This document shows, in pieces, positions 1 through 32,791 of a stretch of 32,791 nucleotides of DNA. The number at the start of each line of letters is the position of its first letter. Position 1 is the stretch's first letter. The notes beneath the pieces are model-generated. The model did not search any database. It had not been told where the DNA came from and saw only the letters and a program-made list of their open reading frames with translations. A program made the translations under genes and the position numbers. Origin of the DNA: Erysipelotrichaceae bacterium (GTDB lineage Bacteria; Bacillota_I; Bacilli_A; Erysipelotrichales; Erysipelotrichaceae); NCBI GenBank assembly GCA_012516665.1, contig JAAYWN010000174.1:1-32791 (forward strand). The letters are read 5' to 3'.

Positions 1-138
1 AAAAATTTACGTTTCATTTGCGTTTCACATTTAGGACGATAATTTTTGGCGTGATGGGACACTTATTGCGCATGCTTCGCTTATGGATTGGCTGCTTTTT
101 GCTGTTTCAGCCAGCATCTGATGATTAATAAAACATCG

Positions 139-156
139 CTTTTTCAATTGAAAAAG
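139..156. repeat. 18-bp perfect palindrome in the left non-coding region
   Basis: The sequence CTTTTTCAATTGAAAAAG is its own reverse complement. It lies in the roughly 300-base non-coding stretch at the left edge. No promoter or gene start is evident close by in the window, so it may be an operator, a hairpin without a T-tract, or chance in AT-rich DNA. Apart from this and the tRNA terminator at 244-289, I see nothing convincing in positions 1-303. Confidence 0.35.
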
Positions 157-243
157 GAATATGAAATCAGTTTGCACTGCATTAGTTCTGTTGCATTTGA
201 CCACGCTAGTTCTATCGAAATCATCAAAAGATCTTACGCGTTC

Positions 244-289
244 AAAAAAAGCCCCTGATAACGCTGAAATGCGGTAACGAAGGGCTTTT
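244..289 (-). terminator. Intrinsic terminator downstream of tRNA-Leu
   Basis: Read on the minus strand, AAAAGCCC (289 to 282 side) pairs with GGGCTTTT (254 to 247 side), and the T-tract continues to 244. The loop of about 27 nt can form a smaller imperfect inner hairpin. It begins 15 bases after the tRNA 3' end, the expected place for a tRNA transcript terminator. Confidence 0.7.
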
Positions 290-303
290 ACTGAATTTAA
301 CAG

Positions 304-385
304 TGGGAGATACAGGACTTGAACCTGCATGGGTTGCCCCACTAGTTCCTAAGACTAGCGTGTCTGCCAATTCCACCAATCTCCC
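304..385 (-). tRNA. tRNA-Leu (anticodon UAG)
   Basis: The minus strand folds as a complete class II tRNA of 82 nt. Acceptor arms GGGAGAT and ATCTCCC pair perfectly, with discriminator A at 304. The anticodon stem CTAGT/ACTAG encloses loop CTTAGGA, giving anticodon UAG (reads CUN leucine codons). The short variable arm pairs GGGG-type bases around CAA, and the T-arm GCAGGTTCAAGTCCTGT is canonical. CCA is not encoded: the bases after the discriminator are CTG. Identity rests on anticodon plus class II shape. Confidence 0.95.
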
Positions 386-451
386 ATGTGCTTTAATATC
401 TTAACAAAAAAGCAAAGAAAAAGAAATGTGAAATTACAGATAGGAAGGGAA

Positions 452-479
452 AGAAAAAAAGGAGAATTGTCTTCTCCTT
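452..479 (-). terminator. Intrinsic terminator of the ATP-grasp/esterase operon
   Basis: On the minus strand AAGGAGAA pairs with TTCTCCTT (8-bp arms at 472-479 and 459-466, 5-nt loop), followed by a T-tract made by the A-run at 454-460. The upper arm overlaps the esterase stop codon, so transcription ends right at the gene end. Confidence 0.85.
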
Positions 480-1234
480 CAGCAAACATAGTTCATGAAA
501 TACGGCAGCTGCTGCTTCCACCATGACCAATCATGACACACATCCTTGCCCCAGAAGTCGACCCATGCGGGAATATTCTTGTAAGCAAAGAGCCCTTTCA
601 TTCTGGCAGCGTCTTCCTGCATGGGATGTTCCCAGGCGCCCTGACCGCAGCAGAGAATGATATTTTTGGTACGGTAGAGATCGACATAGGGATGGCTGTA
701 AGGCATGCCATCAAGATAATCCACGGGGCTGTTGGCGTAGGTCAGATCGTCCCAATAGTCAGGGAAGAAATACCGGGCATTGTAGGCACCGGATAAAGCA
801 ATGCATCCTGAGAAGATATCCGGGCGGCGCAGGAGGACATTCAATGCATGGGTCGCGCCTAAGGAACATCCGGTCGTAAGGATATTCTGCTGCGGCAGAC
901 CGCCGTTGGCTTCCTGATTGATCTGATAGATCCTTGGACAGAGCTCTTCCGTGATGTAATGAAAATAAGCTTCCTGATTCTCTATGGCTTTGCGATGGTC
1001 CCAATTGGTGGAGGACCAGGAATTGACATCATTGGAATCACAGCAGAATACCTGGATCCTGCCGCTTTCAATATAAGAGGCAATACTGCCGATCATGCCC
1101 TGATCTTCAAAGTCGAAGAAACGTCCATCCTGGGATGGAAAGGCAAGCACTGGCATGCCTGCATGACCATAGATCTTAAACTCCATATCACGATGAAGGT
1201 GATAGGAGAATTCTTTGCGGTAGGTGATCTTCAT
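479..1234 (-). CDS. Esterase-family alpha/beta hydrolase (PF00756-like)
   Basis: A 251-residue protein without a signal peptide, so probably cytoplasmic. It carries a nucleophile elbow G-C-S-L-G-A near residue 123 (GxSxG type) and a late Cys-His-Asp stretch (VCHDWSWW) near residue 232, which could supply the catalytic His. The aromatic-rich fold and length fit the putative-esterase family that includes esterase D and antigen 85-like proteins; the substrate cannot be told from sequence. The ATG overlaps the stop of the upstream ATP-grasp gene in an ATGA arrangement, so the two are translationally coupled and probably act in one pathway. A terminator follows at once. I am confident of the fold and not of the substrate. 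Confidence 0.8.
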   Translation of the reverse strand: MKITYRKEFSYHLHRDMEFKIYGHAGMPVLAFPSQDGRFFDFEDQGMIGSIASYIESGRIQVFCCDSNDVNSWSSTNWDHRKAIENQEAYFHYITEELCPRIYQINQEANGGLPQQNILTTGCSLGATHALNVLLRRPDIFSGCIALSGAYNARYFFPDYWDDLTYANSPVDYLDGMPYSHPYVDLYRTKNIILCCGQGAWEHPMQEDAARMKGLFAYKNIPAWVDFWGKDVCHDWSWWKQQLPYFMNYVC

Positions 1235-2439
1235 TTGGCTTCCTCTTTTGTTTTTGCATAGACAAAATCAGCGAATGCCATGCATTCTTCTTTTGTTTTG
1301 AAGCGGGAGATATAGAACTCATTGCCCATAGCTTCGCCAAGCAGCTGCGGCATACGGTCATGCATCATGATATTTTTGGCATACTTAGCAAAGATGGCAG
1401 CGGCATTGTTCACGTAAACAAAGGCATCGCGTTTACCGACGTAGATGCAGTGATACGGGCGATCGCTCTGATATGTATTCGTGTTGAACATGCACATGTT
1501 TGCATAGATCTTATAAACATCAATATTGTTGGCATAGTTCATCATATCCGGCGTATAGCCTCCTGGCGGGCGCATGTTGACTTCTAGACCGACCAAGCCT
1601 CCTTTGATGCCAAGACCTGGCTTATCTTCTGTCAAGCGGAAGTATTCGGTGTGGAAGAAACGTCCTTTGATGGCAAAGGCCGCAATGACTCTTGATCCAA
1701 GTTCATCGAGATCATCTGGGATCGTGCGCTCGCTCCAATAGAAACATTCTTCTGTGCTGTTGACGATATTCATGATCGGTTCTGGGAAATGATGGGAAGT
1801 CTTGAAGATGATCCGGCCATCCTGATCTGTGATGCCGTCAAAGGAAACAATATATCCTGGGACGAATTCTTCCATGATGAACTGCACAGGCTGTTTCCTG
1901 TCATAGAAGGCTGTCAGTTCTTCTTCATTGCGGATCTTCCATGTCTTAGATGCGCCAACTCCGTCATTCGGCTTGACAATGACTGGATAGCCGACTTCCT
2001 CAATGAACTTTTTTCCAGCTTCGATATCGGTGACTAAATGATATCTGGCAACCGGGCAGTGTGCCTGCTCATAAAATGCTTTCATGTTGGATTTTGTTTT
2101 ATAGCGCATGACCGTTTCTGTCTTATCGCCGGTCGTGATATTGAAATCTGTACGGAGCTTGGCGTCCTGTTCCAGCCAGAACTCGTTGTTGCTCTCCAGC
2201 CAGTCGATCTTTCCATGATTATGGGCAAACCATGCAACGGCACGGTACATTTGGTCATAGTCCTTCATCGAACTGACCTGATAGTACTCACTGCAGGCTT
2301 CTTTCATCTCTTTTGACAGAGATGCATAGCTGTCTTCACCGATGCAGAGAGACGTTCCTCCCAATGCTTTCCAAGCTTTAGGAAACTGATAGTACGTCTT
2401 GGGAAATGTCGGTGAAATAAAAACAAAGTTTTTTGACAT
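1231..2439 (-). CDS. ATP-grasp domain ligase of unknown substrate
   Basis: A 402-residue protein of the carbamoyl-phosphate-synthetase-like ATP-grasp class. An N-terminal Rossmann-like domain (1-110) is followed by an ATP-grasp core: the V-I-V-K-P lysine strand and glycine-rich loop DGVGASK near residues 153-164, the acidic EEFVPG segment near 190, and the metal-binding LEVNMRPPGG near 285-294. Such enzymes join a carboxylate, via an acyl-phosphate, to an amine or similar nucleophile. Start choice is supported by AAGGAGGTGG about 5 bases before the ATG and an extended -10 (TGATAAAAT) further upstream. It is the first gene of a two-gene operon with the overlapping esterase. No family member of known function is recognised, so the product is not predicted. 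Confidence 0.8.
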   Translation of the reverse strand: MSKNFVFISPTFPKTYYQFPKAWKALGGTSLCIGEDSYASLSKEMKEACSEYYQVSSMKDYDQMYRAVAWFAHNHGKIDWLESNNEFWLEQDAKLRTDFNITTGDKTETVMRYKTKSNMKAFYEQAHCPVARYHLVTDIEAGKKFIEEVGYPVIVKPNDGVGASKTWKIRNEEELTAFYDRKQPVQFIMEEFVPGYIVSFDGITDQDGRIIFKTSHHFPEPIMNIVNSTEECFYWSERTIPDDLDELGSRVIAAFAIKGRFFHTEYFRLTEDKPGLGIKGGLVGLEVNMRPPGGYTPDMMNYANNIDVYKIYANMCMFNTNTYQSDRPYHCIYVGKRDAFVYVNNAAAIFAKYAKNIMMHDRMPQLLGEAMGNEFYISRFKTKEECMAFADFVYAKTKEEAK

Positions 2440-2463
2440 ATGCCCACCTCCTTGTTCCTGAAT

Positions 2464-2472
2464 ATTTTATCA
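2464..2472 (-). promoter_or_regulatory. Extended -10 promoter for the ATP-grasp/esterase operon
   Basis: The minus strand reads TGATAAAAT, an extended -10 (TG-N-TAAAAT). A start about 7 bases downstream would give a leader of roughly 18 nt containing the AAGGAGGTGG ribosome binding site. No good -35 is visible, as is usual for extended -10 promoters. Confidence 0.55.
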
Positions 2473-2515
2473 CAGCCAAACTTGATGGCAAAACGCTCAT
2501 TGTTCCGGGATGATG

Positions 2516-2521
2516 TATAAT
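2516..2521 (+). promoter_or_regulatory. -10 box for the chorismate mutase / YqeY operon
   Basis: A consensus TATAAT lies 22 bases before the chorismate mutase ATG; the predicted transcript start near 2528 leaves a short leader with GGAGGTG. No clear -35 is present. The box continues as TATAATA, so it could also fire leftward. Confidence 0.5.
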
Positions 2522-2543
2522 ATAAAAATGACGGAGGTGTGGG

Positions 2544-2822
2544 ATGACAGACAAATTGGAAGATGACCGGAAGGCAATTGATGCAATTGATGCCAAAATG
2601 GCTGTTCTGTTTGAAGAACGATTTAAGATCGTAGCAGATATCATCAGCTATAAGATCGAGAATCAGATGCCGATTCTGGACAGCAATCGCGAGGCAGAGA
2701 TCACCGAGAAGAACTGCCGGCGGATCGAAGATGAAGATATCCGGACATATTATCGGAAATATTTCAGCGAACTGCTGAAGTTTTCACGGGAATATCAGAA
2801 GCAGATCCAGGATGAAAAATAA
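2544..2822 (+). CDS. Chorismate mutase, AroQ class
   Basis: A 92-residue all-helical protein. It retains the active-site set of the E. coli AroQ mutase domain shifted by two: Arg9, Arg26, Lys37, Arg49, Glu50, and a glutamine near 85. It should convert chorismate to prephenate for phenylalanine and tyrosine synthesis in the cytoplasm. GGAGGTG precedes the ATG. It is monofunctional, not fused to prephenate dehydratase or DAHP synthase, and no other aromatic-pathway gene is in view. It is followed after 9 bases by the YqeY-like gene, probably in the same transcript. Confidence 0.85.
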   Translation: MTDKLEDDRKAIDAIDAKMAVLFEERFKIVADIISYKIENQMPILDSNREAEITEKNCRRIEDEDIRTYYRKYFSELLKFSREYQKQIQDEK

Positions 2823-2831
2823 GGAGGAAGT

Positions 2832-3278
2832 ATGGGAGAACTATTAAAGCAGTTAAGAAAAGACAACATGCAGGCAATGAAGGATCATGATGCCTTGAAG
2901 AAGGGCGTATATTCATTGCTGATATCAGCGATCGCATTGGCTGAGAAAGAGTCTGGCAAAGAACTGACGAAGGATGAAGAACTGAAGTACGTGCAGAGAG
3001 AACTGAAGCAGACCAAGGAAGCTTTGGCTGAAACACCGGCCAATCGTACGGATATCATTGCTGAGAACAACCAGAAGATCGCGCTGATCGAAGAATATCT
3101 GCCGAAGCAGATGAGCGAAGCTGAGATCAAGTCAGCGATCGAGGCCATCATGAGTGAAAAGGGACTGACTGCTGAAAAGAAGAGCCAGGGACCGATCATG
3201 AAAGAAGTCATGGCAAAGTATGCCGGTCAGACCGATGGCAAAACAGTCAACAAAGTATTATCAAGCATTCTGAAATAG
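2832..3278 (+). CDS. GatB/YqeY domain protein
   Basis: A 148-residue protein matching the stand-alone YqeY family, which resembles the C-terminal tail domain of the GatB subunit of the tRNA-dependent amidotransferase. An N-terminal helical half (LLKQLRKDNMQAMKDHD) leads to a C-terminal segment with EEYLPKQMSEAEI and GPIMKEVMAKYAGQTDGK, both typical. The biochemical role of stand-alone YqeY is unsettled; tRNA-related binding is inferred from homology to the GatB tail. AAGGAGG lies 5 bases before the ATG. It closes a two-gene operon with chorismate mutase, and a hairpin starts one base after the stop. Confidence 0.88.
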   Translation: MGELLKQLRKDNMQAMKDHDALKKGVYSLLISAIALAEKESGKELTKDEELKYVQRELKQTKEALAETPANRTDIIAENNQKIALIEEYLPKQMSEAEIKSAIEAIMSEKGLTAEKKSQGPIMKEVMAKYAGQTDGKTVNKVLSSILK

Positions 3279-3300
3279 GGACACCCAGCAGTGTCCTTTC
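3279..3300 (+). terminator. Terminator after the YqeY-like gene
   Basis: GGACAC (3279-3284) and GTGTCC (3291-3296) form a 6-bp stem with a 6-nt loop, followed by TTTCTTG. The T-tract is short, so it may be only partly efficient. Confidence 0.65.
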
Positions 3301-3320
3301 TTGTATATGCGATCCGGCTA

Positions 3321-3374
3321 TGCAATGCATGCATAATAAGTATGCATAAGCAGAGCAAATGATTTGCATGCATT
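3321..3374. promoter_or_regulatory. Palindrome cluster (TGCAT operators) before the amino acid ABC operon
   Basis: Within about 50 bases there is a perfect 7-bp inverted repeat ATGCATA-ATAAG-TATGCAT (3329-3347), a second palindrome GCAAAT-G-ATTTGC (3355-3367), and two copies of TGCATGCAT (from about 3326 and 3366). The second part abuts a possible promoter whose -10 would be TATAGT at 3392-3397. Such tandem palindromes suggest a dimeric or hexameric repressor. The half-sites recall arginine-repressor (ArgR/AhrC) boxes, but their spacing is not canonical, so the regulator is unassigned. Confidence 0.45.
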
Positions 3375-3416
3375 CATACGGCATCTTAATATATAGTACG
3401 CAAAGGAGGCAGTTCC

Positions 3417-4085
3417 ATGTCAGATTGGCAGCTCATGCTGGATTCTTTTCCGCAGATCTTCATGGCAGGATTGACGATGACCATTCCATTGACAATCATC
3501 AGTTTTTCGCTTGCTTTGATCATCGCTGTTCTTACGGCTTTAGTTCAGTATGCAAAGATACCTGTTCTTCGGCAGATCTGCCGCTTTTATATTTGGATCA
3601 TCCGCGGCACGCCATTGCTGGTGCAGCTGTTCGTGGTCTTCTATGGCTTTCCTTCCATCGGTATACATACCGATCCCTTCTGGTCAGCAGCTGCGGTATT
3701 TGCAATCAATGAAGGTGCCTATTGCGCGGAGACGATCCGCGGATGTTTGGAATCTGTGCCGGCTGGGCAGATGGAAGCGGGCTATTGCGTCGGTCTGAAC
3801 TACTGGCAGATCATGCGCCATATCGTTCTGCCGCAGGCAATCCGCACGGCTTTCCCAGCTCTGAGCAATTCTTTGATCAGTATGCTGAAGGATACTTCTT
3901 TGGCATCCAATATCACGGTCATGGAGATGTTCTTCCAGACCCAGCGCATTGCTGGCAGGAACTATCGGTTCATGGCCATGTATCTGACGGTCGCAGCGGT
4001 TTATCTGATCTTCTCAACGATCCTGACATGGCTGCAGAGATGGGGCGAAAAGAAGCTGAATTTCTACAGCGGGGAGAGGAAGTGA
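3417..4085 (+). CDS. Polar amino acid ABC transporter permease
   Basis: A 222-residue inner-membrane protein of the His/Glu/Gln/Arg/opine permease family. The first membrane segment is near residues 18-42 and further segments lie near 50-75, 85-105 and 185-210. The cytoplasmic EAA coupling loop is clear near 118-150 (GYCVGLNYWQIMRHIVLPQA). AAAGGAGG sits 8 bases before the ATG. It is the first gene of a permease-ATPase-binding protein operon, the full set for one importer. The specificity (for example arginine, glutamine or cystine) cannot be decided from the permease. Confidence 0.92.
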   Translation: MSDWQLMLDSFPQIFMAGLTMTIPLTIISFSLALIIAVLTALVQYAKIPVLRQICRFYIWIIRGTPLLVQLFVVFYGFPSIGIHTDPFWSAAAVFAINEGAYCAETIRGCLESVPAGQMEAGYCVGLNYWQIMRHIVLPQAIRTAFPALSNSLISMLKDTSLASNITVMEMFFQTQRIAGRNYRFMAMYLTVAAVYLIFSTILTWLQRWGEKKLNFYSGERK

Positions 4086-4089
4086 TCTT

Positions 4090-4848
4090 ATGACGATGCT
4101 GGAAATTAAAAATATCCATAAGTCTTTCGGCGGCCTCAATGTCCTGAAAGGCGTTGACCTATCAATCCATAAGGGCGATGTCACTGCTATTTTAGGACCG
4201 TCTGGATCGGGCAAGACGACCTTGCTGAGATGTATCAATTTTCTGGAAACGGCAGATCAAGGCACCATGACTTTTGATGGCGTCACGTATGATCTGGCCC
4301 ACAGTACAAAAAAAGAAATTGCTCAGGTCCGTGCCAAGACAGCATTCGTCTTTCAGAACTACAATCTGTTCGCTAACAAGACAGCCCTGCAGAATGTGAT
4401 CTTGGGCCTGATGCTTGCTCAGAAGAAAACAAAGAAGGAAGCTGAAGCAATCGGCCATGAAATGCTGGATCGTGTCGGTATGTCTGATCGCTGCGATTAC
4501 TATCCAGCCCAATTATCCGGCGGTCAGCAGCAGCGCGTGGCCATTGCCAGAGCTTTGGCTACCGCCCCGGAGATCATCTACTTTGATGAGCCGACTTCTG
4601 CACTTGATCCTGAATTGATCGGCGAAGTGCTGGAAGTCATGCGCAGATTGGCTGAAGAAGGAATGACCATGATCGTGGTGACCCATGAAATGGCTTTTGC
4701 CAGGGATGTATCCAATCATGTCATCTTTATGGAAAAAGGAAATATTGTTGAAGAAAATGATTCGCAGGAATTCTTCGCTGCGCCAAAGCAGGCGCGGACC
4801 AGAGAATTTCTGCAGATGGAAGTCAGACAAGAAGGAGAAAGAATATGA
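4090..4848 (+). CDS. Polar amino acid ABC transporter ATP-binding protein
   Basis: A 252-residue cytoplasmic ATPase that powers the neighbouring permease. It has Walker A GPSGSGKTT near residue 36, Q-loop FQNYNLF near 89, signature LSGGQQQRVAIARA near 140, Walker B IIYFDEPTSALDP near 162, and the switch histidine in VVTHEM near 199. The sequence is GlnQ/HisP-like throughout. The ATG follows GAGAGGAAG; a second ATG two codons later is also possible. Its stop region overlaps the start of the binding protein by 4 bases (ATGA), showing tight operon coupling. Confidence 0.93.
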   Translation: MTMLEIKNIHKSFGGLNVLKGVDLSIHKGDVTAILGPSGSGKTTLLRCINFLETADQGTMTFDGVTYDLAHSTKKEIAQVRAKTAFVFQNYNLFANKTALQNVILGLMLAQKKTKKEAEAIGHEMLDRVGMSDRCDYYPAQLSGGQQQRVAIARALATAPEIIYFDEPTSALDPELIGEVLEVMRRLAEEGMTMIVVTHEMAFARDVSNHVIFMEKGNIVEENDSQEFFAAPKQARTREFLQMEVRQEGERI

Positions 4849-5654
4849 ACAAGATCGGAAAGATCGTTTCTGCGGTATTGGCACTGAGCCTTGCCGGATG
4901 CAGCAGTACTGCAGCAGGAAGCACAGGCAGTACATCAGCCAATGATCATTTGGCAAAGATCAAGAACGCGGGAAAGATCGTGATCGGCTTAGAGGGAGAT
5001 TGGCAGCCATTCTCCTATCACGACAATGCCAATGCTTTGGTCGGCTATGATGTTGAAGTTGGACAGAATATTGCCAAGAAGATCGGTGTGGATGCAGATA
5101 TTGTTGAAGCGGCTTGGGATGGCCTATTTGCCGGTCTGTCCAGCGGAACATATGATATTGTCATCAACGGTGTCGATGTCACGGAAGAAAGAGAAAAGAC
5201 TTTTGCGTTCTCGGATCCGTATGCTTACGATCATACAGTGCTTGTAACAAAGGCGGATAATTCAGATATCCATACGTTTGAAGATCTGAAGGGAAAGAAG
5301 ACCGCCAATTCGATCGGCTCCACATATATGGAGATCGGTGAACAGTATGGCGCATCTGTTTCAGGTGTGGATACTTTAGCAGAGACAATGGAGCTGGTCC
5401 TCAATGGGACGGTAGATGCGACGGTCAATGCGCAGACCTCCGTGCAGGATTATCTGAAGACGACGGGTGAAAAGAATCTGAAGGTTGCGGCCGTTTCAGA
5501 GGATGCGACATCCTATGCTATTCCGATGGTCAAGAATGAGGATAACAGTTCCTTGGCAGATGCGATCAACCAGGCATTGAAAGAGATGCGCGAGGATGGA
5601 ACATTGGCTAAGCTGTCCGAGAAGTACTTCGGTGCTGATCTCACCAATAAATAG
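4845..5654 (+). CDS. Amino acid ABC transporter substrate-binding lipoprotein
   Basis: A 269-residue SBP_bac_3 family protein. The N-terminus has a lipoprotein signal with lipobox LAG-C, so Cys19 is lipidated and the protein is anchored outside the membrane, followed by a short Ser/Thr/Gly linker. The mature domain starts with IVIGLEGDWQPFSYHD, the usual family opening, and includes YDIVINGVDVTEERE and the hinge segment GKKTANSIGSTYMEIGEQ. It delivers a polar amino acid to the permease at 3417. AAGGAG precedes the ATG, which overlaps the ATPase stop. A terminator follows. Confidence 0.93.
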   Translation: MNKIGKIVSAVLALSLAGCSSTAAGSTGSTSANDHLAKIKNAGKIVIGLEGDWQPFSYHDNANALVGYDVEVGQNIAKKIGVDADIVEAAWDGLFAGLSSGTYDIVINGVDVTEEREKTFAFSDPYAYDHTVLVTKADNSDIHTFEDLKGKKTANSIGSTYMEIGEQYGASVSGVDTLAETMELVLNGTVDATVNAQTSVQDYLKTTGEKNLKVAAVSEDATSYAIPMVKNEDNSSLADAINQALKEMREDGTLAKLSEKYFGADLTNK

Positions 5655-5671
5655 AATATATGCACGCATAG

Positions 5672-5699
5672 AAAAGACCTCGCTGAGCGAAGTCTTTTT
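5672..5699. terminator. Bidirectional terminator between ABC operon and rubredoxin
   Basis: AAAGACCTCGC (5673-5683) pairs with GCGAAGTCTTT (5687-5697) apart from one mismatch, with a 3-nt loop. T-tracts flank it on both strands, so it can end both the rightward ABC operon and the leftward tcdA-rubredoxin unit. Confidence 0.85.
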
Positions 5700-5706
5700 C
5701 ATATAC

Positions 5707-5865
5707 TTATTCAACTTTGAAGAAGGCGCTCTTAGGTGCACCGCAGACAGGACAGATCCAATCTTCAGGCACATCTTCCCAGGCTGTTCCAGGCTTTACA
5801 TTATTGGCTGGATCGCCTTCTGCAGGATCATAAACATATCCGCAGGGGCACTGATATTTATCCAT
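5707..5865 (-). CDS. Rubredoxin (52 residues)
   Basis: A small one-domain electron carrier. The second iron knuckle is standard ([10 protein letters not shown], Cys38 and Cys41), and the core [12 protein letters not shown] is typical. The first knuckle reads [10 protein letters not shown]: the cysteines at 6 and 8 are spaced C-x-C, one residue shorter than the C-x-x-C expected of rubredoxins. Iron binding is therefore likely but the site is altered. The ATG follows AAAGGAG. It is 57 bases downstream of tcdA on the same strand; a TATACT box at 5896-5901 could also give it its own promoter. Its likely role is electron transfer in oxygen or peroxide detoxification, by analogy only. Confidence 0.88.
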
Positions 5866-5922
5866 GATAGTTCTCCTTTCTTCTGTATTGATTCCAGTAT
5901 ACAGGAAGAAAAGAAGAAATGG

Positions 5923-6636
5923 TCATTTTATGCTCAATTCAGAGATGACTGCTGCCGCAATCAGAAGCCCGGCTGATGCCGGTACAAAGACCATGGATCC
6001 AGGTGTTGGCTTGGCCGGATCATTGGCAAAGCCTGCCGGATAGATCGGCGCCAGCGGCTTCTCCGTGCTGTATACGACTTTCAGTGAAGAGATTCCACGC
6101 TTACGCAGCTCATAGCGCATGATGCGGGCTAAAGGATCTCCTTGGGTCTGATAGATATCAGTGATCACGAGCTTGGAAGGATCCAGGCGATTGCCGCATC
6201 CCATCGCTGAAATGATCGGCACATTGCACTGCTTCGCTTCCTCGATCAGATCGATCTTGGCAGTGACTGTATCTACGGCATCCACAATATAGCCATACTG
6301 ATGGAAATTGAATTTTTCCTTTTCTTTGGGCAGGTAGAAACAGTCATATGTATTGACTTGGATCGTTGGATCAATGGCATGGATCCTGGCTTTCGCTGCC
6401 TCTGTTTTTTTCATGCCCATTGTTTCAGAAGTGGCTAAGATCTGCCGGTTGAGATTGGATGGCACAAAGATGTCATGATCAATGATATCCAATGTTCCAA
6501 TGCCGCTCCTAGCTAAAGCTTCTGCGACATAGCCGCCGACGCCGCCGAGGCCGAAGACAGCGACGCGTTCATGCCGAAGCTTATTCATCTTTTCTTTTCC
6601 TAAAAGAAATTCTGTGCGAATGTACTGTTCTGTCAT
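5923..6636 (-). CDS. tcdA: tRNA threonylcarbamoyladenosine dehydratase TcdA
   Basis: A 237-residue E1-like (ThiF/HesA/MoeB superfamily) enzyme. It has the ATP-binding motif GLGGVGGYVAEALARSG near residue 29, the nucleotide Asp in DIIDHD, and the arginine in NLNRQ. The middle contains AMGCGNRLDPSK and DIYQTQGDPLARIMR, both characteristic of TcdA (CsdL/YgdL). The family converts t6A37 in ANN-decoding tRNAs to its cyclic form, using ATP. The length is close to the bacterial norm. It is divergent from the lipoprotein gene at 6699, with only a short shared promoter region, and rubredoxin follows it. Confidence 0.9.
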   Translation of the reverse strand: MTEQYIRTEFLLGKEKMNKLRHERVAVFGLGGVGGYVAEALARSGIGTLDIIDHDIFVPSNLNRQILATSETMGMKKTEAAKARIHAIDPTIQVNTYDCFYLPKEKEKFNFHQYGYIVDAVDTVTAKIDLIEEAKQCNVPIISAMGCGNRLDPSKLVITDIYQTQGDPLARIMRYELRKRGISSLKVVYSTEKPLAPIYPAGFANDPAKPTPGSMVFVPASAGLLIAAAVISELSIK

Positions 6637-6660
6637 CTTTTATCTCGTTTCATCTTCATG

Positions 6661-6670
6661 TGCTATTATA
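6661..6670. promoter_or_regulatory. Symmetric -10 shared by tcdA and the lipoprotein gene
   Basis: The plus strand reads TG-C-TATTAT (extended -10, 6661-6669). The minus strand of 6665-6670 reads TATAAT. The 7-bp core TATTATA can serve as a -10 in both directions. The predicted starts are near 6676 rightward (leader with GTGAGG) and 6658 leftward (22-nt leader for tcdA). No other promoter fits in the gap. Confidence 0.5.
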
Positions 6671-6698
6671 TATCCCATATGAAAGTGAGGCTATATTC

Positions 6699-7403
6699 GT
6701 GAAAAAATTAATGACATGCACTTTATGTCTGCTCTTATTGACAGGCTGTGCCAGTGAGACGCATCAGAATACAAATTCTTCTTCTGCTTCTTCATCTTCT
6801 TCGCCAAGCGCATCGGCTTCTTCCAGTGCATCCGCAGATACTTCCAAGAAAGTGACGATTACCAATTCTGCTGCTATTGCATCCAAGACATTGGATATGT
6901 CCGGCTATGAATGGCTGACCGATAAGGACCCTGCTTTTATCCAGATCTCGATGAGCGAATCTCTGAAGCTGGTCGATGAAGGCGGTACAGGGATCATTCT
7001 GTACAGCTATCCGACCTGTCCATGGTGCAACCGTGCAGTGCCGGTCCTCAATGACGCGGCCAAGGAAATGGGCATTCATGTGTACTATGTGGATGTATAT
7101 GAAAGCGAACTGATGGATGCGACGGGAAAATCTTTCTCAGCAGAAGGCAAAACAGTCATCCAGAACATGCTGAGCCATTTTGATTCTATCCTGAAACATG
7201 AAACGAATAAGACAACAGGAAAGAGCGAACCTTCTCTGTATACGCCGGAAGTTGTCGCCATCAAGAAAGGCGCCATTGCGGGACATCATACGTCCTTAGT
7301 AGACTCCTTCAGTATGACCAGCGATACCGATCAGATGAGCGATGCACAGAAAGCTGAATTAAAGGGCATCTATGAAGATCTGATCAAAGCCATTGCCGAC
7401 TGA
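6699..7403 (+). CDS. Thioredoxin-like lipoprotein with CPWC motif
   Basis: A 234-residue exported lipoprotein. I place the start at the GTG giving an N-terminus beginning MKKLMTCTLC, with lipobox LTG-C (Cys17); GAAAGTGAGG precedes it by 9 bases. An upstream in-frame GTG at 6660 would overlap the promoter. A long Ser/Ala linker (about 25-47) leads to a thioredoxin fold whose active site is YPTCPWC (Cys107, Cys110) followed by NRAVPVL. It is probably a membrane-anchored thiol-disulfide enzyme outside the cell; whether it oxidises or reduces cannot be told. Several extracellular proteins in this window contain paired cysteines, which may be clients. Confidence 0.75.
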   Translation: MKKLMTCTLCLLLLTGCASETHQNTNSSSASSSSSPSASASSSASADTSKKVTITNSAAIASKTLDMSGYEWLTDKDPAFIQISMSESLKLVDEGGTGIILYSYPTCPWCNRAVPVLNDAAKEMGIHVYYVDVYESELMDATGKSFSAEGKTVIQNMLSHFDSILKHETNKTTGKSEPSLYTPEVVAIKKGAIAGHHTSLVDSFSMTSDTDQMSDAQKAELKGIYEDLIKAIAD

Positions 7404-7458
7404 AAAAGATCAGTGAGATGATACCAGATATCATCTTGCCGATCTTTTCTTTTTTTAT
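7404..7458. terminator. Bidirectional terminator between lipoprotein and deoD
   Basis: AAAGATC (7405-7411) pairs with GATCTTT (7441-7447), and an inner arm GATGATA pairs with TATCATC. T-rich tracts follow on the plus strand (7445-7456) and an A-run at 7403-7407 gives T's on the minus strand. It serves both converging genes. Confidence 0.75.
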
Positions 7459-8183
7459 TCTGCAAACTTCCAAGCTGTTTCCAAAGCAATCTCCATCATA
7501 TCGGTAAAGCCATTCTGTCTCTGCTCTGCGGACAGTGCTTCCGGCTTGAACAGATGATCAGAAATGGAAAGAATGGAAAGAGCTTTTTTCTGCGATGCAC
7601 AGGCTTCCCAATAGAGACCTGCTGTTTCCATCTCAACGGCCAAGTGACCGAAGTCCCTGAGCTTTTCATTCAGGCCAGCCTGCGGATAGTAGAAGAAATC
7701 AGAAGTATATACTTTGCCGACTTTATATTTTACACCGTTCTTCTTGGCCGCATCCACAGCGGTCTCCAGCATATTGTAATCTGCACAGGCAGCCAATTGA
7801 CCAGGGATCCCATAGGCATTGCCGTAATTGGAATTGGTCGAAGCAGATTCTGCAATGACGACATCCATCGGATCAACATCCATGGACAGTCCGCCGGCAG
7901 AACCGATGCGGATGATCGCATCAACCCCGAACTGGGTAAATAATTCATGCGTATAGATACCGATCGAAGGAACGCCCATGCCATGGCCCATGACGGAGAT
8001 GCGTTTTCCTTTATAGGTACCTGTAAAGCCCAGCATGTTCCTTGTATCATTGAAGCAGACAACATCGCTGAGATATTTGTCCGCCAATGTTTTAGCCCGC
8101 AGCGGATCGCCGGGCATCAGGACGACTTTTGCCAATTCAGCTTTGACTACGATTGAAGCAGAAATACTTTCTTTTGGTTCCAT
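7455..8183 (-). CDS. deoD: Purine-nucleoside phosphorylase, DeoD type
   Basis: A 242-residue hexameric-type PNP. It shows the phosphate-binding MPGDPLRAK (residues 23-31), GHGMGVPSIGIY near 66-77, the ribose-binding VEMETAGL at 183-190, and the catalytic aspartate in ISDH (Asp209). The family splits purine (deoxy)nucleosides with phosphate to give base plus sugar-1-phosphate, and DeoD enzymes accept adenosine-type substrates. It is last in an aldolase-mtnA-deoD operon, 12 bases after mtnA. In that context it may make 5-deoxyribose-1-phosphate or methylthioribose-1-phosphate and so stand in for MTA phosphorylase. AAAGGAG precedes the ATG. Confidence 0.93.
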   Translation of the reverse strand: MEPKESISASIVVKAELAKVVLMPGDPLRAKTLADKYLSDVVCFNDTRNMLGFTGTYKGKRISVMGHGMGVPSIGIYTHELFTQFGVDAIIRIGSAGGLSMDVDPMDVVIAESASTNSNYGNAYGIPGQLAACADYNMLETAVDAAKKNGVKYKVGKVYTSDFFYYPQAGLNEKLRDFGHLAVEMETAGLYWEACASQKKALSILSISDHLFKPEALSAEQRQNGFTDMMEIALETAWKFAE

Positions 8184-8195
8184 GTTTTTTCTCCT

Positions 8196-9248
8196 TTATT
8201 TGCAGAACAGTTTCTTCAGATTCTCTTGGAACGGCGGATAGACAATGCCTTTTTCGGTAACAATGCCTGAAACAAGTTCATGGTCTGTGACATCGAAAGA
8301 AGGATTGAATTTCTTGATCTCTTTTAAGATCATAGGCTCTTTATACCACATTTCTCCGACTTCTTCAGGATCTCTCATTTCGATCTTGATCTCTTTTCCG
8401 GTCGGCGTATTCAGATCAATGGTGGAAGAAGGTCCTAATGTATAGAAAGGAATACCATAGTATTTTGCCAGTATCGCCGCTCCGGATGTGCCGATCTTGT
8501 TGGCAAAATCGCCGTTGGCCGCAATGCGGTCGCAGCCTACCATAACACATTGGATCTTTCCCTGTTTCATCACGAGCGAAGCCATATTGTCGCAGATCGA
8601 TGTGACATCAATGCCTTCTTTGTACAGTTCATAAGAAGTCAGGCGCGCGCCCTGCAGCAATGGTCTTGTTTCATCAGAATAGACATGGATATGCATGCCT
8701 TTTTCGTGGGCCAGATACATCGGTGCCGTTGCGGTACCATAGCCTAAGCATGCTAAGTATCCGGCATTGCAATGCGTCAGGATCCCATCTCCATCATGGA
8801 GCAGGGTGACGCCATATGCTGCGATCTTCTGATTCATGGCCAGGTTCTCAGCATTGATCGTTTCTGCTTCTTTGATCAGATCGGCAGCAAGTTTTTCTGT
8901 ATCTTCCTGGTGATCGCTGACGAACTTCTTCATTCTGTTCAGGGCCCAGCTGAGATTGACAGCGGTTGGCCGGGATGTATTCAGATGATCTGCCAAGGCA
9001 TCGAACTTTTCTTTAAAGGCATCATACGGCAGTTCTTTCAGCGCTTGGGCAAGCACCGCCATAGCATAGCCGGCAAAGACACCGATAGCCGGTGCACCGC
9101 GTACCTGCAGCAGCTTGATGGCCTGCCACATTTCCGGTTCTTTGGTTAAAGTCAGATACTCCTCATGATTAGGAAGCTTTGTCTGATCTAAGATGATGAC
9201 GGCATCTCCTGTTTCATTCAGTTTTACAACATCTAATTGCTTTGACAT
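8196..9248 (-). CDS. mtnA: S-methyl-5-thioribose-1-phosphate isomerase (MtnA)
   Basis: A 350-residue member of the eIF2B-alpha/MtnA family. Substrate loop RGAPAIGV (50-57), catalytic Cys160 in LTHCNAG and Asp240 in MVGCDRIAANGD match the residues established for B. subtilis MtnA, as does the length. It isomerises the aldose-1-phosphate to the ketose-1-phosphate (MTR-1-P to MTRu-1-P, and in related systems 5-deoxyribose-1-P to 5-deoxyribulose-1-P). It sits between a class II aldolase and deoD; the usual methionine-salvage partners mtnK, mtnB, mtnW/X and mtnD are absent here. AGGAGA precedes the ATG. Confidence 0.92.
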   Translation of the reverse strand: MSKQLDVVKLNETGDAVIILDQTKLPNHEEYLTLTKEPEMWQAIKLLQVRGAPAIGVFAGYAMAVLAQALKELPYDAFKEKFDALADHLNTSRPTAVNLSWALNRMKKFVSDHQEDTEKLAADLIKEAETINAENLAMNQKIAAYGVTLLHDGDGILTHCNAGYLACLGYGTATAPMYLAHEKGMHIHVYSDETRPLLQGARLTSYELYKEGIDVTSICDNMASLVMKQGKIQCVMVGCDRIAANGDFANKIGTSGAAILAKYYGIPFYTLGPSSTIDLNTPTGKEIKIEMRDPEEVGEMWYKEPMILKEIKKFNPSFDVTDHELVSGIVTEKGIVYPPFQENLKKLFCK

Positions 9249-9257
9249 TCTGATCTC

Positions 9258-9908
9258 CTATTTCTGTCCATAATGATTGAGGGCAAAATCCCTCATCCAA
9301 TCGGTATTCTCTTTTGTTATTTCTATCGGTCTGCCGATGGCAAGAGCTTTCTGATAGATCTCCGCTGATGTTTCCAGGACTTCTGCCACTTTGAAGCATT
9401 CTTTGATATCATGGCCGACACAGATCGCACCATGATTTGCTAAAAGACATGCCTGTACTTTTCCCAATGCCTGCACTGCATTCTGAGCTAGGACGATCGA
9501 ACCAGGCAGGGCATATTCTGCACAATGCACAGGCCCGCCGATGGCCTGGGCCATTTCATCTGCAATGACGGGGATCTCCTGATGCAGGATGCCGAAGACC
9601 GTGGACTGGATTGGATGCGTATGCAGTATCGCCGAGACATCGCTGCGCTCTTGATAGATCAGAACATGCAGCATCTTTTCTACACTTGGCTTCCGGGTGC
9701 CCTCGACGATCTCTCCATGGCCATTCAGTACACAGACATCGCTTTCCTGCAGCGTATCATTTGCCATGCCGGATGGGGTCAGATAAATCAGACCGGTAGC
9801 GGGATCTTTTAAAGAGATATTTCCCCAGGTCTCTACGGTCAGGTCTCGTTCCTGCATTTCAATGCCTGCCTGCAGAAGCATTTTTTTGTAATTGATTGTT
9901 TTCATCAT
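9258..9908 (-). CDS. Class II aldolase, probable 5-deoxyribulose / MTRu-1-phosphate aldolase
   Basis: A 216-residue FucA/RhaD/AraD-type zinc aldolase. The metal ligands are His96 and His98 (ILHTHP) and His159 (LLANHG), and the catalytic acid is Glu77 (in SVEK), in register with E. coli L-fuculose-phosphate aldolase. Placed directly before mtnA and deoD, it probably cleaves the ketose-1-phosphate to DHAP plus acetaldehyde (from 5'-deoxyadenosine) or methylthioacetaldehyde (from MTA), as Ald2-type enzymes do in the DHAP shunt. L-fuculose-phosphate aldolase is the main alternative, but no fucose gene is nearby. A TAAAAT box ends about 7 bases before the ATG, so the mRNA may be nearly leaderless. 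Two adjacent ATGs leave the start uncertain by one codon. Confidence 0.85.
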   Translation of the reverse strand: MMKTINYKKMLLQAGIEMQERDLTVETWGNISLKDPATGLIYLTPSGMANDTLQESDVCVLNGHGEIVEGTRKPSVEKMLHVLIYQERSDVSAILHTHPIQSTVFGILHQEIPVIADEMAQAIGGPVHCAEYALPGSIVLAQNAVQALGKVQACLLANHGAICVGHDIKECFKVAEVLETSAEIYQKALAIGRPIEITKENTDWMRDFALNHYGQK

Positions 9909-9949
9909 GTCTCTTATTTTAAACTCTTTTTCATGAATTCAAAGACCGA

Positions 9950-9972
9950 AGCAGACAATCGTCTGCTACAAT
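9950..9972 (+). promoter_or_regulatory. 18-bp palindrome abutting an extended -10 box
   Basis: AGCAGAC-AATC-GTCTGCT (9950-9967) has perfect 7-bp arms and overlaps an extended -10, TG-C-TACAAT (TACAAT at 9967-9972), for the flavodoxin pair. A repressor bound here would block RNA polymerase. It lies between two divergent genes, so it could also affect the aldolase operon. The regulator is not known. Confidence 0.5.
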
Positions 9973-9979
9973 AGGAGTC

Positions 9980-10465
9980 ATGAAAATTATTATTACAGAT
10001 ACAGGTACTTATCCTGGCAGAATCAGTATTGAGGACCGCATCTTCCGTCCGCAGAATCATATCCATCCATGTCTTGGCTGTTTCCAATGCTGGACGCATA
10101 CCCCGGGCATCTGTGCCCAGCAGGATGACGCCCAGTATTTAGGTGCTCTGCTTTCAAAATGCGATGAGATCCTGATCGTATCCCGCTGCTTTCACGGCTC
10201 TTTTTCTCCTTTTGTAAAAATGGTATTTGAAAGAGCACTGCCGTATGTACAGCCTGGTTTTGAACAGAGAGCGGGAAGAATGCGCCATCTGCCGAGATAT
10301 GACAATGACATTTCAATCCATGTATATTTCTATGAGAAGCATATTTCACCAGAAGAAAAAGAGCTGGCCGAAAGAATGCTGAAAGACGAAGCAGAAAATT
10401 ATCATCTGAAGGATCATGAGATCCATTGGTATCAGGATGCTTGGCAGATCGGAGGTAAGCAATGA
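9980..10465 (+). CDS. Flavodoxin-fold protein (NADPH-dependent FMN reductase-like)
   Basis: A 161-residue cytoplasmic protein resembling the NAD(P)H-dependent FMN reductase / flavodoxin_2 group. It has the cysteine-rich segment HPCLGCFQCWTHTPGIC near residues 29-45, typical of this family after the flavin phosphate loop, and the FMN-loop-like SRCFHGSFSPFVK near 68-80. The N-terminus lacks the usual GxxRxxS loop (it reads TDTGTYPG), so FMN binding may be altered. The ATG is only 8 bases after a TACAAT box; the AGGAG just before the ATG is too close and may lie upstream of the transcript start. It overlaps the next gene by 4 bases. The substrate is unknown. Confidence 0.75.
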   Translation: MKIIITDTGTYPGRISIEDRIFRPQNHIHPCLGCFQCWTHTPGICAQQDDAQYLGALLSKCDEILIVSRCFHGSFSPFVKMVFERALPYVQPGFEQRAGRMRHLPRYDNDISIHVYFYEKHISPEEKELAERMLKDEAENYHLKDHEIHWYQDAWQIGGKQ

Positions 10466-11097
10466 AGATCACATTGATGAATGCTTCGCCCAAGGCTGAG
10501 CACAGCGGTTCGCAGCAGCTGATCGATCGTCTGATCCCTTTTCTTAAAGGAGATGAATACGGTATCCTGCCTGTCAACCCGCAGATGAAGGAAGATATGG
10601 CAGTGAAGGCAGTGCTGGCAAGCGATGCCATCGTGATCGTTTCGCCGATCTATATCAGCAGCCTTCCTTCCAGCATGCTTGCTTTAATGGACGTCATTGA
10701 GGCAAGAGTGCATAGAAAAGAACTGAAAGTGGCTGCGATCCTGCAGTGCGGCTTCTATGAAGCGGAAAATACAGAATTAGCCATGGAGCTGATCAAGCAA
10801 TGGTGCCGGCAGAATGAATATGACTTCCTGGGAGGGATTGGATTCGGCGGCGGCGGTGCGCTGCTTGGCATGAAAGATATGCCGACCGGAAAGATGTTCC
10901 TGAAACAGCTGCCGCAGGCATATGAAGCTCTGTATCAGTCACTGCATGATGGTCAGGAAAAAGAAAACTATTTCTCCATTGCCATGCCGAAATGGCTCTA
11001 TACATTTGCGGCCGATCACAATTGGAGATCGATGATCAAAGCCAGCGGACTGCATCCGAAAGATCTTGCGGCAAAGCCGAAGATCCCAAATGCCTGA
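10462..11097 (+). CDS. Flavodoxin-like NAD(P)H oxidoreductase family protein
   Basis: A 211-residue protein with an N-terminal flavodoxin fold: MNASPKAEHSGSQQL supplies the phosphate-binding loop (residues 7-21), IVIVSPIYISSLPSSM near 53-68 is the second flavin loop, and GGIGFGGGGALLG near 122-134 the third. The C-terminal 60 residues are a family-specific extension ending in HPKDLAAKPKIPNA. It starts inside the stop of the upstream flavodoxin gene (ATGA overlap), so both are made together and may form a heteromeric flavoenzyme. No electron-transfer partner is evident nearby and the reaction is unknown. Confidence 0.75.
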   Translation: MKITLMNASPKAEHSGSQQLIDRLIPFLKGDEYGILPVNPQMKEDMAVKAVLASDAIVIVSPIYISSLPSSMLALMDVIEARVHRKELKVAAILQCGFYEAENTELAMELIKQWCRQNEYDFLGGIGFGGGGALLGMKDMPTGKMFLKQLPQAYEALYQSLHDGQEKENYFSIAMPKWLYTFAADHNWRSMIKASGLHPKDLAAKPKIPNA

Positions 11098-11121
11098 AAA
11101 GTTTACAGGAATATTTTGAAA

Positions 11122-11145
11122 CAATTCTGATTATTTACAGAATTG
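11122..11145. repeat. Inverted repeat just upstream of the T-box promoter
   Basis: CAATTCTG (11122-11129) and CAGAATTG (11138-11145) form perfect 8-bp arms around an 8-nt AT-rich loop. It ends 3 bases before the -35 box. Without a T-tract it is a poor terminator, so it could be an operator or a transcript-end hairpin for the flavodoxin genes. Confidence 0.45.
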
Positions 11146-11148
11146 ATA

Positions 11149-11177
11149 TTGACTTCAAAATAAGCATCGCTTATAGT
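11149..11177 (+). promoter_or_regulatory. Sigma-A promoter of the Trp transporter operon
   Basis: TTGACT (11149-11154), 17 bases, then TATAGT (11172-11177) matches the vegetative consensus at 5 of 6 in each box with ideal spacing. The transcript would begin near 11184, right at the 5' end of the T-box leader. Confidence 0.8.
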
Positions 11178-11183
11178 ACAGAC

Positions 11184-11448
11184 ATACCCAAACCAACGAG
11201 TGGGAGATCAAACATATCAGCAGCTTTCAGAGAGTGCAGGGAATGGTGAGACCTGGCAGTGATGCGATATGCAAATGGACCCATGAGGGCCTGATGAAAG
11301 CTTCGGCAAGTACTTCAGGACGCAGTGTCAGCGTTAGCAGACAGAAAATGTGATTGCATTTTCATACAGAGAGAAGAGAGAGATCTCTTAACTAAGGTGG
11401 TACCGCAGACATATACGCCTGTCCTTAACATAAGGACAGGTGTTTTTT
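11184..11448 (+). ncRNA. T-box riboswitch, tryptophan specifier
   Basis: This fills most of the 400-base gap before trpX. The T-box core AAGGTGGTACCGC is at 11394-11406, followed by a strong terminator: CGCCTGTCCTTA (11416-11427) pairs with TAAGGACAGGTG (11431-11442), then six T's. In Stem I an AGAGAG motif lies near 11229, and the specifier context GCAAA-TGG-ACCCATGAG places TGG at 11276-11278 as the codon read by tRNA-Trp. The 3' strand CCCAT right after it can pair with GTGGG near 11201-11205, as expected for the Stem I base. Uncharged tRNA-Trp should favour antitermination and turn on the transporter. The tRNA acceptor-binding bulge reads TGGT, pairing with discriminator A or, by wobble, G. 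Confidence 0.92.
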
Positions 11449-11496
11449 GTACCTCGGGCCCCGCAGGGAAATGCACAGAAAAGGGAGGAAAGTCAC

Positions 11497-12498
11497 ATGA
11501 AAAAGTTATGCAAAGCAGTTTTATCCGCAGCCTTATTTGCCACGATGTTTGGATGCTCATCCGCTTCTCCTGCTTCATCTGCTTCAGCGGGCGCAAAGTC
11601 GATCAAGTTCGCTGTCATCAAGCAACTGGATCATGCATCTCTTGATGAGATTGCCCAGGCCATTACAGATGAATTGGAAGCTCTGGCCATAAAGAATGGT
11701 GCTGAGATCGATTATGGCAGCGTGTATTCCGGTCAGAATGATCAGAGCACTCTGAAACAGATCTGCGATCAGGCGGTCGCCGATGGAGCAGATGTGATCA
11801 TCCCTATTGCTACATTGGCAGCCCAGGTCGCTGTCAACAGTGCAGAAGATACAGGGACGCCTGTTGTCTACGCAGCGGTCTCCGATCCAGAAACAGCAGG
11901 CTTGACCGGCATGAAGAATGTGACTGGCACATCTGATGCGCTGAATACAGACCAGATCATTGATATGATGCTGGCCCAGAACCCAAATACAAAGAAAGTC
12001 GGTCTTCTGTATTCAAAGAGCGAAGCCAATTCCGCTAAGCCGATCAAGGAAGCGAAAGCGTATCTTGATGCCAAAGGCATTTCTTATACGGAAGCGACAG
12101 CCAATACAAATGATGAAGTCATAGCTGCGGCTGCCTCCTTAGTATCGGCGGGTGTCGATGCTGTATTTACGCCGACTGACAATGTCATTATGTCAGCGGA
12201 ATTAGCAATAGCTGAAACATTTGCGGATGCGAAGATCCCGCATTATACCGGCGCAGATTCCTTTGTCCGCAATGGTGCTTTTGCGACATGCGGCGTCAAC
12301 TATACAGACCTTGGCACGAAGACAGCCGATCTTGCCTATCAGGCTTTTATGGAAGGTTATGATAAATTGGATGATTATTATCTGATGGATGGCGGCATTG
12401 TGACCGTGAATTCAGATACCGCAAAAAAATTAGGCGCGGATACATCTGTCTTCGCAAAGTTCGGTACTGTTACTGAGGTCGCAACAACAAAGGAATAA
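11497..12498 (+). CDS. trpX: TrpX-like tryptophan ABC transporter binding lipoprotein
   Basis: A 333-residue ABC substrate-binding protein of the PF04392 type. The ATG follows GGGAGGA by 6 bases; upstream in-frame codons lie in the T-box region and are discounted. Lipobox MFG-C gives lipidated Cys20, then a short Ser/Ala linker. The mature part contains FAVIKQLDHASLDEI, ADVIIPIATLAAQ, VYAAVSDPETAGL and GLLYSKSEANS, characteristic of the family. The Trp-specific T-box, not the protein itself, is the reason for calling the substrate tryptophan. It works with the permease and ATPase that follow. Confidence 0.88.
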   Translation: MKKLCKAVLSAALFATMFGCSSASPASSASAGAKSIKFAVIKQLDHASLDEIAQAITDELEALAIKNGAEIDYGSVYSGQNDQSTLKQICDQAVADGADVIIPIATLAAQVAVNSAEDTGTPVVYAAVSDPETAGLTGMKNVTGTSDALNTDQIIDMMLAQNPNTKKVGLLYSKSEANSAKPIKEAKAYLDAKGISYTEATANTNDEVIAAAASLVSAGVDAVFTPTDNVIMSAELAIAETFADAKIPHYTGADSFVRNGAFATCGVNYTDLGTKTADLAYQAFMEGYDKLDDYYLMDGGIVTVNSDTAKKLGADTSVFAKFGTVTEVATTKE

Positions 12499-12512
12499 GT
12501 TAGGAGGCATTT

Positions 12513-13415
12513 ATGTTATTTATTTTTCAGACCGCATTGGAACTTGGCTGTGTTTATTCATTGGTCGCTCTGGCATTGTTCCTGAGCTATCGCATTTTAG
12601 ATATCGCTGATCTGACAACGGACGGATGCTTTATCTTGGGCATGGCAGTATCTGTTTCATCGGCTGCTGCTGGACATCCGATCTTAGGTATCTTCTTAGG
12701 CATGATTGCCGGCGGCTGTGCAGGCTATGTGACGGCCTTTCTGCAGACGCGCATGGGCGTACCTTCGATCTTAGCTGGCATTATTACAAATACAGGCCTA
12801 TACACGGTCAATCTTGCGGCCATGGGATGGAGCTCCAATGTCTCCCTGCTCAAAGGCGATACGATCTATACGCTGTTCAAGGGCTTGGGCATCGGGGGCA
12901 CATGGTATAAAGCAGTCTTGGCAGGAATCATCTGTGCCGTATGCATGGGCTTGATGAAATGGTTCCTATCGACCAGGATCGGGCTGTCGATCAGGGCGAC
13001 CGGCGACAATAAGGACATGGTATCTGCTTCGTCGATCGATCCGCGCCACACGATCATGCTTGGCTTAGTGATCGCCAACTGTCTGACGGGCCTTTCTGGG
13101 GCCTTGGCTGGACAGATGCAGAAGAGCGCAGATATCAACGGCGGCACAGGCATCGTTGTCATTGGTCTTGCCTGTCTGATCATCGGTGAGACATTGATCA
13201 ATGGCAGAAAGAATATGGGCCGGAACATTCTTGCATGTCTGATCGGTAATATTGTGTATCGTCTGATCTATGCCATTATCCTGCGTACGAGCATTATCCC
13301 GATCGAATGCTTGAAATTGGTGACAGCTATTATCGTAGCTTTGGCCATCGCTGCACCGACGATCAAAGAAAATATGCAGTATGCTTTAAAAGCCAGAAGG
13401 GAAGGGAAGAACTGA
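12513..13415 (+). CDS. trpY: TrpY-like ABC transporter permease
   Basis: A 300-residue integral membrane protein related to branched-chain amino acid and ribose permeases (BPD_transp_2). The N-terminal MLFIFQTALELGCVYSLVAL and DLTTDGCFILGMAVS are typical of the TrpY family, and about eight hydrophobic segments can be seen. A family signature GLSIRATGDNKDMVSASSID lies near residues 154-173 and probably couples to the ATPase. TAGGAGG precedes the ATG. Its stop overlaps the next start by one base (TGATG). Confidence 0.88.
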   Translation: MLFIFQTALELGCVYSLVALALFLSYRILDIADLTTDGCFILGMAVSVSSAAAGHPILGIFLGMIAGGCAGYVTAFLQTRMGVPSILAGIITNTGLYTVNLAAMGWSSNVSLLKGDTIYTLFKGLGIGGTWYKAVLAGIICAVCMGLMKWFLSTRIGLSIRATGDNKDMVSASSIDPRHTIMLGLVIANCLTGLSGALAGQMQKSADINGGTGIVVIGLACLIIGETLINGRKNMGRNILACLIGNIVYRLIYAIILRTSIIPIECLKLVTAIIVALAIAAPTIKENMQYALKARREGKN

Positions 13416-14206
13416 TGCTGGAGATAACAGGACTTACAAAGATCTTCAATGCCGGTACGATCAATGAAAAGACCGCTCTGAAGGATCTTTCTCTATCGGT
13501 GGCCGACGGCGATTTCATTACCATCCTTGGATCGAACGGAGCGGGCAAATCAACGCTGTTCAATGCGATTGCCGGCAACTTCCGCATTGATGAAGGAAAG
13601 ATCGTCCTGGATGGCGAAAATATTACCTTTCAGAAAGAATATCAGCGCTCCAAATATATCGGCCGTCTGTTCCAGGATCCTTTGAAGGGAACGGCACCGC
13701 ATATGACCATTGAAGAGAATCTTGCCCTGGCCAACCTCAGCGCTTCTTCGCATACTGACAGTTTCTCCCGCATCTCCAAGCATGACAGAGAAATGTATGC
13801 TGCATGCCTGAAACAATTGGATATGGGATTGGAAGACCGCATGGATGTTCCGGTAGGCACATTATCGGGCGGACAGCGTCAGGCATTGACGCTCTTGATG
13901 GCGACGATTGTTCCGCCGAAACTATTGCTGCTGGATGAACATACAGCTGCCTTGGATCCCAAAGCAGCTGAGAAGATCCTGGCTCTGACCAAACAGATCG
14001 TTGAAAAGAATCATATGACATGCATGATGATCACGCATAATCTTCATCAGGCACTGCAGCTGGGAAATCGTACGATCATGATGTCCAATGGCCGCATCAT
14101 CTCAGATCTTTCTGCCGAAGAGAAAAAGAGATCATCGGTCGAAGATCTGATGCAGAAGTTCCACAATGACCTTGACGATGATCGTATACTGTTAAGGGAA
14201 GAATAA
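13415..14206 (+). CDS. trpZ: TrpZ-like ABC transporter ATP-binding protein
   Basis: A 263-residue ATPase. It has Walker A GSNGAGKST near residue 38, signature LSGGQRQALTLLMA near 149 and Walker B LLLLDEHTAALDP near 170; the DEHTAALD form, rather than DEPT, is characteristic of this transporter group. I start it at the ATG in TGATG, preceded by AGGGAAGGG. It energises TrpX-TrpY uptake. Its TAA overlaps the next gene's ATG by one base, tying the deacylase gene to this operon. Confidence 0.9.
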   Translation: MLEITGLTKIFNAGTINEKTALKDLSLSVADGDFITILGSNGAGKSTLFNAIAGNFRIDEGKIVLDGENITFQKEYQRSKYIGRLFQDPLKGTAPHMTIEENLALANLSASSHTDSFSRISKHDREMYAACLKQLDMGLEDRMDVPVGTLSGGQRQALTLLMATIVPPKLLLLDEHTAALDPKAAEKILALTKQIVEKNHMTCMMITHNLHQALQLGNRTIMMSNGRIISDLSAEEKKRSSVEDLMQKFHNDLDDDRILLREE

Positions 14207-14694
14207 TGGCAAAGAAAGAAACGAAAACAAATGCAATGCGCATCCTGGAAAGTGAAGGGATCGCATATACGCTCCATACTTATGAAACAGACGATGATCT
14301 GATCGACGGTCTGTCCGTTGCCAGAAAATGCAATGAGGATCCAGAACAGGTATTCAAGACATTGGTGACGGTGGGCAATGATGGCGAGCATTATGTCTTT
14401 GCGGTACCGGTAGCTCAGAAGCTCGACCTGAAAGCATGCGCCAAAGCAGTTGGCGCAAAACACGTCGAAATGATCCCGCAGAAAGAGCTCCTGCCGCTGA
14501 CGGGCTATATCCATGGCGGATGTTCTCCTATTGGCATGAAGAAAAAATTCAAGACTGTTTTTGATGAGACCATTGTATTGTTTGATACGATCTTAGTCTC
14601 CGGCGGCAGAGTCGGTACGCAGGTAGAAGTCAATACGGATGATCTCTTGAAGATCACCAATGGCATTGCTGCACCGATCGGTATCGATGAATAA
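14206..14694 (+). CDS. ybaK: YbaK/EbsC-type aminoacyl-tRNA deacylase (Cys-tRNA(Pro) deacylase)
   Basis: A 162-residue single-domain protein of the YbaK/ProX editing family. Family marks are KTNAMRILESEGI at the start, DGLSVARKCNEDPEQVFKTL with the conserved lysine of the catalytic pocket, and ELLPLTGYIHGGCSPIGMKK, almost a consensus match. These proteins hydrolyse mischarged tRNAs, typically Cys-tRNA(Pro). The ATG overlaps the trpZ stop (TAATG), so the gene appears to be cotranscribed under the Trp T-box. A terminator follows immediately. Confidence 0.9.
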   Translation: MAKKETKTNAMRILESEGIAYTLHTYETDDDLIDGLSVARKCNEDPEQVFKTLVTVGNDGEHYVFAVPVAQKLDLKACAKAVGAKHVEMIPQKELLPLTGYIHGGCSPIGMKKKFKTVFDETIVLFDTILVSGGRVGTQVEVNTDDLLKITNGIAAPIGIDE

Positions 14695-14715
14695 AAAAAG
14701 GAGAGAGCTCCTTTT
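14695..14715. terminator. Bidirectional terminator between ybaK and the Nudix gene
   Basis: AAAAAGGAG (14695-14703) pairs with CTCCTTTT (14708-14715) around a 4-nt loop. It ends both the Trp operon and the converging Nudix gene, whose stop codon lies within the right arm. Confidence 0.8.
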
Positions 14716-15091
14716 AGTGATAGATGATCCGGATCATTTCTTCATCTGCGGGACAGAAGAGATATTCTGAGATCTCTTTTTCTTTGATCCATTTCAGATC
14801 ATTGTGCTCTGTCTTTGTAGGCACACCGGCGATGATCTCAGCATCAAATAAAGTCAGATGGATGGTCATGCCAGGATAGGCATGCGTGATATCGCATACT
14901 TCTCTGCCAACGTCCAAGGTGATCTTCAGTTCTTCTTGGCATTCTCTGACTAATGCCTGCTGTTTTGTTTCGCCAGGTTCAACTTTTCCGCCGACAAATT
15001 CCCACAGCATTCCCTGTGATTTTTCTTTGCCTCTCTGACAGATCAGAAAGGTATCGTTCTGCCAAATACGTGCTGCAACTACTTCGACCAT
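14714..15091 (-). CDS. Nudix hydrolase (MutT-like)
   Basis: A 125-residue protein with a Nudix box at about residues 36-58: GGKVEPGET followed by ALVRECQEELKI, matching GX5EX7REUXEEXGU except that Lys replaces the late Gly. The N-terminus VEVVAARIWQNDTFLICQRG is typical of MutT / CTP-pyrophosphohydrolase members that clean oxidised or modified nucleotides. The exact substrate is not assignable. It starts 20 bases after the helicase gene on the same strand, so the two are probably cotranscribed. Confidence 0.88.
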   Translation of the reverse strand: MVEVVAARIWQNDTFLICQRGKEKSQGMLWEFVGGKVEPGETKQQALVRECQEELKITLDVGREVCDITHAYPGMTIHLTLFDAEIIAGVPTKTEHNDLKWIKEKEISEYLFCPADEEMIRIIYH

Positions 15092-15111
15092 TTTATTTCC
15101 TCGTGTTTCTA

Positions 15112-17913
15112 TCAGTTCTTTTTCTGCTCGACGGGATCAAGACCGAAATCATATTGGAGATCGGCCGGCAGTTCATGATCCATCTTGATCTGGAACAGCA
15201 GGGTCCCTGTGGCATTTCCTGTCTCCTGCATATCGGTCATGGTGCCGGTGCCGACATATGTAAAGGGCAGCGTCATCCCATCCTCATATTCAACTTTGCG
15301 GATAAAGAGCTGTGCTTTGGTCAGATGAGTCAGATTGGATCTCTCTGAAGCGGAAAGATTTCCTTTGCTTTCCCATTGGAAGACATCCGGCTGCAGGAAC
15401 TTATCTTTATAGTTCAGATGTTCGGCAATGCCGGCATCTTTTTTCAGAGCAGCGAAGATATAGATGCAGTTATCAATATAGTATGTGCCGAGCATGGTCG
15501 CATCCGGCCTGCAGAGTACCATCATGACCTGTTCCTTGCGATAGCTGTGCCAGAGCTTGAAGCCCTGTACATCGCCAAGCTCGATCTGATATCTTGTCAG
15601 GCCATACTGCAGAAGATCTTCCAGGTATTCATCGAACTGCAGATCACGTTCAGCATTCAGCGAAAGCGTATTGCCATTCTCGTTCAGGATGGAAACAGCA
15701 CCAGCCTTATTTGTTTTTCTCAGCAAATAGTTCAATGCATGATCGAACTGCGTCTTCTGATATCCGACGATCTTATCTTTCAATGCATGTTCAATCGCAT
15801 CTCTTTGATCTGTGCCATGCAGGATGCACTGAACGATCACATATTCATGCGGCCGGGCTAAAGGAAGATGACTGGATAAGGTATTCAGGAATAGGACCTG
15901 CTGTTCACTGAAGATCGGAAGAGGTTCTTCATCGATGCCCTTTAGGAAACTGTAATAGGAACCATTCTTTTTGCCCTTGCATTTCGCAGATAGAAAGCGC
16001 ATCAGATCCGGGGCACAGTCATTGTTCAGATAATCCATGTGGGTCGGATAGGACTCCGCATTGATATACTTTTTGAAGTTCATGTAGTCATTTCTTAAGA
16101 AACGGATGCTGTTAAAGTTCTCCTGCTGAATATAGCTCATGATCTCTTCTTTGCTGAGGTCATCGATGTGGATCTCGACACCGTAATCCTGCAGGCCTAA
16201 AGCAGAGAAGTCATCTTTGACCAAAGAAGTCATCAGCTTCTTTTCGACCACGAACTGATTGGAAAGGGTAGACAGTGCATAGGCAATCTGTACACTGCGC
16301 TGATAGCTGTTGCCGATGAAATCAAGGACCGTGACGTATTGCTTGCCGGCATATTTCCGCAGACCTCTGCCAAGCTGCTGGATAAAGACAGTAGAGGAAT
16401 CGGTCGGCCTGAGGAACAGGACCATATTGACGCCGGGAATATCGACGCCCTCATTCAGAATATCAATGGTGAACAGGATCTCGAGATCCGTATCATCATT
16501 CTGCAGATCATTGTACGCACGGATCCTTTCGCCGATATCATTTTTCCCTGTCAGGTATGCAGTATGATAGTAGACCGACATTGCTTCTGACATCTGTCGG
16601 GCATGGGTAACGGTGCGGCAGAAAGCCAAGGCCTTCAGCTTGCCGGCAGGACGATGCTTTTCAATCTGGTCATGCAGGAAGCTGCAGTGCTCCTCGGTGG
16701 AAAGCTCAGCCGCGGCTCGACGCTCTTCTTTTGGGGAAAGACCGTAATCGATCAAAGCATCGCGGATGCCGTAGTAATGAAATGGCACGATCAGGTCATT
16801 GATGATGGCATCTCTTAAGCGAAGCTCAAAGGGAATGTTCTCATCGAATAAAGCAAAGACATCCTGATTGTCCATGCGTTCTGGAGTGGCCGTCAGACCA
16901 AGCAGAAACTCTGGCGTGAAGTAGGAAAGGATCTTCTGATAGGTGGATGCAGCTGCGTGGTGGCATTCATCAATGATAATATAATCAAATTCATCTTTAG
17001 CGAATAATTCCAGAGAATTGCACATGGTCAGATTGGTGGCGAATAAGAAATCGGCGTCATTTTCTTTTTTTGAACCGGTATAAATACCGTAAGTTATACT
17101 GCTGCCAAAGACGGTCTCAAAAGTTTCCTTGGCTTTCTGCAGGATCGATTCTTCATGAACAATATACAGAAGATGCTTGGCATCAAAATTCAGTGCATCA
17201 AAGGCCGCAAGATATGTCTTGCCGCTGCCGGCAGCGGCGACGATCAATGCTTTTGAAGTTCCCATAGCACGATAGCGATTGAGCTCTTTCAATGCTTTTC
17301 GCTGCATGAAGTTTGGTTTGACCTCTGCCCGGGACAGATCATAGTCCATGTCCCAGCGCTCAACGGCAAAGTTCAGCTGCTGAGTATATTTCTTGATCAG
17401 TTCTTTGCTCAGCACAGATGTTCTGGCCCATTTGTCTTCGAATTCTGTGATGGCTTGCGCATAGACTTCTTTATCTGCATGCTCATCAATGACGACATCC
17501 CATTCAATATTCTTCAGCAGGGCATATCTTGTGATATTGGAAGAACCGACAATGACTTCTGTATGATCATCAAACGAAAAAAGATAGCCTTTGGAATGAT
17601 AGCCTACGGTCGAATAGGATGCGTCAGTAAAATTGTTATAGTCGAGATGGCATGAAAAAGCTGGATATTTCTTCATCAGAAAAGAAAAGCGCTGCAGGGA
17701 ATCAATGTCTGTGAAGTTCTGATATGTGGAAGTGATCAGACGCCCATGGCAGCCGCGCTGCAGTGCTGCTTCAAGATCCTTGTACAGTAAGACAAGGCCT
17801 GCTTTTTTGATAAAGCTTACACTGAAAGCAAAGCTGCGGCAGGTGCGCAGATCTTCCTGGATCTTCTGCAGAAATGTTGTATCGGTATAATTCGTCAGAA
17901 ATTGATTTGACAT
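15112..17913 (-). CDS. PLD-like nuclease / SF2 helicase / DUF3427 fusion protein
   Basis: A 933-residue multidomain protein. Residues about 10-165 form a phospholipase-D-like domain with HSK (His106, Lys108) and GSSN (123-126), the one-copy HKD-type site seen in nucleases of this group. An SF2 helicase follows: Walker A AAAGSGKT (226-233), DECH box (315-318), TAT (341-343), and later motif V (GVDIPG) and motif VI (QLGRGLR). The C-terminal third fits DUF3427. I start at the ATG preceded by GGGGGA; an upstream TTG lies inside that site. The family suggests a DNA or RNA processing, possibly defence, role. No restriction or defence partner is adjacent; a Nudix gene follows. Confidence 0.82.
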   Translation of the reverse strand: MSNQFLTNYTDTTFLQKIQEDLRTCRSFAFSVSFIKKAGLVLLYKDLEAALQRGCHGRLITSTYQNFTDIDSLQRFSFLMKKYPAFSCHLDYNNFTDASYSTVGYHSKGYLFSFDDHTEVIVGSSNITRYALLKNIEWDVVIDEHADKEVYAQAITEFEDKWARTSVLSKELIKKYTQQLNFAVERWDMDYDLSRAEVKPNFMQRKALKELNRYRAMGTSKALIVAAAGSGKTYLAAFDALNFDAKHLLYIVHEESILQKAKETFETVFGSSITYGIYTGSKKENDADFLFATNLTMCNSLELFAKDEFDYIIIDECHHAAASTYQKILSYFTPEFLLGLTATPERMDNQDVFALFDENIPFELRLRDAIINDLIVPFHYYGIRDALIDYGLSPKEERRAAAELSTEEHCSFLHDQIEKHRPAGKLKALAFCRTVTHARQMSEAMSVYYHTAYLTGKNDIGERIRAYNDLQNDDTDLEILFTIDILNEGVDIPGVNMVLFLRPTDSSTVFIQQLGRGLRKYAGKQYVTVLDFIGNSYQRSVQIAYALSTLSNQFVVEKKLMTSLVKDDFSALGLQDYGVEIHIDDLSKEEIMSYIQQENFNSIRFLRNDYMNFKKYINAESYPTHMDYLNNDCAPDLMRFLSAKCKGKKNGSYYSFLKGIDEEPLPIFSEQQVLFLNTLSSHLPLARPHEYVIVQCILHGTDQRDAIEHALKDKIVGYQKTQFDHALNYLLRKTNKAGAVSILNENGNTLSLNAERDLQFDEYLEDLLQYGLTRYQIELGDVQGFKLWHSYRKEQVMMVLCRPDATMLGTYYIDNCIYIFAALKKDAGIAEHLNYKDKFLQPDVFQWESKGNLSASERSNLTHLTKAQLFIRKVEYEDGMTLPFTYVGTGTMTDMQETGNATGTLLFQIKMDHELPADLQYDFGLDPVEQKKN

Positions 17914-17951
17914 ATGTTCCCCCAATGAGATGCATCCAAAACACTGATTTC

Positions 17952-17979
17952 ATTGTAGAACATTTGCTGCAGCTGTCCA
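17952..17979 (-). promoter_or_regulatory. Promoter of the helicase-Nudix unit
   Basis: On the minus strand TGGACA (17979 to 17974), 16 bases, then TACAAT (17957 to 17952). Both boxes match the vegetative consensus at 5 of 6. The start near 17945 would give a leader of about 30 nt with the GGGGGA site. It lies just downstream of crcB, so the helicase need not depend on crcB transcription. Confidence 0.6.
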
Positions 17980-17981
17980 GA

Positions 17982-18350
17982 TCAGGAATGAATGATCAGC
18001 TGAGAAGCATAGACAGCTAAGATGCCCAAGGTGATGCTCAATAGAACATAGGTCAGAGCAATGGCAGATCTGCCATTCGTGAATAAAGAAGTCGATTCAT
18101 AGGCAAAGGTCGAGAAGGTCGTAAAACCGCCGCATACTCCGACTTTTAATAAAAGCAGCAGTCTTGGATTGGCATTGGGATTCTTTGCAGCATAGGCAGA
18201 AAGAAGACCAAGCAGAAACGCACCGGCAATATTAATGGCAAATGTTTTAAAAGGAAAAGCGGTCTGTTCTTTGAAAGGTATCAGTCCGACCAGATAGCGG
18301 CATACACTGCCAAGAAATCCTCCTATTCCTACACATAGACAATTGATCAT
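17982..18350 (-). CDS. crcB: Fluoride efflux channel CrcB (Fluc)
   Basis: A 122-residue, four-helix membrane protein. Family marks are GGFLGSVCRYLVG near residue 10, FAINIAGAFLLGLLS with the conserved Asn near 39, and GVCGGFTTFSTFAYE, the Phe-box and sodium-site segment, near 73. It exports fluoride as a dual-topology dimer. I begin at the ATG preceded by GAAGGC; the reading frame extends 49 codons further up but crosses the promoter region. Only one crcB is seen; many Gram-positives have two. No fluoride riboswitch is recognisable upstream. Confidence 0.88.
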   Translation of the reverse strand: MINCLCVGIGGFLGSVCRYLVGLIPFKEQTAFPFKTFAINIAGAFLLGLLSAYAAKNPNANPRLLLLLKVGVCGGFTTFSTFAYESTSLFTNGRSAIALTYVLLSITLGILAVYASQLIIHS

Positions 18351-18382
18351 AGCGCTGCCTTCTTTCTTTTTTAGCTTGTTTG

Positions 18383-18418
18383 ATTTTAGCACAAACATAC
18401 AGCAGGGTATGCTAAAAT
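18383..18418. promoter_or_regulatory. Mirror-image divergent extended -10 boxes (crcB / membrane gene)
   Basis: ATTTTAGCA (18383-18391) and TGCTAAAAT (18410-18418) are perfect 9-bp inverted repeats 18 bases apart. Each reads as an extended -10 (TG-C-TAAAAT) pointing outwards, toward crcB on the minus strand and toward 18456 on the plus strand. The two promoters would compete or be opened together. The repeat may also be a regulator site. Confidence 0.5.
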
Positions 18419-18455
18419 TGAAGCAGAGCAGTATTGCTGAAAAGAGGACACTAGT

Positions 18456-18821
18456 ATGAAAGCAGATCCGCAGAAAGAATCTTCGGCAGTATTTCATTCT
18501 TTTCTTTGGAAAGAGATGCTTCTAAGCAATGGTCTGACAAATGGCATCATCAATGCCGTGATCTGCTTTTTTCTTTCCGCAGAACACAGCGATCTGCATA
18601 ATTACATGATAGGAACGCTGATCAGCAATGTTATACTGAGCATCATTCTGATCGTCATATGCATCCTTGTGCCGACCATGCTCACCATGGGCTTGATCGT
18701 ATGCATGAATGTGAGCGATATCAGTCAGGTCCAGGGCGCACTGTTCAGAGGCTTTGACTGTACGATTGCCTCCATTCTTGCATATTATCTGTCGGTCGTA
18801 TTCCTGAAGCAGAAGCAATAA
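18456..18821 (+). CDS. Small membrane protein of unknown family
   Basis: A 121-residue protein I do not recognise. A short charged N-terminus (1-15) is followed by three hydrophobic stretches, about 22-40, 50-80 (SNVILSIILIVICILVPTML) and 100-116, so it should be an integral membrane protein with three helices, possibly four if the long middle one bends. AGAGGAC precedes the ATG. It is divergent from crcB with mirrored -10 boxes and unrelated to it in sequence. No terminator is visible before the M23 gene that follows, which has its own promoter. Confidence 0.65.
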   Translation: MKADPQKESSAVFHSFLWKEMLLSNGLTNGIINAVICFFLSAEHSDLHNYMIGTLISNVILSIILIVICILVPTMLTMGLIVCMNVSDISQVQGALFRGFDCTIASILAYYLSVVFLKQKQ

Positions 18822-18838
18822 AAAAAGAGAGAGCTTAT

Positions 18839-18866
18839 TTGTACCTTACGGAAAAGTGAGTATACT
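18839..18866 (+). promoter_or_regulatory. Promoter of the stand-alone M23 peptidase gene
   Basis: TTGTAC (18839-18844), 16 bases, then TATACT (18861-18866). The predicted start, about 18873, coincides with the ATG at 18874, so the mRNA would be leaderless. No ribosome binding site lies at a useful distance. Confidence 0.55.
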
Positions 18867-18873
18867 TTTAGGT

Positions 18874-20448
18874 ATGAAAAATACAGCAGTAAAATATATG
18901 ATCAGCACCGCTTTAGTTCTATCTATTTTTCCTCTTGTTCCGATCCATGCCGAAGACTACAGTGACAGCGACTACTGGAATCAAAAATGCCAGAGTGCAA
19001 ATATACAGACCCAGGATGATTTTCAAGCATGCAAGGCCTATACCGAATATATCGCGCAGAATACACCGGATCTGCAGGCTCAGCTGGATGCGATCAATGC
19101 GCAGAAAGCAGATATTGAAGCCAATATCTCTGCTTATCAGGATCAATTGACGGAGTATCAGAACAATGTTGAAACATTGAATGGGACGATCTCTGATCTG
19201 GAAGCACAGCGCGGTACGCTGCAGGCACAGATCGCCGATACCCAGGCACAGATTGAAAGCAAGCAGCAGTCCTTAGCGGATGCCCAGACGGTCATTGACA
19301 GTATGAGTGCCAAGGTCAAAGAGAGAATGGTCAATGCGCAGGCAACATTGCGGGTCAATAATCTGATCGATGTCCTGATGGGCGCCAAAACATTTTCTGA
19401 TTTTATGAGGGTCGCTTCCGGATTGGCCAGCATTGCGGATAAAGAAAAAAGTGAAAATGATGAACTGGTGCAGGCCATGCGGGAACTGAGCTCAGCCAAG
19501 CAGGTCCTGCAGGACAGTCAGGATCAGCTGTCTCAGCAGGAAGGGGAGCTGCAGCAGCAGGAAGTCATTATTTCAAATCAAAGAGAACAGGTCTTGGTAG
19601 ACCAATATAAAGTACAGGTCATTGAAACAGCAGCACAGTCCCAGGAAGCGATTCTGCAGGCCCAGGGAAATCATGTCGCAACAAATATTGCAGAAGTGCA
19701 GTCGCAGATGTCATCTATTTCCGATTCCTTGGATGCGCTGGAAAATCAGCTTATGAATCCAACACCAGCTCCAACGATTGTACCGATACCGACCAGCGAG
19801 CCTTCTTCCGGTGATTCCGCTTCTGGCGATTCTTCTTCAACGGATCAGCCTGCCAGCACACCGACCAGTACACCGGATTCACAGCCAGTTACGACCGGCT
19901 GGGCAAGACCGGTCTATGGCTCCTATCGCAGTGCGGGAACGTGGGAATATCCTGGCGGTGGCATTCATTTAGGCTATGATTTTGCAGTATCTTCTGGCAC
20001 ACCGCTGTATGCCGCAGGTACCGGAGTGATCATGCTGAGCGTCAGCGGATGCCCGGTCGGCAAACTTGGCTCAAGATGCGGTGAAGATGGCGGCGGCTAT
20101 GGCGGCGGCAATCAGCTGTATCTGCTGTGCGTTGTGGACGGCAGTCTGTATGGATTGATCTACTGTCATATGACGGATGGCACCTTGGTGCCGCAGGGCA
20201 CGATCGTGAAGGCCGGCGATTACTTAGGTTTATCCGGATCTTCCGGAAACAGTTCCGGACCGCATTGTCATATTGAAGTCATGTATCTGGGCGATGGCAG
20301 CAACTTTGCAAATTATGCCAGAACTTGGGATGGCGACTTGGCATATGGTGCTGGATGGGCTGGCAGCTATGATGGCTATGGCCGCAGATGCGAAGCAGGC
20401 TATGGTGCACCATGCCGGATCCGTCCGGAAACAATTTGGGGATATTAG
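18874..20448 (+). CDS. Secreted coiled-coil M23 peptidoglycan hydrolase (paralogue 1)
   Basis: A 524-residue exported protein. It has a signal peptide cleaved after HA (residue about 26), an N-terminal D-YWN-C motif with two cysteines, a long Gln/Ala-rich coiled coil (about 50-285), a Pro/Ser/Thr linker (about 290-340), and an M23/LytM zinc endopeptidase domain with His365, Asp369 and HCH (His464, His466), all needed for catalysis. The C-terminal tail WAGSYDGYGRRCEAGY with two cysteines is shared with the ftsEX-linked paralogue at 24516. It should cut peptidoglycan cross-links at the surface. I prefer the ATG over an in-frame GTG at 18856 because the latter overlaps the -10 box. Confidence 0.88.
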   Translation: MKNTAVKYMISTALVLSIFPLVPIHAEDYSDSDYWNQKCQSANIQTQDDFQACKAYTEYIAQNTPDLQAQLDAINAQKADIEANISAYQDQLTEYQNNVETLNGTISDLEAQRGTLQAQIADTQAQIESKQQSLADAQTVIDSMSAKVKERMVNAQATLRVNNLIDVLMGAKTFSDFMRVASGLASIADKEKSENDELVQAMRELSSAKQVLQDSQDQLSQQEGELQQQEVIISNQREQVLVDQYKVQVIETAAQSQEAILQAQGNHVATNIAEVQSQMSSISDSLDALENQLMNPTPAPTIVPIPTSEPSSGDSASGDSSSTDQPASTPTSTPDSQPVTTGWARPVYGSYRSAGTWEYPGGGIHLGYDFAVSSGTPLYAAGTGVIMLSVSGCPVGKLGSRCGEDGGGYGGGNQLYLLCVVDGSLYGLIYCHMTDGTLVPQGTIVKAGDYLGLSGSSGNSSGPHCHIEVMYLGDGSNFANYARTWDGDLAYGAGWAGSYDGYGRRCEAGYGAPCRIRPETIWGY

Positions 20449-20449
20449 A

Positions 20450-20477
20450 CCAGAAGAGATCATCTCTTCTGGTTTTC
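20450..20477 (+). terminator. Terminator after M23 paralogue 1
   Basis: CCAGAAGAGAT (20450-20460) and ATCTCTTCTGG (20462-20472) are perfect complements; allowing a loop, an 8-9 bp stem remains, followed by TTTTC. It starts one or two bases after the stop codon. Confidence 0.8.
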
Positions 20478-20504
20478 ATATGCATTGTTTCAGGTGAAGA
20501 GCTA

Positions 20505-20513
20505 TGCTATTGT
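20505..20513 (+). promoter_or_regulatory. Extended -10 of the transglutaminase-like gene
   Basis: TG-C-TATTGT (hexamer 20508-20513) ends 6 bases before the ATG at 20520. The transcript would start at or next to the A of ATG. No ribosome binding site is present, consistent with a leaderless mRNA. Confidence 0.5.
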
Positions 20514-20519
20514 TTGGTC

Positions 20520-21476
20520 ATGAAATTTCTCAGACGTCTGTGCAAAGGGATCATCATTCTGTGCCTTCTGATCGGCATGCTTTTTTTCTTGATCGAATAT
20601 GCAGGAAAGTATATCAGCTGGGATGGCCCGCTGACTATTGCTGCGACATCTGCTTCACCTGCATCTTCAGCCGGACCGGCAGATCCATTGGTCTTTGATG
20701 CTTCGACGTATCCGTATTATGATCAGCTGAATGAAGTACAGAAAGCTCTCTATCAGGAGTTCTATGATAATGCATCCTCGCTGAATGAGATGTTCCTGCC
20801 GCAGGAAGATATCACATCTTCGGATGTTGAGACGGTATTCCGTTGCCTCTTCTGCGATCATCCGGAATTGTTCTGGCTGGATACAAAATACAATTATCGT
20901 TCGCTGAGCGACAGTGACAGAGTGATATCGATCTCTCTGAGCTACAATGAAACGGCTTCCGATATTGATGCTGCAAAGCAGCGCTTTGAACATGCTGGCA
21001 ATGAGATCTTAGTGGCAGCGGAACAGTGCAGCAGCGCATATGAAAAAGAAAAATATGTTCATGATGCTTTGATCGAAAAGACCGAATATGACGTCAGTGC
21101 TTCACTCAATCAAAGTGCGTACAGTGCTCTGGTCAATGGCCGCACGGTATGTGCCGGCTATGCCCGCAGCTTTCAGTATCTGCTTCAGAAATTGGGCATT
21201 CCATGCTACTACGTCATTGGCACAAGCGAAGGACAGGACCATGCTTGGAATATTGTTCTGCTCGATGGGGCTTTCTACAATGTCGATCTGACATGGGATG
21301 ATTGTGCTTCGGCAGATGATCCGTATTATTTCTTCAATCTTGATGATGCGGCTTTCAACGAATACCATACGCGGACATCTATGTCGACACTTCTGCCAAG
21401 CTGCACCAGTACGCTGCTTGCCCATAAAGAGGATCCACAACTGTATCAATATATGCGTTTTTCCATTCCGCAGTAA
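20520..21476 (+). CDS. Membrane-anchored transglutaminase-like protein
   Basis: A 318-residue protein with an uncleaved N-terminal membrane segment (about 9-27, IIILCLLIGMLFFLIEYAG) and a Ser/Ala-rich linker, so the rest lies outside the cell. The catalytic triad of the transglutaminase-like (PF01841) fold is complete: Cys211 in GRTVCAGYA, His241 in DHAWNIV and Asp256 in NVDLTWDD. Such bacterial proteins act as proteases or protein cross-linkers; the target is not known. It lies between a wall hydrolase and a VanZ-like gene, suggesting an envelope role. An upstream extension of the frame crosses the terminator and promoter and is discounted. Confidence 0.82.
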   Translation: MKFLRRLCKGIIILCLLIGMLFFLIEYAGKYISWDGPLTIAATSASPASSAGPADPLVFDASTYPYYDQLNEVQKALYQEFYDNASSLNEMFLPQEDITSSDVETVFRCLFCDHPELFWLDTKYNYRSLSDSDRVISISLSYNETASDIDAAKQRFEHAGNEILVAAEQCSSAYEKEKYVHDALIEKTEYDVSASLNQSAYSALVNGRTVCAGYARSFQYLLQKLGIPCYYVIGTSEGQDHAWNIVLLDGAFYNVDLTWDDCASADDPYYFFNLDDAAFNEYHTRTSMSTLLPSCTSTLLAHKEDPQLYQYMRFSIPQ

Positions 21477-21481
21477 AAAAA

Positions 21482-21510
21482 GGTCTGCTCTTAGGCAGAT
21501 CGTTTTTTGA
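21482..21510. terminator. Bidirectional terminator between transglutaminase and VanZ-like genes
   Basis: GGTCTGC (21482-21488) pairs with GCAGATC (21495-21501, one G-U), followed by six T's (21503-21508). The A-run at 21475-21481 serves the other strand. The VanZ-like stop codon lies in the loop. Confidence 0.8.
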
Positions 21511-21958
21511 AAATATCCAGAATGATCAGAACCAGCACATAAGCGACAAAGGAACCTGCCAAGATGCCTGCGATATCGATGAAGCTGTCCAGGAAAGCGG
21601 CCGCTCTTCCTGGTACAAAATGTTGCAGGAGCTCATCCGTGAAAGGAATGCCGAGCATAATAATGATAAAGTTCAGAAATTTTGATTTCATCAGCGGAGC
21701 GATGCGGATTGCTAAGACAAGCATAAAGCCAAGCATCGCATACTCAGAAAAATGAGCCAGCTTACGGATGTAATGATGGAACAGATTGAAATCAATAGTA
21801 AAGCCGGCACGGTTCACATAGCGGAGCAGAAAATTTGCGGCCTTGGTGGAAACTGCACTGCTGTATTCACCAATGGTCAATGAATTTGAAAAGATCCATG
21901 CAATATAGCATCCAACCACGATCCAGATCAGAAAATTCAGTACCGTTCTTTTTTTCAT
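21491..21958 (-). CDS. VanZ-like membrane protein
   Basis: A 155-residue protein with four hydrophobic helices, about 7-25, 65-85, 92-112 and 125-147. The segments HHYIRKLAHFSEYAMLGFML and PFTDELLQHFVPGRAAAFLDS are the hallmark of the VanZ-like family, with the conserved His-Glu and Asp-Glu pairs. Family members range from teicoplanin resistance (VanZ) to general envelope proteins; function here is not known. AAGGAGG precedes the ATG by 5 bases. Only 28 bases separate it from the divergent yitT start, and the two appear to share a -10 box. Confidence 0.82.
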   Translation of the reverse strand: MKKRTVLNFLIWIVVGCYIAWIFSNSLTIGEYSSAVSTKAANFLLRYVNRAGFTIDFNLFHHYIRKLAHFSEYAMLGFMLVLAIRIAPLMKSKFLNFIIIMLGIPFTDELLQHFVPGRAAAFLDSFIDIAGILAGSFVAYVLVLIILDIFKKRSA

Positions 21959-21974
21959 AGCTCCTCCTTAGCTA

Positions 21975-21984
21975 TGCTATAATA
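21975..21984. promoter_or_regulatory. Symmetric -10 shared by the VanZ-like gene and yitT
   Basis: The plus strand has a perfect extended -10, TG-C-TATAAT (21975-21983). The minus strand of 21979-21984 reads TATTAT. The leftward start near 21972 gives a 14-nt leader holding AAGGAGG; the rightward start near 21990 falls at the beginning of yitT. The whole intergenic gap is 28 bases, so two independent promoters cannot fit. Confidence 0.55.
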
Positions 21985-21986
21985 CC

Positions 21987-22865
21987 ATGGCGATGCCAGT
22001 AAAAGTCAGAACATTTAAAAATAAGATGCTTGATGCATGCTTCATAGTTGCCGGAACACTGATCTTAGCAATGTCCGTAGAGATGTTTGTTATTCCCTAT
22101 AATATTCTGTCAGGCGGTGTGGCCGGTATAGCGGTCGCTGCGGAACCGTTCTTTCATATTGATAAAACATTGCTTGCCAATGCTTTGACCTTGATCCTGT
22201 TCTTTATAGGATGGGCAGTGCTGGGCAAAGAATTTGCTATCAATACGGCATTCTCTTCTCTGCTGTATCCGCTATTCACGACTCTGCTGAGCTGGGTAGA
22301 TTTCAATATTTCCGTACCGCCGATGCTGGCTTCTTTCTATGCCGGTCTGCTGGGCGGTGTCGGCATTGGCCTGATCATGCGTGCAGGTGCTTCTTCCGGC
22401 GGAATGGATGTACCGCCATTGATCCTGCATAAGCTCACCGGTGCGAAGATCTCGACTTTGGTTGTTATTACCGACGGCCTGACGGTATTGATCGGCATTC
22501 TGGCCTATGATCTCAATGCGGCATTGATCGGTCTGATCTCTGTATTCGCTTCCGGTGCAGGTATCCGCTATACCTTGGAAGCAGGACAGGGATCTTCAGC
22601 CAAGAGCGTACAGATCATCTCTGATTCCTATCAGGAAATTACGGATACGATCAATAAAGAATTGGACCGCGGGGTCACGCTGCTGGATGCGGAAGGCGGC
22701 TATTCCTCTGATCCGAAGAAAGTAATTCTCTGTGTTGTCAGCGGCCGTCAGTATACAAGGCTCCTTGGCATCATTCGTGAAATTGATGATCGTGCCTTCG
22801 TGATCACAACGGATGCATCCGATATGCATGGCGAAGGATTCACTTACAGTTCACCGAATATTTAA
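21987..22865 (+). CDS. YitT family membrane protein (DUF161/DUF2179)
   Basis: A 292-residue protein with five to six membrane segments in residues 15-185, including VEMFVIPYNILSGGVAGIAV near 30-50 and the glycine-rich IGLIMRAGASSGGMD typical of YitT_membrane. It ends in a soluble DUF2179 domain (about 205-285) starting near SAKSVQIISDSYQEITDTIN. The family is common in Bacillota and functionally undefined; it may transport or sense a small molecule. The -10 box ends only 3 bases before this ATG, so translation more likely starts at the second ATG, 21993 (290 residues), on a nearly leaderless mRNA. Confidence 0.88.
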   Translation: MAMPVKVRTFKNKMLDACFIVAGTLILAMSVEMFVIPYNILSGGVAGIAVAAEPFFHIDKTLLANALTLILFFIGWAVLGKEFAINTAFSSLLYPLFTTLLSWVDFNISVPPMLASFYAGLLGGVGIGLIMRAGASSGGMDVPPLILHKLTGAKISTLVVITDGLTVLIGILAYDLNAALIGLISVFASGAGIRYTLEAGQGSSAKSVQIISDSYQEITDTINKELDRGVTLLDAEGGYSSDPKKVILCVVSGRQYTRLLGIIREIDDRAFVITTDASDMHGEGFTYSSPNI

Positions 22866-22873
22866 GCGAAAAC

Positions 22874-22920
22874 AACCGGAATATGATAAAATTTTAATGG
22901 ATTTATTATCCGGTTTTTTT
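22874..22920 (+). promoter_or_regulatory. Terminator of yitT with a nested promoter for ftsE
   Basis: AACCGGA (22874-22880) pairs with TCCGGTT (22909-22915) and a T-tract follows, forming a terminator with a long loop. Inside the loop lies an extended -10, TG-A-TAAAAT (22884-22892). Transcripts starting near 22899 lack the 5' arm, so they should pass, while read-through from yitT should stop. The ftsE leader then carries GAGGAGG. Confidence 0.5.
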
Positions 22921-22934
22921 AGTGAGGAGGGTTT

Positions 22935-23627
22935 ATGATAGAGTGCTCCCATGTATTCATGCGCTATAAAAATGGAACCAATGCCTTATACGACATTAAC
23001 ATGAAAGTCAATCAGGGCGAGTTCATTTACATTATCGGACCGACTGGTTCGGGAAAATCAACTTTGATCAAGCTTTTAGACGGTGAAGAAATAGCGACAA
23101 AAGGAAGTGTAAAAGCAGTTGGCATTGATGTAGGAAAATTAAAGCGGAAACAGGTCCCTGTATACCGCCGCAATATCGGTGTTGTTTTTCAGGATTTCCG
23201 TCTGCTGCCGGAAAAGACAGTTGCGGAAAATATCAGCTACGCCTTGGAAGTCATCAATATGAAAAAGGCACAGATCGATAAGCGCGTCAAGGAAGTCATG
23301 GAAGTTGTCGGTTTGGAAGAAAAAGGGGACAGCTTTCCGCGTGAACTGTCCGGCGGTCAGCAGCAGCGTGTGACCATCGCCCGTGCGATTGCCAATCGGC
23401 CGAAGGTATTGATCGCGGATGAGCCGACAGGAAATCTGGATCCGGCAAAATCTGCTGAGATCATGGACCTGCTGGCAGAGATCAATAAAAAATATGGCAC
23501 AACAGTTGTCATGGTCACACATGATGCGTCAATTGTAAATCGCTATCGCAGAAGAACGGTCGTTCTGGAACACGGTCACATTGTCGCAGATCTTGCGGAA
23601 GGAGGATATGTCCGTCATGATCAATAG
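22935..23627 (+). CDS. ftsE: Cell division ATP-binding protein FtsE
   Basis: A 230-residue ABC ATPase. It has Walker A GPTGSGKST near residue 35, signature ELSGGQQQRVTIARA near 137, Walker B VLIADEPTGNLDP near 159 and the switch His in VVMVTHDA near 192. The opening IECSHVFMRYKNGTNAL is typical of FtsE in Bacillota. FtsE binds FtsX, and ATP cycling transmits a signal across the membrane to activate a peptidoglycan hydrolase. GAGGAGG lies before the ATG. It heads the ftsE-ftsX-M23 operon and overlaps ftsX. Confidence 0.95.
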   Translation: MIECSHVFMRYKNGTNALYDINMKVNQGEFIYIIGPTGSGKSTLIKLLDGEEIATKGSVKAVGIDVGKLKRKQVPVYRRNIGVVFQDFRLLPEKTVAENISYALEVINMKKAQIDKRVKEVMEVVGLEEKGDSFPRELSGGQQQRVTIARAIANRPKVLIADEPTGNLDPAKSAEIMDLLAEINKKYGTTVVMVTHDASIVNRYRRRTVVLEHGHIVADLAEGGYVRHDQ

Positions 23628-24519
23628 ACCATTGAAAGAAGGATTTTCTGGGGTAGGCAGGCATTGGGCCATGTCTATTTCCAGTGCAATTGCCGTAACG
23701 ATCACTTTGGTGATCATTTCGATATTTCTGTTATTGACATGGAACGTCAACAACTTTACGCAGAATATAGAATCGTCTTTGGATATCTATGCATCGGTCG
23801 ATTATAATTCGGAAAATCAGGAAGCTTCGCTGAAAAAAGAAATTGAAGCGATCGATGGCGTCGAAAGCGTAACGCTCAGTCCAAAGAGCGCCGAATTCGA
23901 TGCATATTTGGATTCATTTACAGATGAAAAAACAAAAGAAGCTTTTGAACCATTCAGAAGCGACAACCCAATGCATGATGCTTTCTATGTCAAAGCAGCG
24001 GATGGATCAAAGATCCAAAGCATTGCGGATGAACTGTCACAGATGAAGAGCGATGGCAAGGGCATTTATCAGGTCAACTATGGCGGACAGAGCACGATAT
24101 CGATTGTTGATGCGATGGCAAAGATCCGGCAGGTAGGCTTGGTCTTAGTTGTCGGCCTGATGCTGCTGGCAATCTTCCTGATCCAGAATACGATCAAATT
24201 GACGATCACAGCCCGGGCAACAGAAATTGAGATCATGCGCAATGTCGGTGCATCCAATCGCTTTATCCGTTCGCCATTCCTGATTGAAGGAATCATTATC
24301 GGCATCTTGGGAGCGATCCTCCCGATTGCCGCGACAATATGGGGATATTTAGTTCTGTACGATCGTGCCGGCGGAATTCTGCTCTCCAATATGTTCCACT
24401 TGGTTGAGCCATTCCCATTTGTCTATTATATTTCCGGTATTTTGTTATTAATGGGGATCGTTGTCGGCTTTGTTGGTTCTTGGCTTTCGGTTACCCGCTA
24501 TCTGAGGTGGAAGAGATGA
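23617..24519 (+). CDS. ftsX: Cell division protein FtsX
   Basis: A 300-residue transmembrane partner of FtsE. One helix near residues 22-45 (ITLVIISIFLLLTWN) is followed by an extracellular loop of about 120 residues (50-170), which in this family contacts the hydrolase. Three helices at the C-terminal half (about 180-200, 222-250, 265-295) complete the FtsX/MacB-like fold. I take the ATG at 23617, 11 bases after AAGGAGG; an in-frame ATG at 23608 is only 2 bases from that site and seems too close. The 3' end overlaps the M23 gene by 4 bases (ATGA). Confidence 0.92.
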   Translation: MINRPLKEGFSGVGRHWAMSISSAIAVTITLVIISIFLLLTWNVNNFTQNIESSLDIYASVDYNSENQEASLKKEIEAIDGVESVTLSPKSAEFDAYLDSFTDEKTKEAFEPFRSDNPMHDAFYVKAADGSKIQSIADELSQMKSDGKGIYQVNYGGQSTISIVDAMAKIRQVGLVLVVGLMLLAIFLIQNTIKLTITARATEIEIMRNVGASNRFIRSPFLIEGIIIGILGAILPIAATIWGYLVLYDRAGGILLSNMFHLVEPFPFVYYISGILLLMGIVVGFVGSWLSVTRYLRWKR

Positions 24520-26012
24520 AAAGACTGATCCAGACGGTGACCGCACTTGCCATGTGTGCATGCATGATCCCGCTGCAGGTCATCCAGGCGGAAGATCCGC
24601 CGCATACTGATACAGATTATTGGAATAGTTTTTGCAGCAATTCAGATAACTATAAGTCAGATGCATGCAAAGTGTATGTTACTGATATGACTAACTATTG
24701 TACCAATTCAGATAACAATCTGTCTGATGCATGTGATGCATTCCGTGGTTTTTTAAATGATCAGAAGAGCTCTTCAGCTTCGCAGCTGCAGAGCGCTGAA
24801 GATCTGCGCAAGCTCTATGAATCAAACGCTGCTGAAGCAAGGGCTCAGGTAGAATCTCTGCAGACGAATATCGATGCTAAACAGACAGAGATCAATAATG
24901 TTCAGGCAAAGATCGATGATCTGCAGACACAGATTGATGCGAAGCAGAAAGAGATCGATGCGAAGCAGAAAGAGATCAATGCGACGCAGAAAAAGATTGA
25001 TGATATCAGTACTAAGATCAAACAGAGAATGGTCAATGAACAGAGCTCATTGAAAATCAATAAGTATTTGGATATTCTGATGGGCGCCTCCACTTTGGAG
25101 GATTGGTTCCGGATCATCTCGGGACTGCAGGCTATTTCTGAAAGTGATAAGAATTCCAGTGATGAACTGGTGACGATGCGCGAAACGCAGGATCAGCAGA
25201 AGAAAGAACTGCAGACCGCGCAGACTGAATTGAAAACAAGTCAGGATGATCAGACAAAACAGAAGGATCAGCTGACGGCGGATCAGAATGATCTGCTTGC
25301 ACTGCAGCAGCAGGCACAGAATGCAGCTGCGGCAGCTTCACAGTTGGCAGCAGAACAGCTTGCGATTGAAGGCGGTATTTCTTCCAATATCGATGCCATC
25401 AAGGAAACGCTCAGTCAGGTGGCGGCTCAGGATGGTACACCGCAGGTATCTGATGGCTGGACATGGCCAGTGCCTGGCGCTTATCGCAGTGCAGGCTCTT
25501 GGACTTATCCGGATGGCGTAACGATCCATCTGGGCAATGACTTTGCGGCTTCCTTAGGAACACCGATCGTGGCAGCGGCCAATGGCCTGATCATTGCCAG
25601 TGCAAATGGCTGCGGCTATGGCTACTTAGGCGATGGTTGCGGCAAAGCACAGGGCGGTCTATGGGGCGGCGGCAACCAGGTCTATGAACTGTGCATTGTA
25701 GGCGACAGCCTCTATGCATTGATCTATGCTCATATGCTTCTGAATTCACCTATCGCTGCCGGTACGATCGTCAGTGCAGGAGATCAGATCGGACAGCTTG
25801 GATCTTCCGGCAACTCGACAGGACCGCATACGCATGTGGAAGTGACGTATTTAGGCGCAGCTTCGGATTATTCTTCCTGGCTGGCTTCCTGGAATGGTGA
25901 CTTAGGCTTCGGCTGCGGCTGGGCGGGAAGCTATGATGGCTATGGCCGAAGATGTGAAGCTGGATACAGCGCGCCATGCCGTATTCGTCCGGAGACCGTC
26001 TTCGGTGAGTGA
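24516..26012 (+). CDS. FtsEX-linked secreted M23 peptidoglycan hydrolase (paralogue 2)
   Basis: A 498-residue exported protein. A signal peptide ends at about QA (residue 26). A cysteine-bearing N-terminal region (D-YWN-x2-C, four cysteines by residue 75) is followed by a coiled coil (about 85-285) containing short near-identical repeats such as IDAKQKEIDAKQKEI. An M23/LytM domain has His338, Asp342 and HTH (His438, His440). The tail WAGSYDGYGRRCEAGY is shared with paralogue 1. Coupling to ftsX by an ATGA overlap makes it the likely hydrolase gated by FtsEX, comparable in logic to PcsB (CHAP) in streptococci, CwlO (NlpC/P60) in Bacillus and EnvC in E. coli. GAGGTGG precedes the ATG. Confidence 0.92.
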   Translation: MKRLIQTVTALAMCACMIPLQVIQAEDPPHTDTDYWNSFCSNSDNYKSDACKVYVTDMTNYCTNSDNNLSDACDAFRGFLNDQKSSSASQLQSAEDLRKLYESNAAEARAQVESLQTNIDAKQTEINNVQAKIDDLQTQIDAKQKEIDAKQKEINATQKKIDDISTKIKQRMVNEQSSLKINKYLDILMGASTLEDWFRIISGLQAISESDKNSSDELVTMRETQDQQKKELQTAQTELKTSQDDQTKQKDQLTADQNDLLALQQQAQNAAAAASQLAAEQLAIEGGISSNIDAIKETLSQVAAQDGTPQVSDGWTWPVPGAYRSAGSWTYPDGVTIHLGNDFAASLGTPIVAAANGLIIASANGCGYGYLGDGCGKAQGGLWGGGNQVYELCIVGDSLYALIYAHMLLNSPIAAGTIVSAGDQIGQLGSSGNSTGPHTHVEVTYLGAASDYSSWLASWNGDLGFGCGWAGSYDGYGRRCEAGYSAPCRIRPETVFGE

Positions 26013-26040
26013 ACTTCACGATAACATCCGCAAATTGTAA

Positions 26041-26077
26041 TACAATAGAAGAGCCTCACTTGCTGAGACTCTTTTTT
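26041..26077 (+). promoter_or_regulatory. Terminator of the ftsEX operon overlapped by a promoter for the S41 protease
   Basis: GAGCCTCA (26051-26058) pairs with TGAGACTC (26064-26071, one mismatch) and six T's follow, a clear terminator. A TACAAT box lies at 26041-26046, so its transcript would begin near 26053, inside the 5' arm. New transcripts lose part of the stem while upstream read-through is stopped. AAGGAA then precedes the S41 ATG. Confidence 0.5.
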
Positions 26078-26094
26078 AGAAAAAGGAACTGAAT

Positions 26095-27645
26095 ATGAGC
26101 GAAGAAAATAAAACAGATGACCAGAAGAAAGATACTGAACTTGAGAACAGCGGCTCTGTTCATCTTTGGTCGGATGAACTTGCACTGAAGAAATCCCAGA
26201 AAAAGATCAAGCACCTAAAAAGAGCGCTTGTGATCGTTGTTATAGCCGGTGTTCTGCTTGGCTGGCTGGGCGGCAGTTTAGTGCCAATGTCTTTTCTGAA
26301 TAGTTTCCGCTCCCGTCTGAATGCGGCTTTTGGGCTGTCTTCGGATGATAAGATCGCAGAAGTACTGAAGATCATGGAAAATGATTGGTATTTCGGCAGT
26401 TCTATTGATAACTTGGATGAGCGCCTGAAAGATCAGGCACTTACCGCTATTACCAGCAATTCAGAAGATACTCATACAGAATATATGAGCGCGGAAGAAA
26501 CGAGCAGTTTTGCACAGTCGATCAACCGCAACTATGTTGGCATCGGTGTTGGCTACATTCAGAATGGCGATACAAATATGATCGAAGAAGTATTTAAGGA
26601 TTCTCCAGCTGAAAAAGCCGGTGTAAAAGCAGGTGATATTATTCATGCCATAGATGGAACTGTCATTGACGGTATGTCGAGCAGCGATATCAAGGATTTG
26701 ATCCAGGGGGATGAAGGAACGAAAGTCAGTATAACTTTTATCCGTGAAGGACAGTATATGACGCTTGAGATTACGCGAGCAGCAGTATCTGCTACGGCCT
26801 TCGGCAAGAAACTGGATGACGGAACGATCTATCTGCGCTTAGCACAGTTCGGTGAAGGGACGGTCAAAGAAGTGAAGGGATATCTGAAGGATCTTGCCGT
26901 AGATGAAAGCGATAAGATGATTTTGGATCTGCGTAATAACGGCGGCGGTTATCTGGATTCTGTCGCTGCAGTGGCTTCCTTATTTCTGCCGTCGGGAGAA
27001 ACCGTTATGAGCGAGCAGTATGCCAGCGGTCCGGATCAAACGATCAGGACCAGCGGTGGCCAGCTGACAAACATTCACCAGATCGTCATTCTGGTCAATG
27101 GCGATACGGCCAGCGCAGCTGAAGTCATGACGCTTGCACTGAAGCAGCAGCGGGATGATGTAACGATCGTCGGCACAACAACATATGGCAAAGGCACGGT
27201 GCAGGTCACACGCACTTTCAGCGATGGCTCGGCAATCAAGTATACAACGGCCAAGTGGGTATCTCCGGATGGCACTTGGGTCAATGGCGTCGGTATCACA
27301 CCGGATGAGACCGTGCGTCTTCATGATGCCCTGTACAATGCATATGCAGGCATGGAAGATGATGAATCCTACAGTTTTGATTCTGTTGCGGATGCCGTAA
27401 AAGACATGCAGCTGTGCCTGGATTATCTGGGATATGCGCCGGATCGGCAGGATGGCTATTTCTCCGAGGCTTCAAAAGAAGCACTGAGCAGATTTGAAAG
27501 CGACCATGCATTAACTGCTGACGGCGTCCTGAACAAAACGGCCTATGAGGCATTGATCTCGGCGGTCAGAATGGATTGGGGCACGACAAGCAATCATGAT
27601 ACGCAGCTGAAGAAGGCACAGGAGATCCTGCATGACGGAAAATAA
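26095..27645 (+). CDS. S41 C-terminal processing peptidase (CtpA-like)
   Basis: A 516-residue membrane-anchored serine protease. An acidic cytoplasmic N-terminus (1-40) precedes one membrane helix (about 44-64). Outside are a PDZ domain (about 140-225, with GIGVGY and [14 protein letters not shown]), the S41 core with catalytic Ser340 (NGDTAS) and Lys366 (TYGKGTVQ), and a C-terminal peptidoglycan-binding domain (about 430-490). The family trims C-termini of exported proteins, often wall hydrolases, and it sits next to the ftsEX-M23 operon. It overlaps uvrB by 14 bases. Confidence 0.93.
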
Positions 27646-29608
27646 GTTCGAACTTGTTTCACCGTATCATCCAACCGGCGATCAGCCGGCAGCCATCGAT
27701 GAACTGTGTGCAGGTCTTCATGAAGGAAAAAAAGAACAGGTATTGGAAGGCGCAACAGGTACCGGCAAGACGTTTACGATGGCCAATATCATTGCCCGTG
27801 AGAATCGTCCGACCCTGGTCTTTTCACATAACAAGACATTGGCTGGACAGCTGTATTCAGAGTTCAAAGAACTGTTCCCGCATAATCGGGTAGAATACTT
27901 TGTATCAAATTTCGACTACTATCAGCCAGAAGCATATATGCCGAAAAATGACATGTATATTGAAAAGACAGCAGCGATCAATGAAGAACTGGATATGTTC
28001 CGGGAATCTGCTCTGAACTCTTTATTGGAACGCAGGGATACGATCGTTGTTGCGTCCGTTGCCTGTATCTATGCGGCCAGCGATCCGGTCCAGTATCGCG
28101 ATATGTTCGTGACGATCCGGGTCGGTGAAACGTATGAGCGCAATGAACTGCTGCGCAAGTTTGTTGAACTGCAGTATGCCCGCAATGATGTGGATCAGGC
28201 AAGAGGAACGATGCGCGTTCGCGGAGATGTCATTGATCTGACACCATCTTATACACATGAATTCAATATCCGCATTGAGATGTTCGGCGATGAGATCGAA
28301 CGGATCACCGAAGTAGATCCGCTGACCGGACACACCATGAATGCCTATCAGTTCTATAATATTTTTCCTGCTTCCGGCTATGCCCGCAGCCATGCATCCA
28401 TGATGCGTGCATGTGATGATATTGAAAAAGAATTGGATGAGAGACTGAAGTACTTTAAAAACAATGGCAAGCTCTTGGAAGCAGAACGTCTGGAACAGCG
28501 GACGCGCTTTGATATTGAAGCACTGCGTGAGAATGGATACTGTTCCGGCATCGAGAACTACTCAATGCATATTGATGGACGTAAAGAAGGTCAGCGGCCA
28601 TGGAATCTTTTTGATTATTTTCCAAAGGATTTTCTGATGTTCGTAGATGAATCGCATGTATCTCTGCCGCAGATCCGCGGCATGTACAACGGCGACCGTC
28701 AGCGCAAACAGGTATTGGTAGAATATGGCTTTCGTCTGCCAAGTGCTCTGAACAACCGTCCGATGAAATTTGATGAATTTGAAGGCATGGTCAACCAGGT
28801 CATTTACTGCTCTGCTACGCCAGGCGACTATGAACTGGATGAGGTGGATCATCATGTAACAGAACAGATCATCCGTCCGACAGGTCTTGTTGATCCGGTC
28901 ATCACGGTGAAACCGACCAAAGGGCAGGTCGATGATATCTGCATGGCCCTGGATGATCGTATTGCTAAGCATGAGCGTGTACTGATCACGACCCTGACGG
29001 TCCGCATGGCGGAAGACCTGAGCGAATACCTTAAAGAAAGAGGCTATCATATCTCTTATCTTCATCATGAAACAAAGACTTTGGAACGGACACAGGTCAT
29101 TCATGATCTGCGTGCCGGCAAGATCGATGCGATTGTCGGCATCAACTTATTAAGAGAAGGATTGGATATTCCGGAAGTTTCTCTTGTATGCATCCTGGAT
29201 GCGGATAAAGAAGGTTTCCTTCGTTCACAGAGATCGCTGATCCAGACCATCGGCAGAGCAGCCAGAAATGAACATGGTGAAGTGTATATGTATGGTGATG
29301 TCATGACCGACTCGATGAAGTTCGCAATTGAAGAAACCAATCGCCGCAGAGCAGTGCAGGAAGCGTATAACAAAGCACATGGGATCACGCCGCATACGAT
29401 CGTCAAGCCGATCGAGGATGCGATCCATGGCAAAGAAACGCAGGAAATGGCTGCCAAATATATCAAGAAGAAGCAGAAGATGTCAAAGAAGGACAAGGCA
29501 TCACTGATCGCTGATATGGAGGCAGAGATGAGAGAAGCAGCCGGATCTCTGGACTTTGAAAGAGCGGCCCAGCTGCGTGATATGATCTTTGAATTAAAAT
29601 CAGAATGA
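27632..29608 (+). CDS. uvrB: UvrABC excinuclease subunit B
   Basis: A 658-residue protein of normal UvrB length. It has Walker A GATGTGKT near residue 39, the beta-hairpin region YYQPEAYMP near 92-100 used to probe DNA damage, DESH box in [13 protein letters not shown] near 333, and helicase motif [11 protein letters not shown] near 540. A UvrC-binding UVR motif lies at the end ([13 protein letters not shown]). It verifies damage delivered by UvrA and recruits UvrC. The ATG follows AGGAGA inside the end of the S41 gene. uvrA is not adjacent here, although the two are neighbours in many Bacillota. Confidence 0.97.
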
Positions 29609-29638
29609 AAATGTTTTCTGAAACATACTGAAATATTG

Positions 29639-29644
29639 TATAAT
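29639..29644 (+). promoter_or_regulatory. -10 box of the aminotransferase-regulator operon
   Basis: Consensus TATAAT, 30 bases after the uvrB stop. A small inverted repeat ATGTTT-TCTG-AAACAT (29611-29626) lies where the -35 would be and might be an operator, for example for the Lrp-type regulator encoded in the same operon. The -35 itself is weak. Confidence 0.5.
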
Positions 29645-29671
29645 AAAGAGAATCAGAAGGGATGGCAATAT

Positions 29672-30859
29672 ATGTTGGATTATGAAAAGCTGCAGTCAAA
29701 AACTGCCTTGGCGATGAGACCATCCGGGATCCGCAAGTTCTTTGATCTTGTTATGGATATGCCGGAATGCATATCTTTAGGCGTCGGAGAACCGGATTTC
29801 CAGACACCTTGGACGATCCGCGAATCAGCGATCCATTCATTGGAACTGGGCCGGACAAAGTATACGGCCAATGCAGGACTGAAGCCATTGCGTCAGGCAA
29901 TCAGCACGTATATGAAACGGAAATATGATATGGATTACGGCATTGATGATATGATCGTGACCGTTGGCGGATCAGAAGCAATTGATCTGGCGATCCGGGC
30001 AATGGTGGAGCCGGGCGATGAAGTCATTATCCCAGAACCATGCTATGTATCCTATGAACCAATTACAACGCTGACGGGCGGTGTTGCAGTCCCGATCGCT
30101 ACAAAAGAAAAAGATCTTTTCCGCGTCACGGCCGCCGATATCAAAAAAGCGATCACGCCGAGGACTAAGCTTCTTGTACTGAGCTATCCGAACAATCCGA
30201 CTGGAGCGATCCTCGAACATCAGGATCTGGCGGAGATTGCCCAAGTGCTGAAGGATACCAATGTGATCGTGATCAGCGATGAGATCTATGCGGCATTGAT
30301 CTACAGTGATGCCCCATATGAAAGCATTGCGCATCTTCCCGGTATGAAAGAGAGAACGATCGTCGTCAATGGCTTCTCTAAAACATATTCCATGACCGGC
30401 TGGCGCTTAGGATATGCCTGCGGGCCTAGACCTTTGATCAAGACCATGATCAAGATCCATCAGTCATGCATCATGACGGCACCGACTACTTCCCAGTATG
30501 CGGCGATTGATGCACTGAATGTCAAGGTGGATGAAGAAGTTGAAAAGATGAGACAGGAATATGATTTCCGCCGCAGATACTGTGTACGGAAGCTGAATGA
30601 AATGGGCCTGCCTACCTTTGAACCGAAGGGTGCTTTCTATGTCTTTCCGAATATTTCCTGCTCAGGTATGAGCAGTGATGAATTCTGCATGAAGCTGCTG
30701 GAACAGAAGCAGGTAGCTATTGTGCCTGGTACGGCGTTCGGTGCTTCAGGGGAAGGTTTTGCCCGTATTTCATATGCATACAGTCTGGATCATCTGCAGA
30801 CAGCAATGCGGCGCATTGAAGAGTTCTTAAAAGAGAATCATATGTATAAAGGAGAATGA
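29672..30859 (+). CDS. alaT: Class I/II PLP aminotransferase (AlaT/PatA-like)
   Basis: A 395-residue cytoplasmic aminotransferase of fold type I. The PLP lysine is Lys237 (GFSKTYSMTGWRLGY), with Asn175 (SYPNNPTG), Asp203 and Tyr206 (SDEIYA) for the cofactor and the expected carboxylate-binding Arg. The start ATG follows AAGGGATGG; an upstream TTG overlaps the -10. It is followed, overlapping, by an Lrp/AsnC regulator, the same partnership as B. subtilis alanine transaminase AlaT and AlaR (YugH/YugG), which is the basis for the tentative symbol. An aspartate or other amino acid specificity remains possible. Confidence 0.82.
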   Translation: MLDYEKLQSKTALAMRPSGIRKFFDLVMDMPECISLGVGEPDFQTPWTIRESAIHSLELGRTKYTANAGLKPLRQAISTYMKRKYDMDYGIDDMIVTVGGSEAIDLAIRAMVEPGDEVIIPEPCYVSYEPITTLTGGVAVPIATKEKDLFRVTAADIKKAITPRTKLLVLSYPNNPTGAILEHQDLAEIAQVLKDTNVIVISDEIYAALIYSDAPYESIAHLPGMKERTIVVNGFSKTYSMTGWRLGYACGPRPLIKTMIKIHQSCIMTAPTTSQYAAIDALNVKVDEEVEKMRQEYDFRRRYCVRKLNEMGLPTFEPKGAFYVFPNISCSGMSSDEFCMKLLEQKQVAIVPGTAFGASGEGFARISYAYSLDHLQTAMRRIEEFLKENHMYKGE

Positions 30860-30861
30860 TG

Positions 30862-31353
30862 ATGGATACAAATAAACTGCTTCAGCTGCTGGTCAATGAT
30901 CCAAGAGCCACAGTGACAGATCTCGCCGATGTATTAGGCGAGAAAGAAACAGATGTAGAAGCTGCCAAAGATGGTCTGGAAAAAGAGAAGATCATCTGCG
31001 GCTATCATACGGTGATCAATTGGGATAAGACCAATATTGAGCATGTCGATGCTGTCATTGCTGTTTCGGCAAAGCCAGAGCGCAATACAGGCTATGATAA
31101 GATTGCTCAGCGCATTGCAAAGTTCCCGGAAGTTTCTTCCCTGTATCTGATGTCAGGCGGATCGGAATTTCTAGTCAATGTCAATGCAAAAACGATGCGG
31201 GAAGTCGCAGATTTTGTCGGTGAGAAGCTGGCACCGGTCGAGGGTGTTTCCCAGACCACGACCATGTTCATACTGAAAAAATATAAGGTCAATGGTGTTG
31301 CCATGGATCTCGAACCGGAAGTAGAAGATGATCGTATGCCGGTATCGGCATAG
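30862..31353 (+). CDS. alaR: Lrp/AsnC family transcriptional regulator
   Basis: A 163-residue regulator. A winged helix-turn-helix (about 3-50, with LLQLLVNDPRATVTDLADVL and IICGYHTVINWDK) is joined to a RAM/AsnC ligand-sensing domain (about 65-145). Three in-frame ATGs lie at 30856, 30859 and 30862; the last is 7 bases from AAAGGAG and is preferred. The region overlaps the aminotransferase stop, so it is cotranscribed and probably controls that operon in response to an amino acid such as alanine. The C-terminal acidic tail is short and variable. The symbol is by analogy. Confidence 0.82.
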   Translation: MDTNKLLQLLVNDPRATVTDLADVLGEKETDVEAAKDGLEKEKIICGYHTVINWDKTNIEHVDAVIAVSAKPERNTGYDKIAQRIAKFPEVSSLYLMSGGSEFLVNVNAKTMREVADFVGEKLAPVEGVSQTTTMFILKKYKVNGVAMDLEPEVEDDRMPVSA

Positions 31354-31411
31354 TATCTCTTTGAAATAGAAGCATCAGCGATCAGCTCAGCCGATAAAGA
31401 GGGGAGCTCAT

Positions 31412-32365
31412 ATGAGCAATTTTGAAATTTTCCGCAGGACATTTACCTTCTCATGGCAGCGTCTGTTTGTTTATCTGATCGGCATCGCCGTGATGATCGC
31501 ATGCACAGCAGCTGGCTATCTGCTCAAACCAGACGATGTGATAGGTCTCGGCGTAGGATTTGTGGTCGGCCTGATCATCTTTGGCCTGATCGTTCATTAT
31601 ATTGCTTATCTGCTGAAAGCAGCGCAGATCGCAATGATCACGAAAGCAGTTGTCGAGAATGAACTGCCGGAGCATGTATCCAAAGAAGGCAAAGCAATCG
31701 TGAAGAAAAGATTTGTTACAGTATCCGTCTATTACGCGATCACGGGAACGATCAATGGCATCTTCGGCGAACTGACAAGAGGACTGAACAGTCTGGCTTC
31801 CGGCGGCGGTGAAGCTGTGGAAGGCGTGACCAGTGCTGTCAGTGCTTTGATCAATACAGCGGTTGCCTATTTGTGCAGCTGCTGCCTAGGCTGGGTATTC
31901 TACCGCAAGGATGAGAATGCTTTTAAAGCGACTTGTGAAGGAGCAGTTCTCTATTTTAAAAATTGGAAGACACTGATCAAGAATATGGGCAGAGTATTGG
32001 GCATGGGACTTGTTTCCCTGCTGATCATCGGCGGCCTGCTTGGCGTTGGCTACTATGCTTTATTCAGCAATTTCCCAGACTTTGTTTCAGGGGCAGCACA
32101 GGTCATTGCGTCCGCCAGTGAAACGGGTGAAGAAGCTGCTGATCCTACAACAGCATTGATGATCGTCTCGGCGATGTTTGCCTTGATCAGCTGGATCGTC
32201 CTGCATTCTGTCTTTGTCCGTCCGTTCGTATTGGTCGGCGTCATGCGCAATTATATGAAGGCTGGTATGGCCAGCACCCCGGCAGAAGCAGATATGGCAC
32301 AGCTGGACGGCCTTTCCAAAAAGTTCCGCAAGGCACACGCCAAAGCTCAGGAACAGACTGCCTGA
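31412..32365 (+). CDS. Multi-pass membrane protein of unknown function
   Basis: A 317-residue protein I cannot place in a named family. It has about six hydrophobic segments: 16-37, 43-68, 105-125, 135-160, 192-217 and 245-275. A Gly-rich amphipathic stretch (SGGGEAVEGVTSAV) and a twin-cysteine segment CSCCLGWVFYRKDENAFKA near 152-170 stand out. The C-terminal 40 residues are soluble and charged (AEADMAQLDGLSKKFRKAHA). GAGGGGAG precedes the ATG. It follows the regulator by 58 bases without an evident terminator, so cotranscription is possible. Confidence 0.7.
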   Translation: MSNFEIFRRTFTFSWQRLFVYLIGIAVMIACTAAGYLLKPDDVIGLGVGFVVGLIIFGLIVHYIAYLLKAAQIAMITKAVVENELPEHVSKEGKAIVKKRFVTVSVYYAITGTINGIFGELTRGLNSLASGGGEAVEGVTSAVSALINTAVAYLCSCCLGWVFYRKDENAFKATCEGAVLYFKNWKTLIKNMGRVLGMGLVSLLIIGGLLGVGYYALFSNFPDFVSGAAQVIASASETGEEAADPTTALMIVSAMFALISWIVLHSVFVRPFVLVGVMRNYMKAGMASTPAEADMAQLDGLSKKFRKAHAKAQEQTA

Positions 32366-32375
32366 AGAAAGTTTA

Positions 32376-32404
32376 TTGACATTCTGAAAACAAAAAGCTA
32401 ATAT
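32376..32404 (+). promoter_or_regulatory. Promoter of the MATE gene leader
   Basis: A perfect TTGACA (32376-32381), 17 bases, then TAATAT (32399-32404). The start would be near 32411, directly before the structured leader. It is the best -35 in the window. Confidence 0.8.
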
Positions 32405-32410
32405 ACCAAT

Positions 32411-32500
32411 TGCTCACTCGGAGGCAGGTTATTCGATAGAAATAACAAGCCGGATAAGGTGGCAGACTGAAATGTCTGCTGTCTCATCCGGCTTTTTGTT
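32411..32500 (+). ncRNA. Structured leader with terminator; candidate guanidine-IV (mepA) riboswitch
   Basis: The leader contains a hairpin GTTATT/AATAAC (32428-32433 with 32441-32446) and a strong two-part terminator: AGCCGGAT (32448-32455) with ATCCGGCT (32486-32493), and inner GCAGAC (32462-32467) with GTCTGC (32474-32479), then five T's. An alternative pairing of GAGGCAG (32421-32427) with CTGTCTC (32479-32485, one G-U) would break the terminator. A terminator between a promoter and a MATE gene implies attenuation. The mepA motif (guanidine-IV riboswitch) is known before MATE genes in Bacillota, so it is the leading candidate, but I cannot check the consensus. Confidence 0.55.
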
Positions 32501-32522
32501 TGTTGTTTATAGGAGGGAATAT

Positions 32523-32791
32523 ATGACAGATTTTTTGCATGGAGATTTAAAAAAGATTTACCTGAAGTATTTAGCGGCATCTTTTGGCAGTGCTTTTGCC
32601 TCATCGATCTACGGTGTGGTGGACATGGTCATGGTCGGCCAGTACCATGGTCCATCAGGATAAGCAGCCATGGCCATCATTGCGCCAATCTGGAACATTC
32701 TTTACAGCTTCGGCCTGCTGGCGGGCATCGGCGGATCGGTGCTCTTCAGCGCAGCCAGAGGAAAAGGCAAGAGCAGACAGGAGCAGAATGA
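32523..32791 (+). pseudogene. MATE-family efflux transporter, interrupted by an in-frame stop; right end cut by the window
   Basis: The ATG follows AGGAGG. The N-terminal 46 residues are MATE-like (first helix with SSIYGVVDMVMVGQYHG). A TAA at 32661-32663 then stops the frame, yet the same frame continues without a break to the window end with the expected next MATE segment, AAMAIIAPIWNILYSFGLL and GGSVLFSAARGKG. Family members usually have Thr or a similar residue where the stop lies (G-T-A-A-L-A). This is therefore a nonsense mutation or a base-call error, not a frameshift. An internal restart at 32670 would lose the first helix. The full length is not visible. Confidence 0.8.

Follow-up and report, generated by a model that had tools for sequence, protein, structure and literature searches.

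The leader described here is located at the end of a 32,791-nucleotide stretch of DNA (the window), which is contig JAAYWN010000174.1 of the Erysipelotrichaceae bacterium assembly GCA_012516665.1. Together with its promoter, it occupies the space between a membrane-protein-like gene (31412-32365), for which no Pfam match was found, and the ATG start codon (32523-32525) of a gene for a MATE exporter. The A of this codon is also where the region marked out by the initial annotation ends (32523). Farther upstream, an aminotransferase gene is followed by an overlapping gene for an Lrp/AsnC regulator (29636-31353), as identified by Pfam. The features of the site are collected in Table 1.

Table 1. 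Features of the exporter leader and its immediate surroundings (window coordinates).
Feature	Positions	Strand	Details
Sigma-70-type promoter	32376-32404	+	TTGACA 32376-32381, 17-base spacer, TAATAT 32399-32404
Leader RNA, inferred transcription start to end of U-rich tract	32411-32499	+	Placed from R1 match and promoter positions
Pseudoknot 5' strand UCAC, RNA 5' end	32414-32417	+	Partner 32459-32462; family-wide compensation
Unpaired CGGAGG, nearly invariant	32419-32424	+	C 97, G 99, G 96, A 97, G 99, G 98 of 99
Hairpin H1, GUUAUU/AAUAAC	32428-32446	+	Strands 32428-32433/32441-32446; 6/6 pairs double-changed in family
Terminator stem P2, AGCCGGAU/AUCCGGCU	32448-32493	+	Strands 32448-32455/32486-32493; 98.7% of cells paired; 4/8 pairs double-changed in family
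AAG adjoining P2, invariant	32456-32458	+	99/99 at each position
Pseudoknot 3' strand GUGG, terminator left side	32459-32462	+	Family-wide compensation
Hairpin atop P2, GNRA-like loop	32463-32478	+	Strands 32463-32467/32474-32478; 5/5 pairs double-changed; G and last A of GNRA 99/99
U-rich tract, intrinsic terminator	32493-32499	+	Read from sequence letters
Start of MATE exporter gene	32523-32791	+	In-frame TAA 32661-32663; runs off contig, remainder on contig C144

The initial annotation had claimed a perfect TTGACA promoter, a hairpin and a two-layer terminator at this site, and all three are present. The intrinsic terminator spans positions 32448-32499 and consists of an outer stem, an inner hairpin and a U-rich tail; in its full form, positions 32459-32462 pair with 32479-32482. 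The region from 32400 to 32505 folds with a predicted energy of -38 kcal/mol, compared with -23.0 +/- 3.2 for shuffled sequences, which is 4.7 standard deviations better than dinucleotide shuffles, and none of 200 shuffles is as good. A simple terminator scan of the window did not list the leader terminator (0 found at the site).

Related leaders occur in the genus. A nucleotide search of 40 genomes of the genus (titled Solobacterium) matched six, the window's own genome included, and four of the other five matched genomes contain a related leader (L004, L005, L006 and L008; L007 is without one). These five leaders, including that of the window, make up a first alignment (A2), from which a covariance model (R1) was built. 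The R1 match in the window extends from 32413 to 32500 and scores 95.1 bits, the window being one of the five seed rows. The opposite strand gives a weak match of 27 bits at the same site because the terminator is palindromic. R1 matches 19 of the 70 genomes taken from the genus, the own genome included, and 13 of 392 from the phylum; of these 13, one is the own genome, three belong to its family and nine to its order.

Named genomes, scanned with a sequence pattern, gave at least 118 stretches, 80 of which were turned into loci. Among the matches listed, 74 of these 80 loci match R1 at 44.6 bits or more; the other six (L087, L098, L110, L120, L130 and L148) have no R1 match and are taken as chance matches to the pattern. 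The matching records, again among the matches listed, come from Lachnospiraceae, Oscillospiraceae, other Clostridia and Erysipelotrichia, from five Treponema (L079, L100, L123, L125 and L127, the last from a genome whose title is not marked as a metagenome-assembled genome, or MAG), from two Gastranaerophilales MAGs (L152 and L154) and from one Eggerthellaceae MAG (L155); membership of the last two groups is founded solely on MAGs. Three loci are duplicates (L149 of L013, L156 of L016 and L092 of L018). In a sample of 249 genomes from the phylum of genome G462, for which few candidates per genome were scored (17 among the matches listed), matches are found in four, namely G462, the divergent members L243 and L244, and L245, which is judged to be a plain terminator. 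The divergent leaders keep CAU-CGGAGGG and GGAUAAG-AUG, and their other hairpins are changed. A loose pattern yielded 13 matches in viral contigs, none of them with an R1 match at an E-value of 1 or better. The carriers are apparently anaerobic, gut-living bacteria, as judged from record titles. Some of these titles name an animal gut or rumen as the source, and for the remaining carriers we assume the habitat from series names and genera.

The secondary structure is well supported by covariation. Two alignments, A4 with 31 rows and A6 with 100 rows (including a single antisense match), were fitted to the structure of the model and so lean to it; in both, 15 of 19 pairs are changed at both partners, with 97.2% of cells paired in A4 and 98.0% in A6. 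Double changes occur in 234 cells of A6, compared with 55 after shuffling, and none of 500 shuffles is as high on any of the five measures used. When partners are slid by one to three columns as a control, 22-47% of the cells in A4 and A6 pair. The hairpin at the top of the terminator corresponds to helix 56-60/68-72 of A6, in which every pair is double-changed. RNAalifold recovers the same three helices (H1, P2 and the top hairpin) from a 99-row alignment, A7, with small differences at the ends. A lack of conserved structure in homologous leaders, which was part of the grounds on which the initial annotation would have given up its proposal, is clearly not what the family presents: the structure is strongly conserved.

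The family supports a second pairing, which is absent from the initial annotation and which in the window joins 32414-32417 with 32459-32462. It is a pseudoknot between the bases preceding CGGAGG and those following GGAUAAG, and at least three contiguous pairs can form in 77 of 99 leaders. When each combination is counted once, 40 of 57 pair; reshuffling the partners gives 16.9 +/- 2.6, and none of 5000 reshuffled sets is as high. This control removes relatedness only partly; several different compensated states are seen nonetheless, including UGC/GCA, CAC/GUG, CAU/AUG, UAC/GUA and GGC/GCC. The pseudoknot was spotted by eye in the same alignment that was later used to test it.

Three other elements were considered and set aside. 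The initial annotation had proposed a 7-bp antiterminator pairing between GAGGCAG (32421-32427) and CTGTCTC (32479-32485). The letters do allow this pairing, with one G-U, but as a conserved element it fails: 45 of the 99 members allow a run of at least six pairs, versus 41% with shuffled partners, and 29 of 300 shuffles are as high. A 5' hairpin, UUGC[UCGGAGG]GCRA, was rejected as the main first element, with 31 of 63 unique combinations pairing compared with 26.2 after shuffling (82 of 5000 as high); a weak excess remains, and support for a hairpin around CGGAGG is weak at best. A leader peptide was rejected by inspection, because no start codon occurs at a constant place after GGAGG and the lengths of members vary without a frame.

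A -10 box with at least five of six matching positions is found upstream of 63 of 98 leaders, whereas control windows taken 300 bases upstream have one in 15 of 95 cases. In 43 of the 63 it lies 13-15 bases ahead of GGAGG, and in 52 of the 63 a -35 box is present at the usual spacing. The first bases of the motif should thus be where transcription begins, which would make the pseudoknot strand the 5' end of the RNA. Such a start leaves no space for a hairpin with this strand in its loop. The RNA is approximately 85-90 nucleotides long, counted from its inferred start to the terminator.

Most leaders precede exporter genes. A profile HMM was made from 43 downstream proteins and tested behind 105 leaders (three of which are duplicates); MATE-like sequence is found behind 89 of them, and none behind 16. 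Independently of the HMM, open frames were taken from 70 of the 74 named loci; L106, L157 and L097 are without an open frame of 40 residues, and L122 was omitted for an undetermined residue. Among the matches listed for these frames, Pfam MatE is found in 54 of the 70, and the rest include one ABC exporter (L138), one MFS exporter (L155), and one each of a GNAT protein, a response regulator, an HD protein and an integrase fragment. Some of the frames without MatE are wrong picks, as in L111, L124 and L132, where the HMM does find MATE. The 22 families in the matches listed over the 70 frames include no SMR (PF00893) and no aminotransferase family. Two groups of MATE proteins share the leader, with a distinguishing sequence motif in 16 versus 24 of the 43 seed proteins, and one representative of each group shows 21% identity to the other over 372 residues. 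The divergent leaders L243 and L244 precede proteins that were read by eye as MFS exporters.

Genes behind the exporters are mostly not shared between loci. Among 42 loci with a downstream frame of at least 400 residues (mostly MATE) and at least 500 bases beyond it, 31 have a following open frame on the same strand, and just two families recur, in four and three loci; neither is an evident regulator, as judged by eye. The gene right behind the MATE gene in L101, L102, L103 and L116 is one we take to be cytidylate-kinase-like, and the same kind of gene follows the leader in L093, with no MATE gene between.

The exporter gene of the window itself is interrupted. The in-frame TAA (32661-32663) comes after codon 46 and falls within 139 bases of overlap between this contig and C144, where the gene continues. 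The 394-residue remainder on C144 matches Pfam MatE (E-value 6.5e-29), and the two MATE fragments within the window have no Pfam match. A sister genome, G002, has the same leader before a MATE gene from which most of the middle is missing, as read by eye; at this locus (L015), only the N- and C-terminal ends of the protein are encoded downstream of the leader at 1501-1588. Similarly, a leader precedes what by eye is a C-terminal MATE remnant in L099 (after position 1798). Many other carriers have intact exporter genes behind the leader. The copy in the window may be a decaying gene or pseudogene, or the TAA may reflect strain variation or a mistake in the assembly. Given the interrupted gene here and the deletion in G002, the switch at this locus may be a relic.

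Comparison with known RNA classes was made at several levels. The initial annotation had suggested a scan with Rfam covariance models, and in Rfam 15 nothing in the window exceeds the gathering threshold except a tRNA (304-385), nor does a local scan by E-value list any riboswitch family. The Rfam scan gives no match in 20 loci of the family. In 20 of 30 SMR loci from the phylum of Oscillibacter ruminantium it labels three RNAs as Guanidine-I and none as guanidine-IV. This outcome is not decisive alone, the Rfam copy probably being without a usable guanidine-IV model, because L217, L220 and L230, whose RNAs we take as guanidine-IV-type, are among those 20 and are left unlabelled. SMR genes were found in 38 of 299 genomes from the phylum of O. 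ruminantium and in 21 of 54 from the family of an Eggerthellaceae MAG; none of 245 genomes of the window's own phylum has an SMR gene at an E-value of 1e-15. Plasmid searches for guanidine exporters of Firmicutes were swamped by matches from enterobacteria.

In some of the SMR-gene leaders, the first loop contains GCCG and the second UAGGCC. Leaders with both loops and a terminator are found at L217, L220, L230, L233, L246, L249, L250, L261, L265, L266 and L267; eight of these precede SMR genes and three, from Eggerthellaceae, precede another gene, which we take to encode a B3/4-domain protein. The leaders with GCCG and UAGGCC loops are likely guanidine-IV riboswitches, because SMR genes are their neighbors in Eggerthellaceae, because a published emrE example of the class comes from Raoultibacter timonensis, also of the Eggerthellaceae (PMC7736828), and because a further leader of this type, in the Treponema locus L079, has the G-U-N4-G spacing. 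This last leader reproduces the A29-U72, C30-G71 and G77 arrangement of the Clostridium botulinum RNA, in which these pairs and the conserved G77 are described (PMC11611296).

The Treponema MAG of L079 carries both kinds of leader: a member of the present family at 1138-1225, before a MATE gene, and just behind that gene the guanidine-IV-type leader at 2642-2735. A covariance model (R3) was made from nine guanidine-IV-type leaders, the identity of its rows being inferred. It scores 78.0 and 71.1 bits on two such leaders held out from it and 59.9 bits on the one behind the L079 MATE gene, and it finds no leader of the present family in 98 sources (the window, which is also L014, with 96 of the other 98 loci of A7, L033 and L038 being omitted, and L243). 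Its other matches in these sources reach at most 16.8 bits and lie away from the leaders. In the reverse direction, a fuller model (R2), built from 99 leaders of the family, finds nothing above 18.4 bits across the 30 SMR loci and 25 loci with PRK07324-like genes. The best R1 match in the SMR loci (20.2 bits, E-value 0.0045) is located behind the SMR gene of L226 with its pairs broken, and is judged to be due to chance.

The leader is probably a cis-acting transcription attenuator of exporter genes, and most likely a riboswitch whose class is without a match in Rfam 15. The family has the general marks of a riboswitch, in that a conserved, structured cis leader stands, in several phyla, ahead of genes that share one theme without being homologous. 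We lean, on balance, toward a new riboswitch class with a fold of its own, in which the free 5' end would form a pseudoknot with a three-part terminator hairpin, and which would sense a toxic compound of the gut or rumen and turn on MATE, ABC or MFS exporters in up to four phyla. The initial annotation had left the choice between a guanidine-IV riboswitch and an undescribed ligand-responsive leader; the second half of this proposal is the better supported, and the first is not supported. Open-licence literature, apart from bioRxiv and supplementary files, yielded no published description of the class, which is a weak negative.

In the proposed mechanism, a ligand would bind a pocket made of CGGAGG, AAG and the pseudoknot while the 3' strand of the terminator is still being transcribed. 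The ligand-held pseudoknot would then occupy 32459-32462, which otherwise pair with 32479-32482 in the full terminator, termination would be weakened, and the exporter would be expressed. The outer stem P2 itself does not overlap the pseudoknot. The direction of control, toward expression, is suggested by analogy and by the competing pairing seen in the window. Because the targets are exporters, the ligand is likely a toxic small molecule from the habitats of the carriers, which the exporter would expel.

A riboswitch that controls a transporter gives a clue to the natural substrate of that transporter, and guanidine riboswitches revealed guanidine exporters in this way. For most MATE exporters, the substrates are not known. 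A leader common to two distant MATE groups and to single ABC and MFS exporters, in several phyla, would point to one common, biologically relevant toxic compound, and the leader, with a length of approximately 90 nucleotides and a transcription readout, would be a ready sensor for finding it.

An alternative that we regard as unlikely, though worth serious attention, is that the leader belongs to the published Gd4v motif, an orphan variant of guanidine-IV, and is found here mainly before MATE genes. The Gd4v source describes a terminator hairpin that carries a further hairpin (D2) at its top, together with a pseudoknot and a bulge opposite the pseudoknot strand, as well as MATE genes among the targets and enrichment in mammalian guts (PMC9788692). 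This anatomy, the MATE targets and the gut bacteria fit the present family, with habitat on our side known by record titles only; Gd4v is likewise reported from several phyla, as is this leader family. However, more than 50% of Gd4v RNAs precede PRK07324 transaminases (PMC9788692), whereas no aminotransferase family appears among the matches listed for the 70 downstream frames. Moreover, neither R1 nor R2 gives a match above 10.0 bits in the 25 PRK07324-like loci, of which seven are above the family cut-off (21 loci, three above the cut-off, from the window's own phylum and four, all above it, from the phylum of G462). In loci L045-L065, which have no R1 leader, the PRK07324-like genes often come after the end of a gene read by eye as an ABC-transporter ATPase.

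The same source calls Gd4v extremely similar to guanidine-IV and has the loops of stem 1 and stem 2 meet (PMC9788692), whereas in the present family the free 5' end, not a loop, supplies the pseudoknot strand, and the model of guanidine-IV-type leaders scores none of its members. The conserved letters mutated in Gd4v include U58 (PMC9788692). If the invariant G51 of the family neighbors the equivalent of U58, the next base here is G in 64, A in 34 and a gap in 1 of 99 leaders. The conserved letters of the family are also unlike those of guanidine-IV-type leaders, a comparison that reaches Gd4v only through its published description.

It is improbable, though the sequence data fit a protein as well as a small molecule, that a trans-acting RNA-binding antiterminator protein recognizes the conserved unpaired bases. 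Among the genes behind the exporters, the two recurrent families include no evident regulator, and a single shared regulator is less likely for a motif carried by several phyla. About as improbable is a leader that merely terminates transcription constitutively, or a small RNA, with no ligand control in either case: short RNAs can be released where a terminator has a promoter of its own, but nearly invariant unpaired letters, a compensated pseudoknot and a usual place before exporters would be unexpected for a plain terminator. Least of all, and with very little probability, is the leader a guanidine-binding guanidine-IV riboswitch (the mepA motif, or GGAM-1), as the initial annotation had entertained: terminator-embedded pseudoknots and MATE genes are known there too (PMC7736828 and PMC12186494), but SMR genes such as sugE, the commonest guanidine-IV target according to the first of these, are missing from the 70 frames among the matches listed, R2 and R3 do not cross-match, and both leader kinds stand side by side on the L079 contig.

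If the leader is a new riboswitch class as we favor, its working principle resembles that of guanidine-IV, as far as sequence comparison can tell, and the first domain and the conserved letters differ. In both, a pseudoknot reaches into the terminator hairpin and exporters, including MATE, are controlled at transcription; in both, too, the C of a CG dimer pairs into the second hairpin, which here would be C7 of CGGAGG with G51, both nearly invariant. In contrast, the pseudoknot strand of guanidine-IV is in a hairpin loop, and its loop-loop pseudoknot is not seen in the family, where the supported strand would be the free 5' end ahead of H1. Likewise, the G-U....G of the second guanidine-IV loop (G71, U72 and G77) and the pairs C30-G71 and A29-U72 have no counterpart in the family in the register we infer. 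In our own reading of the nine modelled leaders and L079, guanidine-IV has GNCGGG and UAGNCC..AG, whereas the family has CGGAGG and GGAUAAG and an extra terminator hairpin. Gd4v is set apart, by description, through its aminotransferase targets and its likeness to guanidine-IV, neither of which is seen in the present family, as regards the targets among the 70 downstream frames.

The Guanidine-I riboswitch (RF00442) contains near its 3' end the string CGGAGGGAUAAA, which by eye is loosely like CGGAGGG and GGAUAAG; it differs in fold, and no Rfam match to it occurs in the 20 family loci. In L214, L216 and L229, a guanidine-I string, CACGGAGGGAUAAAAGCC, resembles the same two elements of the family by eye. 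The HMP-PP riboswitch (thiS motif) also has an aptamer embedded in a terminator stem (PMC7266159), but it controls thiamin genes, and the family has no Rfam match to it. Beside these systems, the leader would represent a second, differently built way to place a ligand-controlled pseudoknot in a terminator.
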